A stretch of DNA of 64,000 bases from Candidatus Schekmanbacteria bacterium. GTDB taxonomy: Bacteria; Schekmanbacteria; GWA2-38-11; J061. Positions 1 through 64,000 of the stretch are shown in pieces (the stretch's first letter is position 1; each line of letters starts with the position of its first letter). The DNA is taken from positions 529,857-593,856 of the forward strand of contig JACRJM010000015.1 in assembly GCA_016219965.1 (NCBI GenBank). Reading direction: 5' to 3'. The position numbers and the translations under genes are program-made. The notes below the pieces were generated by a model. That model had not been told where the DNA came from. It worked only from the letters and a program-made list of their open reading frames with translations, and made no database searches.

Positions 1-473
1 GTTCAAATCTCGGTGAAGATATAATGTATTCAGGGACTGTTTCCGCTGCAATGGAGGGAGCACTTCTTTCAATACCTTCCATCGCAATTTCATTAACAGA
101 AAGAAAAGGTACATATTTTCAGGTTGCAGCGGATTTTGCACTTTTACTTATGGAAGAAGTAATAAAAAGAAAATTGCCATCTAATACTTTACTTAATGTC
201 AATGTGCCGAATCTGCCTAAAGAGTTAATAACAGGTGTTGCAATAACAAAGCAGGGGAAAAGGACTTATACAGATATAGTACATGAGAAGGTTGATCCAA
301 GAGGCGAAAATTATTACTGGATAGGAGGTGGAAGCCATACATGGCATGAAAAGCCTGGATCAGATTTTGAAGCTGTTTCGCAGAACATGATTTCAATTAC
401 GCCGCTCCATCTTGATCTTACTAATTATAATGCAATTGATAATATAAGAGGGTGGGAACTAAAATTTACTTAG
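1..473 (+). CDS. surE: 5'/3'-nucleotidase SurE, C-terminal part (5' end outside window)
   Basis: The reading frame is open from base 3 and runs into the window without a start, so only about the last 156 residues are present; the family is usually about 250-265 residues. The block SNLGEDIMYSGTVSAAMEGA, followed by IPSIAISL, is a SurE signature. SurE hydrolyses nucleoside monophosphates and is linked to survival in stationary phase. The metal-binding N-terminal DDG region lies off the window, so catalytic competence cannot be judged. surE is often next to pcm; here pcm is about 4 kb downstream on the same strand, with a convergent pilin operon between. The stop codon overlaps the end of the convergent gene by 4 bases. 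Confidence 0.93.
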   Translation, partial: SNLGEDIMYSGTVSAAMEGALLSIPSIAISLTERKGTYFQVAADFALLLMEEVIKRKLPSNTLLNVNVPNLPKELITGVAITKQGKRTYTDIVHEKVDPRGENYYWIGGGSHTWHEKPGSDFEAVSQNMISITPLHLDLTNYNAIDNIRGWELKFT

Positions 474-1699
474 ATATCCTTCCAGCTGTTTATTACAAAT
501 TTCTGCACCGATCCGTTTCCGCTTGACATCTTTGTGTCGAAATGCAATTTTCCCTGACCTGCAAAGTCTATTGTACTTCCCACAATTGAACCAAATATAT
601 CTCCATTCCCGGTTACTGTTGCCGGAACATCAGGGGCATAGACTCCGCCATAGAAACCACCATTGCCAGCTAATTTAACTATATTATCCGCAATACCATC
701 ACCATTTTCATCATGTTTCTGAACATATATTGTAAGCTTTGAAGTATCTGCTGTTGAATTTACAATTCCGTTTCCTTCAGCCTTAAGGTCCTCAAGGACA
801 TAAATTTCCACATTCCCGGTTGTAGTTATTTGAGAGCTTCCTGTTAATTCAATTGACTTAAAATAAAACTTTCCGGGATTGCTTGAACCAGCATTGAGCG
901 TCACAGTCTTAGTTCCTGAAAGGTCAAGTTCTCCAAAGTTGCCAGGACTTAGCGTGGTACTTGAACTTATATTTGACCCGGAGAAAGCTGGTATTGTAAC
1001 AGTAGGAAGACTGACAGGAGAAGGAAGTACTCCTTTTATACCTGTAAGAACAGCTCCAGCCTGAGTCTTGATTACTGTTGACACATTTCCGGTTGGTCCG
1101 ATAAATGCATCACCGTAAACATCCCCGTTGCCTATATCCAGAGCTTCTGCTGCTATTGAATTGATCCCGATATCCCCATCTGTTCCAATATTTGCGCCTC
1201 CATATGCTCCTTTTGACGAGTCATAGCTGTCAACGGCAGTGAAATTTCCTGAAAATGAAATTTTATTTTTTGCAAATGCTGCAAATTTAAATTTTGAGTC
1301 ATATTGAGGTTTAACAAGCATCAATACAGTTTTGTTTGTACTTGATACTGTCCCTATTGATTTTAAAAGAAGATATGGTTTTCCAAAACTATCTGTCCCA
1401 GTTGCTTGTATTCCAGCAGTGCATTGCCCCGTACCTACGTTGTCGTTAGTAAAAATTGTAGATGTGGCACCTGCAGTAAGTGCTCCATAAGTGCTGGTCG
1501 ATGCATTTATAACAGTAAGTGCCTTGTAAGCACCTGCTTCTGCTATATATGAACAAGTGGATATGTCTTTGACATTCTTTCCCATTAATATGTCTGTATT
1601 TGTGAGAATCATAAGACCAGCTATAAGCAACCCCATTATTATTGAGATTATCAGGGTGAAAAACAATGCAAAACCTCTGAGATCTCTTTTTATTTTCAT
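470..1699 (-). CDS. PilX-like minor pilin with beta-rich C-terminal domain (copy B)
   Basis: This 409-residue protein has a type IV pilin-like N-terminus: basic residues, then RG (8-9) and one hydrophobic helix (about 10-33). It lacks the Glu5 of major pilins, as PilX proteins usually do. After a short alpha region (CSYIAEAGAYKAL), the C-terminal two thirds is a Gly/Asn/Ser/Thr-rich repeat-like beta domain (GNGDVYGDAFIGPTGN, NVEIYVLEDL, GGFYGGVYAPDVP). It probably sits in a pilus-tip or pseudopilus priming complex and is processed by prepilin peptidase. It is the last gene of a four-gene operon, 30 bases after the PilW-like gene, with no clear Shine-Dalgarno. It is a close paralogue of the gene at 3072-4310. 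The exact role is inferred. Confidence 0.8.
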   Translation of the reverse strand: MKIKRDLRGFALFFTLIISIIMGLLIAGLMILTNTDILMGKNVKDISTCSYIAEAGAYKALTVINASTSTYGALTAGATSTIFTNDNVGTGQCTAGIQATGTDSFGKPYLLLKSIGTVSSTNKTVLMLVKPQYDSKFKFAAFAKNKISFSGNFTAVDSYDSSKGAYGGANIGTDGDIGINSIAAEALDIGNGDVYGDAFIGPTGNVSTVIKTQAGAVLTGIKGVLPSPVSLPTVTIPAFSGSNISSSTTLSPGNFGELDLSGTKTVTLNAGSSNPGKFYFKSIELTGSSQITTTGNVEIYVLEDLKAEGNGIVNSTADTSKLTIYVQKHDENGDGIADNIVKLAGNGGFYGGVYAPDVPATVTGNGDIFGSIVGSTIDFAGQGKLHFDTKMSSGNGSVQKFVINSWKDI

Positions 1700-1729
1700 A
1701 AAAATTTTACACTTTATTTTAAGTTATAA

Positions 1730-2545
1730 TTATTTAAACAAGTTATTTCTAACCAGCACAGAATTGTTTTGAGATATTCTCAAGTATCCGTCATTATAAA
1801 CCCCATCATTGTAGCCTTTTTCAGGATATTTGGATTTTAGTCTTGCCGAAAAAGAAACCATATTTCCAGAAATGGAAAACTGCAAGTCCTCTACGTTTTC
1901 AGTTATAATTTCTTCTGTCCCGTCATCATCAATAGATGTAAGGTTTCCATTATTAATATGGTATGTAACAGTCTTAACTATTTCTATAGGTGCTCCGGAA
2001 ACATAAGATATTTGTATTCCCTGGTTTCCAGTTATTGAAAGATTGGTGTCAATTGTCAGAGTGTTACCTGATATACTTTTAATTACAGCATTTTCATATC
2101 CGCCTATAAAAATAAGGCTCTTGGTTGTAGTATTAAATAATGATCCATCATTTACCTGAATAGTTGTGGCTCCTGCACTTGCAGTCGTGCTTAGTCTTGG
2201 AGCGCTTGAATCATAAGGGTAGGGTTTGCCGAATGCACTTACTATAATAACACTATCAGGAGCAGATCCTCCATCCGTAATCAGAACCGGAGAAGTTATA
2301 CTTGCTTTCCATGTTATCCAACTGCTAAGTGATGCCTTTGGTGCACCGTAACCTGCAACTTTTATATTTCCTCCAATTGTATTTACCAACCATCTATAGT
2401 CTTCTACCATATCAATTAATTGTTCCTGATGTTTTTGGGATTTTTGCTGAAAATTAAGTATGGAAAAAAGAAGAAGTACAATGAAACCTGTGATGGCTAA
2501 AGACAGCATTAGCTCGATTAATGTAAATCCTTTATTTTTTTTCAT
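1730..2545 (-). CDS. PilW-like minor pilin
   Basis: The 271-residue protein starts with a textbook prepilin leader and site (MKKNKG then FTLIELMLSLAITG, Glu at +5 of the mature protein), followed by one transmembrane helix. The region after it (YRWLVNTIGGNIKVAGYG) resembles PilW/PulJ-like minor pilins; the rest is beta-rich. Its ATG overlaps the stop of the upstream PilV-like gene by one base (TAATG), which suggests translational coupling. Minor pilins PilV-PilW-PilX prime type IV pilus assembly at the inner membrane. No pilus motor or secretin gene is in this window, so the main pilus genes must be elsewhere. Confidence 0.85.
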   Translation of the reverse strand: MKKNKGFTLIELMLSLAITGFIVLLLFSILNFQQKSQKHQEQLIDMVEDYRWLVNTIGGNIKVAGYGAPKASLSSWITWKASITSPVLITDGGSAPDSVIIVSAFGKPYPYDSSAPRLSTTASAGATTIQVNDGSLFNTTTKSLIFIGGYENAVIKSISGNTLTIDTNLSITGNQGIQISYVSGAPIEIVKTVTYHINNGNLTSIDDDGTEEIITENVEDLQFSISGNMVSFSARLKSKYPEKGYNDGVYNDGYLRISQNNSVLVRNNLFK

Positions 2546-2976
2546 TAGAATGCCATTGTCGCTGAATATAAACTAACAGAGTGCGAAATCCTGTTTGAGT
2601 CCTTCCAGCTAACAGTTACAGTTATCGATTTAAGTCCTGCAGATGGTGAGTCAACAAGTATCGATGTTGTTCTTGTAAAAGCAGATTTTACACCAATTAT
2701 TTCAGGATGCGCTGTCGCAATCTGGCTGTTTGTTTCATTAGTTGTGCTTGTAACCAATGAAGTGAAAGGAAGATTCATTGTTTGATCTATTTTCTCTTGC
2801 GCAAGATAGAGCGCGACACTCTGCATGTAGCTGCTGCTCTGTGATTTTATAAGAACACTGCTTAACATCAGAAAACTTAATATTCCGACAGTCATTAGTG
2901 AAACAGCAACCATAACTTCTATAAGGGTAAAACCTCTATCATCTGGCTGTGTGTTATACAATTTTTTCTTTTCCAC
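2545..2976 (-). CDS. PilV-like minor pilin
   Basis: The 143-residue protein carries the prepilin motif RGFTLIEVMVAVSLMTVGIL, with a 14-residue polar leader before the Gly cleavage residue and Glu at mature position 5. The following helix and the text YLAQEKIDQTMNLPF fit the PilV/PulI type (LARxKxEE-like helix, then a small beta domain). It lies between the first PilX-like gene (95-base gap) and pilW (one-base overlap). The protein is probably an inner-membrane-inserted subunit of the pilus initiation complex. Assignment to PilV rather than a GspI-like pseudopilin rests on the presence of PilW- and PilX-like partners. Confidence 0.83.
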   Translation of the reverse strand: MEKKKLYNTQPDDRGFTLIEVMVAVSLMTVGILSFLMLSSVLIKSQSSSYMQSVALYLAQEKIDQTMNLPFTSLVTSTTNETNSQIATAHPEIIGVKSAFTRTTSILVDSPSAGLKSITVTVSWKDSNRISHSVSLYSATMAF

Positions 2977-3044
2977 TAATCCAACTCTCTCTTTAATTTA
3001 CTTCTTGATATCATGTAATTATAAACAACAAAAAATAATATAGT

Positions 3045-3069
3045 AATCAATATATATATAATATTGATT
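3045..3069 (-). terminator. AT-only hairpin just after PilX-like copy A
   Basis: A perfect 9-base inverted repeat (AATCAATAT ... ATATTGATT, 7-base loop) lies directly after the stop of the first pilin gene. Read on the minus strand, it is followed by a T-rich stretch. With no G:C-rich stem it would be a weak terminator or an mRNA-processing or stability element between the first gene and pilV-pilW-pilX. This is inference from sequence only. Confidence 0.35.
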
Positions 3070-3071
3070 TG

Positions 3072-4310
3072 TTAAATATCTTTCCAACTTTTAATTATAT
3101 ATTTTGTGATTGATGAACCTCCAGAACCTCCACCGGTAGCCATACGTGTATCATAATGAACTTTCCCCTGTCCATCAAGGGCTATTGATTCTCCTACAAG
3201 AGCACCATACATATCCCCGTTACCAGTTATCTTTACTGGTACATCAGGTGCATATACACCGCCATAGAATAAGCCATTTCCTTTTAACTCAATTTTATTA
3301 TCTGCTATACCATCACTATTTTCATCATATTTTTGTACATATATGTTAAGAGTAGAAGTGTCATTTGATGGGTTTGCTATTCCATTTCCTGCAGCTACAA
3401 GATCACGGAGAACATAAATTTCAACATTACCGGTTATGCTTATTTTGCCACCGCCTGATAAGGTAATGGATTTAAAATAAAACTTTCCGGGATTGCTTGA
3501 ACCTGCATTGAGAACTACTGTGTTACTTCCCTCTAAATTAATATCTCCAAAGTTCCCCGGACTCAAAGTTGTGCCGGAAGATACATTAGAACCGGAAAAA
3601 GCCGGTATAGTGACAGGTGGAAGATCAACTGCTGAAGGAAGTACTCCTTTTATCCCAGTAAGAAGTGCACCCGACGTTGTATGAATCACTGTTGATAAAT
3701 TGCCACTTGGACCAATATATGCATCACCGTATACATCACCGTTTCCTATATCCATAGCTTCAGCTGCTGTTGAATTTATCCCGATATCTCCATCAGAACT
3801 AACATTTGTTCCTCCATATGCTCCTTTTGATGAATCATAACTGTCAACTGTGGTAAAGTTTCCTGAAAATGAAATTTTATTTTTTGCAAATGCTGCATAT
3901 TTGAACTTAGAATTATACTCTGGAGCAATGATAACGGATATACTTTTATTGGATGTTCCAGAGTGGCCCGTAGAGCTAAGTCTTAAAACTGCTTTTCCAT
4001 TTGAATCAGTAGCAATTTTTTCAACAGTTACAGTGCCAGTGCCAGTGCCAATACTGTCAGAAGATAATATAGTTGTTAGCCGACTTAAGGACGCATAGTT
4101 ACTAGTAGATGCATTAACAATATTTAATGCCTTGTAAGCCTCGGCTTCTGCAACATAAAGAGATGCGGTCAAGTCCTTGGTGTTCTTTCCAATGAACACA
4201 TTTGTTGAAACAATGATCATTGCAGAAATAGAAATCAATGTTAATGCCATCCCTGCAAGAAGGGAAATAAGAAGTGCCATTCCTTTATTGTTTATATTTT
4301 TCATCTTCAT
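3072..4310 (-). CDS. PilX-like minor pilin with beta-rich C-terminal domain (copy A)
   Basis: This 412-residue protein opens the minor-pilin operon. Its start is fixed by a strong AAGGAGG about 7 bases upstream. The N-terminus (NNKGMALLISLLAGMALTLI) is a class III signal without Glu5, as in PilX. Residues from about 135 to the end match copy B (470-1699) nearly line by line (KNKISFSGNFT, VDSYDSSKGAYGG, GNVEIYVL, FYGGVYAPDVP, IIKSWKDI at the end), whereas residues about 60-130 differ. It ends with a Gly/Ser linker (GGGSGGSS) before the final strand that copy B lacks. It is probably a surface or tip adhesin-like pilin; the ligand is unknown. Confidence 0.8.
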   Translation of the reverse strand: MKMKNINNKGMALLISLLAGMALTLISISAMIIVSTNVFIGKNTKDLTASLYVAEAEAYKALNIVNASTSNYASLSRLTTILSSDSIGTGTGTVTVEKIATDSNGKAVLRLSSTGHSGTSNKSISVIIAPEYNSKFKYAAFAKNKISFSGNFTTVDSYDSSKGAYGGTNVSSDGDIGINSTAAEAMDIGNGDVYGDAYIGPSGNLSTVIHTTSGALLTGIKGVLPSAVDLPPVTIPAFSGSNVSSGTTLSPGNFGDINLEGSNTVVLNAGSSNPGKFYFKSITLSGGGKISITGNVEIYVLRDLVAAGNGIANPSNDTSTLNIYVQKYDENSDGIADNKIELKGNGLFYGGVYAPDVPVKITGNGDMYGALVGESIALDGQGKVHYDTRMATGGGSGGSSITKYIIKSWKDI

Positions 4311-4440
4311 TATAATCCTCCTTAAAATGTGGAGATTTCTACATCCTGAAGTGATTATAATATCGGTATTTTTTCAGAACAAAGGTATGCACTAAAGTTA
4401 CAATCAGCAATTATTCCAATGAGTTGATTTTACCTTTTTC

Positions 4441-4469
4441 TTGCTTTACAAAAAAGCCTTCGCTATAAC
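4441..4469 (+). promoter_or_regulatory. Putative sigma70-type promoter for pcm
   Basis: TTGCTT (4441-4446) and TATAAC (4464-4469) are separated by exactly 17 bases and lie about 70 bases upstream of the pcm ATG, in the divergent gap between the pilin operon and pcm. Confidence 0.5.
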
Positions 4470-4540
4470 AACATCTATGATATTAACAAAAGCTTCATAG
4501 GTAAATCGTATAGTGAAATAAGGATGATAAAAAGAAAAGA

Positions 4541-5194
4541 ATGAAAAACTTTAATTCAGTCCGGGAAAAGATGGTTGTTGAACAGCTTGAGGGAAGAGAT
4601 ATCCATGACTTCCGGGTTCTCTATGCCATGCGTAAGGTTCCCCGGCATTTGTTTGTTCCTGAAGACGTAAGGCATAAAGCGTATAGTGATTCACCTCTCC
4701 CCATCGGTGAAAATCAGACAATATCACAGCCATATATGGTTGCCCTTATGACACAACTTCTTTGTCTAAAAGGTGGAGAAAAAATACTTGAGATAGGTAC
4801 TGGCTCAGGCTATCAGACAGCAGTCCTTGCTGAAATAGTAGGAGAGGTCTATTCAATAGAAAGAATCAGTTCTTTGCTTCTGCATGCACGGGAAGCTCTT
4901 GATGCTCTTGGCTATACAAATATAACAACACGAATATTTGACGGAACCTACGGCTGGAAAGAGAAAGCTCCCTACGATGATATAATTATAACTGCTGCAT
5001 CTCCTGATGTACCATTAGGGCTAGTTGAGCAACTCAAGACTTATGGGAAGATGATTGTTCCTGTCGGGAATGGGGAAAGCCAGATACTTAAGCGGGTTAC
5101 AAAAAATGAAAATGGTGTAGAAATTGAAGATATTTGCGGTTGCGTTTTTGTGAAATTGATAGGAAGATACGGCTGGTCAAATAATTCTTTATAG
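4541..5194 (+). CDS. pcm: Protein-L-isoaspartate O-methyltransferase
   Basis: This 217-residue protein uses S-adenosylmethionine to methylate isoaspartyl residues in damaged proteins, starting their repair in the cytoplasm. Family motifs are clear: VPRHLFVPE, AYSDSPLPIGENQTISQPYM (substrate loop) and the SAM-binding motif I ILEIGTGSGYQTAVLA, followed by VYSIERI. The length matches the family (about 205-220). A TTGCTT-N17-TATAAC promoter precedes it, so it is probably transcribed independently of surE despite the usual surE-pcm pairing. tRNA-Pro follows 25 bases after the stop and may be co-transcribed. Confidence 0.95.
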   Translation: MKNFNSVREKMVVEQLEGRDIHDFRVLYAMRKVPRHLFVPEDVRHKAYSDSPLPIGENQTISQPYMVALMTQLLCLKGGEKILEIGTGSGYQTAVLAEIVGEVYSIERISSLLLHAREALDALGYTNITTRIFDGTYGWKEKAPYDDIIITAASPDVPLGLVEQLKTYGKMIVPVGNGESQILKRVTKNENGVEIEDICGCVFVKLIGRYGWSNNSL

Positions 5195-5219
5195 CAGTGC
5201 GGAATATTATTGCAATGAG

Positions 5220-5293
5220 CGGGGCGTGGCTCAGCCTGGTAGAGCACACGGTTCGGGACCGTGGAGTCGCTGGTTCAAATCCAGTCGCCCCGA
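5220..5293 (+). tRNA. tRNA-Pro (anticodon CGG)
   Basis: The sequence folds into a full cloverleaf. The acceptor CGGGGCG pairs with CGCCCCG, including the C1-G72 pair typical of bacterial tRNA-Pro. The D arm is GCTC/GAGC. The anticodon stem CACGG/CCGTG carries loop TTCGGGA (anticodon CGG at 34-36), and the T arm is GCTGG TTCAAAT CCAGT. The discriminator base is A. The 3' CCA is not encoded and must be added by nucleotidyltransferase. Confidence 0.97.
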
Positions 5294-5311
5294 TTTACAC
5301 TACCTTTTTAA

Positions 5312-5782
5312 ATGATAGAAAACTCATATAAACGACAAGTTGCTGTAATCGGAGCAGGAGATTGCACAACCAAAGAATATGAGACGGCAATTGAGCTTGG
5401 TAGATCTCTTGCATTATTAGGAATTATCGTAATATGTGGAGGGCTCGGTGGAGTTATGGAGGCTGTCTGTAAAGGAGCTAAGGATGCAGGTGGCACTACA
5501 GTTGGAATACTTCCGGGTGAGCAGATAGAAGCTAATTCCTATGTTGATATTCCGATTGTGACAGCAATGAGTCACGCGAGAAATAATATTGTTGTTAGAA
5601 GCGGAGAATGTGTGATTGCAATTGGCGGAGGCTATGGTACACTCTCTGAAATAGCCATAGCCATTAAACTTGGCAAGCCAGTGATAGGGATAAATACCTG
5701 GACTGTATCCGATGAAATAATAGCTGCAGATTCCCATGAAGAAGCAATCTTATTGATAAAAAAAACACTCGAAATAGAATAA
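5312..5782 (+). CDS. SLOG/LOG-family Rossmann protein (TIGR00725-like)
   Basis: This 156-residue protein has a Rossmann-like SLOG fold: VAVIGAGDC at the start, VICGGLGGVMEAVCKGA, and the phosphate-binding IAIGGGYGTLSEIAIA loop, a version of the PGGxGTxxE motif of LOG/lysine-decarboxylase-like proteins. True LOG enzymes release cytokinin-type bases from nucleotide monophosphates. This small branch (TIGR00725 type) has no established substrate, so only nucleotide or nucleotide-sugar binding is inferred. It begins 19 bases after the tRNA, with no obvious Shine-Dalgarno, and ends 25 bases before the rlmD-like gene. Confidence 0.8.
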   Translation: MIENSYKRQVAVIGAGDCTTKEYETAIELGRSLALLGIIVICGGLGGVMEAVCKGAKDAGGTTVGILPGEQIEANSYVDIPIVTAMSHARNNIVVRSGECVIAIGGGYGTLSEIAIAIKLGKPVIGINTWTVSDEIIAADSHEEAILLIKKTLEIE

Positions 5783-5793
5783 ATAATATTTCT

Positions 5794-5799
5794 AAGGAG
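5794..5799 (+). promoter_or_regulatory. Shine-Dalgarno that points to an ATA start for the RlmD-like gene
   Basis: AAGGAG at 5794-5799 sits 8 bases before the in-frame ATA at 5808. It is the only good ribosome-binding site near the start of the TRAM-containing frame, and no ATG, GTG or TTG occurs in frame between the upstream stop (TAA at 5793) and the ATG at 5886. Confidence 0.6.
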
Positions 5800-5807
5800 T
5801 ATTAGTC

Positions 5808-7103
5808 ATAGAAGAAATAGTCACAAAAATTGAGAAGCCTCTTTATGGAGGTTCTGGTTTTGGTTGGGTACTTGATAAACCTGTAATGATTCCATTTGGA
5901 ATAACTGAAGAAACCGTAAAAGCAGAAATAGTTGAGACTAAGAAAGACTACCTGATTGCGAAAATCACTGGGTTCGTAAAGGCCTCTCCGGAAAGAATAA
6001 CCCCGCCCTGTACTTATTTCCCTGATTGCGGTGGGTGTGATTATCAGCATGTAACTTATCGTGGTCAGCTAATGATGAAAATGGCCATTATTAAAGATAT
6101 GCTTAAAAGGGTAGGTAAGATAGAAAAACCATTTGTTAATCCAATTATTCCTTCTCCTGACCCTTTCAACTATAGAACGCGTGTTGAACTTAAAGTATCT
6201 AAAAAAAGACAAAAAAATGATGCCTTCCTTGGTTTTTATAAAAAAAACAGCCACAATATAGTTCAGATAGAAAAATGCCTGATATGCCATCCAAAGATAA
6301 ATGAAGTTATAGAAGCTATAAACTATTTCTGCGGAAACGACATAAATAAACATACAGAAAAAATCAAGATTGCTCTTTGTGCTGTCTCTTCAAAAATGAT
6401 TTTAACTCTCAAAGGAGAAAAGTTTCCCAAAAATATGATTGATCGATTAGGTGCAGACCTTAAGAAATATGTTAAGGGGGTTGAGGGGATAGTCATTGAA
6501 GAGCCCAGAAGAGTCGCGATAAACGGAAAAGATTATTTTAATGAAAGTATTGGCGAACTAAAATATCGTGTAAATTCAAACTCATTCTTTCAGATAAATC
6601 ATCTATTACGCGAAGACCTTGTGAGGTTAATATTAAGGCTTTGTAGTCCAAAAAAAACAGATTTTTTTGCTGATATTTACTCAGGTGTTGGGACTTTTTC
6701 CATACCTCTGGCACAAAAAGTAAATGAAGTAATATGTATAGAGGATAATGAAAATGCTGTTAAAGATGCGCAGGCTAATATTCGAGCACATAAACTAAAA
6801 AATATTTCATATGTAAAGGGAGACGCAGGTAATGCTTTAAAAGCAGTTTTTGAAGATAATGATAAAATTAGTGGTGTTTTATTGAATCCGCCAAGATCTG
6901 GGTGTACCAACGACGTAAAATCAAGGATTGCAAAAGCAATGGTAAATAAAATAATTTATCTTTCATGTGATCCTGCAACTCTTTCACGAGATATTTCTTT
7001 TTTTGTAAATAATGGCTACCAAATAGATGAGATACAGCCAATAGATCTTTTTCCTCAATCATATCATATAGAAACTGCAATAAAACTTAGCAGGGCACAG
7101 TAA
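5808..7103 (+). CDS. rlmD: 23S rRNA (uracil-5-)-methyltransferase, RlmD/RumA type, likely ATA start
   Basis: This SAM-dependent enzyme makes 5-methyluridine in 23S rRNA. From the ATG at 5886 the protein would be 405 residues but lack the first half of its TRAM RNA-binding domain. The 26 codons before it encode EEIVTKIEKPLYGGSGFGWV, the expected TRAM start, so I place the start at ATA 5808 (431 residues). The Cys cluster C-x5-C-x2-C (CTYFPDCGGC), with a later CLIC, suits an Fe-S cluster. The methyltransferase core shows SNSFFQIN, DIYSGVGTFS, NPPRSG and YLSCDPATLSRD with the nucleophilic Cys. Family membership is firm; RlmD versus RlmC-like target choice is not. Confidence 0.88.
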   Translation: MEEIVTKIEKPLYGGSGFGWVLDKPVMIPFGITEETVKAEIVETKKDYLIAKITGFVKASPERITPPCTYFPDCGGCDYQHVTYRGQLMMKMAIIKDMLKRVGKIEKPFVNPIIPSPDPFNYRTRVELKVSKKRQKNDAFLGFYKKNSHNIVQIEKCLICHPKINEVIEAINYFCGNDINKHTEKIKIALCAVSSKMILTLKGEKFPKNMIDRLGADLKKYVKGVEGIVIEEPRRVAINGKDYFNESIGELKYRVNSNSFFQINHLLREDLVRLILRLCSPKKTDFFADIYSGVGTFSIPLAQKVNEVICIEDNENAVKDAQANIRAHKLKNISYVKGDAGNALKAVFEDNDKISGVLLNPPRSGCTNDVKSRIAKAMVNKIIYLSCDPATLSRDISFFVNNGYQIDEIQPIDLFPQSYHIETAIKLSRAQ

Positions 7104-7257
7104 AAAAATAAGAAAAGCAAAGAATAGAACCCACAAAGACATATATCTATAACGTCTGATAATATATATTATGTTAACTTTAATATGTTTAACAAAACTC
7201 ACTGTTATACATTGTTGTATTGTTGGTTGGAGTCAGATCTTCCTATATTGAAAATAC

Positions 7258-7734
7258 TTAGTCGCTACTTCTAAGATCTTGTATCGTTTCTAATGTTCCG
7301 CCATGCTCTGTCATGAATTTCGTGGCGTTGTCTTTATTTTTAAAAGCTATTATGCTTGGCAGACACCTATCATACTTCAACATAAGTGCGTTTCCATTAG
7401 GTATCCGAAGAATTTCTTTATTACAACAGGGTGAAATATTGCTTTTAACAACAAAGAATGCTTTTTGCGAATCAACAGTTTCATGTGAATAATAATCTGT
7501 CACTGTAATATATTCTGCGTTTTTACCGGTTTGTTTTTCGTAAGTAATTGCGCATTGGAGGCAACAGGCTGCCTCAGATTCGCCATTCTTAAAGGTAAGA
7601 TTAGCAACCATATCATGGTGTACTTCCCTTCCGCAAAGAGCACATTTTTGATCAGAAACAAGAGGCAATTTACCCATACCAATAAGAAATGCCATCTGCG
7701 TTAAAAACAAAATAAAAGCTATATTGCGTCTCAA
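7258..7734 (-). CDS. NosL-like exported Cys-rich metal-binding protein
   Basis: This 158-residue protein has an N-terminal hydrophobic segment (residues 4-20) that looks like a signal peptide or membrane anchor. It then has a CALCGREVHHDM motif, a CCLQC motif and a later CC pair (ISPCCNKE), followed by text resembling NosL (RCLPSIIAFKNKDNATKFMTEHGG), where a chaperone-type domain binds Cu(I). It is the last gene of the copper/silver efflux operon, which supports a periplasmic Cu-handling role. I see no lipobox, unlike many NosL proteins. Family assignment is tentative; the presence of paired Cys motifs is direct observation. Confidence 0.6.
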   Translation of the reverse strand: MRRNIAFILFLTQMAFLIGMGKLPLVSDQKCALCGREVHHDMVANLTFKNGESEAACCLQCAITYEKQTGKNAEYITVTDYYSHETVDSQKAFFVVKSNISPCCNKEILRIPNGNALMLKYDRCLPSIIAFKNKDNATKFMTEHGGTLETIQDLRSSD

Positions 7735-7840
7735 ATCTCTCTTACCTCCTTAATACATACCTTCTTTTTAATTAAAATTTCTAATTCGTCAACCTCTATA
7801 TCTCAACATTGATATTAGGTTATATTATCTAAACCCTCCT

Positions 7841-8407
7841 TTACATTCCATTATCCATATGTGAGCCCATATTTTCATTCATACCTGGCATACCTGAGTT
7901 CATTGTAGTTGAATTTGTATTTGTTGATCTGAGTGAAAGTAAATTAATTTGTTCATCAGTTAAAACTTTTTTGGCCTTTTCAACTGTTTCAATATATTCC
8001 CACTTCAAATCTTTTTGTAATCTCTCCAATTCATCAACCTTTTTTTTGACTTCGCTCATATTTACATCTTTTCTGGTCTCCATATCATTCAGAGATTCAT
8101 CAATCTTATATATATCAGACTCCTTGGAACTTTTTTCTTTTTCATATTCAGCTCGTATCTCGTTAAGAGCTTTCATTTGCTTTTCACTCAGATTCAACTC
8201 ATATTGTAAATCTGTAAAAAAACTTTCTGTGTTGCTTTGACTTTTTCTACTTTGGGAGTAATTTTGCATATTTCTCATATTATCATTATAACTCTCTCCT
8301 CTTCCACTCCCCATTCCCGAACCAGACCAGCAGCTCATGGCATTTGCTTGAAAGGATAATAAAACTATTGTTAAAGTGAATAATATATTTTTTATATTGC
8401 TGTTCAT
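7841..8407 (-). CDS. Spy/CpxP/ZraP-like periplasmic protein with Met-rich tail
   Basis: This 188-residue protein has a signal peptide (residues 1-23, cleavage near ANA-MS). A largely helical central region (about 65-155) carries the LSEKQMKALNEIR and LTDEQINLLSLR elements typical of LTxxQ proteins of the Spy/CpxP/ZraP/CnrX-like group. The ends are rich in Met, Gly, Ser and Asn (SGSGMGSGRGES near the N-terminus; MNSGMPGMNENMGSHMDNGM at the C-terminus), suited to binding Cu(I) or Ag(I). The role is probably as a periplasmic chaperone or metal buffer. It lies between the Met/His-rich protein and the NosL-like protein in the efflux operon. Confidence 0.75.
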   Translation of the reverse strand: MNSNIKNILFTLTIVLLSFQANAMSCWSGSGMGSGRGESYNDNMRNMQNYSQSRKSQSNTESFFTDLQYELNLSEKQMKALNEIRAEYEKEKSSKESDIYKIDESLNDMETRKDVNMSEVKKKVDELERLQKDLKWEYIETVEKAKKVLTDEQINLLSLRSTNTNSTTMNSGMPGMNENMGSHMDNGM

Positions 8408-8428
8408 TTTAATTCTCTCCTAAAAGTT

Positions 8429-8818
8429 TTATTGTCCCATTCCCATATTTCCCTGATTATCACCCATTCCGCTGTTCATCATATTGCTGCCGTCTCCCAT
8501 ATGCTGATCACTGCCATTGTGATGTGTATCCATGTTGTTATTGTCGCCGTTATGCATGCTGTCCATATTCCCCATGTGGGTTGTATCGGTTATGGGAGTA
8601 TCACTGGTGTCCAGATTATTTTTGTTCCCTTTTTTACCCTTTGAACTATGATTTGCTCCATTGTTTTTCTTGGTTCCCATGTTGGTTTTACCTTTATTTC
8701 CGCCATTACCGCCCATCATTCCTGATTTTCCTCCTCCCATTCCTGCAAAGCTAAAACCCGATAATGCGAAAACAACACAGATGCTGGTAAAAAAAACAGC
8801 CACTTTTTTCAATCTCAT
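8429..8818 (-). CDS. Secreted Met/Gly/Asn/His-rich low-complexity protein
   Basis: The 129-residue protein has a clear signal peptide (MRLKKVAVFFTSICVVFALSG, cleavage near SFA-GM). The mature part is low complexity: GMGGGKSGMMGGNGGNKGK, then a Lys/Asn-rich stretch, then repeated Met-His-Asn-Asp units (HMGNMDSMHNGDNNNMDTHH and similar) to the end. No globular domain or Cys is visible. Met and His clusters of this kind bind Cu(I)/Cu(II) or Ag(I), so a periplasmic metal sponge is likely. It follows cusA by 16 bases. Opposite-strand open frames here are by-products of the low-complexity sequence. Confidence 0.7.
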   Translation of the reverse strand: MRLKKVAVFFTSICVVFALSGFSFAGMGGGKSGMMGGNGGNKGKTNMGTKKNNGANHSSKGKKGNKNNLDTSDTPITDTTHMGNMDSMHNGDNNNMDTHHNGSDQHMGDGSNMMNSGMGDNQGNMGMGQ

Positions 8819-8834
8819 TTCTAATCCTCCTTTT

Positions 8835-11800
8835 TTAAATTTGTTGTACTTTTTGAACTTCCTGTTTAACTTCAGAATGCCATTTCCAGATCATAAATAT
8901 TACGGGATAGATGAAAAGCTCAAGAAGGAAAGATGTGAATATTCCTCCTACCATCGGAGCTGCAATACGCTTCATCACATCAGACCCACTTCCGGTTGAC
9001 CACATAATTGGTACAAGACCCATGAACATAACGGCAACTGTCATGAATTTCGGTCTCAGCCTTTTGACAGCTCCATTTACTATAGCTTCCCGGAGATTAT
9101 CTCTTGAACTCATTCGTCCCTTATCCTTCATCTCATTGTATGCAATATCAAGGTAGAGAAGCATGAAAACCCCGGTTTCTGCATCAACGCCCATGAGGGC
9201 TATAAGACCTACCCAGACTGCTATGCTCATATTATAGCCAAGCAAATAAAGAAACCAGATTGCGCCTACTGCTGAAAATGGCACAGCAAGGAATATAATA
9301 AGGGTTTTCGCAACAGACTTTGTATTAAAGTAAAGCAGCAGAAAAATTAGCATAATAGTAATTGGTATTACAACTAAAAGTCTTTCTTCAACACGCTGCA
9401 TAGATTCATATTGCCCGCTCCATACAAGAGTATATCCTGCCGGAAGCTTTACATTATTCTTTACGGTCTTCTTTGCGTCTGCTACATAGCTTCCAATATC
9501 GCGGCCGGAGACATCAACATAGACATAACCGCTAAGACGTCCATTTTCATCCCTTATCATTCCCGGTCCATAAAGCATCTTGATGTCGGCTATCTGTGCC
9601 ATTGGAACCTGAGCCCCATTTGGGGTTGCCACAAGTATGCGGTTAAGTTTGTCAACTGAACTCCTGAAATCCCGCATATACCTTACATTGACCTGATAAC
9701 GTTCCCTTCCTTCAACTGTAGTTGTTATATTTTCTCCTCCAACTGCTGAGACTATGGACATTTGAGCCTGACCGATTGTTAGTCCATAGCGGGCGAGTTC
9801 CTCGCGCTTCAGGTCGAAATCAAGAAAGTACCCTCCTGCAGTCCGCTCTGCAAATACGCTTGTTGTCCCATTCACATCTTTAAGAGCTAATTCAATATGC
9901 TGACCAATTTCCTGAATTTTCTTCAGATCGGGGCCGAGGATTTTTATACCTACAGGTGTTCTTACACCTGTAGTAAGCATGTCAACTCGTGCTTTTATTG
10001 GCATAGTCCATGCATTTACTACTCCGGGAAACTGCATTGCTTCGTTTAATCCACCGGGCCCGTAAATAAGTTCCTGCGTGCTCTTATGATCAGGCCATGC
10101 ACGGCGAAATAAGCCTTGCAGCCAGTCAGGTGCCCAACTTGAGTACCATTGAGGAACCTTAGACCACTCAGACTGAGGTTTAAGTATTACTACTGTTTCC
10201 ATCATGGAAAAAGGGGCGGGGTCTGTTGCGGTTTCAGCCCTACCCGCTTTACCGAATACTCTTTCTACCTCCGGGAATGATTTTAAAATCCTATCCTGTG
10301 TCTGAAGGAGTTTCTGTGTTTCTGTTACAGATATTCCGGGGAGCGTAGAAGGCATGTAAAGCAGGGCACCTTCATCAAGAGGAGGCATGAACTCCGAACC
10401 AAGCTCATTAAATACCGGGACAGTAACAGCAATGATTAAAAGAGCTGCCGTAATCATAATCCGTTGATGACGCAAAGCAAATTCAACGACAGGGTGGTAA
10501 ATTTTCATCAGTGGACGACTTATAGGGTGGTTTTCTTCGCTGTGAATTTTTCCGACAAGTATCGCATTGGCTATCCTGCTCAGAAATTTTGGCCTGAAAC
10601 TGAAATCCTTCATATGTGTAAACAGGAGACGTATTGCAGGGTCAAGAGTTATTGCAAGAACTGCTGCGACTATCATGGCAAAGTTTTTTGTGAAGGCAAG
10701 AGGTTTAAAAAGCCTTCCCTCCTGAGCTTCAAGGGTAAAAACAGGCATAAATGAAACTGCGATTACAAGGAGTGCAAAAAAACTTGGAGCTCCGACTTCT
10801 TTTACTGCGCCTATTACCACATCTTTAAAATTTCCCGGTCTGCCATCGGCATCCCAGTGTTCAAGCTTCTTGTGTGTCTGTTCAACTACGACAATAGCAG
10901 CATCAACCATAGCGCCAATTGCTATGGCAATGCCTCCAAGTGACATGATGTTTGCGGTTATCTTCATCCCATACATGGGAATAAAAGATATTATGATGGC
11001 AATCGGGATAGTGATAATAGGAATAATCGCGCTTGGTATGTGCCATAGGAATATTAGTATGACTATACTTACAATAGTCAATTCCTCGATAAGTGTTCCT
11101 TTAAGCGTTTCTATTGAACGGTTTATAAGTTCAGACCTGTCATAGGTAGTTACGATTTTTACCCCTTCAGGTAAACCCGGTGATATATCTGCTATTTTAG
11201 CCTTCACCTTTTCTATGACCTTCAGGGCATTTTCCCCGAACCGCATAATCACTATGGCACCGACAGTCTCCCCTTCCCCGTCAAGGTCTGCAATTCCACG
11301 CCTTATGTCAGGGCCAAGTACTACCTTGCCGAGATGTTTTACTAAAACAGGAGTTCCTGATTCAGGACTTACTGAAACTACGATATTTTCAATGTCTGCA
11401 GGTGCACGGATATAACCCCGACCCCTTACCATATACTCGCGACCAGAAAATTCAACCAATCTTCCCCCTACATCGTTATTCCCATCCTTTATGGCATCTA
11501 TTACAGTGTTTATTGGGATTTTATATGCAAGAAGAGCATTCGGATCGAGGTTGACCTGATATTGCTTCACGAACCCACCTATCGGAGCGACCTCGGCAAC
11601 GCCGGGGACAGATTGGATCTCGTATCTTAAAAACCAATCCTGAATTGAGCGAAGTTCTGCCAGATTGCGCTTACCAGTTGAATCTACAAGTGCATACTGG
11701 AATACCCACCCAACTGCTGTTTCATCTCTTGCAAGTTCAACGTTTACACCTTGGGGAAGCTTGGGAAGTATGTTACTTAAATATTCAAGTGTCCGTGACC

Positions 11801-12116
11801 TTGCCCAGTAGATGTCAGTTCCTTCTTCAAAGATTATATAGACGTAAGAGAACCCGAAATCTGAAAATCCCCTGATGTCTTTTACTTTTGGAGCCCCAAG
11901 CATTGAGGTTATTATGGGATATGTGACCTGGTCTTCCATGATATCCGGGCTTCTGTCCCAGCGGGAATAGATTATAACCTGCGTATCCGAAAGGTCAGGT
12001 ATGGCATCAAGGGTTATGCTGTTCATCGAGTAGATTCCGCCAAGTACAGCCATAAAGATTAAAAGAAAAACAATGAACTTGTTGTTGGCGCAAAAATCGA
12101 TAATCCTGTTAATCAT
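8835..12116 (-). CDS. cusA: Cu(I)/Ag(I) efflux RND pump, CusA type
   Basis: The 1,093-residue inner-membrane pump drives periplasmic and cytoplasmic metal out through CusB and an outer-membrane channel, using the proton gradient. Heavy-metal RND features are present from end to end, including PDLSDTQVIIYSRWDRSPDIMEDQVTYP (the two halves of this motif start near residue 40). The three Met residues that bind Cu/Ag in E. coli CusA are all matched: YMPSTLPG, FSMMET (exactly 50 residues later, as in E. coli) and VDMLTTG. This supports Cu(I)/Ag(I) rather than Co/Zn/Cd. An extra block (WYSSWAPDWLQGLF region) explains the length over 1,047. It lies between cusB and three accessory periplasmic protein genes. 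Confidence 0.93.
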   Translation of the reverse strand: MINRIIDFCANNKFIVFLLIFMAVLGGIYSMNSITLDAIPDLSDTQVIIYSRWDRSPDIMEDQVTYPIITSMLGAPKVKDIRGFSDFGFSYVYIIFEEGTDIYWARSRTLEYLSNILPKLPQGVNVELARDETAVGWVFQYALVDSTGKRNLAELRSIQDWFLRYEIQSVPGVAEVAPIGGFVKQYQVNLDPNALLAYKIPINTVIDAIKDGNNDVGGRLVEFSGREYMVRGRGYIRAPADIENIVVSVSPESGTPVLVKHLGKVVLGPDIRRGIADLDGEGETVGAIVIMRFGENALKVIEKVKAKIADISPGLPEGVKIVTTYDRSELINRSIETLKGTLIEELTIVSIVILIFLWHIPSAIIPIITIPIAIIISFIPMYGMKITANIMSLGGIAIAIGAMVDAAIVVVEQTHKKLEHWDADGRPGNFKDVVIGAVKEVGAPSFFALLVIAVSFMPVFTLEAQEGRLFKPLAFTKNFAMIVAAVLAITLDPAIRLLFTHMKDFSFRPKFLSRIANAILVGKIHSEENHPISRPLMKIYHPVVEFALRHQRIMITAALLIIAVTVPVFNELGSEFMPPLDEGALLYMPSTLPGISVTETQKLLQTQDRILKSFPEVERVFGKAGRAETATDPAPFSMMETVVILKPQSEWSKVPQWYSSWAPDWLQGLFRRAWPDHKSTQELIYGPGGLNEAMQFPGVVNAWTMPIKARVDMLTTGVRTPVGIKILGPDLKKIQEIGQHIELALKDVNGTTSVFAERTAGGYFLDFDLKREELARYGLTIGQAQMSIVSAVGGENITTTVEGRERYQVNVRYMRDFRSSVDKLNRILVATPNGAQVPMAQIADIKMLYGPGMIRDENGRLSGYVYVDVSGRDIGSYVADAKKTVKNNVKLPAGYTLVWSGQYESMQRVEERLLVVIPITIMLIFLLLYFNTKSVAKTLIIFLAVPFSAVGAIWFLYLLGYNMSIAVWVGLIALMGVDAETGVFMLLYLDIAYNEMKDKGRMSSRDNLREAIVNGAVKRLRPKFMTVAVMFMGLVPIMWSTGSGSDVMKRIAAPMVGGIFTSFLLELFIYPVIFMIWKWHSEVKQEVQKVQQI

Positions 12117-12168
12117 CTGAAATTTCTCCGTTAGCTCGCATTACATCTATCATCATCTCTTATATCCC

Positions 12169-13641
12169 TTACATACCTGGCATGTCTGCCATTCCACTTC
12201 CTTTTGAAGGTTCTTTTTTCTCAGATTCTTTAGATTTCTTTCCTTCATTCCCCTCTTCCATCCCAGCCATACCCGGCATATCCGCCATTCCGCCTGCTGC
12301 TGATTTGAGGCGACTTTCAGAGTCAATGAGAAAGTTCCCTGATGTTACTATCGTTTCCTCAGGCTTAAGCCCGTCTATTATAATGTAACGGTTATCGACC
12401 TTAGCACCGAGCTTTACCTTCCTTGGCTCCAGACGTCCTCTTTCTTGCGCGATAAAAACTATCTGCTCAGTGCCTGAATCAAGTACTGCTTCCTCCGGAA
12501 CCGATAATTGACTGCCGTAGTCTATCTGTAGATCTATGTTTGCATACATGTCTGGTTTGAGCTTTAGTCCTGGATTGGGAAATTCAAGCCGGACTTTTAA
12601 AGTCCGTGTAGCTGGGTCAATCTGTGGATATATATATGTTACAACCCCTGTAAATGTTTCGCCCTGGCTATATGGAAGCCTCATTGTCGCTTTCTGGCCA
12701 AGCCTGATTTCCGGTGCTTCAAATTCATAAACTTCAGCCTGGACCCATATCCGCGAAAGATCTGCTATTTCATAAAGTTCGGTTTCAGGGGTTATTCTCT
12801 GCCTGTTAAAAACGTTCTTTACAAGGATAAATCCACTTTCCGGTGAATACATTGTCAATGTCTTTAAAGGCTCTCCTGTTTGCTCTATTTTCTTTATCTC
12901 CTCATCAGATATGTCCCAAAGCTGCAATCTTTTGAGGCTTGCCTCAACCAGAGAATTTCCTCCTGACGTAACTTCATTAAATGGGCTTTTGCTCAGAGCA
13001 TCTTTTGTTTTAATCGCCAGTAAATATTCCTGCTGTGTTGATACAAGTTCAGGGCTGTAAATACTGATCAGAGGCTCACCTTTTTTTACGAACTGTCCGG
13101 TATAATCTGCAAATACTTTTTCCACCCATCCTTCGATCTTGGGGCTTATTTTTACTATTTTTGTTTCATCGTATGTAACTTTTCCGACAGCACGTATAGT
13201 ATGAATAAGATGCTCAACTTTTACTTTTCCATACGTAACCCCTATGAGCTGTTGTTTTGCCTGGCTTATTATTACTCCGCCTGGTGCCAGCATTGTCTCG
13301 CCTAATCCCCCCTCCCCTTCATAGACAGGTACAAGATCCATACCGCAATCAGGAGCTTTTCCAGGTTTGTCAGATTTATATGCCGGATGCATAGGGTCAA
13401 CATAATAGAGGATTTTTCTTTCAGATGTTCCGGAAGCTGTCATCTTATTCATGTCCATGTTACTCATGTCCATGTCGTCTTGCTTAGATTTAACAGCATC
13501 ATCTTTATTTTGTGTAACGGCATTCTCTTTGTTCAGAAGCTTTGAAATCCTCCCAGCTCCTAAATATAGAATGGCTCCGGCAAGAATAACAACAAGGCAT
13601 ACAATTATTGTATTTCGAAATGTTCTTTTTTCTTGAGTCAT
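12169..13641 (-). CDS. cusB: Efflux RND periplasmic adaptor CusB with metal-binding N- and C-terminal extensions
   Basis: This 490-residue adaptor has a membrane anchor (residues 9-29). A Met-rich linker (DMDMSNMDMNKM) leads to a heavy-metal-binding domain (YYVDPMHPAYKSDKPGKAPDCGMDLVPVY). The membrane-fusion core follows: barrel-sandwich (VKISPKIEGWVEKVF, GEPLISIYSPELVSTQQEYL), alpha hairpin, beta barrel (IWVQAEVYEFE) and membrane-proximal domain. The C-terminus carries a duplicated GMADMPGM-type Met motif flanking a charged Lys/Glu linker, which E. coli CusB lacks. It probably receives Cu(I)/Ag(I) from periplasmic carriers and passes it to CusA. It starts 17 bases after the channel gene. Confidence 0.92.
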   Translation of the reverse strand: MTQEKRTFRNTIIVCLVVILAGAILYLGAGRISKLLNKENAVTQNKDDAVKSKQDDMDMSNMDMNKMTASGTSERKILYYVDPMHPAYKSDKPGKAPDCGMDLVPVYEGEGGLGETMLAPGGVIISQAKQQLIGVTYGKVKVEHLIHTIRAVGKVTYDETKIVKISPKIEGWVEKVFADYTGQFVKKGEPLISIYSPELVSTQQEYLLAIKTKDALSKSPFNEVTSGGNSLVEASLKRLQLWDISDEEIKKIEQTGEPLKTLTMYSPESGFILVKNVFNRQRITPETELYEIADLSRIWVQAEVYEFEAPEIRLGQKATMRLPYSQGETFTGVVTYIYPQIDPATRTLKVRLEFPNPGLKLKPDMYANIDLQIDYGSQLSVPEEAVLDSGTEQIVFIAQERGRLEPRKVKLGAKVDNRYIIIDGLKPEETIVTSGNFLIDSESRLKSAAGGMADMPGMAGMEEGNEGKKSKESEKKEPSKGSGMADMPGM

Positions 13642-13658
13642 GATCTATCTCCCGGGTA

Positions 13659-14951
13659 TCAGAACAGCGGACCTCCTACTAAAGTTTCAAGCTCAGCAAT
13701 CTTCTTCTCATAATCCGTTAATATCCCATAATATTCTGTCTCATATTTGAAAAGTGTAATTTGATTGTCTAAGAGAGTAAGGAAATCTACTTTATTAACC
13801 TGATAGTTGGAAATAGATGATTCAAGTGTCTGCTTTGTCTGCGGGATAATTCCGGTGATGTATAAGCTTAACAGCTTATTTCCCTTTTCGATTTCAGCAA
13901 CCCTGTCTTTTATACTGAAAAAAATATCATTCTTTGCCGCATTGTATGTTTCTCTTGCAGTGTCTATGTTAGCAAGTGTCTCTGCCACTTTCTTGTTCTG
14001 TTTACTTGCATAATAAACAGGGAGATTCAGTGATACGCTCATACTTACCATGTCAGGACGGCTTACCTTTTTACCTTCAGCATTAAGACCTCCGTCCCTT
14101 TGCCCATAGCCTATTTCCACATCGAAGTCAGGATAATAATCACGACGGGCAAGCTTATAAGAAGATTCTTCTCTTTCAACTGAAACTAAAAGCGATTTAA
14201 GAAAAGGTCTTCGGGAAACAGCAAGCGACATCAGGTCATCTGCAGATAAATTAAAATCTGTTTTCATTATTTCAGGTATTTTTCCTACAGGAGTACCCTG
14301 GGAACGGTTTAATAGCGAATTCAGCCTTGATTCAGAAGTTGTTCTTTTCTGTTTAAGCGTTATCAGCTCTTCAAGTGCTTTTGAAATTTGGACCTGTGCT
14401 TTCAATACGTCCTGCTGGATACCTGAGCCTACCGAGTATTTTGTCTCTGCTATGTGTACAAACTCTTCAAGGAGTTTTTTATTATTTTCAGCTATCTCAG
14501 TTGATTTATCTATGAAGAAAATATCAAAATAGATTTTCTTTACTTCTTCTGTAATTTCATTTTTTTTCTCGTCGTATTCCCTTTCTGCAAGGACAACATC
14601 TTTTTCGGCCATCTCTTTTTTCAATGCCAATTTACCGGGAAAAGGAAATTTTTGTCCTAATGCTATTTCCTTCTGAGTCATGTCTTCATCGCCAAATGAG
14701 AATGTATCCAATGGAAGATTTGTTATCCCAAGTTTTAAAGTCGGGTCTTCAAGAGCTCCTTCTTGTGAAGGTTTTGTCATAAAGGCTTCTACTTTGCTCT
14801 TTATTGCCTTTATCTGGGGATTATTATCAAGCGCTTCTTTGATAATTTCGTTCAATATAACATTTTGTTCTTGGCCATATACATGTGGGACAAATAGAAA
14901 AAAAATAATATAAACCCAAGGAATAAGTTTATGAATACGCCCATTTAACAT
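13659..14951 (-). CDS. TolC-family outer-membrane efflux channel, CusC type
   Basis: The 430-residue protein has a signal peptide ending near VYG-QEQ and two outer-membrane efflux repeats (about 35-220 and 225-425), with the expected EIIKEALDNNPQIKAIKSKV opening, a long helix around EKDVVLAEREYDEKKNEI and a closing YQVNKVDFLTLLDNQITLFKYE helix. It forms the exit duct of the CusCBA-like complex. No lipobox Cys follows the signal peptide, so unlike E. coli CusC it does not appear to be lipidated. It is the first gene of the six-gene operon. No CueR, CsoR or CusRS-type regulator is encoded next to it. Confidence 0.88.
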   Translation of the reverse strand: MLNGRIHKLIPWVYIIFFLFVPHVYGQEQNVILNEIIKEALDNNPQIKAIKSKVEAFMTKPSQEGALEDPTLKLGITNLPLDTFSFGDEDMTQKEIALGQKFPFPGKLALKKEMAEKDVVLAEREYDEKKNEITEEVKKIYFDIFFIDKSTEIAENNKKLLEEFVHIAETKYSVGSGIQQDVLKAQVQISKALEELITLKQKRTTSESRLNSLLNRSQGTPVGKIPEIMKTDFNLSADDLMSLAVSRRPFLKSLLVSVEREESSYKLARRDYYPDFDVEIGYGQRDGGLNAEGKKVSRPDMVSMSVSLNLPVYYASKQNKKVAETLANIDTARETYNAAKNDIFFSIKDRVAEIEKGNKLLSLYITGIIPQTKQTLESSISNYQVNKVDFLTLLDNQITLFKYETEYYGILTDYEKKIAELETLVGGPLF

Positions 14952-15287
14952 TGTTTTATCTCCTTCTCTTTTTTACTTTAGACTCTTTTTTTAATTGTGA
15001 GGTTCCATTTTAAGCTTAGCAATTAAAGTGCCAATTATAGCAACGTGAATTCCATTCAGCTAATGTTTTGTTTTAATGGAGCTATTTTACTCTTAGATTA
15101 TGGCTAAATTATAATACAATGTTCTCTGTGCATTAAATAATTTTATTGTATCATCATATGCTACATAAAAATAACCTTTAATCTTGACGTAAATTGGATT
15201 ATCCATATTATCAAGAAAATTGTGTTTCATGTTATAATGAAATATAACAATACATAATGAAAATTTAAACGGAGAAGAACAATCAAG
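14952..15287. other. Intergenic gap between the divergent efflux operon and argC
   Basis: This 336-base AT-rich gap must hold the promoter of the efflux operon (minus strand) and of argC (plus strand). I see argC promoter candidates (separate entry) but no recognisable CueR/CsoR-type dyad for the metal operon. The minus-strand frame across 15093-15359 has no family resemblance and overlaps the argC start, so I do not count it as a gene. Confidence 0.6.
15184..15211 (+). promoter_or_regulatory. Putative argC promoter
   Basis: TTGACG (15184-15189), then 16 bases, then TATTAT (15206-15211), about 77 bases before the argC ATG. A second, perfect TATAAT lies at 15233-15238 but has no good -35 partner; either could be used. 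Confidence 0.4.
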
Positions 15288-16313
15288 ATGATTAGAGTAG
15301 GAATAGCAGGTGCATCGAGTCTTACAGCTGAAGTTCTGATAAAGATAATTCTTAAGCACCCAATGGCAGAACTGATTTACGCTGAATCAGAGCACTATGA
15401 GGGAAAAGCACTTAACGAGGTCCATTCGTCGCTTATGGGGGAAACAGACCTTGTTTTTTCAAAATTTAATATTAATGAAATTTGCAAAAACTGTGATGTA
15501 CTTTTTCTTACTAAGGACAATGGTTATGCACACTTAATTGCTGAAAAACTGAAAAAATCCAGTATCAAAGTAATAGACCTTAGTGCAGACTTCAGGATAA
15601 AAAATGCGGCAACCCATAAAAAATGGTATGGTTTTGAACATAAGAGCAAGAAGTTGCTTTCTGAAGCAGTTTATGGACTGCCAGAGCTATATGAAGATCA
15701 AATAAAGAAAGCATGGCTTGTGGCCAATCCCGGATGCTACCCAACAAGTATAATCCTTGCTTCTGCGCCATTGTTGAAATTAAATATTGTGGAAACTCAA
15801 AACATATGCATTTCCTCCAGTTCTGGTGTTTCCGGTGCAGGAAGAAATCCAAAACCCGGAATGAATATGTTTATGGACAGTTACAGGAACCTTTTTCCAT
15901 ATAAAGTTGGGGAGCACAGACATACTCCTGAAATAGAACAGGAACTAAAGGAAGTTGCTCATGAACCTGTTTCTGTAACATTCATACCGCACCTGCTTCC
16001 GGTTGACAGGGGGATACTGTCTACCATATTTTTCAAAATAAAGAACAGTATCTCTGAAAAAGCGCTTATTGATGTGTTCAAAGAGTTCTATGTTAATTCA
16101 CAATTTATAAAGATATGCCCAACTGGAAAGTTCCCTGCTCTTTCAAATGTAATAAACACTAACTTCTGCTGTATCGGAGCAAGAGTAGATAGAACACGGG
16201 GACAACTGGTAGTTTTTTCTGCTATTGATAATTTAATCAAAGGGGCATCAGGACAGGCTGTTCAAAATATGAATATAATGTTTGGACTTGAAGAAGATTC
16301 AGGTCTTAATTGA
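15288..16313 (+). CDS. argC: N-acetyl-gamma-glutamyl-phosphate reductase
   Basis: The 341-residue enzyme reduces N-acetylglutamyl-phosphate to the semialdehyde with NADPH, the third step of arginine (ornithine) synthesis. The N-terminal Rossmann motif VGIAGASSLTAEVL, the active-site block NPGCYPTSIILASAPL with the catalytic Cys, the SGVSGAGRNPKPG loop and GEHRHTPEIEQEL are all present, and the length is typical. The start is supported by a GGAGAA-type site about 10 bases upstream. It stands alone: no other arg gene is in the window. Confidence 0.96.
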   Translation: MIRVGIAGASSLTAEVLIKIILKHPMAELIYAESEHYEGKALNEVHSSLMGETDLVFSKFNINEICKNCDVLFLTKDNGYAHLIAEKLKKSSIKVIDLSADFRIKNAATHKKWYGFEHKSKKLLSEAVYGLPELYEDQIKKAWLVANPGCYPTSIILASAPLLKLNIVETQNICISSSSGVSGAGRNPKPGMNMFMDSYRNLFPYKVGEHRHTPEIEQELKEVAHEPVSVTFIPHLLPVDRGILSTIFFKIKNSISEKALIDVFKEFYVNSQFIKICPTGKFPALSNVINTNFCCIGARVDRTRGQLVVFSAIDNLIKGASGQAVQNMNIMFGLEEDSGLN

Positions 16314-16366
16314 TTTATTTGGCCATTTTTCAGTTAAATAATTTATCCCTTTTATTGCTCCGATAA

Positions 16367-16546
16367 TTAATTAGCAGACACCAATTTCTTTAACAATCCG
16401 GATATTAAACCCTCTTTCTCCTTCAAGCCTTCCTTGAATGTCTGACTGTCAGTATTGCTAATTTCCATTCGAAGGTCTGAAAGATCTGATTCAAGAACAT
16501 CATGAAGCAATTTGGCTTCTTTTTCATTAAGTTCCATTGTAGTCAT
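16367..16546 (-). CDS. Small conserved-looking helical protein (59 residues)
   Basis: The 59-codon frame starts at ATG 16546, after an AGGGGTGAGG-like ribosome-binding site, and encodes MTTMELNEKEAKLLHDVLES, a middle with SDLRMEISNTDS, and an end with KKLVSAN. The pattern (ELxxxEAxxLxxVLESxLSDLRMEIxxTDS...LKxRE) is one I recognise from small uncharacterised proteins in many bacteria, often beside stress or nitrogen genes; function unknown. It looks like a two-helix soluble protein with no signal peptide and no Cys. It fills most of the gap between argC and the flavodoxin-like gene, on the opposite strand to both. Confidence 0.7.
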   Translation of the reverse strand: MTTMELNEKEAKLLHDVLESDLSDLRMEISNTDSQTFKEGLKEKEGLISGLLKKLVSAN

Positions 16547-16610
16547 AACCTCACCCCTTTCATTTTAAAAAATATTATGTTTAACTTTACCTATAATAAA
16601 TTTAAGTTTA

Positions 16611-16641
16611 TTGATAAATATTTCAAGCACTCTGTTATAGT
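16611..16641 (+). promoter_or_regulatory. Possible promoter of the flavodoxin-like reductase gene
   Basis: TTGATA (16611-16616) and TATAGT (16636-16641) flank a 19-base spacer, a little longer than ideal. They lie 20 bases before the ATG, which has a strong AAGGAGG site. Confidence 0.3.
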
Positions 16642-16660
16642 AGAGTAAGGAGGAAAGACA

Positions 16661-17236
16661 ATGAAGGTAATAGCATTTAATGGAAGTGCACGGAAAGATG
16701 GCAATACTTCAATAATATTGAACATTGTTCTCGATGAAATAAAATCTGAGGGGATTGAAACAGAAATTAAAAACCTCGCAGGCGAAAGAATTCAGGGTTG
16801 TATTGCATGCTACAAATGCTTTGAAAACAAAAACATGAAATGTGCTATAGATGACGATGTTGTAAACGATTACTTCAACCTGATGTATCTATCACAAGGA
16901 ATACTGCTTGGATCTCCAACATATTTTGCAGATATTTCTACCAACCTGAAAGCTCTAATAGAAAGATGTGGAATGGTGTCACGCGCTAATAACGACTTGC
17001 TAAAACGCAAAGTTGGAGCAGCAGTAATTGCCGTTAGACGAGCCGGAGCCATACATGCTTTTACTTCTATAAACTATTTCTTCCTTATTGGGCAGATGAT
17101 TGTTCCAGGTTCAAGTTACTGGAACATAGCAATAGGAAGAGAGCCAGGGGATGTTAAAAGTGACACAGAAGGTATTCAGACAATGCGTACCCTCGGTATA
17201 AACATGTCTTGGCTCTTAAAAAAAATCAACGCCTAA
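16661..17236 (+). CDS. Flavodoxin-family NAD(P)H-dependent FMN oxidoreductase
   Basis: This 191-residue cytoplasmic protein has the flavodoxin-like fold: MKVIAFNGSARKDGNTS (FMN phosphate loop), a GCIACYKCFENKNMKC Cys motif typical of the iron-sulfur-flavoprotein-like group, and GSPTYFADISTNLKALIERC for the flavin contact region. Substrate is unknown; such proteins reduce quinones, disulfides or other small acceptors, and the Cys motif may or may not hold a cluster. The start is secured by AAGGAGG 8 bases upstream. Its stop is one base from the end of the convergent OB-fold protein gene. Confidence 0.85.
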   Translation: MKVIAFNGSARKDGNTSIILNIVLDEIKSEGIETEIKNLAGERIQGCIACYKCFENKNMKCAIDDDVVNDYFNLMYLSQGILLGSPTYFADISTNLKALIERCGMVSRANNDLLKRKVGAAVIAVRRAGAIHAFTSINYFFLIGQMIVPGSSYWNIAIGREPGDVKSDTEGIQTMRTLGINMSWLLKKINA

Positions 17237-17237
17237 C

Positions 17238-17999
17238 CTACTTTGATATTTTAGCATTTTCAACTATCACGCTATATTTATAACCTGAACCAAAATCTTT
17301 ATCTTTGTATAATATGCCGCTAGCAACTACTACATCGCCAACTGAAGGCATATCCTGTGTAGTTACAACTATGTCATTATTCTTTTTATCATCACTTCCT
17401 GTACCGTCTTGCAGATGTACCCAGTTTTTTTTCATTATTCCAGGAGATACCTTGACAACTTTTCCTTTAACGACAACATTTTTATTGTCTAGCTGCTTAC
17501 TTTTTTCATACAGCTCGCTGACTGTGTAAGCATTTGGACCACTCGCTTTACTAACTTTTATTTTTTCTACAGATTTTGCTGTTTGTGTATGGCTCTCGGT
17601 GGTGCTTAACTTTGATGGTTGTGATGTTACACCTTTTTTACCTACAACTCCTGGCGAAAAAATTATATTTTCAAATGTTCTATTTAGTGTCTTGCTTGTA
17701 AAACTTGGCATTAAATTACCTGCCTGAAAAACTACTTCCTCTCCTACTTTCACGTCTGCGACAGGTGCAGCAACCCAAGTTTTTTTCCCGTTTTTTTCCA
17801 GTAATACATATGTATAGCCGCCGCTGTTAAATGTTTCCACCACTTTCCCGACAATAGTAGGGACTTCAGTTGTAGCCTTATTCATATCACTTATAGTTAT
17901 ACTATCCGATGCTCCTTGGGCAGCCATTAAAAGCGTTCCGTAGTTAAGTGTTAAAAGACATAGAAATAAAGATAATTGTAGCTTCATTGCAAACTTCAT
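17238..17999 (-). CDS. Exported protein with two NrfJ-like OB-fold domains
   Basis: This 253-residue protein has a signal peptide (residues 1-27, cleavage near LMA-AQG). Domain 1 (about 47-118, IVGKVVETFNSGGYTYVLLE ... TWVAAP) and domain 2 (about 160-250, ELYEKSKQLDNKNVVVKGKVVKVSPGIMKKNWVHLQDGTG) both read as small beta-barrels of the NrfJ / periplasmic nucleic-acid-binding-like OB type, joined by a Ser/Thr-rich linker. In some genomes similar proteins accompany c-type cytochrome nitrite reductases; no such gene is here. It acts in the periplasm; the ligand is unknown. Confidence 0.7.
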   Translation of the reverse strand: MKFAMKLQLSLFLCLLTLNYGTLLMAAQGASDSITISDMNKATTEVPTIVGKVVETFNSGGYTYVLLEKNGKKTWVAAPVADVKVGEEVVFQAGNLMPSFTSKTLNRTFENIIFSPGVVGKKGVTSQPSKLSTTESHTQTAKSVEKIKVSKASGPNAYTVSELYEKSKQLDNKNVVVKGKVVKVSPGIMKKNWVHLQDGTGSDDKKNNDIVVTTQDMPSVGDVVVASGILYKDKDFGSGYKYSVIVENAKISK

Positions 18000-18318
18000 A
18001 AAAGTTCTCCTTAAGTTTTATTGATTGTCATCTCAATTCAATATTCATCTCACCTAAACGAAAAAATATATTATTTCTTCTAGATGAAATTAACAAGCAT
18101 TTGTTATGATAACATTGCCTTTTTAAATAAAATATATTAAATTCACATTACTTTAATGGAGGTTGATCCATTGATATTATTGGAAAAATTCAATTAATAT
18201 TAATATTTAAAAAAACAACTTCGAATTAATCTTTATTAATAACATCTTTATTAAATTATACCCCGAATCGAACGGAATTCTAAAACTGAGTTATTAAATA
18301 ATAAAATGGAGGGAAGTA
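18000..18318. other. AT-rich divergent intergenic region upstream of fbp
   Basis: The 319-base gap lies between the OB-fold protein (minus) and fbp (plus). A loose TTGATA-N18-TAATAT pair (18171-18200) is the best promoter candidate and would give a long leader. ATCTTTATTAA occurs twice near 18229-18254. No ORF with a convincing start, no tRNA and no stable hairpin was seen. Confidence 0.45.
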
Positions 18319-19296
18319 ATGCAATTCGAACAGACATTCATGAATTTCCTGCTCCAGCACCAGGAAACACACAACCGTACTCATCATTTCCTTATACTTA
18401 TGGATGCATTAATAAGTGCAGCTAAACATATTCAATACTATTATCTAACTGGAGCATTAAGGGGAAATCTTGGTTCAGCTTCAACCGTTAATATTCAAGG
18501 TGAGGATGTAATGAGGATGGATCAAATTGCACATGAGATTACCATTCATTATCTCAAAACTTCTGGCCGCGTCATACATGCTATAAGCGAAGAATCTGAT
18601 GATATTATTCCTTTAAACATTGATGGAGGGCGCTATTTCGTTTATTTTGATCCACTTGATGGATCATCGAATGTCGCTCATGTTCTTCCTGTAGGATTCC
18701 TTTTTGGAATTGCCAAAAGGAACCTTAATGGAGATGAAGATTTTCATTTAAGAAAAGGAAGGGAGTTTATAGCTGCAGGGATGTTTGTTATACCTACCGG
18801 AACTTTTACCCTTGCATTAAGGGAGGCCGGAACATGGAGATTTCACATCGATGAAACTATGAATTATGTTAAACCAGTAAGAATGAACCTACCAGAGAAT
18901 AATAAAAACTGGGAGCTCTCATTCAACTCAACAAATCGCTTCACCTATAATAATAAAATTCAAAAATGGATAGCTGATAATGAAAGAAAATTTGCATTCA
19001 GATATATAGGTGCACTGGCGGGAGATTTTCACAGACTCCTCTCAAACGGAGGGATGTTTATGTATCCTGCGATTGTCAATCATCCCGATTCAAAGAAAAA
19101 CCGGCCTGATGGTAAGCTCAGGCTTATGTATGAGGCTGCTGTTGTAGCGTTTATGTGTCGTGAAGCAGGAGGACATGCAATTGATGAAAAAGGCAATTCT
19201 ATTTTAGAAGTACAGCCCAATAAGCCTCATCAGCGAACAGCCCTTTATGTTGGATCAAAAACAATTGTTGAAGATATCTTGAGCTTGTTGAGTTGA
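18319..19296 (+). CDS. fbp: Class 1 fructose-1,6-bisphosphatase
   Basis: The 325-residue cytoplasmic enzyme hydrolyses fructose 1,6-bisphosphate for gluconeogenesis. Motifs in order are ISEESDD (metal ligands), FDPLDGSSN (metal and catalytic loop), FRYIGALAGDFHRLL, GGMFMYPAIVNHPDSKKN and KLRLMYEAAVVAFMCREAGG (substrate and metal site). Length and order match the class I family. The ATG is preceded by a good GGAGGGA site. It is monocistronic and convergent with the response regulator gene 50 bases away. Confidence 0.96.
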   Translation: MQFEQTFMNFLLQHQETHNRTHHFLILMDALISAAKHIQYYYLTGALRGNLGSASTVNIQGEDVMRMDQIAHEITIHYLKTSGRVIHAISEESDDIIPLNIDGGRYFVYFDPLDGSSNVAHVLPVGFLFGIAKRNLNGDEDFHLRKGREFIAAGMFVIPTGTFTLALREAGTWRFHIDETMNYVKPVRMNLPENNKNWELSFNSTNRFTYNNKIQKWIADNERKFAFRYIGALAGDFHRLLSNGGMFMYPAIVNHPDSKKNRPDGKLRLMYEAAVVAFMCREAGGHAIDEKGNSILEVQPNKPHQRTALYVGSKTIVEDILSLLS

Positions 19297-19345
19297 GAGA
19301 AACAATAATAATTATGTAGAATTATTTTATAAATCAAGTGTTCTT

Positions 19346-20173
19346 CTAGTTTTCTAGTTCATCAAACACTATTAGAGCACCGCACCAACCGTCATTTCTT
19401 TTAATAAAAGAACCATTCGTTTTAAATTTAAAGCCGTCTATTTCAATATGTTCTTCAAGCTTTCCCTTCTCTATAAGTCTATCAATGAACAGGTTAATAT
19501 TCTCAGGAAGAATATCCTCTCTATTCATTCCTACAATATTTTCTCCAACAAAATTTATTAAATTCATGCCTTTTTTATTACACAGAACTAAACTTCCCTC
19601 CGAATCTACGCCTACTACTGCAACTGGTAAATAATTAAGAATTTCCTGTGAGTGGTTAATAACTTTCCTTTGAACCATAAGCATGGAGTTTCTTTCCTTT
19701 GCCAGTTTTTCTAAGTATTTATTTAATTTTTGGATCTCTTCGTTTGTTTTTTTGAGTTTGTCAGTTAACTGCGTATTCTTTTTATAAAGAAAATATCTTT
19801 CAACTGCATTTAAAATTTCAATTTTAAATGTGTCATCATTCCATGGCTTTGCTATAACCTTATAAATTTTGCCGCTATTTACTGCCTGAACTACAGCATT
19901 TGTATCAGTGTGTTCTGACAGAGCTATTCTAATAGTATCAGGAAATATTTCTGATACTTTCTGTAGAAATTCCACACCATTCATCTCGGGCATTTTATAA
20001 TCAGCAATAACAATTTGAGCTGGAATTGAAACGTTGTTATTCAGAATATCAAGTCCTTCTTTCCCAGATTGCGCTGTAATTATTTCGTAATCAGAGTCTA
20101 TAAACACTTTTATTATTGAATTAAGAATAGCTATATCATTTGCAACGCACAAAATTCCTATCGGTTCATCCAT
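19346..20173 (-). CDS. Response regulator with C-terminal PAS domain
   Basis: This 275-residue protein has an N-terminal receiver (about 5-120) with phospho-acceptor Asp58 (IVIADYKMPEMNG) and the conserved Lys in KVIAKPWNDDTF. A coiled coil follows (about 125-165), then a PAS domain (about 170-270, LNYLPVAVVGVDSEGSLVLCNKKG). The usual acidic pair near the start is replaced (CVANDIA where VDDE is expected), which may weaken Mg binding. No output DNA-binding or catalytic domain is present, so it probably works by protein contact. It is a single gene; partner kinase unknown. Confidence 0.82.
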   Translation of the reverse strand: MDEPIGILCVANDIAILNSIIKVFIDSDYEIITAQSGKEGLDILNNNVSIPAQIVIADYKMPEMNGVEFLQKVSEIFPDTIRIALSEHTDTNAVVQAVNSGKIYKVIAKPWNDDTFKIEILNAVERYFLYKKNTQLTDKLKKTNEEIQKLNKYLEKLAKERNSMLMVQRKVINHSQEILNYLPVAVVGVDSEGSLVLCNKKGMNLINFVGENIVGMNREDILPENINLFIDRLIEKGKLEEHIEIDGFKFKTNGSFIKRNDGWCGALIVFDELEN

Positions 20174-20254
20174 TCTACTTTATCTCCCATTTTATTTAAC
20201 TATCGGCATACTAATATCTATCTTATGAATGAATTACGATGTTAAAAAATTTAT

Positions 20255-20293
20255 AAAAAAAAAGGCTGTAAATTTTTTTCAAAATTTACAGCC
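20255..20293 (-). terminator. Rho-independent terminator of the TolB-like gene
   Basis: A perfect 13-base stem (GGCTGTAAATTTT at 20264-20276 against 20281-20293) with a 4-base loop is followed, on the minus strand, by a run of nine T. It lies 22 bases after the stop of the gene at 20315-21358. Confidence 0.9.
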
Positions 20294-20314
20294 CTTACTT
20301 TTAAAAAGTAATTG

Positions 20315-21358
20315 TTAGTCTTTAAAAGAACTTATATCCATGATGAACAAAGACAGTGTGCGTTCACCTGGAGGAGCGTTACGGCTTGATGAAAACATCA
20401 TCATTTTTCCATCAGGAGAAATAGAAGGGAATCCATCAAAAGCATCAGTGTATGTAAGACGAGTTTGTTTTCCAGTTTCCATATTCATCATATATATTTC
20501 AAAGTTTGGACCTGGATGTGTCTTAGCAGGTAATATTTTAACAAAAGCAAAGTGCTTTCCGTCAGGATGCGGAAAAGGAGCCCAGTTAAAGCCTTCCTTG
20601 GTAATCTGTGTCAAGGTGCCAGTGCCGTCGTCTTTAATTGTAAAAATCTGCATTTCTTTGGAAGGTTTGCCTTCATCCTCTTTTTTCCATGCACGGGTGA
20701 GTATTGTTTTTGAGTCAGACATATAGTTAGCACCACCTTCCTGCCAGTCAGGAGTATGGGTAATCTGTGTCTCGCCTGTACCGTCAAAGTTCATTTTCCA
20801 AAGGTCCATCATGCCGTTAATCTGGCGGCCAAAAAGAATCCATTTGCCGTCAGGAGAAACTGTTACTTCAGCATCGTAGTAGTTGTTGTTGGTAAGTCGC
20901 TTTTCATTTTTGCCGTCAAGGTCAGACATATAAAGCTCAGCTCCCTGCGGATAATCTTTCGGGTCAGACCAGTTGCCTTTTGGCATGTCAAGGTGATCTT
21001 TTGTTGAAGTCCAAACTATGTGTTTGCCATCAGGGCAGAAATAATTGCAGGCATCCTCCCCCTTATTATTGAGGCAGAAAATATTTGTGCCGTCAATATT
21101 TGCTGTATAAGCATGATATGCATTGGGATCTTTTTTTGCGTCTTCCGGAAACTGTGCTTGACAGATAAGGCTCTTGCTGTCAGGAGAAAAATATGACTCG
21201 GCAGCTTTTGGGATGTTAGGAATGTGCTTTACCGGGAGTTCCTGGCTAACTTCTTGAGGTTTTACATCTTCTGCTACTGCAGTTTGTAAATTAAAAAATA
21301 GGGTAAACATAGTCATAACGAAAAAAAACATACAAACAGCAAAAACTCTTTTTTTCAT
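20315..21358 (-). CDS. Exported TolB-like beta-propeller protein (PD40/WD40 repeats)
   Basis: The 347-residue protein has a signal peptide (residues 1-29, cleavage near AVA-ED) and then at least five to six repeats of the PD40 type: SYFSPDSKSLICQA, NYFCPDGKHIVWTS, VTVSPDGKWILFGR, NYMSDSKTILTR, PFPHPDGKHFAFVK and PSISPDGKMMMFSSSR, alternating with LYMSDLDGKNEKRLT-like strands. This is the propeller half of TolB, but the N-terminal TolB domain and the rest of the Tol-Pal system are missing here. It is probably a periplasmic propeller of unknown ligand. It has its own terminator and is monocistronic. Confidence 0.85.
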   Translation of the reverse strand: MKKRVFAVCMFFFVMTMFTLFFNLQTAVAEDVKPQEVSQELPVKHIPNIPKAAESYFSPDSKSLICQAQFPEDAKKDPNAYHAYTANIDGTNIFCLNNKGEDACNYFCPDGKHIVWTSTKDHLDMPKGNWSDPKDYPQGAELYMSDLDGKNEKRLTNNNYYDAEVTVSPDGKWILFGRQINGMMDLWKMNFDGTGETQITHTPDWQEGGANYMSDSKTILTRAWKKEDEGKPSKEMQIFTIKDDGTGTLTQITKEGFNWAPFPHPDGKHFAFVKILPAKTHPGPNFEIYMMNMETGKQTRLTYTDAFDGFPSISPDGKMMMFSSSRNAPPGERTLSLFIMDISSFKD

Positions 21359-21529
21359 GCATTTCTCCTTTTATATTGTTTGTTCAAAAGCATTCTGCAA
21401 ATCCTTAAATGGGAGTATATACTTTGTGAGGTTAATTCAAGTCAAGGTTAATTGTATTTGCTTTTTGTAAATGTTTTTAATTATTTGTGAAAATATGATT
21501 GACTGAACTTGTATAGACTTTGCAATTTA

Positions 21530-22444
21530 TTAGTTCATCAAGAGACCGTACCTCAATCCCATTGTGCTTGTAATAACAAAAGAATAATTAAAATGGTTCA
21601 TTATTTCCTGCAGTATAACAGCTCCTGCAAGAATCACATCTGCCCGATCCGGATGAAGACCAGTTATTTTCTTACGCTCTTCAATTTTTAACATAGAGAG
21701 CTTATCAATAAGCTCTTCTAATCTTTGTATTTCAATTTTGTATCCCTCAATTAAACTCCTTTTGTAATGCATAATACCAAGCATTATCTGTGCGACAGTA
21801 GTAACTGTTCCAGCAACGCCTATACAGCACTCTGCTTCCCATTCAGAAGGGATTATTTCAGATAATTTTCTTTGTACAATTTTCCTCAGTAATTTCATTT
21901 CGAAAGGTGTTGGCGGGTCATCTCTCAAGCATTCTTCTGTCATTCTAACTGAACCACATTGCAAGCTTCTTACTTTTTCAATTTTACTTTCTTTTCCAAC
22001 TATAAATTCTGTGCTACCCCCTCCGATATCAACAACAAGCATCCGATTGATGTGAAATGACTTCGCTGATGTTATTGCAGATTCATATACCAACTCTGCT
22101 TCTCTATCACCAGATATTATCTCTACATCTATGTTGACACTTTGTTTTGCCAAGGCAATAAATTCACTTGAATTCTTTGCATCTCTTACTGCACTTGTTG
22201 CAACTACTTTGACAACTGATGCCCCAAGTTCAGTAGCTATTTTTTTATATTCTTGCAGAACATTGATTGTTCTTTTCATTGCATCATACTTTAAAAACGA
22301 ACTGTCACTAACTCCCTCCCCTATTCTTGTAATTCTTGCATCTTCCGCAAGAATTTCAAAATTATTCCCTTCCTCTTTTGAGCTAATTACAAGAAGGAGC
22401 ACAGAATTTGTTCCAATATCTATAGATGCTTTTATAGAATCCAT
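21530..22444 (-). CDS. Ppx/GppA-type exopolyphosphatase / pppGpp phosphatase
   Basis: The 304-residue protein belongs to the ASKHA superfamily and corresponds to the catalytic N-terminal half of Ppx/GppA: ASIDIGTNSVLLLV (phosphate 1 loop), VVATSAVRDAKNSSEF, ISGDREAELVY and VVDIGGGSTEFIVG. It lacks the C-terminal HD domain of longer homologues. An HD-domain protein is encoded directly upstream as a separate gene (22473-23885), which is worth noting but is of a different HD family (COG1078). It hydrolyses polyphosphate or pppGpp; which one cannot be told from sequence. Confidence 0.9.
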   Translation of the reverse strand: MDSIKASIDIGTNSVLLLVISSKEEGNNFEILAEDARITRIGEGVSDSSFLKYDAMKRTINVLQEYKKIATELGASVVKVVATSAVRDAKNSSEFIALAKQSVNIDVEIISGDREAELVYESAITSAKSFHINRMLVVDIGGGSTEFIVGKESKIEKVRSLQCGSVRMTEECLRDDPPTPFEMKLLRKIVQRKLSEIIPSEWEAECCIGVAGTVTTVAQIMLGIMHYKRSLIEGYKIEIQRLEELIDKLSMLKIEERKKITGLHPDRADVILAGAVILQEIMNHFNYSFVITSTMGLRYGLLMN

Positions 22445-22472
22445 TTTATAAGATAAAATAGTAGCTCGTAGC

Positions 22473-23885
22473 TCAAATATTTGTTTTTAACCTATCAAAT
22501 GTGCTGCCGGTGAGAGCACTCATAGCAATGTCTCCTACAATCTTGTCATATTGGTGCTTAAGTGTAAAAACCCTATAATGAAAAACTTTCGATGGTATAA
22601 ATTCAAATAATTCTTTCAGGGCTTCTTTAGATATTTTGTCAGAGTTCGGATTATAAATATAGATTTGTTCATTTCCCATTGATAGAGGATTTTCAGGTCG
22701 AGGATCTTGTTCCTGAACATCCACTGCAAAATTTAAATCTTTCAATTCTTCTGGAAGCCGTTCCCTGATTCTTTGAGTCCATTCTTTTTCGCTTATTACT
22801 GGATTTGCCACATTTAATTGTTCCATGCTCCTCGTATAATCAAATGCGAGTTTCCACTTTGGTTTTCTCAAAAGTATCATCTCCCACTCTTTTGAAAGTT
22901 CTTTTTTAACTTTCACATTTGAAGTCTTCCAGTTAGTAACTTCTTCAGAAAGTGACCAGTCTGTAAGCTTAAGATACTTGTCTAGGTTATCTATTGGATT
23001 GTCCTGAAATATAAGAGATGTTGTCTTCCTGAATATTTCCCTTAAATGAAGATCAATGGCCCTTGTAGTTCTATGATAATACACATTAGAATAAAGGTAA
23101 AAACGGGCATTTAAAAACATTGTCAGAGCAGAAGTACCTGCCTTATGGAGAGTTAATCCTTTGTCAGAATAAAATGTGTAATATATTAGTCTGTCTATAT
23201 CGACTGGTCCAACCTTAACTCCGCACATATATGAATCCCTGAGAACATAATCCATATTATCCGCAGTATAAATCCCGTTAAAAATTGGAAGTAACATTCT
23301 AAGCCATTGAGGATATCCTTCAGTTTTTTTTATTTTTTCTTTTTTTATAAGAAGAGCTACATATTCAGGTTTAAGAATTTCACCTGATTTAAATTCTCCA
23401 GAAGGACTTCTTCTTATTTTCTTTATCAACCCTGCAAGTTTTTCATTTATTATCCTTTGCCCCAAATCCTCATGAGTGATCCCGTAGTAGTCAAGAAAGT
23501 TATCATCAAAAAAATGGCCAAATGGCCCGTGTCCAACATCATGAAGAAGCCCTGTAACTCTTAAAAGCTCTTCAATATAGTTGGCTGAGGGACAGTCTTT
23601 GCATTTTTTTTTCAGGAATGGATAAAGATGCTTTCCCAAACGTCCTGCAATATGCATTGCACCTAAAGAATGCTGGAACCTGCTATGTTCAGCAGACGGG
23701 AAAACCCATCTTAGGCTCTGAAGTTGATATATGCGCCTTAATCTTTGCAACCATGGAGTATCAATAAGTTCTTTTTCAGAAGACTCTTTGTTGTTCCGCG
23801 GTAAAGTGAAAATAATGTATGAATGAACAGGATCTGCAATTAGCGCAGATCCTTCATAAAATTGCTCAAACTCTTCTTTATCCAT
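22473..23885 (-). CDS. HD-superfamily phosphohydrolase (COG1078, dGTPase-like)
   Basis: This 470-residue protein has the HD metal site of the dGTPase-like branch: SRFQHSLGAMHIAG (first His, about 72), LLHDVGHGPFGH (His115-Asp116) and ADNMDYVLRDSYMCG (last Asp). In this family the enzyme removes triphosphate from nucleotides or acts on related substrates; the real substrate is not predictable. A CKDCPS pair (about 95-99) is unusual and may be a disulfide or metal site. It lies 41 bases downstream of the helicase gene and 28 bases upstream of the Ppx-like gene, so the three probably form an operon. Confidence 0.85.
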   Translation of the reverse strand: MDKEEFEQFYEGSALIADPVHSYIIFTLPRNNKESSEKELIDTPWLQRLRRIYQLQSLRWVFPSAEHSRFQHSLGAMHIAGRLGKHLYPFLKKKCKDCPSANYIEELLRVTGLLHDVGHGPFGHFFDDNFLDYYGITHEDLGQRIINEKLAGLIKKIRRSPSGEFKSGEILKPEYVALLIKKEKIKKTEGYPQWLRMLLPIFNGIYTADNMDYVLRDSYMCGVKVGPVDIDRLIYYTFYSDKGLTLHKAGTSALTMFLNARFYLYSNVYYHRTTRAIDLHLREIFRKTTSLIFQDNPIDNLDKYLKLTDWSLSEEVTNWKTSNVKVKKELSKEWEMILLRKPKWKLAFDYTRSMEQLNVANPVISEKEWTQRIRERLPEELKDLNFAVDVQEQDPRPENPLSMGNEQIYIYNPNSDKISKEALKELFEFIPSKVFHYRVFTLKHQYDKIVGDIAMSALTGSTFDRLKTNI

Positions 23886-23926
23886 TTTTTCACTTTTACA
23901 TAGTAATAGTTATGGTAATGTGTTTT

Positions 23927-25915
23927 TCAATCATCATCTACCAGTGCCCAATGCTCAAGCAAGCTTCCAGGTATACCTGTTAGAAATTGTGATGGTTTAG
24001 TAAGCAGAATACCACTTCCACGCTCATAAATATTAACCGGATAAGAAATGAAAAGATTCTCTTTTGCTCTAGTGGCTGCAACATACATCAGTCTTCTTTC
24101 TTCTTCAAGCTCATCTTCGCGCCAAAGTGAATAGCTGGATGGGAATATCCCTTCCAATGTCCATATTATGAAAACAGTGTGCCATTCAAGGCCTTTTGCT
24201 GAGTGGATTGTTGAGAGTACAAGCAAATCATCATATTTATCTTCCGCTGTTACGTCAGAAATACTTTTCCGTTCAGATGGTGGTTCTAACACCATATCGC
24301 TTGCTAACGTTTCCATATTCTTGAACCTTTCAGAAATAGCAATGAAGTGATCAATGTCTTTAACTCTTTTAGGATAGTCATCATATTTTTCTTTTAATAT
24401 TGGCAAATAGTATTCAATTATAAATCTAATCTGTTCTGCTACTGATAACGTTTTATCATTAAGTTTGAATAAAAGATCGAGCAGCTTTTTGATTCCTTCT
24501 TTGTTTCGTTTATTTGCATATGAAAGTATCTTATCTTTATCAGTAATAATTGATGTATTCTTCATTACTTCAGCAAGCAGCATAGCTGTTTTTTCTCCAA
24601 GACCATCTATGAGCTGAAGCATCCTACTCCAGCTAATTATGTCATTTCGATTGATCATAACACGTATGAAAGAAAGAATATCTTTGATATGAGATGTTTC
24701 TATAAATTTAAAACCACCATATTTTACATAAGGAATATTCCTGCGGTTTAATTCTATTTCAAGATCATATGATAAATGTCCAAACCTGAAAAGTACTGCA
24801 ATATCTCTTAAATCTACACCTTCCTCATTAAGTTCCATGATTTTTTGGACTACAAATCTTGACTGATAAAATTCGTCAGGAGCTTTTATAAGTGCTGGTG
24901 CATTTCCTGTATTTTTAGATGAAAATAATTTTTTAGGGTATTTTTCTTTAGCTGAACTGATAATTTTGTTTGTTAAATCAAGGACACTCTGCGTGCTTCT
25001 GTAATTTTCCTCGAGAGTAATCAGTTTAGTGCCCGGAAATTCTTTTGGGAAATCCATAATATTCCTAAATGTTGCTCCCCTAAAAGAATAAATGCTTTGA
25101 GAATCATCCCCTACAGCAACAACGTTATCATGAGTATAAGCTAATAATCTGACCATTTGTGCCTGAATCCGGTTAGTATCCTGATATTCATCAACCATTA
25201 TATACTGGTAAAATTGAGACAATTTATGCCTAACATCTTCTTTCTGTTCGAGGATATGATTAGTCAAGATAAGCAGATCATCATAATCTACAAGGTTATT
25301 TTCTTTTTTGTATGATATATAGTTATCTTTAAGTTTTACAATTTCATCTGTCCATTCCTCAAAATGCGGACAGTCTTTTTTTATAGCTTCATTTATTGAT
25401 ATGCATTGGTTTACACTGAGGCTTATAATATTTTGGATGGTATTTTTTTTGGGAAATCTTTTTTCCTTATCTGACAGACCTAATTTGTTTCTTATAATAC
25501 CTATAACATCTTCATTATCTCCTCTGTCCAGAATTGTAAAATTATTATTCATCCCAATTAAATGGACATATTTTCTAAGTAAGCTATTTGCAAATGAATG
25601 AAAAGTTCCCCCTGAGACTTTTTCGCATCTGTTATCAATAAGTATGGACGAACGCCTAAGCATCTCCTGAGCAGCTTTTTTTGTAAAGGTAAGAAGTAAG
25701 ATTGATTCAGGGAATATATTGTCATTAATTAGTCTTGCGACTCTGTATATGAGAGTTCTTGTTTTACCACTTCCAGCACCTGCAATGACAAGCATAGGGC
25801 CGTTGCGGTGCATAACTGCCTCATATTGGGTACTATTGAGATCCTCTTTATAATCTATTGGTTTATTTAAGTGAATTTCTTCATTTGTATGTTTAACTAA
25901 TATATATTTTTCCAT
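23927..25915 (-). CDS. UvrD/PcrA/Rep-type superfamily 1 DNA helicase
   Basis: The 662-residue protein has all SF1A motifs: Q motif NSTQYEAVMHRNGPMLVIAG, Walker A GAGSGKTRTLIYRV, motif Ia TFTKKAAQEM, Walker B VDEYQDTN, motif III VGDDSQSIYSFRGA, motif IV LEENYRS, motif V VSTIHSAKGLEW and motif VI VAATRAKENL. It unwinds DNA 3' to 5' and would work in repair or replication restart. It is a little shorter than PcrA/UvrD (about 720), lacking most of the C-terminal tail that contacts RNA polymerase or UvrB. A housekeeping role is likely; UvrD versus Rep cannot be settled. Confidence 0.93.
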   Translation of the reverse strand: MEKYILVKHTNEEIHLNKPIDYKEDLNSTQYEAVMHRNGPMLVIAGAGSGKTRTLIYRVARLINDNIFPESILLLTFTKKAAQEMLRRSSILIDNRCEKVSGGTFHSFANSLLRKYVHLIGMNNNFTILDRGDNEDVIGIIRNKLGLSDKEKRFPKKNTIQNIISLSVNQCISINEAIKKDCPHFEEWTDEIVKLKDNYISYKKENNLVDYDDLLILTNHILEQKEDVRHKLSQFYQYIMVDEYQDTNRIQAQMVRLLAYTHDNVVAVGDDSQSIYSFRGATFRNIMDFPKEFPGTKLITLEENYRSTQSVLDLTNKIISSAKEKYPKKLFSSKNTGNAPALIKAPDEFYQSRFVVQKIMELNEEGVDLRDIAVLFRFGHLSYDLEIELNRRNIPYVKYGGFKFIETSHIKDILSFIRVMINRNDIISWSRMLQLIDGLGEKTAMLLAEVMKNTSIITDKDKILSYANKRNKEGIKKLLDLLFKLNDKTLSVAEQIRFIIEYYLPILKEKYDDYPKRVKDIDHFIAISERFKNMETLASDMVLEPPSERKSISDVTAEDKYDDLLVLSTIHSAKGLEWHTVFIIWTLEGIFPSSYSLWREDELEEERRLMYVAATRAKENLFISYPVNIYERGSGILLTKPSQFLTGIPGSLLEHWALVDDD

Positions 25916-25970
25916 TTTATTCCGGCATAATTATTAACGTAGGCCCGTAAAGATCTAAGTAATGAAGAAA

Positions 25971-26417
25971 TCAACCAATGATAAAGGTAGCGACTAGAAT
26001 TATCATTGCAAGCAGTACAAAAAAAAGAAGGCCAGCAAATAAGTACTTGGAACTTTTTTTAATAGTTTCTTCAGTTATCTCAAGTTCAGTCTTGTTCTGT
26101 GAACTGTGTTTAGATTTTATTCTATGTTTTTTTTCTTCATATTCTTCTTTAGTCAACCAGTATAAGTTGCCAGCTCTGTCCTTTACAGGGATATACCCCT
26201 TTTCTTTATAGAATTTTCTTTTTTCTTCCTCAGCAATTTCAATTCTTCTGAGTTCATCCCTTTTCTCTGCATCAACTTCACTTTGATTAAAACTATTATC
26301 ATTTTGCTGAACTTGTTTTAAATGAGCGATAGCTTCCAGACGCTCTTTTTCTTTTCTTTCAAGTTCTTCTCTCATGCGAATTCTTATTTCATCTTCTTCT
26401 TTATCGCTTATTGCCAT
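25971..26417 (-). CDS. Tail-anchored coiled-coil protein of unknown function
   Basis: The 148-residue protein is highly charged for residues 1-110, with long Glu/Lys/Arg helices (EEDEIRIRMREELERKEKER, EEEKRKFYKEKG) around a small insert GYIPVKDRAGNLYWLTKEEY that looks like a compact beta motif. It ends in a single transmembrane helix (about 125-147), so it should sit in the inner membrane with its charged part in the cytoplasm. I do not recognise the family. It lies 55 bases upstream of the helicase gene and may be co-transcribed with it. Confidence 0.65.
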   Translation of the reverse strand: MAISDKEEDEIRIRMREELERKEKERLEAIAHLKQVQQNDNSFNQSEVDAEKRDELRRIEIAEEEKRKFYKEKGYIPVKDRAGNLYWLTKEEYEEKKHRIKSKHSSQNKTELEITEETIKKSSKYLFAGLLFFVLLAMIILVATFIIG

Positions 26418-26510
26418 TTACCTGATCCTCATCAAAGATAATATAAAGTACAATTATTATAATATGATTTTATATGATATATAAACATTTTTCAATTTAT
26501 CTCATTGTTT

Positions 26511-26822
26511 CTATTTTTTAAAAAGAGAATCAGCTTTTTTCTTAAGCTCTTCCTTCAATTTCTCCCCTGGAAAACCTTCATAACTCTCTAATCTGTATTC
26601 AAAAAAACTGCAATAATTTCTTCTCTCTCTATTACTAATCCACTCACTTTCCGGTTCAGAACATTTATTTGGTTTAGATTCGTCAAAATATTTACAATTC
26701 AAACAGCAATGAAGGTCATTACCACACCAATGGCATGTTCCATTAATGCTTACTTTAGAACTTTCAGAAGCAACTTCCTTTTTGCAAAAATAACAAATTC
26801 TATTGTCATTTTCTATCTTCAT
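26511..26822 (-). CDS. Small Cys-rich (zinc-ribbon-like) protein
   Basis: This 103-residue protein contains CYFCKK, CHWCGNDLHCCLNCKYFD and later single Cys residues (NKCSEPES, RNYCSFFEYR). These could make two treble-clef or zinc-ribbon-type metal sites. The C-terminal part is Lys/Glu-rich and helical. A family of small Cys proteins with a CLNCxYFD motif is common in deltaproteobacteria-like genomes; no function is known to me. There is no signal peptide, so it is cytoplasmic. It lies between gshB and the tail-anchored protein, all on the minus strand. Confidence 0.65.
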   Translation of the reverse strand: MKIENDNRICYFCKKEVASESSKVSINGTCHWCGNDLHCCLNCKYFDESKPNKCSEPESEWISNRERRNYCSFFEYRLESYEGFPGEKLKEELKKKADSLFKK

Positions 26823-26926
26823 ATTTAGCCTATCAATGACCTGTTTCCCAGAGTTTGTAGGAAAACCCTGTGGATAATTTGTTAAAAAGGTAATTTAACT
26901 TCATGCCATCATTTGCAATTTACCAT

Positions 26927-26947
26927 TTTGCACTATAATTGTGCAAA
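26927..26947. promoter_or_regulatory. Perfect inverted repeat with central TATAAT between gshB and the Cys-rich gene
   Basis: TTTGCAC-TATAATT-GTGCAAA is a perfect 7-base dyad in the 170-base gap upstream of the Cys-rich protein gene (minus strand). A dyad around a -10-like core suits an operator, but no regulator for it is known and it could also be a weak hairpin. Confidence 0.35.
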
Positions 26948-26992
26948 GATTTAAAATAATTTTTATCCCCCATGGATTAAAGAAATTTTTTT

Positions 26993-27961
26993 TTAGTGCT
27001 TCTTCTCTTTCATCAAAACAACCTTTTTCTCTACAAAATCAACAAAATCTTTCTCAAGCTTTTTATTGTATAACTTGTTTATTGGAATTATCCCAGCAGG
27101 ACATGTTACATTTATCTCTGTAAGCTTTCCTCCAATAGAATCTATTCCTCCAAAATATATACCATGAGCTAAAACATCTTTCGCTAATTTACAATAAATA
27201 ACATCTTCCTTCTTTGATAATATTGCTGGCATGTTTTCACCACCATAATCAGGGTCGCTTCTAAAATCATTTTTCTTAGGAACCCTCTTATAAGCTCCAA
27301 TAATCTTGCCATCCAAAAAAAGTATCCTTTTATCTCCTTCCACATGAATATCATCCAGGTATTTTTGAGCCATCACATATTTTTCACCATTGTTTGTAGC
27401 AAATTTAAGTGGTTCATGAAGCTCTTTTGAAGAGCTATCAATTATTACAAGTTGTTTACTGGCAAACATATTTAGTTGTTTTACAATCACTTTTCTGTAC
27501 GAAAGAATAAATTGTTTTAATAATCTGATGTCTTTAGAAACAATTGTGGGAGGTATAAGTTCCGGGTATTTTAAAATAAATAGTTTTTCAGAAACTTCTC
27601 TCAATCCCTTAGGGTAGTTTACCAGGAAAACATTTTTTTTTATTAGATTAAGGAGGTGTGTAATATAGAAGTAATTAAGATCATATGGTGGTTCAAGCCT
27701 TACCATAAGGCAATCTAAAGTGTCAGCAGTTACAACCTTTATCCGTATCGAAATAGGGTCAAAATTTTTATTGTATTCTCCATAACAAAGTCTTGCCATT
27801 AATTTTCCGTTTTGAACAAAAATATCGGATGAATGAATATAAAATGGCTCATGCCCTCTTGATTTAAACTCGTTGAACAATAGAAGAGAAGTGTCATCTG
27901 AAACATCAAGCTTTTCAACAGGGTCGAGTAAAAATCCGACTTTAAGTTTTTTTATTTTCAT
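26993..27961 (-). CDS. gshB: Glutathione synthetase (ATP-grasp)
   Basis: The 322-residue enzyme joins glycine to gamma-glutamylcysteine with ATP. The N-terminal domain matches bacterial GshB (VGFLLDPVEKLDVSDDTSLLL; VMVRLEPPYDLNYFYITHLL-like text at residues about 85-105; LVNYPKGLREVSEKLFILKYPELIPPT). The ATP-grasp half has VMAQKYLDDIHVEGDKRILFLDGKIIGAYKRVPKKNDFRSD and a final Mg-binding INVTCPAGI (N in TEINVT). It overlaps the end of gshA by 20 bases, which implies translational coupling. Confidence 0.92.
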   Translation of the reverse strand: MKIKKLKVGFLLDPVEKLDVSDDTSLLLFNEFKSRGHEPFYIHSSDIFVQNGKLMARLCYGEYNKNFDPISIRIKVVTADTLDCLMVRLEPPYDLNYFYITHLLNLIKKNVFLVNYPKGLREVSEKLFILKYPELIPPTIVSKDIRLLKQFILSYRKVIVKQLNMFASKQLVIIDSSSKELHEPLKFATNNGEKYVMAQKYLDDIHVEGDKRILFLDGKIIGAYKRVPKKNDFRSDPDYGGENMPAILSKKEDVIYCKLAKDVLAHGIYFGGIDSIGGKLTEINVTCPAGIIPINKLYNKKLEKDFVDFVEKKVVLMKEKKH

Positions 27962-29198
27962 GGCTAATTATTTGTTGTGATTCGTATGCTTGGGCTATAG
28001 TGGACAGTATTCCTATTAGTTTATAAATTTGAATGTTTTCTTGACCGACATTCGACTGCTTAGCGGTTGAAAACATGCCTGAATCCATAGGGCAAAGATT
28101 GTCATAATCAAAAAGCATCCCTCTTACATTCAAATTTTCTTTTTTATTTCTTTGAGTGTGAAAACGAAAAAAACCTCCGACTGGATGTTTGCCTATAAAA
28201 TAAAGAAGAGGTTCTGCGACTTTACCGTTAAGCATATCAATTGTAGGTATCCCTTCCTGGATAATTACACTACTAACCAACGCTTTATTTTTACCATATG
28301 ACATTTTGTTTTTTGTCGCACGATTCATTAAAATAAAATCCTTACCTGATTCAGCTGTCATAACTGCCATTCCATATGTACCTGAGTTGTTTTTTATGAA
28401 TACAAAAGGCTTATCAGGGATTGAATATTCATTATACTTCATCTGAATCTTTTTGAGAACGCTATCAATTTTTTCACCTGTTTCTTCAAACATTTTTTCT
28501 GATTTAAAATCAATTCCTTCTACCCAATCATAATAACCAGAAATAAGCCATGGATCAAATGAATACTTCATTGCGATTTCTTCAGCCAATTTGCAATATA
28601 ATCTGAAATGCTCACTTTTTCTTCTTCTATACCACCCCATTTCAGGCAAAGGAATTACAGGTTGATCAATTGAAAATAATTGTTCTGGTTTTCCTGAAGA
28701 AAAATCATTATTACTTAAGACAATGTCAGGTATGAAACCTGCTACTGCGATTTTTCTTTGATTATACTCTACGGGGTATAAAATAATTTCTTTTCTGGAT
28801 ACAGTATTCAGATTATACTTCGAAGTTCCAAGAATACCACATACAACATCGTAACCAGCATTTTTTATTATTTCACTAAGAATAAAAACATTTTCTAGAT
28901 AAAAAAGATTCCTTGTGTGTTCTTCAACAAGTAAAAGAATGTTTCTTACAAAAGGAAAATTTGAAACCATATATTCTCTTAAATATTCTGAGCTAATTTT
29001 CAGACTGTTATCACATAGGTTGTTGAACCCGGCAGGAAATGCATTTGCATCAACTGTTGAAACTTTAAATCCGCTATTTCTAATATCGTGCGAAGAGTAA
29101 ACAGGTAGCAAGAGACCTTCGGTGGATTTATCTATCCATGTTTGTATACCTTCATTATCTGTAGAAATTATATCAAAGAGGCTTCTTATTGCGTTCAT
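27942..29198 (-). CDS. gshA: Glutamate-cysteine ligase, TIGR02049-like (gshA_ferroox type)
   Basis: The 418-residue enzyme makes gamma-glutamylcysteine, the first step to glutathione. The sequence belongs to the ATP-grasp-like type first noted in Acidithiobacillus rather than the classical E. coli GshA: STVDANAFPAGFNNLCDNS near residue 50 (glutamate-site region), VFIKNNSGTYGMAVMT, SSVIIQEGIPT and KHPVGGFFRFHTQRN. It is placed directly upstream of gshB, with a 20-base overlap, which strongly supports the pathway. The organism therefore has its own glutathione synthesis. Confidence 0.88.
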   Translation of the reverse strand: MNAIRSLFDIISTDNEGIQTWIDKSTEGLLLPVYSSHDIRNSGFKVSTVDANAFPAGFNNLCDNSLKISSEYLREYMVSNFPFVRNILLLVEEHTRNLFYLENVFILSEIIKNAGYDVVCGILGTSKYNLNTVSRKEIILYPVEYNQRKIAVAGFIPDIVLSNNDFSSGKPEQLFSIDQPVIPLPEMGWYRRRKSEHFRLYCKLAEEIAMKYSFDPWLISGYYDWVEGIDFKSEKMFEETGEKIDSVLKKIQMKYNEYSIPDKPFVFIKNNSGTYGMAVMTAESGKDFILMNRATKNKMSYGKNKALVSSVIIQEGIPTIDMLNGKVAEPLLYFIGKHPVGGFFRFHTQRNKKENLNVRGMLFDYDNLCPMDSGMFSTAKQSNVGQENIQIYKLIGILSTIAQAYESQQIISHENKKT

Positions 29199-29394
29199 TA
29201 TATATGGTATTTAATTATTTCTTTAAGATTATTGTTCCCTATATATATTTTAGAGAACAGTCAAATCAAGGGTTTTTCTTAAAAGAAATAATTAATACAT
29301 AAATAATATTTTCGCAGGAACTATATACATAGCGCTAATAACGGAATTTACATGGAAAATTTATCTTTATTCGGAGATAAAAAAGGACAGACTG

Positions 29395-29619
29395 TTAACG
29401 GTTAGTTTTTTGTTTGACGTACAAAAAAATGGGGTAGAATAAAAGATATTCATTAATTAATGCATCAGATACAATTTTTTCAGCAATTTTGTCTGCATCA
29501 ATTATATAATTTCCTTTCTTAACAAGGCGTTTAATTCTCTTAACTTTTGCTTGTCTATTGACATTATCTTCAATCAACGCTATCAATTCCCTGGTTTTCT
29601 CTTTCTTATATTTGTCCAT
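29395..29619 (-). CDS. flgM: FlgM-like anti-sigma-28 factor
   Basis: The 74-residue protein from ATG 29619 (a TTG at 29640 would add 7 residues) ends with the pattern KVKRIKRLVKKGNYIIDADK, then IAEKIVSDALINE, close to the sigma-binding C-terminus of FlgM (RVxxLKxxIxxGxYxxDxxxIAxxLLxEAL). FlgM holds FliA inactive until the hook is complete and is then exported. The N-terminal half is short and basic, as in small FlgM proteins. It lies downstream of flhG, fliA and a degenerate kinase on the same strand. Neither start has a good ribosome-binding site; AAGG lies just 3 bases before ATG 29619. Confidence 0.62.
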   Translation of the reverse strand: MDKYKKEKTRELIALIEDNVNRQAKVKRIKRLVKKGNYIIDADKIAEKIVSDALINEYLLFYPIFLYVKQKTNR

Positions 29620-29640
29620 AGACCTTGTCAGTTTATACAA

Positions 29641-29921
29641 GAGACTTGTATCAAATTAATTAATTCAACAATCGACTTCTAATATTTATTACTTTAGACA
29701 GCGTATATCAATTGTCAAATATAATTTTCTTAAAGATATCCACAGCAGTAGTTGATCGATTCTTCATAATAGAAGGTTGGGGCATTTTATTATGTCCGGT
29801 CACTTACCTAATATAGGATTATGAGGCTTAATTTTCGCGCTCATATTCTAAGGACAGACAATGATCTGATTAAAAAAAGTGATAAATAAGGAACTTCAAA
29901 AAATAGAATTTTACCAGAAAT
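29641..29921. other. Gap between the degenerate kinase and flgM
   Basis: This 281-base AT-rich stretch has no ORF with start and ribosome-binding site, no tRNA and no strong hairpin. It may carry the flgM promoter, but I could not find a clear sigma28 (TAAA-N15-GCCGATAA) or sigma70 site. Confidence 0.4.
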
Positions 29922-30632
29922 CTATAAATTATATTTCTTTTCATCGAGTAGAACAGTTATTGAATCTGGCGATCCAATAATAGTTCCACCTAATTTATTC
30001 TTTAACACATATAATGCTACATATCCGTCATAATATCTAGTAACTGCATCATCCTTATATAAATCTTCAAAGCTATTTTCTTCTTCTGTTGCATGTATTA
30101 TTGTATCGATATGAGTTGAACTGATATTTTCATACAAAAATGATATTTTTATTTTTTCGCTACCTGCCTTTTCTACATTTACAGATACGGTACCACCGTT
30201 CTCAAGATTCTCAAAAAGAAACGATATCATACTTAATACAGCATGTCTCAACAATCCGGTGTCTGTTGAAAATGATATAATCCCATTATTATTAAACGAT
30301 ATTTGTGCTCCTTTTTTTGTAAAGCTTTTCTTTACTAGTTGAATGCACTCTGAAATCAGCAACGAGACGTCATTAATCCCAGCAGACCCATTATAATCTG
30401 ATAAATAATTTTGTGCAGATCTGCTTATTTCTTTAACTCTTCCGGTAGAGCGAAGCACTACTTCTATCATTTTTTTAATATCATCTTCTTTCATACTAAT
30501 TTGCGCAAGCTGGGCAAATCCTATAGATGCACCTACTATATTATTGACTTCATGGAAAATATCACCTGTAAATTTACCTAAAAGGTATTTATGATGAATA
30601 CTGATAAGTACATCTTTAAGATTTTTGTTCAT
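29922..30632 (-). CDS. Degenerate sensor-kinase-like protein (H-box kept, ATP-binding motifs lost)
   Basis: This 236-residue protein starts like a histidine kinase dimerisation domain: GKFTGDIFHEVNNIVGASIG, with the candidate phospho-acceptor His27. The C-terminal half aligns with a HATPase fold (LRHAVLSMISFLFENLENGG as N-box, closing TVLLDEKKYNL). However, the G1 (DxGxG) and G2 (GxGxG) boxes are missing; the corresponding text is YENISSTHID and YYDGYVALYVL. It may thus act as a phosphotransfer or scaffold protein rather than a kinase. It lies between fliA and flgM, suggesting a part in flagellar gene control. No sensor or membrane region. Confidence 0.65.
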   Translation of the reverse strand: MNKNLKDVLISIHHKYLLGKFTGDIFHEVNNIVGASIGFAQLAQISMKEDDIKKMIEVVLRSTGRVKEISRSAQNYLSDYNGSAGINDVSLLISECIQLVKKSFTKKGAQISFNNNGIISFSTDTGLLRHAVLSMISFLFENLENGGTVSVNVEKAGSEKIKISFLYENISSTHIDTIIHATEEENSFEDLYKDDAVTRYYDGYVALYVLKNKLGGTIIGSPDSITVLLDEKKYNL

Positions 30633-30714
30633 TGATTTCCTCTGTAATTACACTAACTAACAAAATGTCTTTTTTGTTTATTTCAAGTTTCATAAAAAAA
30701 TGATAGTAAATATT

Positions 30715-31476
30715 TTAAAGATTTGCTGCTTTTTTAAATCTATTTTTAAGGATTATAGTTGCCTTAGTATGAATCTGTGAAATCCGTGATTCAGTTACAT
30801 CCATAATTTGTCCAATCTCTTTCATAGTCAATTCTTCGTAATAGTATAGTGATATTACTAGTCGTTCTTTTTCAGGCAGCGCTTCAATTGCCTTAGCAAC
30901 TATTTCTTTTGTTTCTTTTGCCCTGGTTTTTTCTAGTGGATCTTTTGTATCCGGACTTGCAATACATTCGAGCAATGTCTTCCCTTTGACTTCACCATCT
31001 ATTGGCTCGTCAAGACTGATAAGTGACTTTCCCCTAACGCTTTTTAACATATCATAAAGCTCACTTACATCTATATTTAAGAAATCCGCTACCTCTTTAT
31101 CTGTTGCTGGTCTGCCAAAATCCTGCTCAAGCTTGGAGTAAGCATCTTCTAACTGAGAAGTCTTACGTCGCAAGGAACGCGGCAACCAGTCCATAGCGCG
31201 CAATTCATCCAATATTGCTCCACGAATTCTGAATTCAGCATATGTCTTAAACTTGATCTGTTTTGAAGGATCAAATTTTTCGACTGCATCCATTAGGCCA
31301 ATTATGCCTGCTGCTACAAGTTCATCTACCTCAACATTCTTTGGCAGCCTTAGAGATATCCTTTCAGCTATAGACTTTGTAAAGGGTAGAAACTTAATAA
31401 TAAGTTCTTCTCTATTAACAACCCTGCAATTACCAGTTTTGCTCCGAATCCTCTTTTTTAAGACTAATCGTTTCAT
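30715..31476 (-). CDS. fliA: RNA polymerase sigma-28 factor FliA/WhiG type
   Basis: The 253-residue sigma factor directs transcription of late flagellar and chemotaxis genes. Region 2 shows FLPFTKSIAERISLRLPKNV, ELVAAGIIGLMDAVEKFDP and FKTYAEFRIRGAILDELRAM, with DWLPRSLRRK next, a FliA signature. Region 3 has FGRPATDKEVADFLNI, and region 4 is EALPEKERLVISLYYYEELT with the HTH MKEIGQIMDVTESRISQIHTKA. It begins 11 bases downstream of flhG. A FlgM-like gene lies two genes downstream. Confidence 0.95.
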   Translation of the reverse strand: MKRLVLKKRIRSKTGNCRVVNREELIIKFLPFTKSIAERISLRLPKNVEVDELVAAGIIGLMDAVEKFDPSKQIKFKTYAEFRIRGAILDELRAMDWLPRSLRRKTSQLEDAYSKLEQDFGRPATDKEVADFLNIDVSELYDMLKSVRGKSLISLDEPIDGEVKGKTLLECIASPDTKDPLEKTRAKETKEIVAKAIEALPEKERLVISLYYYEELTMKEIGQIMDVTESRISQIHTKATIILKNRFKKAANL

Positions 31477-31487
31477 GTTATTTACCT

Positions 31488-32327
31488 TTATATTTTAGTG
31501 AACCTTTGTTTAGACTGCTCGAGAGAGTTTCTGAGTAGCAGCTGCAAATTTCCTTTAGGAAAAGGTTTGTTAGGAAGGTCCATCAAAACTTTAGACATTT
31601 GCTTGAACTCCTTAGATGAAGCTGTATCGGGAAATATTTCACAAACTGCCTTTTGCTTCTGAACAGCTTCAATTAATTTAGCATCAAATGCCACTGTTCC
31701 AAGATAATGGAGGCTTACATTGCATTTCTTATCCACCATGTTTGCAAAATCGATGAATAATTGTTTTCCTTCTTTTTCATTTCGCGCGCAGTTTGCAATA
31801 ACATTGAAGGATTTTTCTCCATATTTATTTGAAAGGATATTTATAAGTGCGAGCGCATCATGGAGAGATGCCGGGTCGGGTGTTATTACAACAGATATTT
31901 CCTGCGATATCGTTGCAAAGTAAATTACGTTTGAAGATATTCCTGCATCTGTATCTATTAAAAGTATGTCAAAACAGTTTTTGAAGTTATCAAATTCAGA
32001 TATGAGATTTATTTTTTGCTCTTCATTTAAAAAAATCATATCCTGATCACCAGAAGATGTAGGGATGATCTTTATCCCATTACCTGCGTCTATAACTATT
32101 TCATCAAGTTTTTTCTGGCCGTTAATTACATCCCGTAAAGTAAATAGAGGTCTTATTCCTGCAAAAAGATCGATATTCCCTAGAGCAAGGTCTGCATCAA
32201 GAATTAATACCTTTATACCCATCTCATTAAGGGCAGAGGCAAGGTTATAAACTATAGTAGTTTTGCCTACTCCACCTTTTCCACTTGTTATGCTGACTAC
32301 TCTTTTTATATTTTGATTATGAGTCAT
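31488..32327 (-). CDS. flhG: MinD/ParA-like ATPase FlhG (FleN/YlxH)
   Basis: The 279-residue ATPase regulates flagellar number and placement with FlhF. From MTHNQNIKRVVSITSGKGGV, the deviant Walker A is GKGGVGKTT, followed by LILDADLALGNIDLFAGI (Walker A' and B) and ILIDTDAGISSNVIYF, as in FlhG. I chose ATG 32327, which has AGGA at the right distance; in-frame upstream codons back to 32402 look non-coding. The C-terminus is short and basic. It is followed 11 bases later by fliA. FlhF itself is not in the window. Confidence 0.9.
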   Translation of the reverse strand: MTHNQNIKRVVSITSGKGGVGKTTIVYNLASALNEMGIKVLILDADLALGNIDLFAGIRPLFTLRDVINGQKKLDEIVIDAGNGIKIIPTSSGDQDMIFLNEEQKINLISEFDNFKNCFDILLIDTDAGISSNVIYFATISQEISVVITPDPASLHDALALINILSNKYGEKSFNVIANCARNEKEGKQLFIDFANMVDKKCNVSLHYLGTVAFDAKLIEAVQKQKAVCEIFPDTASSKEFKQMSKVLMDLPNKPFPKGNLQLLLRNSLEQSKQRFTKI

Positions 32328-32631
32328 AATTTCCATCCTAATTTTACAGCTTGTTATGTTTACTTCTGTTTCGCTTAAGGTAAAAAGCAAGAAATATGCC
32401 ATTAGAAGTTCTGCAAACGTGATTTCAAGTTTAGTTCCTATTATTCAATTAGTTACAGGGGTAGATAATATTTTATTGCGGTATTTTAAGATAAAATAGT
32501 ATTTTAAGGTTTTCAAATATAGGCAATTATTTGCCACATAAATGAATGACATCGTTATTTATTTAACGATATGAAGAGGAATCTAGAGGAATCTAATTGT
32601 ATAGAGAATAGATGAACGTTCAGAAAAAACT
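32328..32631. other. Leader region of the flhG-fliA cluster, with small dyads and a direct repeat
   Basis: The 304-base AT-rich gap holds a 7-base dyad ATCGTTA/TAACGAT (32551-32570), a 5-base dyad GGCAA/TTGCC (32522-32535) and a perfect tandem repeat AGAGGAATCT x2 (32575-32594). The dyads lie within about 110 bases after the NtrC-type gene stop and could act as weak terminators or as operators for flhG. No ORF was supported. Confidence 0.4.
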
Positions 32632-34020
32632 TTATAAAAGCTTACCCATTGCTGACTTTTTTTTAATTTTCTGAACAAGTGTAGTTCTATTTAAACCTAA
32701 TAGTTTTGCTGCTTTTTCTTTGATACCATGTGTTTTATCAAGTGCCTGCCTTATCAGATCGTTTTCAATGTCATCAAGGAGATGATTTAGGTCAAGCCCT
32801 TCGCTTGGAAGTGCTACTTTGTGAGCAGAAGTGGATACATTGCTTTTTCTAAATTTTTCCGGCAGATCTTCACTGCTAAGCCTTTCTTTTTTACCGCTGA
32901 AGATCACCATCCTTTCCATGAGGTTTTCAAGCTCTCTTACATTTCCGGGCCATTCATATTCTAAAAACGTGGACATTACTTCATCTGAAACTGACTGTGC
33001 AACAGTTCCTTTTTCTTTTTTCATCTTTTCAAGAAAATGGTTAACAAGTAAAGGGATGTCACTTTTCCTTTCTCTGAGCGTTGGAAGATGTATTGGTATT
33101 ACATTTAATCTATAATATAAATCTTCCCTGAACTTCTTCTCAGCAACTGCTTTTTCAAGATCCTGGTTTGTTGCTGCAATGACCCTGACATCTATTTTTA
33201 TTGGATTTGTCCCGCCAACAGGTGTAATTTCCTTTTCCTGAAGCACTCTTAGTAACTTTACCTGTAGATTCAACGACATATCACCTATTTCATCAAGGAA
33301 TATTGTTCCCCCGTGGGCATACTCGAATCTTCCAATCCTTGTATTTATTGCCCCGGTAAATGAACCTTTAATATGACCGAAAAGTTCACTTTCAAGTAAG
33401 TCTTCTGGTATTGCCCCGCAATTAACCGGAACCAGATATTTGTCTTTTCTGTTTGAATTGTAATGAATGGCTTTGGCAACAAGTTCTTTTCCTGTGCCAC
33501 TGTCACCAAAAATAAGAACTGTACTGCTAGTGTTTGCTATTGTTTCAATAGTTTTAAAAACCTTCAGCATCAAGTCGCTTGAACCAATAAAATTCTCAAA
33601 TTTATACTTTGTTCTGAGTTGCTCCTTCAGGTAAACATTTTCTCCCTTTAGATCCTGATATTCTAATGCCTTATTAATTGTTATAAGCATTTCCTCAAGA
33701 TTGAATGGCTTTGGAAGGTAATCAAAAGCACCCGCCTTCATTGCTTCAACAGCTGAATTTATAGTTGCAAACCCGGTCACAATTATTCCAATTATGTTGC
33801 TGTTTATCTTATGTATTTTTTTCAATATATCTATTCCGTTGGTATCAGGCATGATCAAATCTATAATGGCAAGGCTTATAAGATTTTTTTGAACAGCTTC
33901 TAAAGCTTCGCTGCAAGTGCTGGCTTCAACTACTGAGAAATGTTTATCATTCAAAAATCGCGCAAGCATTGACCTAATGTCAGCTTCATCATCAACTAAT
34001 AAAATCTTTTTTTCTGTCAT
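32632..34020 (-). CDS. NtrC-type sigma-54-dependent response regulator
   Basis: The 462-residue regulator (start ATG 34020; a TTG at 34038 is possible) has a receiver (1-120) with Asp54 ([12 protein letters not shown]) and Lys in DYLPKPF. A sigma54 AAA+ domain (about 140-370) follows, with Walker A GDSGTGKE, the sigma54-contact loop GSFTGA (Ser for Ala in GAFTGA), Walker [13 protein letters not shown] and the R-finger region. A Fis-type HTH (about 420-455, [19 protein letters not shown]) ends the protein. It activates sigma54 promoters when phosphorylated. Divergently transcribed from the hybrid kinase at 34130, its probable partner. Confidence 0.93.
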
Positions 34021-34070
34021 AGATAACCGATTTAACAAATCACTTTTTTTTAACTTTCTTTTGAATATAG

Positions 34071-34092
34071 TAAGATATTATGATATATCTTA
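34071..34092. promoter_or_regulatory. 22-base palindrome in the NtrC-type / hybrid-kinase divergent gap
   Basis: TAAGATAT-TATGAT-ATATCTTA is a perfect 8-base dyad with a 6-base spacer, lying 51-72 bases before the regulator's ATG and 38-59 bases before the kinase start. Its place between two divergent regulatory genes suits an operator for autoregulation. Confidence 0.45.
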
Positions 34093-34129
34093 TCAAGACA
34101 AAAAAAATGAATCATAAAGAGGGCTGATA

Positions 34130-36463
34130 TTGTTAAGAAAAATTCAGATGACAGCTAAACAAGACAGCTTTGTCATGGAAATTGATTCATCTGGAAAGGT
34201 AACTGATTGGTCCGACCTTGCCTGTCAACTATTTGGATATGATAAATCTGATGTCTTAAATTCATACCTTCCTCTCATCCCTGAAAGGATTTTTCATGAA
34301 TTTCTTGATGCCAAGAACAAAGTATTGAAGGGTGAACAACATGCTTTAATTTCCACAAAAAGGATGCTTGAAGACGGAGCAATGGTAGAACTTAATTTCC
34401 TATGTAATCTTCTATCCTTAAACCATGACAGAAAAAATTCAATCAGGTTTAATCTGCATAGTATTAAAAAACTCAAATCCATCTCCGCTGACACCCAGCG
34501 GCAAAATGAAAGTATTGTTGAACAGGAAACTAATGAGCCGTTAAATAATGGATTTAAGAACTTATTACATAATCAAGAAAACGATATTCTTATAAACCTT
34601 CCAGAAGCAGTTGTTATAATTGACACCTCAGGAGTAATTAAGTTCGTAAACAAGTGTGCTGAATCGTTTACTGGCTACAAGCATGATGAGCTGTCGGGAA
34701 AGAATATAACATTTATTACTGAGCATACCGGATTCGGAGGTAACGGCTCATTTAGCTTTATAACAAAGAAAACCTGCCCACAGTCTTTCCGGGCAACGAT
34801 TCTCACGAGGAATGGCGATTCAGAAGTTCCGGTAGAAATTCTCCCAGTTATGAATCATTCTTCATCAGGGGCAATAGAAGGCTATACGCTTATTTTAAAA
34901 GATATTAGTGAGCTGCTTAGCAAAGATGAACTAATAAGTTATCTTCGTGATTACACAGATTATACTATCGAGAGCCTTGATGATGCATTAATAACATCAA
35001 GGGAGGATAACACAATAATGTATTGGAACCGGGGAGCGGAGGAGATGTTCGGTTATTCATCTGCCGAAGCAACAGGAAAGAATATCCTGACGATTCTTTT
35101 AGGAAATAAATACAAAGATGCTGAAAGTCCTTCCGAAAAAGAGGGGTCTAAAAATCCCCTGATTGCCTATCTGGCAAACAGCAGCAATGAAACAGCAAAA
35201 CTTAGTTTTGAAAAGAAGCTGGTAAGGAGAAATGGTGAATTGTTCCCTGCCCTGCTATCGGTTTCGGTCCCCAGAAATAACAAAGGAGAGTCTGTAGTAG
35301 GCAATGTAATTCTTATTAAAGATATAACGGAACGGAAAAAGCTTGAGCAGCAGTTATTGCATTCTGAGAAGCTAGCCTCTTTAGGTTCTATGATATCAGG
35401 TATTACCCATGAGCTTAACAATAAACTTGCACCAATACTCGGCTATGCCCAACTAATTAAATTAATGGATATAGACGGTGAACTCAGCGATATGATTTCT
35501 AAAATTGAAATAAGTGCAAAGAGTGCAAAGAATATAATCCATTCACTTCTTGGATTTGCCCGTCATAATAAACCGGATTTCAAACCAGTAGATTTGAATG
35601 AAATACTCATCAGGGTAGTTAATCTATTTAAATATAAACTTGATGCAAGCAATATAATTTTGAAAACAGATTTGGGCAAAAATATTCCAAAGACTATGGC
35701 AGACGAGAATCAGATTGAACAGGTTTTTGTAAATATCATAAATAATTCTCTTCAGGCTCTTGAAACTACGGATGGGGTAGTAGATGTAACATCGAGGTAT
35801 ATAAACAACTCAATTTTCATCAACATATCTGACACCGGACCGGGCATTCATGAAGAAAATCTCAAAAGAATATTTGATCCTTTCTTCACTACAAAGGAAC
35901 CGTCAATAGGGACAGGTTTGGGACTGAGTGTTTGCTATGGTATTATAAATAATCATAATGGCCGTATTACAGTTGAAAGCGAACCTTTAAAGAAAACAAT
36001 TTTTGTTATTGAACTTCCTGTAAAAGAAATCATACAAAAAAATGATGATTTTTCCATCGAGCTAGCTAAAGACAAATTCAAAGGCAGTAAAAAAAATATA
36101 CTGGTGATTGATGACGATCCAATGATAAGGGACCTGATGGAATCTGTTCTTAAAAGAAACCACCATGTTGATTTAGCCAATGCTGGAGGCGAAGCAATGG
36201 AAATGCTCGAGCATAAGAAATATGATCTCATAATTTCTGATCTACGGATGCCCGGCATTGATGGTTTTAAACTTTTTCAGCTTCTAAAAGATAAATCTAC
36301 AGGAATGGAGAAAAAAATTATATTTACTACCGGAGATACTTACGATCACAAAACCAAACAGTTCATAGAAAAAACCGGGTCTAAATGCCTTGCAAAGCCT
36401 TTCAATGTTGAAGATCTTATGGAATACATCAATAGTTTCTTTTCTTCCAACCTATCTGTCTAA
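34130..36463 (+). CDS. Hybrid histidine kinase with three PAS domains and a C-terminal receiver
   Basis: The 777-residue cytoplasmic sensor (TTG start after AGAGGG) has PAS1 (about 10-120), PAS2 (about 150-270), PAS3 (about 275-400), HisKA with ISGITHELNNKLAPILGYAQ, and HATPase with ADENQIEQVFVNIINNS (N), DTGPGI (G1) and GTGLGLSV (G2). The C-terminal receiver (about 655-775) has IISDLRMPGIDG and KCLAKPF. No transmembrane helix or signal peptide is visible, so it senses an internal or soluble signal. It shares a promoter region with the NtrC-type regulator and probably phosphorylates it, directly or through its receiver. Confidence 0.9.
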   Translation: MLRKIQMTAKQDSFVMEIDSSGKVTDWSDLACQLFGYDKSDVLNSYLPLIPERIFHEFLDAKNKVLKGEQHALISTKRMLEDGAMVELNFLCNLLSLNHDRKNSIRFNLHSIKKLKSISADTQRQNESIVEQETNEPLNNGFKNLLHNQENDILINLPEAVVIIDTSGVIKFVNKCAESFTGYKHDELSGKNITFITEHTGFGGNGSFSFITKKTCPQSFRATILTRNGDSEVPVEILPVMNHSSSGAIEGYTLILKDISELLSKDELISYLRDYTDYTIESLDDALITSREDNTIMYWNRGAEEMFGYSSAEATGKNILTILLGNKYKDAESPSEKEGSKNPLIAYLANSSNETAKLSFEKKLVRRNGELFPALLSVSVPRNNKGESVVGNVILIKDITERKKLEQQLLHSEKLASLGSMISGITHELNNKLAPILGYAQLIKLMDIDGELSDMISKIEISAKSAKNIIHSLLGFARHNKPDFKPVDLNEILIRVVNLFKYKLDASNIILKTDLGKNIPKTMADENQIEQVFVNIINNSLQALETTDGVVDVTSRYINNSIFINISDTGPGIHEENLKRIFDPFFTTKEPSIGTGLGLSVCYGIINNHNGRITVESEPLKKTIFVIELPVKEIIQKNDDFSIELAKDKFKGSKKNILVIDDDPMIRDLMESVLKRNHHVDLANAGGEAMEMLEHKKYDLIISDLRMPGIDGFKLFQLLKDKSTGMEKKIIFTTGDTYDHKTKQFIEKTGSKCLAKPFNVEDLMEYINSFFSSNLSV

Positions 36464-36476
36464 ATACAACAATCTT

Positions 36477-39400
36477 TTATACCTTTTCTATTCCAGCTTT
36501 TTTGAGAAATTCAAGTATGTTTAATGCAAGGTTCAGACCTTCTCTGTTATTTAATGGTGTTTTTACAAGCATACTTCTGTCATCAAGGAACCTGAGCGGA
36601 TATTTTTTTGAAGTCGCAATATGAGTTACCAATCCTGCGGATGGAACAAAGGCTTCGGAAAAATATAATACAAATCCATCTTTTGAATCTGATATTCTTT
36701 CAATACAATTCTCGGCTGCAAGGATTCTAAGTCTTGAAAGAAGAAAGACATTTTCAAAAGGCAATGGGATTTCTCCGTACCTGTCTACAATCTCCTTTTT
36801 AAATTCATCTAGCTCCTGAAAATCACTTATTTCTGATATCTTCTTATAAATAGATACTCTTTCCATTGAATCACGGATAAATTCCTCGGGGATAAAAGCG
36901 TTTACTTTCACTTCAATCTTACAATCAGTTAATTTTTCTTTATGGCCGCGCAATTTTGCAACCGTTTCTTCTACAAGCTGACAGTAAAGGTCGTAACCTA
37001 TTGACGCAATATTTCCAGATTGAGCCTCTCCAAGTATGTTACCCGCACCCCTTATTTCAAGGTCATGGGCGGCTATTTTAAAACCTGAACCAAAATCTGT
37101 GAGTTCCTCAATAACCATGAGTCTTTTCCTGGCCTCATCCGTTATATCCTTATCTGCCGGAACAAGAAGATATGCAAAAGCCTCTATATTGCTTCTCCCT
37201 ACTCTTCCGCGAAGCTGGTAAAGCTGCGCTAATCCAAGTCTGTCGGCCCTATTGATAACAATAGTGTTAACTGCCGGTATATCCAGTCCCGACTCAATTA
37301 TTGTAGTACAAAGCAAAAGATCGAACTGCCTTTCCACAAAATCCACCATTATCTTTTCAAGTTCAGAAGGTTTCATCTGCCCATGGGCAACTCCTATCCT
37401 GACTTCAGGTATGTTATTTTTAAGAAACATTTCCATTGCAGGCAGGCTCTTTACATTGTTATGGACAAAATAAACCTGGCCTCCGCGTTCAAGTTCATTT
37501 TTTATTGCTCTTACTATCATCTCACGGTTAAATTTTATAACTACAGTCTTTATTGGAAGCCTTTCTTCAGGAGGAGTGTCTATTATACTTATATCCCTTA
37601 TGCCTGTAAGAGACAGTTGCAGAGTCCTTGGTATCGGGGTAGCCGTAAGTGTGAGCACATCAATATTTCTCGCAATATCCTTTATCTTTTCCTTGTGTCT
37701 CACTCCAAACCGGTGCTCCTCATCAACAATTAAAAGTCCAAGGTCGTTGAATTCTATGTTTCCCATGAGGAGCTTGTGTGTTCCAATCACGATGTCGACC
37801 TTCTTCTCTCTTATCCCATTCAGTATCTCTTTCTGCTTTGAAAGATTGCAGAACCTTGAAAGCATCTCTACCTTCACAGGAAAGTGAGAAAATCTTTCAG
37901 AGAATGTCTGGAAATGCTGATGCGCAAGAATCGTGGTCGGAACGAGTACAGAAACCTGTTTTCCGTCCAGCACAGCTTTGAACGCAGCTCTCATTGCCAC
38001 CTCAGTTTTCCCGAATCCAACATCCCCGCATATAAGCCTGTCCATGGGCTTTACAGATTCCATATCTTTTTTCACATCTTTTATTGCTCTAATCTGATGG
38101 GGAGTCTCATCGTACTCAAACCTGTTCTCAAATTCACGCATCCAGTTGTCATCCTGAGAAAAAGATATACCCGATGAAAACTGTCTATCTGCGTAAAGCT
38201 CAAGAAGTCCTTTTGCCATCGTTTCAATTGCTTTTTTCGCTTTCTGCTTTACTCTAGCCCAGTTCTGACTCCCTAACTTTTCAATGACAGGTTTAGATCC
38301 CTTTACGCCAATATACTTCTGTACAAGATTTAAGTTCTCAGAAGGAACATAAAGTTTCTCATTGTCCTGATATTCAATCATGAGGAAGTCCTTGGTCCTG
38401 CCCGCTGTAATCATCTGGGCAATACCAAGAAACCTCCCAACGCCATAATTGACATGCACGATGTAATCCCCCTCCTTGAGGCTTTGAAACGATGAAGATA
38501 ATTTCAGAGGGGTTGATATTTTTCTCCTGTATGGGGAATGCTTTTTCCCGAATATGTCTTCTTCTGTTATAAAAGCTATCCCTAACTCTTCAATAAAAAA
38601 ACCTTCAGTAAGATTCCCAACAATTATGAGTGGGGGGAATGGCTCTTTGTTCTCTGTATATGAAAGCACTATTTCACCGCGCCCCTCCATTCCCATTGAC
38701 AGATGATAATCCATGAATATTGCTATCATCCTTTCTGCGCTGTTTTCAGACCTTACTGTAATATAAATCCTGTATCCTTCATCCCGTTTTTTCTTTATTT
38801 CTTCCGCCACAGAAGAAAATCTGTCTGATTTCAAATCCTCCTGGACATGCATATAGCTTGTTCTTTTGACCGTGAATTTCAGCGAATCATCTCCGGATGA
38901 GATCGATGAGATAGCGACTCTTTTAAATCCGCAAAGTTTCTTTTTGACTTCCTCGCAACCTGAATAGATATACTGGGGTTCGATGACAGGTTCGCCCTTC
39001 TCTACTGCACTATAGTATTTCTTTGTTGCTTCTCTGTATTGCGTTTCGATTTCATCAAATATCTTTTCTTTCTCTTCAAAAATAACAATGGAATCTTCAG
39101 AATTATAATCAAATGTGGTTTCAAGGGTTTTATGAAAAAGAGGGAGGTAGTTTTCAACTCCCGGAAAATACTCACGACGCTCAAATCTTTCCCTTAACTG
39201 CATCAGCCGATTTCTGTCCGAATAATCTTCGAAGAAAAGGTCAAAAACTTCGAGCAGTTCAGAATTATTTTCCGGATAAGCAACTTCCCTTACCGGGAAA
39301 AGCGCTGTACTCAAAACTTTTTTTACGGAGCGCTGGGAATGAGGGTCAAATTCCCTGATTGAAGAAATCTCATCTCCAAAGAATTCAATCCTTATAGGGA

Positions 39401-39977
39401 AGTCGTGGAGCCCTGAAAAAATATCAGCAATCCCTCCTCTGATGCTGAAATCCCCCTTCTCTTCTACAAAATCTTTTCTCTTGTAACCGCTTAAAAGAAG
39501 GTAATTAAGAAGCGAATCCCTTAAAATTACACTGCCAGTATCAAGAGAGAGTTTCTTCCCTGAAATAGAAGTGCGCGGTATGAGCTTTTGGACAAGTGAT
39601 TCAGCAGGAATTATAAAAATACCTTCTTTGTCCATCATCTCACAGAGAAATTCCACACGGCGTGATGAAATCTCATGGAAAGGAGATATATCCTCGTAGG
39701 GAAGTGTATCCCATGGAATAAGAATATCCGTCCTTGAATCTGAATATTTGGACTTTAATTTCCTGTCCGCATTCCGGAAAAAAAGAACATCATTTAACAC
39801 CTCTTCTGCACGTTTTACAGATGGAGCAAGATATACTATTTGTTTTCCGGTATGTTTAAAAGCTTCGTAGAGAATGAGTGACGCAGAAGAGGATGATACT
39901 CCGCTTATTTCAAACTCTCTTTCTTCCTCTAAGCATTTAAAAAGTCTGTTGAGGCTTTGACTGCTGTTCTCCATCAT
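36477..39977 (-). CDS. mfd: Transcription-repair coupling factor
   Basis: The 1,166-residue ATPase removes RNA polymerase stalled at lesions and recruits UvrA. The N-terminal UvrB-like region has RTDILIPWDTLPYEDISPFH, followed by SISGKKL. The RNA polymerase-interaction domain has LKEGDYIVHVNYGVGRFLGI. RecG-like motor motifs are DRLICGDVGFGKTEVAMRAA (Walker A), VDEEHRFGV (Walker B), LTATPIPRTL, VAHGQMKPSELE, IESGLDIPAVN and LAQLYQLRGRVGRS. The C-terminal TRCF domain is complete. Size and order fit the family; last gene of the pheA-M50-trpS-mfd run. Confidence 0.97.
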   Translation of the reverse strand: MMENSSQSLNRLFKCLEEEREFEISGVSSSSASLILYEAFKHTGKQIVYLAPSVKRAEEVLNDVLFFRNADRKLKSKYSDSRTDILIPWDTLPYEDISPFHEISSRRVEFLCEMMDKEGIFIIPAESLVQKLIPRTSISGKKLSLDTGSVILRDSLLNYLLLSGYKRKDFVEEKGDFSIRGGIADIFSGLHDFPIRIEFFGDEISSIREFDPHSQRSVKKVLSTALFPVREVAYPENNSELLEVFDLFFEDYSDRNRLMQLRERFERREYFPGVENYLPLFHKTLETTFDYNSEDSIVIFEEKEKIFDEIETQYREATKKYYSAVEKGEPVIEPQYIYSGCEEVKKKLCGFKRVAISSISSGDDSLKFTVKRTSYMHVQEDLKSDRFSSVAEEIKKKRDEGYRIYITVRSENSAERMIAIFMDYHLSMGMEGRGEIVLSYTENKEPFPPLIIVGNLTEGFFIEELGIAFITEEDIFGKKHSPYRRKISTPLKLSSSFQSLKEGDYIVHVNYGVGRFLGIAQMITAGRTKDFLMIEYQDNEKLYVPSENLNLVQKYIGVKGSKPVIEKLGSQNWARVKQKAKKAIETMAKGLLELYADRQFSSGISFSQDDNWMREFENRFEYDETPHQIRAIKDVKKDMESVKPMDRLICGDVGFGKTEVAMRAAFKAVLDGKQVSVLVPTTILAHQHFQTFSERFSHFPVKVEMLSRFCNLSKQKEILNGIREKKVDIVIGTHKLLMGNIEFNDLGLLIVDEEHRFGVRHKEKIKDIARNIDVLTLTATPIPRTLQLSLTGIRDISIIDTPPEERLPIKTVVIKFNREMIVRAIKNELERGGQVYFVHNNVKSLPAMEMFLKNNIPEVRIGVAHGQMKPSELEKIMVDFVERQFDLLLCTTIIESGLDIPAVNTIVINRADRLGLAQLYQLRGRVGRSNIEAFAYLLVPADKDITDEARKRLMVIEELTDFGSGFKIAAHDLEIRGAGNILGEAQSGNIASIGYDLYCQLVEETVAKLRGHKEKLTDCKIEVKVNAFIPEEFIRDSMERVSIYKKISEISDFQELDEFKKEIVDRYGEIPLPFENVFLLSRLRILAAENCIERISDSKDGFVLYFSEAFVPSAGLVTHIATSKKYPLRFLDDRSMLVKTPLNNREGLNLALNILEFLKKAGIEKV

Positions 39978-39985
39978 TCTTAATG

Positions 39986-40981
39986 CTACTTCAATTTCAT
40001 TGTGCGTCTGACCCGTTCCATCATTTTTCGTGCTTCAGCCGACGCCTTTCCTTTTCCTTCATTTATTATATCATTAACAAAGGAGCGGTTTTTTTCAAGT
40101 TCTGTCCGCCTGGCACGGAATCCGGAAAATGCTGAAAGCAGATTTTGGATTAAAATCTTTTTGCACTGGACGCATCCGATTGATGCTGTCCTGCACCCCT
40201 CTGCTATCTCAGCAACTTTTTCTCCGGGAGTAAATATCTTATGATAAGCATAAACTGTAGAAAGTTCAGGGTCGCCGCAGTCCGATTTTTTTATGCGATG
40301 AGGATCCGTGACCATCTGCATAACCTTTTTTTCAACAGTTTCCGGGTTGTCGCTTATAAAGATGCAGTTGTCAAAACTCTTGCTCATCTTTCTGCCGTCT
40401 ATTCCTGGAAGTTTTGGTGTAGCTGTAAGCATTGACTGCGGTTCAACCAGAGTATTCTCTCCGTAGAGGAAATTAAACCTCCTTGCCACCTCTCTTGTAA
40501 GCTCTATATGCGGGACCTGGTCAATCCCGACAGGAACTGTGTCAGCACCATAAATCAGTATGTCTGCCGACTGAAGAAGAGGATATCCAAGAAAACCATA
40601 TGTTGTGAGATCTCGCTCTGAAAGGCTTTCCTGTGTTTCCTTGTAAGATGGCACCCTTTCCAGCCAGGGGATTGGAATGATCATGGAAAGAAGGAGATGC
40701 AGCTCTGCATGTTCGAGAATATCAGACTGTACGAACATCGTACATTTTTCCGGGTCTATACCAGAAGCAAGCCAGTCAATAACCATGTCTTCAGTATATT
40801 CCCTGATCTTTGAAGGATCATTGTAATCTGTAGTGAGAGCATGCCAGTCAGCGACAAAAAAGAAGCACTCATTGTCCTGCTGAAGTTTTTTCCAGTTTTC
40901 AAGAACACCAATATAATGACCAAGATGCAGTTTACCCGTAGGTCTCATTCCGCTTAAAACACGTTTTTTTACATTGTTCAT
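39986..40981 (-). CDS. trpS: Tryptophanyl-tRNA synthetase
   Basis: The 331-residue class I synthetase charges tRNA-Trp. The HIGH-type motif is LHLGHYIGVLENW, the KMSKS motif is GRKMSKSFDN, and the expected GYPLLQSADILIYGADTVPV and VGIDQVPHIELTREVARRFN blocks are present. It is 8 bases upstream of mfd and 23 bases downstream of the M50 protease gene; an M50-trpS pair is a common arrangement in deltaproteobacteria-like genomes, there often followed by scpA-scpB-rluB. In this genome scpB-rluB lie about 9 kb away. Confidence 0.97.
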   Translation of the reverse strand: MNNVKKRVLSGMRPTGKLHLGHYIGVLENWKKLQQDNECFFFVADWHALTTDYNDPSKIREYTEDMVIDWLASGIDPEKCTMFVQSDILEHAELHLLLSMIIPIPWLERVPSYKETQESLSERDLTTYGFLGYPLLQSADILIYGADTVPVGIDQVPHIELTREVARRFNFLYGENTLVEPQSMLTATPKLPGIDGRKMSKSFDNCIFISDNPETVEKKVMQMVTDPHRIKKSDCGDPELSTVYAYHKIFTPGEKVAEIAEGCRTASIGCVQCKKILIQNLLSAFSGFRARRTELEKNRSFVNDIINEGKGKASAEARKMMERVRRTMKLK

Positions 40982-41004
40982 TTGCTTTGCCTGCCTTATT
41001 TATA

Positions 41005-41655
41005 TTAATCCACACCCAGGAGACTGAAAACTATATTACTTACAGGAACTATTATAAAATTTAAAACATTGGAATAGACGAGAAGAAGCAATATCATAAA
41101 TCCATATGGTCTCAGCTTTTCGTAGGAAATAGCCTGTCTTACCGGAAGAAGACCTTCAAGTACTCCGCTGCCATCAAGAGGGAAAATGGGGATTAAATTA
41201 AAAATAGCAAGAAACACATTTATCTTGATGCTGAAGTATATAAAAATTATCAATGGTCCTACTATAGATGGGTTTCCTGGCACTGCCATAGATGACGTTG
41301 TTCTTATAAGAGTGTGAAAGATAATAGCGAATATTCCTCCCATCAGCAGATTGCTCAAAGGGCCTGCAAAGGATATCCAAAGATTGTCATTTCTCGGGTT
41401 TTTAAGATTTGATGGGTTGACAGGAACCGGCTTTGCCCATCCTATTAGAAACCCGGTACCTGAGAATATCATCAGTGCAGGAAGAATTATCGTGCCTAGA
41501 AGATCAATATGGGGTATCGGGTTAAGGGTAACGCGCCCAAGCCTCTTTGCAGTACTGTCGCCAAAGCGGTCAGCTGTCCATGCATGGGAGCACTCGTGAA
41601 CTGAAATAGAGAAAAGAAGTGCCACGTAGTTGATAATCATGTAACCAGTGTTCAT
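41005..41655 (-). CDS. Site-2 protease family zinc metalloprotease (M50)
   Basis: This 216-residue membrane protease has the zinc motif HECSH (residues 20-24, HExxH) in the first transmembrane helix and a second motif NLIPIFPLDGSG (NPxxDG-like), completing the metal site with Asp. About five to six hydrophobic segments are present. It is of the short, PDZ-less type found beside trpS in many bacteria. Substrate unknown; such proteases clip membrane proteins within the bilayer. Its start lies 3 bases from the end of pheA. Confidence 0.9.
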   Translation of the reverse strand: MNTGYMIINYVALLFSISVHECSHAWTADRFGDSTAKRLGRVTLNPIPHIDLLGTIILPALMIFSGTGFLIGWAKPVPVNPSNLKNPRNDNLWISFAGPLSNLLMGGIFAIIFHTLIRTTSSMAVPGNPSIVGPLIIFIYFSIKINVFLAIFNLIPIFPLDGSGVLEGLLPVRQAISYEKLRPYGFMILLLLVYSNVLNFIIVPVSNIVFSLLGVD

Positions 41656-41658
41656 CTG

Positions 41659-42738
41659 TCAGTCTAGTTTCCCGCGCGGATATGACCCGAGGATAGTAAG
41701 AAAAACACAGTCTTTTTCAAGGCGCATAATAGTTTTTTTGACCGGCAGGTCCTCCATGTGGCCACGGCAGTCAACGAAAAAAATATACTCCCATGGCTTC
41801 TTTTTCGATGGCCTTGACTCGATCTTGGACAAGCTTATCCTGTTTGCTGCAAAATGTTTCAGCACATCATTGAGAGCCCCTGCCCTGTCCTTTGTCGTAA
41901 ACATAAGGGATGTCTTGTCATCTCCGGTCCTGCAAAAAGACTCCTTGCCTATGATTACAAACCGCGTAAAATTGTTGCAGTTGTCCTCTATATGAGAATG
42001 GACCATCTTGAGATCATATATCTTCATTGCCATTTCGCTTGCGATTGCTGCTTTGTATTTATCCTTAGATGCAATTACGGCAGCAGTTGCGGTACTTGAA
42101 ACCTCTTCGACAGGTATTCCCGGCATATTCCTTGAAATCCATTCCCTGCACTGGGCTATCGGCTGAGGATGGGAAATAATTTTTTTAATGTCACTATTTT
42201 TCCCTGAGATGTTAAGGAGATTATGGTTTATACGCATCAATATCTCACCGCAAATCTTAAGCGGGTAGTCAAGGAAAAGATCTACTGTCTGGGTCACAGT
42301 CCCCTCATTAGAATTTTCGACAGGAACTACCCCATACTTAGCGACCCCCTTTTCAACATTTTCAAAAACATCCTTTATATAATCAACGGGTATTGCGACA
42401 GACATGCGGCCAAACTGTTTTAGTGATGCAATATGTGAAAAAGATGCCTGCGGTCCGAGGTAAGAGACCTTGATAGGCTCCTCAAGAGCAAGAGAGGCTG
42501 AGAGTATCTCCCTGAAAAGAGTTTTTATCGCCGCATTTGAAAATGGTCCTTTATTTTCACGGGTAATCTTATTCAGAATCTGCGCCTCGCGGGCAGGGAC
42601 ATGGATGTCCGCATTGTCTCTTTTTTTAACTTCGCCTATCTGGCTTGCAAGTTTACCTCTATAACTTAAAAGCTTCAGCAGCTTTGAATCTATAAGATCA
42701 ATTTTCCGCCTGAGTTCCTGAAGGTTTTTTGCAGCCAT
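41659..42738 (-). CDS. pheA: Bifunctional chorismate mutase / prephenate dehydratase (P-protein)
   Basis: The 359-residue enzyme makes phenylpyruvate from chorismate. Residues 1-85 are an AroQ-type chorismate mutase (LQELRRKIDLIDSKLLKLLS). Residues about 92-275 are the dehydratase (KVSYLGPQASFSHIASLKQF, GVVPVENSNEGTVTQTVDLF, SHPQPIAQCREWIS, NNFTRFVIIG). Residues about 283-355 are an ACT domain (FTTKDRAGALNDVLKHFA, RISLSKIESRPSKKKPWEYIF) that would bind phenylalanine for feedback control. The ESRP and GAL-like ACT signature is present. First gene of the pheA-M50-trpS-mfd run. Confidence 0.96.
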   Translation of the reverse strand: MAAKNLQELRRKIDLIDSKLLKLLSYRGKLASQIGEVKKRDNADIHVPAREAQILNKITRENKGPFSNAAIKTLFREILSASLALEEPIKVSYLGPQASFSHIASLKQFGRMSVAIPVDYIKDVFENVEKGVAKYGVVPVENSNEGTVTQTVDLFLDYPLKICGEILMRINHNLLNISGKNSDIKKIISHPQPIAQCREWISRNMPGIPVEEVSSTATAAVIASKDKYKAAIASEMAMKIYDLKMVHSHIEDNCNNFTRFVIIGKESFCRTGDDKTSLMFTTKDRAGALNDVLKHFAANRISLSKIESRPSKKKPWEYIFFVDCRGHMEDLPVKKTIMRLEKDCVFLTILGSYPRGKLD

Positions 42739-42864
42739 AATTATTATGTTCCAATCACCTATTAGCTTGATAAAAACTGTTTTTTAATCAAAAATAAATT
42801 ACTCTAAGTACAAAGTTAATTTTTTTTTATACAATAAATAAAAATATCTTAAAAGTCTTTTCTC

Positions 42865-44100
42865 ATGGAATTGAAAAAAAGAATTTCCATATATGTTGAT
42901 GAAGGGGCATCCCATTCTTTCATCTGGCTCATCGAACTTTTTGAAATCTACGGTCTGTTTGATATAAAATTTGTGAAGTCTGAGGATATACGGTCCGGCA
43001 TATTGGGTAAGACCGATGTTCTTATAATATCAGGCGGGGATAGTTTTGCAGTTGCAGGAAGTCTTGAAGAAGCAGCCGCTCTGGCAATAAAGTCATTTAT
43101 TGAAAATGGAGGGACTTATGTTGGGATATGCGCAGGCGCTTATCTTATGCTTAGATCATCCAAGAGCCCGCTCCATTACTTTAATATGACCTCAGGGAAA
43201 ATCGCAAATCTCTCGAGCCGGCTTCCCGAGGCAAAGGCACTTGAATACAAATATTCAACGCCATATGGATGCAGTTATATCTTCCACCCTGTTCGCGGAG
43301 AAATATCAGTCACTCTTTGTGAGTTTGGGCTGTTTCAGAAGGAAGGGGTGATTAAAGCACCTGTTTACGGCGGGCCTTTCATAAAAAATGACGGCTCTAT
43401 AATCCCTCTTTCTTTTTTTCGCGATTTTACGGAAAGCACCCTCTTCCTTGTTGACAATGAAATCGCCGCTTCGATATGCAGAGGTTCGATTGTCTCTGGT
43501 TATAAAACTCTCGGAAAAGGGATTCTCTTTTTTTTCAGCACTCACATGGAACATCCGGACTACCCAGAAGCCAATGAATTATTCATCAGATTGATAACCG
43601 GGGATCCCTTAATATCAAGGATGCTATTAAGGGGTAAAGACAAAACCTCTCTAAAAAATGAAACTCCTTATAGACCGAGCAATAACTCTTCATACAAAAA
43701 GTTCAGGAAAAACCTTAGCCTTATGCGCCTTGTAGCTGCTGGCCTTGAGAAGATCCCACATTTCTGGAAAATCGGCGAAAAAGTCTGGGAAACGGAAAAG
43801 ATCAGGTTTTTTACCGAGTCCATTCTAAAGATGGAAAAAAAATATGGAAAAATGTTGTCGCTCTCTATTGCTGAAAAAAATGCTGAAGAACTCGATTCAC
43901 TGTCTTCAATATGCCTGAGCTTGTTAAAAAATATTTACGATTCTCTGTCTCATGGAAAATCTTCCCAGCAGGAAGCAGCTTTTTTTATAAATAATATAAA
44001 AGATCTTTATACCATATATTGTTCCTGCTGTTTCAGGTATATCAATGAAAATGGGACTTTTACAACTAAGTATAACAACCATTTCAACCCTACTGCATAG
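42865..44100 (+). CDS. BPL_N (class I amidotransferase-like) protein with helical C-terminal extension
   Basis: This 411-residue protein has an N-terminal domain (about 1-235) of the biotin-protein-ligase N-terminal type: DVLIISGGDSFAVAG, GTYVGICAGAYLML (nucleophile elbow with Cys89), APVYGGPF and ILFFFSTHMEHPD. The Cys-containing elbow is kept. The C-terminal part (about 250-411) is helical, Lys- and Leu-rich, and unrecognised; no BPL catalytic domain is present. Function is unknown. It is followed 38 bases later by the EIIA-like/PilZ gene on the same strand. No Shine-Dalgarno precedes the ATG. Confidence 0.72.
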   Translation: MELKKRISIYVDEGASHSFIWLIELFEIYGLFDIKFVKSEDIRSGILGKTDVLIISGGDSFAVAGSLEEAAALAIKSFIENGGTYVGICAGAYLMLRSSKSPLHYFNMTSGKIANLSSRLPEAKALEYKYSTPYGCSYIFHPVRGEISVTLCEFGLFQKEGVIKAPVYGGPFIKNDGSIIPLSFFRDFTESTLFLVDNEIAASICRGSIVSGYKTLGKGILFFFSTHMEHPDYPEANELFIRLITGDPLISRMLLRGKDKTSLKNETPYRPSNNSSYKKFRKNLSLMRLVAAGLEKIPHFWKIGEKVWETEKIRFFTESILKMEKKYGKMLSLSIAEKNAEELDSLSSICLSLLKNIYDSLSHGKSSQQEAAFFINNIKDLYTIYCSCCFRYINENGTFTTKYNNHFNPTA

Positions 44101-44138
44101 CATTAAAATAATATTTATTCCGAATCTAACAAATTAAA

Positions 44139-45068
44139 TTGACTGCAAGCTGTATGGTGCATTATCATTTAAGAAAATTCTTAATGAATGATGCCATGCA
44201 AGATAAATTAGAAACAAGAGGTTATCTCCCGGATATTGTCGAACTCAATCTGGCATCTGACAATATATCTGACCTGTTTCAGGAAGTAGCAGGTATAATC
44301 TGCAGTTCCAAAAAAATCGTCAATTCTCAGTCCGCTCTTCGCGAATTCCAGAACTTCTCAAGGGAATGGAACAGAAACAAAAAAAATATGGTAGATGAAG
44401 GAATAAATTTCTTCAGAAATGGGATATTCCCGTTTACCATCAATTACTGTCCCTTTCTTGAGATGTCAGAATCTCTGTTGTTCCTCGGAAAGACAAATAA
44501 AGGGCTCTCTACAGGGATCAATGACACGCCTCCCGTAAGAGTAATCTGTTCCATGCTGTTTCATTCAGTAGAGTCATTCGAACAAAAGAAACAGGAAGAC
44601 CTCGAAAGACAGAAATTCAATCTGTACTGGAATAACCTCTTTACCAATAAAAAGTTTATAGAGGGTTTTCTGGAACTTACAAGCTCTGATGATTTGATAA
44701 TGTTAATTGCTGAAACTCACAACTATCTTGAAAAACGCCGTTATCCCCGTTACAGCATCGATACAGTGGCATACTGCCGTACACTCCTCTTTGATGATGA
44801 TGTTGCAGAAAACAAGGAAAAAGTAAGGGTCAGGAACATCAGCCATCAGGGGATCTTGTTAGAGCATTCAAACCCGTTCCCTGTGAACAATGCTGTAGAA
44901 ATAAGCCTTCTTCTCGACGACCGTATTCTCTATATGGTAGGAAAAGTCTGCAGAGTCGATAAACTCAAAGAGATTGAATCTGACAAGTATTATTCAGGCG
45001 TAAACCTGACTCAGATCTCATCTGAAAATCAGCTTCTTATAAGCAGATATCTCCAAAGCTGCCAGTAA
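44139..45068 (+). CDS. Degenerate PTS EIIA-like domain fused to a C-terminal PilZ (c-di-GMP-binding) domain
   Basis: The 309-residue frame begins at TTG 44139; ATG 44184 (residue 16) fits the domain edge better. The C-terminal PilZ domain (about 198-305) has both binding motifs: RRYPR (200-204, RxxxR) and NISHQG (233-238, N/DxSxxG). Residues about 30-192 read as an EIIA-Ntr/mannitol-type fold: VELNLASDNISDLFQEVAGI, a KKIVNS...REW block, RNGIFPFT (95-100 aligned to GIAIPH of EIIA), GINDTPPVRVICSMLF (as AIDNQPVDLLFALL) and FLELTSSDDLIMLI. The phospho-His is replaced by Thr100. EIIA assignment is my inference; PilZ is firm. Co-oriented with the BPL_N gene. Confidence 0.7.
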   Translation: MTASCMVHYHLRKFLMNDAMQDKLETRGYLPDIVELNLASDNISDLFQEVAGIICSSKKIVNSQSALREFQNFSREWNRNKKNMVDEGINFFRNGIFPFTINYCPFLEMSESLLFLGKTNKGLSTGINDTPPVRVICSMLFHSVESFEQKKQEDLERQKFNLYWNNLFTNKKFIEGFLELTSSDDLIMLIAETHNYLEKRRYPRYSIDTVAYCRTLLFDDDVAENKEKVRVRNISHQGILLEHSNPFPVNNAVEISLLLDDRILYMVGKVCRVDKLKEIESDKYYSGVNLTQISSENQLLISRYLQSCQ

Positions 45069-45078
45069 GAACAGTTTA

Positions 45079-47190
45079 TTAATTGCAGTAAATACTTCTG
45101 TAAGTCAGATAGTTCGACAATATCCTCTTTACATAATCACAGGTTTCTCTGTATGTAATCCGCTCAATGAATTCCTCAGGCTCACATGAACCTGATTTTT
45201 TTATCCATTCATCGAGTTTAGACTCTCCTGCATTGTATGCTGAAAGTGCATAGTGTATATTCCCGTTGTTTTCCTTTATAAGTCCTGAAAGATAATTAAC
45301 ACCGATACGTACGTTTGTCTCCGGTGAGAACAAATCCTCTCTGCCAATCGGTTTTTTATTTACCTTCCTAGCAGTTGCAGGCATAACCTGCATAAGACCG
45401 ACTGCACCGGCAGGTGACAGAGCATCAGAATTAAACATGCTTTCCTGCCTCATTACGGAAAGTACGAAGAAAGGGTCCAGCCCTTCACTTTCACAATATT
45501 TCTTAACATAAGGATAAAAAGCCAGCGGATAAAGTACTTGTGAGATCTCCCTGTCATTCATCGCCTTTTCTTTTTCTGCCTCCGAGAGACGCGCAAGGAG
45601 GGGAACGGCATCAATATAATCCCCTTCGAGAACAAAGAGATTTGCAAATATTTTTACCTTGTCACTGGTAAAGGTTTCTTCTGATTTTACTGCCTGCTTC
45701 AGCTCGAAAAAACAATCATTCTGAAACCCGAGCTCTTTTAATGTCTTTGCCCTTTTAAAAAACAACAAAACTTTTCCCGCTTTTATCTGTTTTTCCGCAA
45801 TGTCCCATATCTCGTTATCATTTATATTTTCACGCAGAGCGTCGGGGCTTCCGCAGTATTCATCCCTGTTGAGCTTGAATGAAAGCACCTTATCATTCAC
45901 TCTCAAATCACAAAGTTTTCCATAATAACTCGTTGATGAAACCCCTTTTTTAAAAAGTGCCGCTGCATCAGCTTCTCCGGACTTTTCTGCTGCCTTTCCT
46001 GCCCAAAAAAATGATTTGCAGTACTGAACACCCTTTTCTTCTGATGAATTGGCAGAAAGATTAAAGAGTCTCAATGCTTCCGGATAGTCAGATGCAAGAT
46101 AATTAATGAATCCGGCTTCCCAGAGAAGTTCTGCATTATTAAAAGATGAAAGCTTTGCCGTGTTTGCTTTCAGCATCATTGATATATAATCAAGAGCATT
46201 CCGGACATCACCGGCATTTTTGTAGAATTTAAAAATAAGATAAGCTGTCTTTAAACCGTAAGGTGAGCTGCTTTCCTTCTCAACAGCTTTTTTGGAAACT
46301 AAAAGAAATTGTTCATCGTCAGAGCCCTGGAAATAAGCATTTGCAAGCCTGTACCCGGCAAGCTCTATACTCTCTCTCTTGCCTGTCTTTCCTAATCTTT
46401 TAAGCAGGCTCTCATAGAGAATTGATGCTTTTTTATATTGCTTCAGCTTTTCAAGCGCTTCGCCCTTGCCAAGATATACATCTGTGAGAGTCTCTAAGCT
46501 TAATTTCTTTGAATGTTCGAAAAGATAATCATATTCTTTTATCGATTCACTGAAATGAAATGTCTTTTTTAGTTCGTCACATCTTCGTAATAATGTCCCT
46601 GTCTTGACATGTCCTCTTATGTTCCCGCCGTTATAATATTCTTTCATGAGAATAGCTTCAGCTCTGTCGGCTTCCGGAGACTCCGGATGATCGTACCATA
46701 AACCGGTCAGAATATTTTTAGCCTCTGCTTTTTGTTTATCCCTGATTAGTTCTTCACAGAGAAGGAGCAAAACTTTTGTTATGTTTCTCCCTGAAGGAAA
46801 AGAGGAGGCATATTTCTTTAGAGTAGCGATAGACTTTTTATGAAACCCTGCATTGGCATAAATGCTTCCCATGTCCAATATCATGGGGCCATACCAGCGA
46901 CTGTATCCGAAATGAAGCTCTATATCCTCAAAAGTCTTTTCAGCAAGTCTTAGATCCCCCTCTTTTTTGGCAGTCAAAAAAATCCTGTAAAGCGAGTAAT
47001 CCCGAATATCTGGATACTCTGCCAGTGAGCGGATAAAGAAAGACTTTGCTTCCAGCAGGTTTCCCGACTCAAACAGGGTATCACCCTTCTTTAAGAAGTT
47101 ATCCTCTGCGTATACAGGAATTACAACTGAAGGAATTATCAGGAAAAGGAATAAAAGAATAAAAAAAGGTCTATGCCGCAATGCCTTCAT
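45079..47190 (-). CDS. slt: Soluble lytic murein transglycosylase with TPR-like N-terminal region
   Basis: The 703-residue protein (ATG 47190, TAATG overlap with guaA; ATG 47199 is an alternative) has a signal peptide (to about residue 28) and a long alpha-helical superhelix of TPR-like repeats (about 30-530), as in Slt70-type enzymes. The C-terminal SLT domain has RQESMFNSDALSPAGAVGLM (catalytic Glu), QVMPATARKV, NVRIGVNYLSGLI and YALSAYNAGESKLDEW. It cleaves peptidoglycan in the periplasm, leaving 1,6-anhydroMurNAc ends. It is the last gene of the guaB3-guaA-slt run. Confidence 0.92.
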   Translation of the reverse strand: MKALRHRPFFILLFLFLIIPSVVIPVYAEDNFLKKGDTLFESGNLLEAKSFFIRSLAEYPDIRDYSLYRIFLTAKKEGDLRLAEKTFEDIELHFGYSRWYGPMILDMGSIYANAGFHKKSIATLKKYASSFPSGRNITKVLLLLCEELIRDKQKAEAKNILTGLWYDHPESPEADRAEAILMKEYYNGGNIRGHVKTGTLLRRCDELKKTFHFSESIKEYDYLFEHSKKLSLETLTDVYLGKGEALEKLKQYKKASILYESLLKRLGKTGKRESIELAGYRLANAYFQGSDDEQFLLVSKKAVEKESSSPYGLKTAYLIFKFYKNAGDVRNALDYISMMLKANTAKLSSFNNAELLWEAGFINYLASDYPEALRLFNLSANSSEEKGVQYCKSFFWAGKAAEKSGEADAAALFKKGVSSTSYYGKLCDLRVNDKVLSFKLNRDEYCGSPDALRENINDNEIWDIAEKQIKAGKVLLFFKRAKTLKELGFQNDCFFELKQAVKSEETFTSDKVKIFANLFVLEGDYIDAVPLLARLSEAEKEKAMNDREISQVLYPLAFYPYVKKYCESEGLDPFFVLSVMRQESMFNSDALSPAGAVGLMQVMPATARKVNKKPIGREDLFSPETNVRIGVNYLSGLIKENNGNIHYALSAYNAGESKLDEWIKKSGSCEPEEFIERITYRETCDYVKRILSNYLTYRSIYCN

Positions 47191-48761
47191 TACTCCCATT
47201 CAATGGTGCTTGGCGGCTTGGAGCTTATGTCGTATACAACCCGGTTAACTCCCCTTACCTCGCTGATTATACGGTTTGATATTGTATTTAAAACTTCATA
47301 TGGAAGTTTAACCCAGTCTGCCGTCATACCGTCAACGCTCTCCACGGCCCGAATGGCAATGACGTTCTCATAAGTCCGTTCATCCCCCATAACTCCAACT
47401 GTCTTGACCGGCACAAGTACTGCAAAGGATTGCCATATTGCTCTGTAAAGCGATGCCCTCTTTATCTCTTCCATTACTATGGCATCAGCCTGTCTTAATA
47501 TCCTCAGATGTTCGCGCGTTATCTCACCGATTATTCTTATTGCAAGCCCAGGGCCCGGGAAAGGCTGCCTGTATATTATCTCTTCCGGCATTTGCAATGA
47601 TAATCCAACCATCCTCACTTCATCTTTGAAAAGCTCTCTGAATGGTTCTATTAGTTTGAAATTGAATTTTTCCGGCAGACCTCCCACATTGTGGTGGGTC
47701 TTTATTGTCGCCGAAGGTCCCTTGAATGAAACAGATTCGATGACATCTGGATAGAGCGTACCCTGTGCAAGGAACTCTATCCCTCCAAGTTTTCCGGCTT
47801 CCCTCTCAAATACCTTTATGAAATGATTCCCAATTATCTTCCTTTTCTTTTCAGGATCAGTCACTCCATCGAGAAGCTGTAAAAGTTCCTCTTCAGCGTC
47901 AACGTATGTGAGGTTGATATCGTAGTGGTTCCTGAATGTATCTATGACCTTCTCAGCCTCACCTGCCCGGAGCACGCCGTTATTTACAAAAATGCAATGA
48001 AGGTTGTGTCCGATTGCCTTGTTTATCAGCACAGCCGCAACAGATGAATCAACGCCGCCGCTAAGCGCAAGGAGGACTTTCCTGCTCCCCACTTTATCAC
48101 GTATCTCGGCTACCTTCTCTTCAACGAACGAACCCATGTCCCAGTCCCCTTTGCATGCGCATATCCGGAAAAGAAAATTAGCAAGGATCTCTTTTCCCTT
48201 TTCCGTATGTGCGACTTCAGGGTGGAATTGGAGACCATAGATCTTCTTCTCAATATGGCGTGCGACCGCATTGGGACAGTTTTCTGTAGATGCAATCCTT
48301 CTGAAACATTTTGGCAGTTCTTCCACATGGTCGCCGTGGCTCATCCATACAATTGAACCAGACACAACTGAACCTAACAATCCTTCATTGTTGATACCGT
48401 TAAGCACAGGGTCCTTTTCAAGCACGCTGATAATTGCCTTCCCGTATTCCCTTTTGTCCGATTCCTGCACCCTGCCGCCAAAAAGTTTTCCCATCAGCTG
48501 GAATCCATAGCATATTCCGAGCACAGGAACGCCGAGTTCAAATACTTCAGGACTGCAAACAGGAGAGGAATTTTCCTTTACGCTTGAAGGACTTCCTGAA
48601 AGGACTAACCCTGCGGGGTGGAACTCCTTTATCTTCTCAATACCTATATTGAAAGGATGTATCTCGCAATACACTTTGAGTTCGCGTATCTTCCTTGCTA
48701 TCAACTGCGTGTACTGCGAGCCGAAATCAAGGATTAATATTTTTTCTCTTTCAATGTCCAT
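47190..48761 (-). CDS. guaA: GMP synthase (glutamine-hydrolysing)
   Basis: The 523-residue enzyme converts XMP to GMP. The N-terminal class I amidotransferase domain has [15 protein letters not shown] (catalytic Cys) and [18 protein letters not shown] (His-x-Glu). The ATP-pyrophosphatase domain has [16 protein letters not shown] (P-loop), and the C-terminal dimerisation domain ends in the family's IEWE. Spacing and length are standard. It starts 6 bases downstream of the GuaB3-type gene, which supplies XMP. Confidence 0.98.
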
Positions 48762-48767
48762 TGATTC

Positions 48768-49928
48768 TTACTTCCCCATTCCGACTTTCTGCGCCTGCTG
48801 GAAAATCTTTCCTTCAGTCTTTATGGCAGGGGCAATTATAATCTGCGTTTCCTGCATTTCCCTTATGTTCGTTGCACCGCAATTCCCCATAGATGTCTGA
48901 AGCGCACCAATAAGGTTTTGCGAGCCGTCATCAAACTCTGCCGGTCCGTAAAGTATCTGCTTTAAAGGTCCTGTCGTGCCTACTCTTATCCTTGTACCTC
49001 TTGGCAGGTTAGCGTGTGGAGTCGCCATTCCCCAGTGGAAACCCTTCCCCGGTGCTTCATGTGCCTTGGCAAATGCTGAGCCGATCATTACCGCATCCGA
49101 GCCGCATGCAAATGCTTTGCATACGTCTCCACCCGAGCTCATGCCGCCGTCTGTTATGATAGGTATGTATTTTCCGGTTTTCTTAAAATATGCATCCCGG
49201 GCTGCTGCCGCATCACAAGTCGCAGTTACCTGCGGGACTCCTATTCCCAGCACACCTCTCGTTGTGCAGGCAGCACCGGGTCCGATGCCTACAAGCACAC
49301 CTTGAACTCCTGTTTCCATAAGCTCTAAGGTTGCTTTAAATGTAACAGTGTTACCCACAATGACGGGAATCTTAAGCCCCTTACACAGTTTCTCGAAGTC
49401 AACTACTTCGTATTCAGTGGAAATATGTTTTACCGTAGTAACGGTTGATTGAACAAAGAATATGTCTGCTCCTGCTTCCTCTGCTATTTTTCCGTATCTG
49501 TATGCCTTCTGCGGTATGGCTGATACAGCCGCTATAACTCCTGCCGCTTTAATTTCCCTTATTCTCTCTGATATAAGTTCTTCCTTTATTGGTTCAAGAT
49601 AAATTGACTGGACAAGCTTAGTCGCCTCTTCATTAGTTGCACCTGCTATCCTCGCCAATATTTCCTCAGGATGTTTATAGCGGGTCTGCACACCTTCAAG
49701 GTTTAAAACCGCAATGCCGCCATATTTGCCCATCTCTATGGCAAACCTTGTATCTACTACACCATCCATGGCTGCGGCAAGTATTGGTATGCCGATCTTT
49801 TTTTCCCCGATTGCCCAGGTAATATCAACTTCGTTTGGATTGATCGTAACATCTCCCGGGACAAGAGCTATCTCATCGAACCCGTAGCATATGCGAGCCT
49901 TCCTGTTAATCCCTATCCACATTCCCAT
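48768..49928 (-). CDS. guaB3: GuaB3-type IMP dehydrogenase (no CBS domains)
   Basis: The 386-residue TIM-barrel enzyme oxidises IMP to XMP with NAD. The family is the GuaB3 / IMP_DH_rel_2 branch: IPILAAAMDGVVDTRFAIEM, GIAVLNLEGVQTRY and ARIAGATNEEATKLVQ. The catalytic Cys loop is GIGPGAACTTRGVLGIGVPQ. The flap region near the end has GTTGPLKQILYGPAEFDDGS. It lacks the regulatory CBS domains of standard GuaB (about 490 residues). It lies immediately upstream of guaA, so it is probably the main IMP dehydrogenase here. No classical guaB is in the window. Confidence 0.88.
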   Translation of the reverse strand: MGMWIGINRKARICYGFDEIALVPGDVTINPNEVDITWAIGEKKIGIPILAAAMDGVVDTRFAIEMGKYGGIAVLNLEGVQTRYKHPEEILARIAGATNEEATKLVQSIYLEPIKEELISERIREIKAAGVIAAVSAIPQKAYRYGKIAEEAGADIFFVQSTVTTVKHISTEYEVVDFEKLCKGLKIPVIVGNTVTFKATLELMETGVQGVLVGIGPGAACTTRGVLGIGVPQVTATCDAAAARDAYFKKTGKYIPIITDGGMSSGGDVCKAFACGSDAVMIGSAFAKAHEAPGKGFHWGMATPHANLPRGTRIRVGTTGPLKQILYGPAEFDDGSQNLIGALQTSMGNCGATNIREMQETQIIIAPAIKTEGKIFQQAQKVGMGK

Positions 49929-49972
49929 TTCTGTTTAACCTCCGTTTATTTTATATTAAATATAAATCCTTG

Positions 49973-50827
49973 TTATTGTCTGCCCTTCTCAGTTATCTCC
50001 CCGGCAATTCTGACCTCATCAGCAGTGAATTTTCTGTACTCGCCGGGTGTTAATGTCCCAATGGAATAGGGCCCATACTTTATCCTTTTAAGCCTTACGG
50101 TGGTCAGCCTGAATTTATCCATTATCCTCCGGACTTCCCTGTTTCTGCCAGTTTTAAGACTTACTGATAACCATGTGTTTTTTTCTGTTTCTCTGCGCAT
50201 CTTCACAACAGGTTTTGATATTGTCCCGTCGTCAAGTCTCACCCTGCCATTCATCTTGCTCACAATATCTTTTTCTACTTTTCCCCTGATCTTGACTTCA
50301 TAAACCCTTTCAATCTGTCCCGATGCATCAGTCATGGCTTTGCAGAAATCACCGTCATTTGTGATTATAAGCAGTCCCTCTGAATTGAAATCGAGTCTTC
50401 CCACCGGGAACATGCCTTCTCCTGCCTTTATATAATCCATTACCACCGGCCTTCCCTCTTCATCTGAAATGGAAGTGATTACACCGGCTGGCTTGTGAAA
50501 AATCAAATATTCTTTTTTCCGGCCCCTGAGAGAAAAATTTATCAGCTTCCCGTCAACCTTGATATGGTCTTTCTGAAGGTCAGCTCTTGTGCCGAGCTCG
50601 GTAACGCATTTGCCGTTAACAGTCACCCTCTTCTCGAGGATCATCTCCTCCGCCCTGCGGCGCGACGCTATCCCCGCCATAGAGAGAATCTTCTGGAGAC
50701 GCATCCCCGGAAGGCTCTGTTTCTTCGTCTCCGGCTGCTTCTCCGTCCTGCAGCTCTTCTTGCTCATCGCCGCCGGTTGCCTCTCCGCTCTGTAACTGTT
50801 CTGATTCTGCGAATGTAATTTCTTCAT
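49973..50827 (-). CDS. rluB: 23S rRNA pseudouridine synthase RluB type
   Basis: The enzyme isomerises uridine in 23S rRNA. The S4 domain starts at MRLQKILSMAGIASRRRAEE and the catalytic motif is GRLDFNSEGLLIITNDG (Asp of GRLDxxSxGL). The C-terminal domain has RVYEVKIRGKV and RNREVRRIMDKF. From ATG 50827 it has a 41-residue basic, Gln/Lys-rich N-terminal extension; the ATG at 50704 (residue 42) would give the usual length. The extension overlaps scpB in another frame. AGGT lies 4-5 bases before ATG 50827, while ATG 50704 has only a GGGG nearby; the start is unresolved. Confidence 0.92.
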   Translation of the reverse strand: MKKLHSQNQNSYRAERQPAAMSKKSCRTEKQPETKKQSLPGMRLQKILSMAGIASRRRAEEMILEKRVTVNGKCVTELGTRADLQKDHIKVDGKLINFSLRGRKKEYLIFHKPAGVITSISDEEGRPVVMDYIKAGEGMFPVGRLDFNSEGLLIITNDGDFCKAMTDASGQIERVYEVKIRGKVEKDIVSKMNGRVRLDDGTISKPVVKMRRETEKNTWLSVSLKTGRNREVRRIMDKFRLTTVRLKRIKYGPYSIGTLTPGEYRKFTADEVRIAGEITEKGRQ

Positions 50828-51374
50828 TAAGACCTAGCTCCGAAAATTCCTTCAGTGTTGGAAGAGCTGACAGATCGCTTAAACCGAAATACTCGAGGAA
50901 ATCCCGGGTCGTTCCATACATGATCGGTCTGCCCGGTGCTTCCTTTTTTCCCAGTATTCTTAAAAGGTTCCGGTCAAGAAGAGTCTTTATAGTTCCGCCT
51001 ATATTGACTCCCCTTATCTGCTCTATCTCCGCTTTTGTAATTGGCTGTTTATAAGCTATAACAGCGAGAGTTTCAAGTGCCTGTGTTGAAAGCCTTGCTT
51101 TTTTCTTTTCCGTAAAGAGAGCTGATATCCAGCTTGAAAACTCGGCTCTCGTGCACATCTTGAAACCCTCAGCCACCTCTATGATCTGAATCCCGCGCCC
51201 TTCCCTTTCATAATCCCCAATCAAGGCTGATATGGCTTCGCGTATTAATGTCTCCTCAGTACCCGGTATTATCTCTGCAATACGGTCTATGCTCAATGGT
51301 TCATCAGAAACAAATATAAGTGCCTCCACAACGGGTTTTAGAGAGTCCGACGTGAAGCTGAAACTTTTCTGCAT
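50616..51374 (-). CDS. scpB: Segregation and condensation protein B with acidic tail
   Basis: This 252-residue protein is part of the SMC-ScpAB condensin. Residues 1-175 are two winged-helix domains: SLKPVVEALIFVSDEPLSID, STQALETLAVIAYKQPITKA, EIEQIRGVNIGGTIKTLLDRNLL and PGRPIMYGTTRDFLEYFGL. The last 65 residues are low complexity, rich in Glu, Gly and Asp (SGEATGGDEQEELQDGEAAG and on), and overlap the start of rluB. The tail is typical in kind but long. scpA is not adjacent, which is unusual, since scpA usually precedes scpB. Confidence 0.92.
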   Translation of the reverse strand: MQKSFSFTSDSLKPVVEALIFVSDEPLSIDRIAEIIPGTEETLIREAISALIGDYEREGRGIQIIEVAEGFKMCTRAEFSSWISALFTEKKKARLSTQALETLAVIAYKQPITKAEIEQIRGVNIGGTIKTLLDRNLLRILGKKEAPGRPIMYGTTRDFLEYFGLSDLSALPTLKEFSELGLNEEITFAESEQLQSGEATGGDEQEELQDGEAAGDEETEPSGDASPEDSLYGGDSVAPQGGGDDPREEGDC

Positions 51375-51413
51375 TAAATCTCCTTTCTAATTAAATCTAC
51401 TGCAAATTTCTTA

Positions 51414-51480
51414 AACCACAGAGTACTCAGAGTTTTAAAAACTTCACCATAATTACTACTTTCTCTGTGACCTCTGTGGT
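51414..51480. repeat. Imperfect inverted repeat of the ACCACAGAG type between mraY and scpB
   Basis: ACCACAGAGTACTCAGAG (51415-51432) is matched by the reverse complement of CTCTGTGACCTCTGTGGT (51463-51480) at 15 of 18 positions, with a 30-base AT-rich loop. The CCACAGAG unit belongs to a dispersed intergenic repeat seen in many bacterial genomes. It lies just after the mraY stop, so it could also limit read-through into scpB. Only one copy was noticed in the window. Confidence 0.6.
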
Positions 51481-51507
51481 AAATTTTTTTGTATACTGTA
51501 CTATCTG

Positions 51508-52608
51508 TCATCTGACCTTCAATGTACTAAGCGCTATAAGAGCAAAAATAGCCGCAATAATCCAGAACCTTATTACAACTTTAGGCTCCGCTATTCCTCT
51601 CTTCTGGAAAGTGTGGTGTATCGGAGCCATGAAAAAAAGCCTTCTTCCGGCAAAGTTAATTGAGATCATCTGTATGAAAACTGATGCCGCTTCCATGACG
51701 AACACCATCCCTGCAATTATTAAAAGCACTTCCTGTTTTACAAGAACTGCCACAGTCCCCATTACTCCTCCTATCATGAGAGAACCTGTGTCCCCCATAA
51801 ATACCTGCGCCGGGTATGAATTAAACCAGAGGAACCCTATCCCTGCCCCTATAAAGGCGGCACACAGAACTGAAAGTTCACCTGTGCCGTTAGTAAACCT
51901 GAACTGAAAGTATTTTGCAAGATTAAGGTTGCCAATAACATATGCAAATATTCCAAAAACCATGGCTACCATGATCGAAGGTCCTATGGCAAGTCCGTCA
52001 AGACCGTCGGCAAAATTTACAGCATTGGATGTCGCCATTATGACTAACACGACAAAGGGTATATAGAACCAGCCGATGTTGAGCGGATATTTATAGAAAG
52101 GAATGTTTATTGATGACGCTGACTGCCATCCTATAGGTGAATAAGGGGAAACCATAAGAATCCCAAGTATGAGCCCGAACAATGCCTGCCAGAAAAGCTT
52201 CTCCGTTTTTGACATCCCGTCTTTGACCTTCTTTCTTACTTTTATCAGGTCATCCTTTATTCCAAGAGCAGCAAACCAGATTATTGAAAACACTGTTATC
52301 TGTACAAAGGGATTAAATATATTGCACCAGAGAAGTATAGGGACCAGTGCCGAGATGAGGATAAGTATCCCTCCCATCGTAGGAGTGCCGTATTTCTGTG
52401 AAGGATTGACCATGTCTATCTCGCTGCGCGGTTCATCTTTTATGGAGTTGAGCCTCAATTTTCTTATTATTATAGGCCCTGAAAAGAACGCGATAAGAAG
52501 CGCCGTAACCATTGCGTAGATTATCCTGAATGTTAAATACCTGAATAGCCTGAGCACAGAGAAGATGCTGTCAGGATCGTAAAAATATTCGTAAAGAAGA
52601 TAAAGCAT
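51508..52608 (-). CDS. mraY: Phospho-N-acetylmuramoyl-pentapeptide transferase
   Basis: The 366-residue membrane enzyme makes lipid I from UDP-MurNAc-pentapeptide and undecaprenyl phosphate. MraY motifs are PSQKYGTPTMGGILIL, LGIKDDLIK (DDD-type), NAVNFADGLDGLA, NSYPAQVFMGDTGSL and MAPIHHTFQKRG; the C-terminus VIRFWIIAAIFALIALSTLK is typical. The third His of the HHH motif reads Thr here (HHTF instead of HHHF/Y). I start at ATG 52608 (MLYLLYEYFYD), 4 bases after the HEAT gene; a longer frame to 52635 is possible. It lies outside the usual dcw cell-wall cluster. Confidence 0.94.
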   Translation of the reverse strand: MLYLLYEYFYDPDSIFSVLRLFRYLTFRIIYAMVTALLIAFFSGPIIIRKLRLNSIKDEPRSEIDMVNPSQKYGTPTMGGILILISALVPILLWCNIFNPFVQITVFSIIWFAALGIKDDLIKVRKKVKDGMSKTEKLFWQALFGLILGILMVSPYSPIGWQSASSINIPFYKYPLNIGWFYIPFVVLVIMATSNAVNFADGLDGLAIGPSIMVAMVFGIFAYVIGNLNLAKYFQFRFTNGTGELSVLCAAFIGAGIGFLWFNSYPAQVFMGDTGSLMIGGVMGTVAVLVKQEVLLIIAGMVFVMEAASVFIQMISINFAGRRLFFMAPIHHTFQKRGIAEPKVVIRFWIIAAIFALIALSTLKVR

Positions 52609-52612
52609 TGTT

Positions 52613-53380
52613 TTAATCCCTTTTCTTTTTCTCAACTACACGTGAAAAGATTTCTTTTAAAGGAAACACCGGCCTGAATGATTCGCATGTAAGGTTCATT
52701 CCCTCTACCAACTTTCTTAACTTGTCACCTCCATCAGGGAGTTTACTCAAGGAACGTAGCGCCGCTGCCCTTACAATCCAGTTGTCGTCGTTAAGGAGAA
52801 GCAATAAAGCTGGCACTGCATACTTGTACTTGAGAAAGTTTCCCAAAGCCTCGGCTATCGCCTCCCTTACTTCGAAATTCTTTTCCTTTGACCGCAGACG
52901 TGGAGGTTTGCTGCCATTAAGGTTCACCGCATAATCGTTGCCAAGATATCTTTTTATAATAATTTCAGCCGTCAATTCATCGCCGCCGCAGAGCGCTGCT
53001 GCTGTCTTGATGGACTCTACCCTTACTTCCCAGTAACCATCATTTATCCCGGTCATAAGCGCTTCCTTTATCTGCTGGTTAATAACCCCTATCGTTTTTA
53101 TGGCTTTTGCAGAGTTTCTTCTTACAAACCCGACCTGCCTTTTATCTTTCAACAAATCAGCAAGAATAATAGAGTGTCTCTCATTTCCGGCTTTACCGAG
53201 AATTTTTACGCCAATATTCCTTACCTGCCAGTTGTTCTCTTTAATAAAAGCTTCCGCCTTTGCCTGCACAGATTCCTTGTCAGAAACGCATAGCGAGTCA
53301 ATTTGATTGAGAAGCTTCTGCGCTTCATCAATTGTCTTTTTACTTAGACCTATATAATTGCCTGAAAATAGGGGAAACAT
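52613..53380 (-). CDS. HEAT-repeat protein
   Basis: The 255-residue protein is all alpha with five to six HEAT-like repeats, e.g. NNWQVRNIGVKILGKAGNER, GFVRRNSAKAIKTIGVINQQ, GYWEVRVESIKTAAALCGGD, FEVREAIAEALGNFLKYKYA and DNWIVRAAALRSLSKLPDGG. No signal peptide or catalytic motif is seen. It is a cytoplasmic scaffold of unknown partner. The stop lies 4 bases before the mraY start, so the two are likely translated from one message; the pairing with mraY is not one I know. Confidence 0.8.
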   Translation of the reverse strand: MFPLFSGNYIGLSKKTIDEAQKLLNQIDSLCVSDKESVQAKAEAFIKENNWQVRNIGVKILGKAGNERHSIILADLLKDKRQVGFVRRNSAKAIKTIGVINQQIKEALMTGINDGYWEVRVESIKTAAALCGGDELTAEIIIKRYLGNDYAVNLNGSKPPRLRSKEKNFEVREAIAEALGNFLKYKYAVPALLLLLNDDNWIVRAAALRSLSKLPDGGDKLRKLVEGMNLTCESFRPVFPLKEIFSRVVEKKKRD

Positions 53381-53520
53381 CGATTATTGTAAGATGGTTT
53401 TCTGTTGGAGTATAATTTCAAAACTCGCCGGTGTCAAAGAAAATAAATTTTGTAAAGTATTATAAGATATTGTTTTTTATCGCACAAAAAAACTTTGTTT
53501 TATTTCATGGTAATGTTTGA

Positions 53521-53548
53521 TTTAGATTGATGCCTTAAAAGCTATAAT
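53521..53548 (+). promoter_or_regulatory. Putative promoter of the MEDS-kinase operon
   Basis: TTTAGA (53521-53526), 16 bases, then a perfect TATAAT (53543-53548), 77 bases upstream of the first gene. The -35 is poor, so an activator may be required. Confidence 0.4.
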
Positions 53549-53624
53549 GATACAATAACATACTGATAATATTTTAAAAAATGAGTGTTGAATTTTCAGC
53601 AATGTAATTTAACTTGAGCATTGA

Positions 53625-54473
53625 ATGAATACGTTCAATAAAAAAAATATCAAACTCAAAAATGCTCTCCACAAACTGGATGTTCATGACCATCTCTGCC
53701 TTATTTACGAAACCCAGCAAGAACAGTTCGCTGCTGTCGTCCCCTTCATACGTATCGGTCTTGAAAGAAAGGAAAAGTGCGTTTATATCGCAGATGACAA
53801 TAGTGCCAGCTCTGTAATAGATGCCATGCGCACTGAAGGAATTGACGTAGAAACAGCCATTAAATCCGGTGCATTGGCAGTTCTTACCAAGAAAGACGCA
53901 TATTTAAAGAATGGGTACTTTGACCCGGACCTTATGATTCAGTTTCTGAAAGATGCAGTTGATTCTGCTAAAGCTGAAGGCTTTAAAGCGCTAAGGGCAA
54001 CGGGTGAGATGACATGGGCGCTGGGCAATGATATCGGTGTCGAACGATTAATAGAGTATGAGGCAAAACTGAACTACTTATTGCCCAAGTCAGACATTCT
54101 CGCTATATGCCAGTATAACCGCAAACGTTTTAGTCCTGAAATCATACTTGATATTATCCACACCCATCCTCTCGTTGTTTACAAAGAAATGGTTTGCAGG
54201 AATTTCTACTATGTCCCTCCAGATGAATTTTTAAATCATGCTCAGACTTCCCTTGAAGTTGAAAGATTCCTTCACAATATAAAAGACAGGGAAGAAGTTG
54301 AAGAAGAACTGCTTAAACTCAACACAGAACTTGAACAAAGGATAAAAGAAAGAACGGCTGAACTGGAAGAAAGGAATATAGAGCTTGAACGTATAAACAG
54401 TCTTTTTGTCGGCAGGGAACTCCGTATGATGGAACTCAAGGAAAAGATCAGGGAACTGGAAACAAAGTGGTGA
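53625..54473 (+). CDS. MEDS-domain sensor protein with C-terminal coiled coil
   Basis: This 282-residue protein has a MEDS (methanogen/methylotroph DcmR sensory) domain at about 14-185: HDHLCLIYETQQEQFAAVVP, IRIGLERKEKCVYIADDNS, ALRATGEMTWALGND and ILAICQYNRKRFSPEIILDI. The remainder (about 205-282) is a Glu/Lys/Arg coiled coil, ending with ELEERNIELERINSLFVGRE. The MEDS fold is RecA-like and is thought to sense small ligands such as C1 compounds. It lies one base ahead of the PAS kinase, so it is probably the input partner of that kinase. Confidence 0.87.
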   Translation: MNTFNKKNIKLKNALHKLDVHDHLCLIYETQQEQFAAVVPFIRIGLERKEKCVYIADDNSASSVIDAMRTEGIDVETAIKSGALAVLTKKDAYLKNGYFDPDLMIQFLKDAVDSAKAEGFKALRATGEMTWALGNDIGVERLIEYEAKLNYLLPKSDILAICQYNRKRFSPEIILDIIHTHPLVVYKEMVCRNFYYVPPDEFLNHAQTSLEVERFLHNIKDREEVEEELLKLNTELEQRIKERTAELEERNIELERINSLFVGRELRMMELKEKIRELETKW

Positions 54474-54474
54474 A

Positions 54475-56820
54475 ATGATGGAGATGAAGCCTTCCGAGAT
54501 ATTGGATGCATTCTTCAAACATTCAATTACTCCTTTAGTGATACTTGACAGGGATTTCAATTTTATCAGAGTCAACGAGGCTTATGCAAAGTCATGCCAG
54601 CGTGATGTCTCAGAATTTCCCGGACATAACCATTTCGAATTTTATCCTTCAGATGCCCAAAAGATATTTGAAAATGTAGTCAAAACAAAAGAACCGTATC
54701 AGGCGCTTGCAAGACCTTTTATCTATCCTGATCATCCTGAATGGGGAGTGACTTACTGGGATTGGACGCTGACCCCTATTTTAGACAATCAGAATGAAGT
54801 GGAATTCCTGGTATTTTCTCTTAAAGATGTGACAGAGCAGAAACGCGCTGAAGATTCTTTGTTCCTTTTCAGGGATTTGATCAATAACTCAAACGATGCG
54901 ATTTTTGTTGTTGACCCGAAAACATGCAAGATTCTTAATTTCAATGACAAGGCATGCAGCAGTCTTGGATACAACCGCAATGAACTTATTAATATGAGAA
55001 TTATAGATATAGAAGCGATTTTCCCGGATAACTTTTCATGGGATAACCATGTAAAAGAAGTAAAAAGCAAAGGGTATATGCTTATTGAGGGGGTCAATAA
55101 GCGTAAAGACAGTACAACTTTTCCGGTGGAAACAAGCGTCAGGTATATATCCCATAATGAAATGAATTATATTATCGGGGTAGTCCGCGACATAACCGAG
55201 CGCAGGAAGCTCGAAAAGGAACGGGAACAGTTTTATAGATTTTTCCAAACCTCTTCAGATCTAATGTGTATTGCTGATCCAAATGGGCACTTCATAAAGA
55301 CAAACCCTGCTTGCTCAGAGCTTCTCGGGTTTTCCGAAACAGAACTCACTTCAAAGCCTTTCGTTGAATTCGTTCATCCGGATGACAGGCAGTCAACCCT
55401 TGATGAAATGGCTAGACAACTGAGGACAGGTTTTACATTAAACTTCGAAAACCGCTATATTTGCAAAGATGGTTCTTTTCGTTGGCTGTCTTGGCGGGCA
55501 ATTTATAATAAAGATGAAGGAATCACCTATGCCACAGCCCGTGACATCACTGATTACAAAAATGCAGAGAAAAAGTTAAAGCAGGCTCTAAGCTATAACC
55601 GTATTCTTATTGAAACAAGTCTTGACCCTCTCGTAACTATAGATTCAAGAGGAAAGATAACCGACGTAAATTCTGCCACAGAGAAAGTGACAGGGTATTT
55701 ACGTAACGAACTTATCGGCTCAGACTTCTCAGACTATTTCACAGAACCTGATAAAGCACGTGATGGTTATCAGAAAGTATTCAGATATGGCTCGGTCCAG
55801 GATTATGAACTGGCAATAAGGCACCGGGATGGACATATAACTTCTGTTTTCTATAATGCAGCAGTTTACAGGAATGAAGCCGGTGAAATTTCCGGAGTAT
55901 TTGCAGCAGCCAGAGATATTTCCGCACGGCTACAGGTTGAACAAGAGCTTCAAAGACTGAATGAAGAGCTTGAAGAACGGGTAAGACATCGTACTACCGC
56001 GCTGGAAAAACTAGCAAATAATATCCGTGAAAATCAGAAGGCGCTTTTAAATATTGTTGATGACCTTAATCTCAGCAAGAAAGAGCTTGAGAAAGCAAAC
56101 GCGAAATTAAAAGAACTGGACAGAATGAAGTCCATGTTTATTGCCTCCATGAGCCATGAGCTCAGAACGCCTTTAAACTCCATAATCGGTTTTTCAAGCA
56201 TCCTTGGCAATGAATGGATTGGCAGTGTAAACTCCGAACAAAAGGAGAAGCTCGCCACAATTCTCAGGGCAGGAAAACATCTCCTCAATCTCATAAATGA
56301 TGTAATAGATGTCTCAAAGATCGAAGCAGGAAAGATCGGGAGCTCAGCTAATGATTTCGACCTTTATGAGCTTATATCAGAAGCTCTGGAACTCTTTAAA
56401 AGCGATATTGATAAAAAAGGACTTAATCTTGAGATCAATTCAATGCATCGGACAATGCATACCGACAGGAGAAGACTGCTTCAGTGCATAATTAATCTTA
56501 TAAGCAATGCGGTCAAGTTTACAGAAAAAGGCTCAATCAGCATTAAAACTCAATTTTCACATACGAACGGAGCTCCATCTGATTCCGTTGAAATAATCAT
56601 TGCAGACACCGGGATAGGGATAAAGGAAGAAGACATACCAAAGTTATTTTTCCCCTTTGTACGCATTCATACGCCTTTAAGTTCAACTATACCCGGAACA
56701 GGCCTGGGGCTTTATCTTTCAAAGAAAATCGCTGTTGAAATATTGAAGGGGGACATAGCCGTAAAAAGCAGATACAACGATGGAAGTGTTTTTACATTAA
56801 AAGCGCCTGTAACGTTATAA
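54475..56820 (+). CDS. Histidine kinase with four PAS domains
   Basis: This 781-residue cytoplasmic kinase has PAS1 (about 8-125), PAS2 (about 128-245), PAS3 (about 250-365) and PAS4 (about 370-490), then a coiled coil (about 490-550), HisKA with MSHELRTPLNSIIGFSS (phospho-His), and HATPase with N box RLLQCIINLISNAVKF, G1 DTGIGI and G2 GTGLGLYLS. It has no transmembrane segment. The first PAS contains a Trp-rich segment (WGVTYWDWTL) common in PAS_4-like sensors. The ATG follows the MEDS gene directly and a CheY-like gene follows 18 bases later. Confidence 0.92.
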   Translation: MMEMKPSEILDAFFKHSITPLVILDRDFNFIRVNEAYAKSCQRDVSEFPGHNHFEFYPSDAQKIFENVVKTKEPYQALARPFIYPDHPEWGVTYWDWTLTPILDNQNEVEFLVFSLKDVTEQKRAEDSLFLFRDLINNSNDAIFVVDPKTCKILNFNDKACSSLGYNRNELINMRIIDIEAIFPDNFSWDNHVKEVKSKGYMLIEGVNKRKDSTTFPVETSVRYISHNEMNYIIGVVRDITERRKLEKEREQFYRFFQTSSDLMCIADPNGHFIKTNPACSELLGFSETELTSKPFVEFVHPDDRQSTLDEMARQLRTGFTLNFENRYICKDGSFRWLSWRAIYNKDEGITYATARDITDYKNAEKKLKQALSYNRILIETSLDPLVTIDSRGKITDVNSATEKVTGYLRNELIGSDFSDYFTEPDKARDGYQKVFRYGSVQDYELAIRHRDGHITSVFYNAAVYRNEAGEISGVFAAARDISARLQVEQELQRLNEELEERVRHRTTALEKLANNIRENQKALLNIVDDLNLSKKELEKANAKLKELDRMKSMFIASMSHELRTPLNSIIGFSSILGNEWIGSVNSEQKEKLATILRAGKHLLNLINDVIDVSKIEAGKIGSSANDFDLYELISEALELFKSDIDKKGLNLEINSMHRTMHTDRRRLLQCIINLISNAVKFTEKGSISIKTQFSHTNGAPSDSVEIIIADTGIGIKEEDIPKLFFPFVRIHTPLSSTIPGTGLGLYLSKKIAVEILKGDIAVKSRYNDGSVFTLKAPVTL

Positions 56821-56838
56821 GCAAGGGAGGGAATTTTT

Positions 56839-57213
56839 ATGAAAAAAGTGCTTGTTGTTGAAGATGATATAGATAATCTGGCGCTTATCACTTATGCCCT
56901 CAAAAGGGGAGGATATGAAGTAATAGCCGCTCAAACCGGTGAGATGGGCCTGGAGCTTGCTATAAAAGAAAAACCTTATTTCATTATAATGGACATAAGC
57001 CTGCCTGGAATTGACGGGATTGAAACCACAAAAAGGATACGAGAATCAAAGATTGATCATAATATACCCATAATTGCTATAACCTCTTTTGCGATGAAGG
57101 GAGATATGGAAAGAGCTATTAATGCCGGTTGTAACGCTTATTTTGAAAAGCCAATAGACCCTCTTACAATTGTTGATGAGATACATAAAATAATCTCGAG
57201 GAGCGCAAAATGA
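56839..57213 (+). CDS. CheY-like single-domain response regulator
   Basis: The 124-residue protein is a stand-alone receiver: VLVVEDDIDNL (acidic pair), phospho-acceptor Asp52 in IIMDISLPGIDG, Thr in IAITSFAM, Lys in AYFEKPIDPL. It probably receives the phosphate from the four-PAS kinase or the hybrid kinase. It has an AAGGGAGGG site upstream and overlaps the next gene by ATGA. No output domain. Confidence 0.92.
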   Translation: MKKVLVVEDDIDNLALITYALKRGGYEVIAAQTGEMGLELAIKEKPYFIIMDISLPGIDGIETTKRIRESKIDHNIPIIAITSFAMKGDMERAINAGCNAYFEKPIDPLTIVDEIHKIISRSAK

Positions 57214-58358
57214 AGATACTCATTGTTGACGACAATAGTGATGACAGAGAGTTATTGCGTTTAATCATTGAAAGACACGGACATCAGGTCATAGAAGCCT
57301 GCAACGGACAGGAGGGGCTGTCGATTGCTGCTAAACAAAAACCTAATATAATAATCTCTGATGCACTGATGCCTGTGATGGATGGATTTCAGTTCCTTAG
57401 AAACACAAAAAAAGACAAGACTCTGAACTCCATACCTTTCATATTTTACTCAGCCACTTACAAAGAATATCAGGATGCAGAGCTTGCATTGTCTCTTGGA
57501 GCCGATGCTTTCATCATTAAACCAAAAGACCCGGCGGAATTATGGAAGGAGATAGAAGATATATTAAAAGAAAATAAGAGTGAGAAACCTGTAACAGCCC
57601 AACTCATCGAAGAAGATGAAGAGTACCTGAAAAGGTACAGCGAGATAGTTGCAATAAAGCTTGAAGAAAAAATCAGAGAACTTGAAGGCGAGATTGCCGC
57701 CCGTAGGAAGACAGAAGAACTGATTAAGAAGAGCGAAAAAAAATTATTAGATATCACCTCAAGTTTAGGCGAGGGGATTTACGTTTTTGATTTGCAGGGC
57801 TTAATTACCTTCATGAATCCTATGGCTGAGCGTCTCATTGGCTGGACAATGGATGAATTAAATGAAAAAGGAGCACATAATCTTATCCATTACCGCAAGG
57901 CAGACGGCACTCCGCTGCCATTGGAGGAGTGCCCTATGCATAATATCACCAAAACCGGCAATCACTATATTTCAAAAGATGAAGTTTTTATACGCAAAGA
58001 CGGCACTGTTCTCCCAATATCAGTTATATCAACACCCATTATTGAAGAAGGAAAAATTATTGCTTCAGTTACAGCTTTTCGCGATTTTACGGATCGCAGA
58101 CGGTTAGAGGAAGAAAGAGAAAAACTGATACTTGAACTGCAGGACGCGCTTGCCAAAGTCAAGACCCTTAGCGGGATGCTTCCTATCTGCTCTTCCTGCA
58201 AAAAGATAAGAGATGACAAAGGGTACTGGAACCAGATTGAATCATATATCTCGGAAAATTCCGATGTTCTTTTCAGTCACAGCCTGTGCCCTGATTGCGC
58301 GGAAAAAATGCTTGAAGAGATTAAACAGATGAAATTAAAAAACCATCCGGAAAAATAA
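57210..58358 (+). CDS. Response regulator with PAS domain and Cys-containing tail
   Basis: This 382-residue protein has a receiver (1-120; Asp51 in IIISDALMPVMDGF), a coiled-coil linker (about 135-178), a PAS domain (about 180-300) and a C-terminal CSSCKKIRDDKGYWNQIESY motif ending with CPDC. The four Cys (CxxC ... CxxC) look like a zinc-ribbon site, as in other PAS/GGDEF proteins of similar tail. No kinase or DNA-binding domain follows. The receiver is nearly identical to that of the next gene (58364). It may relay signals by protein contact. Confidence 0.88.
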   Translation: MKILIVDDNSDDRELLRLIIERHGHQVIEACNGQEGLSIAAKQKPNIIISDALMPVMDGFQFLRNTKKDKTLNSIPFIFYSATYKEYQDAELALSLGADAFIIKPKDPAELWKEIEDILKENKSEKPVTAQLIEEDEEYLKRYSEIVAIKLEEKIRELEGEIAARRKTEELIKKSEKKLLDITSSLGEGIYVFDLQGLITFMNPMAERLIGWTMDELNEKGAHNLIHYRKADGTPLPLEECPMHNITKTGNHYISKDEVFIRKDGTVLPISVISTPIIEEGKIIASVTAFRDFTDRRRLEEEREKLILELQDALAKVKTLSGMLPICSSCKKIRDDKGYWNQIESYISENSDVLFSHSLCPDCAEKMLEEIKQMKLKNHPEK

Positions 58359-58363
58359 TAAAA

Positions 58364-60406
58364 ATGATAATACTCATCGTTGATGACAATAGTGATGACA
58401 GGGAAATCCTGAAGTGCACTCTTGAGAGACATGGACATGAAACCATAGAAGCCTGCAATGGACAGGAAGCTCTTTCAATAGCGGCTCTCAAAAAACCTGA
58501 CATCATAATCTCCGATGCACTGATGCCTGTTATGGATGGATTCCAGTTCCTCAGGACCATAAAGAAAAACAAGATTCTTAACGCCATACCTTTCATATTC
58601 TACTCGGCTACTTACAAAGAATATCAGGATGCAGAGCTTGCATTGTCTCTTGGAGCAGAGGCTTTTATCATAAAACCCAAAGATCCTTCTGAATTGTGGA
58701 AGGAGATAGAATTCATATTAAAAGAAAACAAGGTAGAGAAAATCGTGACAGCCGAGCTTATAAAGGAAGATGAAGAGTATCTGAAGAGATACAGCGAAGT
58801 CGTCGCGATCAAGCTTGAAGAAAAAGTCAGAGAGCTTGAAGAAAGCCGTAACAATTACCAGAAAATTGCAGAAAGTCTGCGGGAAAAGGAAGCCTTCATC
58901 AAAAACATCTTTGAAACAGTTGATGAAGGGTTCATTATAATAAACAAAGATTTCAAGATATTGACTGCCAACAGCTCATTTTGCAATGAATTTAAACTTG
59001 CACTTGCGGATATCGTGGGAAACCACTGTTATAAGATATCTCATCACTTGGATAAGCCCTGTTTCGAATTCGGAGAAGCATGTCCGGTTAAAGAGACCTT
59101 TGAAACGGGAAAGCCTCATTCATCAGTTTATGCACTTTATGATGAGAGTGAGGTACCAATTTATATAGAAGTAAAGGCTTATCCTGTGACTGACAGTTCC
59201 AACAAAGTCACTTCCGTAATAGAGACTTTGAATAATATTACGGAAAAAAGAAAGCTTGAAGAACAGCTTCGCCAGGCGCAGAAGATGGAGGCAATCGGTC
59301 AGCTTGCCGGCGGGATCGCCCATGACTTCAACAATATTCTTTCCGCAATAATCGGTTATGGCAACCTCTTAGAGATGAAGATGAAATCTGACAACCCGTT
59401 AAAGGTCAATGTCAACCATATACTTGAATCAGCAGAAAGAGCAGCCAGCCTGACACACAGCCTCCTTGCATTCAGCAGAAAACAGATAATTGAAATGAAG
59501 CATGTCAATCTGAATGAAGTGATAAAAAGGGTTGATAAGTTCCTCGCAAGGATTATAGGCGAAGACATAGATCTAAGCATGAAACTGAGCGAAACCAGTT
59601 TAAATATAATGGCTGACGCCGGCCAGATAGAACAGGTGCTGATGAACATAGCGGCAAACGCAAGGGATGCTATGCCTCAGGGAGGCAAGTTGTCAATTGA
59701 AACAGAATCAGTTGAATTGGATGAAATATTCATAAAGGCGCACGGTTATGGGGAAAAAGGAAATTATGCTCTTATATCTGTCTCGGATACAGGGATAGGA
59801 ATGGATGAAAAAACCCAGAAAAAGATATTCGAGCCGTTTTTTACGACAAAGGAAACAGGGAAAGGCACGGGACTTGGACTTTCAATCGTGTACGGGATAA
59901 TAAAACAGCATAATGGATATATAAATGTTTACAGTGAACCCGGGCAAGGCACAACATTTAAAATATATCTTCCTGCTATAACAGCAAAGGAAGAAGAGAA
60001 GCAGACAGCAATCATTCAGCCTGTGATGCCCACCGGCAGTGAGACAATACTTGTCGCAGAAGATAATGAAACAGTAAGAGAACTTATGTCATCTATGCTT
60101 GAGACATTCGGCTACAAGGTTATGACGGCAGATGACGGACAGGATGCAATAATTAAATTTACCGAAGATAAAGACAAGATTGATCTTGTCATCCTTGATC
60201 TGATAATGCCAAAAAAAAACGGCAGAGAGGCTTACAATGCGATAAAGAAAATAAAGCCTGCTATGAAATTTATTTTTATGAGCGGATATACGGCAGACAA
60301 GATATACAAGGATGGTTACCTTGAGGAAGGCTCAAATTACATCCTGAAACCTTTCTCTCCAAGGGACTTTTTAATTAAAGTAAGAGATGTGCTGGATAAA
60401 GCATGA
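58364..60406 (+). CDS. Hybrid histidine kinase: REC-PAS-HisKA-HATPase-REC
   Basis: The 680-residue protein has an N-terminal receiver (1-120, Asp51) and a coiled coil. A PAS domain (about 185-300) has a CYKISHHLDKPCFEFGEACP Cys-rich loop. HisKA shows AGGIAHDFNNILSAIIGYGN, and HATPase shows DTGIGM and GTGLGLSIVYG. A C-terminal receiver (about 555-680) has DLVILDLIMPKKNG. The Cys cluster (three Cys and a His) in the PAS could hold a metal or be redox-active. It is the last gene of the operon, 5 bases after 58358. The N-terminal receiver gives a way for upstream kinases to control it. Confidence 0.92.
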   Translation: MIILIVDDNSDDREILKCTLERHGHETIEACNGQEALSIAALKKPDIIISDALMPVMDGFQFLRTIKKNKILNAIPFIFYSATYKEYQDAELALSLGAEAFIIKPKDPSELWKEIEFILKENKVEKIVTAELIKEDEEYLKRYSEVVAIKLEEKVRELEESRNNYQKIAESLREKEAFIKNIFETVDEGFIIINKDFKILTANSSFCNEFKLALADIVGNHCYKISHHLDKPCFEFGEACPVKETFETGKPHSSVYALYDESEVPIYIEVKAYPVTDSSNKVTSVIETLNNITEKRKLEEQLRQAQKMEAIGQLAGGIAHDFNNILSAIIGYGNLLEMKMKSDNPLKVNVNHILESAERAASLTHSLLAFSRKQIIEMKHVNLNEVIKRVDKFLARIIGEDIDLSMKLSETSLNIMADAGQIEQVLMNIAANARDAMPQGGKLSIETESVELDEIFIKAHGYGEKGNYALISVSDTGIGMDEKTQKKIFEPFFTTKETGKGTGLGLSIVYGIIKQHNGYINVYSEPGQGTTFKIYLPAITAKEEEKQTAIIQPVMPTGSETILVAEDNETVRELMSSMLETFGYKVMTADDGQDAIIKFTEDKDKIDLVILDLIMPKKNGREAYNAIKKIKPAMKFIFMSGYTADKIYKDGYLEEGSNYILKPFSPRDFLIKVRDVLDKA

Positions 60407-60424
60407 TGGGGAAAGCGGTTTTAT

Positions 60425-60859
60425 CTAATAAATAAGCTTACCTAAATTCAGTATATTGTCAGCATATCTCTTATATAAAGCAACTATTACATCAATCTTT
60501 CTTTTCCCCCATGTCAGATAGATGTTCACATCATAAGAATGCACAATCTCATTTCTGAGTGAAACAGTATCAATGAAGAGCTTGATGTCTTTATCTTCAA
60601 AAGCAATTCCATTTTTATCACAAATATCCTGAAGATCCCTGAATGAACGCTTTGATGAAAAAGGTTTCTCGTTCTTAACCTTTTTTATTACAATCTCATT
60701 CACATCAATGGCACAATCAACCAGCTCCTGAATTATCTTTTCAACGAATTTGAGGTCTTTGTAATTTTTTCTGATCTCATCAATTGTCTTCCCTTCAAAC
60801 TCCTTGAGTATTTTAAGATGATCAGCCAGAAAATGTAATTTTTTCTCAATCTGCTTCAT
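60425..60859 (-). CDS. HepT-like HEPN toxin
   Basis: The 144-residue protein has the HEPN catalytic motif R-x4-H-x-Y at residues 102-109 (RNEIVHSY), with all-helical flanks. HepT proteins are RNases, usually neutralised by a partner nucleotidyltransferase that AMPylates the motif Tyr. Its start is 4 bases after the stop of the MntA-like gene, a classical MNT-HEPN pair. It lies at the 3' end of the cluster, convergent with the hybrid kinase gene. Confidence 0.85.
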   Translation of the reverse strand: MKQIEKKLHFLADHLKILKEFEGKTIDEIRKNYKDLKFVEKIIQELVDCAIDVNEIVIKKVKNEKPFSSKRSFRDLQDICDKNGIAFEDKDIKLFIDTVSLRNEIVHSYDVNIYLTWGKRKIDVIVALYKRYADNILNLGKLIY

Positions 60860-60863
60860 AAGA

Positions 60864-61280
60864 TCATATATTCCTTAACTTTTCTTTAACAGTCTCAGAC
60901 AACCCTGTTATAAACCTCATGTTATCTTCATAAGTAAACCGTGCCCAGCTCAGAAAGTTCTGATATGTCTCATCGCTTTCTGAATAAAGAGGGACTCCAT
61001 ATTTTGCTATCTGGTAAAGGAGAATCGGGTTTTCCGAAGTTACAAGAACAATGTCAGCCTCCCTTCTCTCAATATCTTCAACTTCCATGAAATCATAAAT
61101 TAAATTGCTCAGCATTTCCTTCTCAATAAACTCATTTGTATTTTGCGGAAGTATGGCAATATCCATATCGCTTTTCTCATCATATATCCCCTTTGCCAGC
61201 CCGCCAAAGAGTATGACAAGTTTCAGGGAGTATTTCCCCGCCAGTTTGCTTATTATTTCAAGGCTTTTTTCAGTGAGCAT
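60864..61280 (-). CDS. MntA-like nucleotidyltransferase antitoxin
   Basis: This 138-residue protein has the minimal nucleotidyltransferase motif ILFGGLAKGIYDEKSDMDIA, with Asp38 and Asp40 as metal ligands. The usual GS start of the motif reads GG (26-27). In studied MntA-HepT systems the enzyme adds AMP to the HEPN toxin. A helical C-terminal half follows. It lies about 100 bases downstream of the RhuM-Fic gene with a tiny frame between. Confidence 0.85.
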   Translation of the reverse strand: MLTEKSLEIISKLAGKYSLKLVILFGGLAKGIYDEKSDMDIAILPQNTNEFIEKEMLSNLIYDFMEVEDIERREADIVLVTSENPILLYQIAKYGVPLYSESDETYQNFLSWARFTYEDNMRFITGLSETVKEKLRNI

Positions 61281-61289
61281 ATAATCATC

Positions 61290-61385
61290 TTATAATTCTG
61301 AAAGGCTGTCCTGCAAGGGAAAAATAGAATTGTTTAATGCATAAGAAATTAAATTTGTGAATTCAATTTTTGTTAACGCTGCCAT
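61290..61385 (-). CDS. Tiny ORF (31 residues) between RhuM-Fic and MntA
   Basis: ATG 61385 follows the RhuM-Fic stop by 2 bases and opens a 31-codon frame (MAALTKIEFTNLISYALNNS, then IFPLQDSLSEL). Protein-like composition and close spacing suggest translational coupling, but it is too short to identify. It could be a real small protein or the remnant start of a longer gene such as hsdS; no further frame continues it. Confidence 0.3.
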   Translation of the reverse strand: MAALTKIEFTNLISYALNNSIFPLQDSLSEL

Positions 61386-61387
61386 AA

Positions 61388-62338
61388 CTATTTTCTCAAA
61401 AGCATTGTTACCAATCCTGTCATTTTATCTTTGTCTTTTGGATTACTTTCAGCAATTAGAAGAGTTAATGCTGTAAGGGCTTCCGGCGTAAGTTTCGAGG
61501 TGTTGAGTGCGCATGCTCTTTTCAAATACCATACAAAGGCAAATGCGCCGCTCCGCTTGTTGCCGTCAGCAAAGGGGTGGTTTTTTACCATAAAATAGAG
61601 AAGATGAGCCGCCTTTTCTTCGATACCCGGATACAGCTCTTCTCCGGCGAAAGACTGCATTACATTCCCTACAATTCCTTCAATTGCATCTTTGTTTTTT
61701 TCAACAGCAAACAGATTGCTTGCTTCCCCTTTTTTCAGGAGCTCTGCTTTGAGTTCCGCGATACCTCCCATAAGGTCGCCTGCAACAAAGGAAACCTTTT
61801 TCTTTGTTGTTTTCCCATGAGGGAAAGTGTTCTTGTCATAAGCATCAAGGGAAAACCATGTGCCGGCAAATGCTTTGATGAGTTCCAGAATAGTGTCGGT
61901 GTCGGATTTCATTCCTGCCGGCAAAAGTGTGCGGACGTTTTCGACAGCCAGTATAAACGAGTCGTAGTTTTTGGCTATCCGCTTTCTGTTGATGGTATAG
62001 CCGTCTAAAATATGAGACCTGAGGGTTTTTGTCGCCCACTTACGAAATTCAATTGCCACTTTTGAATTTGTTCGATAGCCTACAGACAACACAACATCCA
62101 GAGAATAAAAAGCCACTGGTTTATCGGCATTTGCAATATGCATTTTTTGCATATTGCTTTTTTCATCAATTTCATTGTCTTTAAAGATATTATTAATATG
62201 ACGTGATACCACTGATTGATCAACACCAAAAAGTTTTACAATTTGCGCCTGACTTGCCCATAGAGTTTCTTTCCTCAAATCGCCTTTTAGCTCTATTGCA
62301 CCTGATTTGCTTTGGTAAATAATAACTTCTTTTTTCAT
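61388..62338 (-). CDS. RhuM-family protein with Fic domain
   Basis: This 316-residue protein has an N-terminal RhuM domain (about 1-125; [70 protein letters not shown]) and a C-terminal Fic/Doc domain. The complete Fic motif [11 protein letters not shown] (254-264) keeps the catalytic His and the phosphate-binding Gly-Asn-Lys-Arg. Such fusions frequently lie in type I restriction loci next to hsdM. Likely activity is AMPylation or phosphotransfer to an unknown target. Its start overlaps the hsdM stop (ATGA). Confidence 0.85.
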
Positions 62339-63891
62339 AAGTCTTCCAAATTAAAACCAATGTTTTTCAGTTGTTTTTTTATTTCCTCATTCATCTTTTG
62401 TTCTTCAGCTATTTGCGCTGAAAGTTCAGTCATTAACTTTGCAATTTTATCTTCAAACAGAATGCCGTCATCTTCTTCATCTTTAATGCCAACATAACGT
62501 CCGGGCGTAAGGACAAAATTATGTTTGGTTACTTCTTCAATGTTTGCAGACTTGCAGAATCCTTTGATATTTTCATATTTTCCGCCTTCTGTTCTCCATT
62601 CATGATAGGTACCTGCGATTTTGGCAATGTCGTCTTCGCTGAAAGCACGATGTGTGCGGTCTTCCATATAACCTATCTCACTTGTATCAATAAATAGAAT
62701 CTCACCAGCACGTTTCCTGTCCCCATTCCCGCTTCTTTTCCTTGAAATAAACCAGATGCAGGCAGGAATCCCGGTGTTATAGAAAAGCTGTTTTGGAAGT
62801 GCGACAATACAATCAACGAGATCATTTTCAATAAGAGTTTTTCTGATTTCCCCTTCGTTGCTGGTTTGAGATGAAAGTGAACCATTGGCAAGAACACAAG
62901 CCATCAAACCCTTTGGCGAAAGATGATAAATCATCTGCTGAAGCCAGGCAAAATTGGCATTGTTTGCAGGAGGGGTGCCATATTTCCAGCGGGGGTCATT
63001 CTGCAATAAGTTTCCTGACCAGTCACTGTCATTAAATGGCGGATTTGCGATGATAAAGTCGGCTTTCAGATCTTTGTGCTGGTCGTTAAGAAAAGAGCCT
63101 TCAGTATTCCATTTTACCTGTGAGCCATCAATGCCGCGGATTGCAAGATTCATCCGGCACAGGCGATAGGTTGTCTGATTGCTTTCCTGTCCGTAGATCG
63201 AGATGTCGTCAATCTTCCCCTTGTGGCTTTCAACAAATTTTTCACTCATGATGAACATTCCACCGCTTCCGCAGGCAGGGTCAAAGACTCTTCCTTTGAA
63301 TGGCTCAATCATTTCAACCATGAGGCGGACTATTGATTTTGGAGTATAGAATTGCCCTCCCTTTTTTCCTTCTGCATTGGCGAATTCGCCAAGAAAATAT
63401 TCATACACTCTGCCGAGCAGATCTTTAGCTTTTGCCGCCTGATCACCGAGGGCAATATTGCCTATAAGGTCAATCAATCCGCCAAGTGCTGCTTTATCCA
63501 GATTAAGGCGTGCATATACCTTTGGTAAAATACCCTTGAGTGTCTGATTTTCTTTTTCAATCGCTTCCATAGCATCATCAACATCTTTGCCGACTGATGG
63601 GAGCTTTGCTCGTGAATGAAGATAAGACCAGCGTGAAATCTGCGGCACAAAGAAAACATTCTCAGCCCTGTATTCGTCAGGATCTTCCGGGTCAGCTCCG
63701 GCATATTCTTCTTTACCTTCGGAAAGCTTTGTGTGCAGTTCCTCAAAGGAATCAGAAATGTATTTCAGGAAAATAAGACCAAGAACAATATGCTTATATT
63801 CAGCGGCATCCATATTTTTACGCAGCTTATCCGCTGCCTTAAAGAGAGTTTTCTCAAAGCCCTCTGCTTTGCCATTGTTATTTTTTGCCAT
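62335..63891 (-). CDS. hsdM: Type I restriction-modification DNA methyltransferase subunit
   Basis: The 518-residue subunit transfers methyl groups to adenine in DNA. N-terminal HsdM helical domain ([32 protein letters not shown]), SAM motif [14 protein letters not shown] and catalytic motif [11 protein letters not shown] are all present, and the length is usual. It needs an HsdS specificity subunit to bind DNA, and HsdR for cutting. Neither lies downstream in this window. Upstream would be beyond base 64000, so it might be there. A small overlap joins it to RhuM-Fic. Confidence 0.95.
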
Positions 63892-64000
63892 AAGTTTCCT
63901 TGGGTTAATTGCTCATGTAGGTGTCATTTTTTAGTTGATTAAATATATAACAACAAAAGGATATAACAAAAGAAGAAAATACGTGATCATTATTTCTGGA

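Follow-up and report, generated by a model that had tools for sequence, protein, structure and literature searches.

The starts closest to the one considered here are those of infC, pcnB and ccpN, a known group of genes that begin with AUU, AUC or AUA (AUH) and are discriminated by IF3. The infC gene starts with one of these codons behind a strong Shine-Dalgarno (SD) sequence. IF3 is described as repressing starts of this type in E. coli and Streptomyces (PMC5472188), and infC of S. aureus begins with AUA (PMC13009471). E. coli pcnB, a gene for an RNA enzyme made at a low level, begins with AUU, and ccpN of S. aureus and B. subtilis begins with AUA behind an extended SD sequence conserved between the two genera; measured against an AUG reporter, the AUA start of S. 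aureus ccpN yields about 10% when the medium is poor and up to 30% when it is rich (PMC13009471). Conserved non-canonical starts also exist outside AUH: sigR of Streptomyces, which is repressed by IF3, begins with GTC in 32 of 34 species and with GTT in the other two (PMC5472188). In one survey, a single one of 61,358 ancestral AUG starts had changed to AUU (PMC5622118). IF3 acts in vitro against weak pairing at the third base (PMC10158994).

Here we describe an rlmD-type gene of an uncultured Candidatus Schekmanbacteria bacterium, the translation of which very probably begins at an ATA codon. The gene lies in a stretch of 64,000 nucleotides, referred to as the window, and was compared across four Ca. 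Schekmanbacteria genomes (G000, to which the window belongs, G001, G002 and G003), three of which carry rlmD. As in the infC genes described elsewhere, infC of all four genomes, as read from sequence, has ATA, ATC or ATT at its start (L064, L065, L066 and L067). The infC gene is autoregulated by its own product, whereas RlmD is no initiation factor, so that any link between rlmD and IF3 would run one way. The pcnB gene is comparable in its AUU start and its low-level RNA enzyme, but that enzyme is a different one and belongs to another lineage. The ccpN gene shares the AUA start and the conserved SD sequence; it encodes a transcriptional repressor, and its start was mapped experimentally, whereas that of rlmD is deduced from sequence. 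With sigR the likeness lies in the conservation of a non-canonical start, which in that gene is GUC rather than AUH and was tested by mutagenesis (PMC5472188). On these comparisons rlmD would join infC, pcnB and ccpN, and a case shared within a phylum appears to be new; no report of a non-AUG start of rlmD or rumA was found in the open-licence PMC literature. By protein family (TIGR00479) and best fold matches the gene product resembles RlmD/RumA and RlmCD. The solved relatives of both kinds are not known to have unusual starts.

The gene and its product

The gene follows a run of features on the same strand, listed here with its own parts.

4541..5194, + strand: pcm, protein-L-isoaspartate O-methyltransferase (Pfam PF01135, E 1.8e-64; NCBIfam NF001453, E 6e-79)
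5220..5293, + strand: tRNA-Pro (CGG), found by ARAGORN
5312..5782, + strand: gene for a SLOG cluster 4 / TIGR00725 protein, immediately upstream; it adjoins rlmD also in G003 and is a remnant in G002
5808..7103, + strand: rlmD-type 23S rRNA m5U methyltransferase gene, 431 codons counted from ATA, stop codon at 7101-7103 (TIGR00479; folds like spRlmCD and E. coli RumA)
5808..5981, + strand: N-terminal TRAM-type barrel, residues 1-58 (AlphaFold2, pLDDT 91-97 in this part)
6009..6038, + strand: Cys68, Cys74 and Cys77, three of four invariant cysteines (15 of 15 sequences)
6276..6278, + strand: Cys157, the fourth invariant cysteine (alignment of 15)
6966..6968, + strand: Cys387, presumed catalytic nucleophile, invariant in the alignment of 15

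No other tRNA gene occurs in the window; this one separates pcm from the SLOG gene along the series of features before rlmD. In G002 the SLOG remnant (L106:4187-4420, contig C42) has an in-frame stop and has lost its middle part. Matches to promoter and terminator consensus sequences near rlmD did not exceed the level found in shuffled sequence.

Judged by its sequence, the gene is an intact rlmD-type 23S rRNA m5U methyltransferase gene. Its product scores 310.8 bits against NCBIfam TIGR00479 (RlmD), for which the curated cut-off is 183.55, and the AlphaFold2 model, with a mean pLDDT of 91.2, finds its best solved-structure matches in RlmCD of S. pneumoniae (5zq0, TM 0.94 by query) and in RumA of E. 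coli (2bh2, TM 0.91), with 5xj1 (spRlmCD) and 1uwv (RumA) as further best matches. C68, C74, C77, C157, C387 and E422 are invariant in all 15 aligned sequences. By analogy with E. coli RumA, we take the first four of these to be the ligands of a [4Fe-4S] cluster, Cys387 to be the nucleophile and Glu422 to be a catalytic residue. No other protein of the genome exceeds the TIGR00479 cut-off, and target choice may thus be RlmD-like or RlmCD-like; the predicted target is U1939, U747 or both, and an RlmCD-type or a tRNA specificity may also apply.

The barrel, the name of which (TRAM) we take from the RumA literature, is modelled with strands at residues 3-7, 10-12, 16-21, 24-29, 36-44 and 49-58. 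According to this model, codons 2-26 are needed for a complete barrel.

The probable initiation site

Four elements define the beginning of the reading frame.

5793..5795, + strand: in-frame TAA; the SD match opens with the same three bases
5793..5799, + strand: Shine-Dalgarno sequence TAAGGAG; AAGGAG or GAGGAG is kept 7 nt before ATC in the two phylum relatives (L003 and L004)
5808..5810, + strand: ATA, the proposed initiation codon, to be read as fMet; the homologous codon is ATC in both phylum relatives, and conservation begins here
5886..5888, + strand: Met27, the earliest ATG in frame, which we reject as the start; its use would remove three strands of the barrel and cut a fourth

The TAA closes the frame upstream, and from there the codons run GGA GTA TTA GTC ATA GAA GAA ATA GTC and onwards to the stop at 7101-7103. 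The earliest ATG, GTG or TTG in this frame is the ATG at 5886. Among positions 5783-5899, canonical start triplets occur out of frame at 5830, 5845, 5860, 5864, 5872 and 5896 and in frame at 5886. A scan of all frames found none in 5783-5829, and therefore none that a frameshift could use there. A preliminary description of this DNA had reported the stop at 5793 and the lack of ATG, GTG or TTG before 5886, and both stand after the frame reading and the all-frame scan. It had also placed AAGGAG 8 bases before the ATA; this is correct, and the match extends to the 7 nt of TAAGGAG, followed by an 8-nt spacer. Among the 53 genes of the same genome that have an SD match of at least 5 nt, the commonest spacing is 6-8 nt (27 of 53), so the SD sequence of rlmD is normally spaced. 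RNA folding around the rlmD start was unremarkable in the three phylum genomes that have the gene (z of -1.1, -0.4 and +0.9).

Homologous starts within and outside the phylum

The rlmD product shares 44% and 42% protein identity with its two phylum relatives. In both G002 and G003 the codon homologous to ATA 5808 is ATC, 7 nt past AAGGAG or GAGGAG. The leaders of the three genes read taaggag-tattagtc-ATA, ataaggag-atatatc-ATC and aagaggag-ttttgcc-ATC, and the residues from the start codon onwards are IEEIVTKI, IEEIVTKI and IEEFVTKI. Conservation begins abruptly at ATA/ATC: of the ten codons before it, 0, 0 and 2 encode the same residue in the three genome pairs. Over the same pairs, pS/pN is 4.8, 3.1 and 17.3 in codons 2-26 and 1.9, 2.0 and 3.3 over the remainder of the gene, values by which codons 2-26 are under purifying selection. 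Together, the abrupt onset of conservation and the selection on codons 2-26 indicate that coding constraint begins at ATA/ATC in all three genes, behind a conserved SD sequence. We therefore place the translation start of rlmD with considerable confidence at ATA 5808, as the preliminary description had proposed.

The place that matches ATG 5886 reads TTT GTG in L003 and CTT GTT in L004, and the latter has no further canonical start within the 40 codons examined. The starts of close homologues, to which the preliminary description had pointed as a check, thus do not all fall at the position of 5886. In G003 the earliest canonical start of rlmD is codon 64 of the open frame, 27 codons after the ATC. 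The G002 gene has an in-frame ATG 19 codons upstream, with no SD sequence seen and no conservation of the sequence, and a canonical start at that ATG may be used there. No rlmD was found in G001 (97% complete); its match to the SLOG gene sits at the edge of a contig (C179:5-106), and its rlmD may accordingly fall in an assembly gap. A weak non-AUG start of rlmD, AUA here and AUC in the two relatives, is probably common to the phylum, a pattern drawn from three genomes, two of which belong to one family. The preliminary description, made from one sequence, could not show this sharing.

Outside the phylum, 55 of 58 RlmD-type loci carry ATG, GTG or TTG either upstream of the residue that aligns with codon 1 or no more than 5 codons past it. 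In the other three (L058, L061 and L062) the alignment starts no earlier than residue 56-66, where each has an ATG. Hence every one of the 58 has a canonical start close to its own N-terminus.

Surveys for further non-AUG starts

Conservation upstream of every canonical start was sought in 221 pairs of orthologous ORFs, covering about 0.85 Mb of G000 and 1.13 Mb of G002. On the G000 side, four pairs were conserved over at least 10 codons upstream of any canonical start: rlmD (28 codons), a glycosyltransferase gene (63 codons) and two cases at exactly 10 codons, which were read as alignment overrun. Four pairs on the G002 side also reached at least 10 codons, and all were judged by eye to be overrun. 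G003 (0.26 Mb) was compared with G002 in 73 pairs, to which G002 contributed one such case, a short 98-codon ORF, and G003 two, rlmD and a gene for a TonB receptor. The 50 pairs of G003 with G000 gave rlmD for G000 and again rlmD and the TonB receptor gene for G003.

A scan of coding potential based on codon usage covered 1,708 genes (652 of G000, 890 of G002 and 166 of G003) and flagged 22, five of which have AUH behind an SD match of at least 5 nt near the coding boundary: rlmD and a MOSC gene of G000, infC of G002, and rlmD and the TonB receptor gene of G003. The rlmD gene of G002 was not flagged because of its upstream ATG. The glycosyltransferase gene was flagged, and it has no SD match of 5 nt or more. 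A further candidate with an SD sequence and ATT (G002 C42:53666) was dropped for its low pre-score and a canonical start only 6 codons later, and the other 15 were put down to noise, repeats, broken genes or overrun. In a control of 300 kb and 226 genes of E. coli K-12, the scan flagged only prfB and infC. We take both to be true cases, the textbook examples of a frameshift gene and an AUU-start gene. The scan missed pcnB, which lies within the scanned stretches, and consequently undercounts. We do not claim that the phylum is enriched in AUH starts.

Three of these genes deserve separate description. The first canonical start of the MOSC-domain ORF (PF03473; L151:3329-4075, + strand; G000 C15:503329-504075) is at codon 90, and GGAGG-acaggac-ATT looks like an ATT start; the relative in G001 (L227) starts with TTG. 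In the family-2 glycosyltransferase gene (L212; G000 C15:29370-30143, - strand) the first canonical start is at codon 83 and the ATC/ATT before KYSIIIPAFNEE is the likely start; two relatives in G002 have ATG. The TonB-dependent receptor ORF (L197:936-2918, - strand; G003 C12) has 661 codons, the earliest canonical start among them being codon 147; an ATC start is suggested by 'gaggaggaaggtaa ATC AGA AGA', after which comes a stretch that resembles a signal peptide.

Probable initiation at AUA and a possible role of IF3

An initiator-like tRNA with a CAT anticodon has three G-C pairs in the anticodon stem, which we take to be the mark of an initiator. An unusual initiator tRNA was sought and none was seen, and no TAT anticodon occurs among the 30 tRNA loci read of 43. 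Given this ordinary initiator, AUA and AUC would have to be read by fMet-tRNA(CAU) with a mismatch at the third base. In the mechanism that we propose, the strong SD sequence 8 nt upstream would put AUA in the P site, where fMet-tRNA(CAU) would form two Watson-Crick pairs and one third-base mismatch. IF3 would discriminate against this complex, keeping rlmD output low and letting it rise when IF3 is scarce. We infer that rlmD is a gene of low output in vivo from AUA, and its initiation is likely to be sensitive to IF3, as the preliminary description had expected of an ATA start. The infC start could be either of two neighbouring AUH codons in G002 and in G003 (ATA ATC and ATA ATT).

We suggest, tentatively, that the phylum may keep a small set of AUH-start genes held down by IF3, in which rlmD would be the conserved core member besides infC. 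Such an arrangement would tie m5U methylation of 23S rRNA to the level of IF3, a link that would have outlasted the separation of at least two families of the phylum.

Selection, drift and alternative starts

The non-AUG start of rlmD may be held by selection as a translational brake, like the AUH starts of infC, and adaptive retention of AUH is the reading that we favour by a modest degree of confidence. The presence of AUH in three divergent rlmD genes, together with the change between ATA and ATC, suggests a single ancestral loss of AUG followed by retention. Were codon 1 free to be any sense codon, codon frequencies would put ATH there in about 9% of cases per genome, and in about 1 in 1,400 for three independent genomes, of which G002 and G003 are related to each other.

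The adaptive part of this reading, though not the ATA start itself, has a rival in drift: the ancestral ATG would have drifted to AUH because rlmD is dispensable and its low expression does no harm, and the start would have no regulatory role. RlmD is non-essential in E. coli, which favours this explanation. Candidate AUH starts that the relatives examined do not share also occur in G000, in the MOSC gene (ATT, with TTG in the G001 relative) and in the glycosyltransferase gene; lineage-specific AUH starts thus do arise, and drift is possible for rlmD too. It accounts poorly, however, for the retention of non-AUG codons and an SD sequence in three divergent lineages while codon 1 itself varies between ATA and ATC, and replacement of AUG by AUH is very rare, to judge from the single change to AUU in the survey cited above (PMC5622118). 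We regard a neutral relic as a rather unlikely origin of the start.

The remaining alternatives bear on the ATA start itself, and each is far less probable. Initiation at ATG 5886, which the preliminary description had kept as an alternative, would use the first canonical in-frame start and yield a protein without the first half of its TRAM barrel. Against it, codons 2-26 are conserved as protein with synonymous changes in three genomes, neither L003 nor L004 has ATG at the matching place, and in the model strands 3-7, 10-12 and 16-21 would be lost and strand 24-29 cut; we consider this start highly improbable. The same description had allowed for a base error, in sequencing or assembly, that hides an ATG at 5808-5810. 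ATA does differ from ATG by one base, but two other assemblies have ATC at the homologous codon, so that the error would need to have recurred at one codon in three separate assemblies, and the odds of this are slimmer still. Least credible of all is entry from another frame or gene, by frameshift or readthrough from the SLOG gene, which ends 25 nt before the ATA in G000, as that gene stops at 5782, the rlmD frame is closed at TAA 5793, no frame offers a canonical start in 5783-5829, and the SLOG stop lies 220 nt upstream in G003 and the gene is broken in G002. The idea that the start is shared through coupling to the SLOG gene was rejected on the last two grounds.

Implications

With ATA 5808 as the very probable start, rlmD would be a lineage-wide example, on an rRNA-modification gene, of the conserved non-AUG starts that are few beyond infC. 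Gene callers limited to ATG, GTG and TTG would mis-start such genes, and here they would give a protein that lacks half a domain. The comparative recipe used here, which combines conservation upstream of any canonical start with an SD sequence and AUH, also gave ATT and ATC candidates in the MOSC, glycosyltransferase and TonB-receptor genes. The weak start of rlmD may couple 23S rRNA methylation to IF3 as a means of regulation, or may reflect low expression that is simply tolerated.
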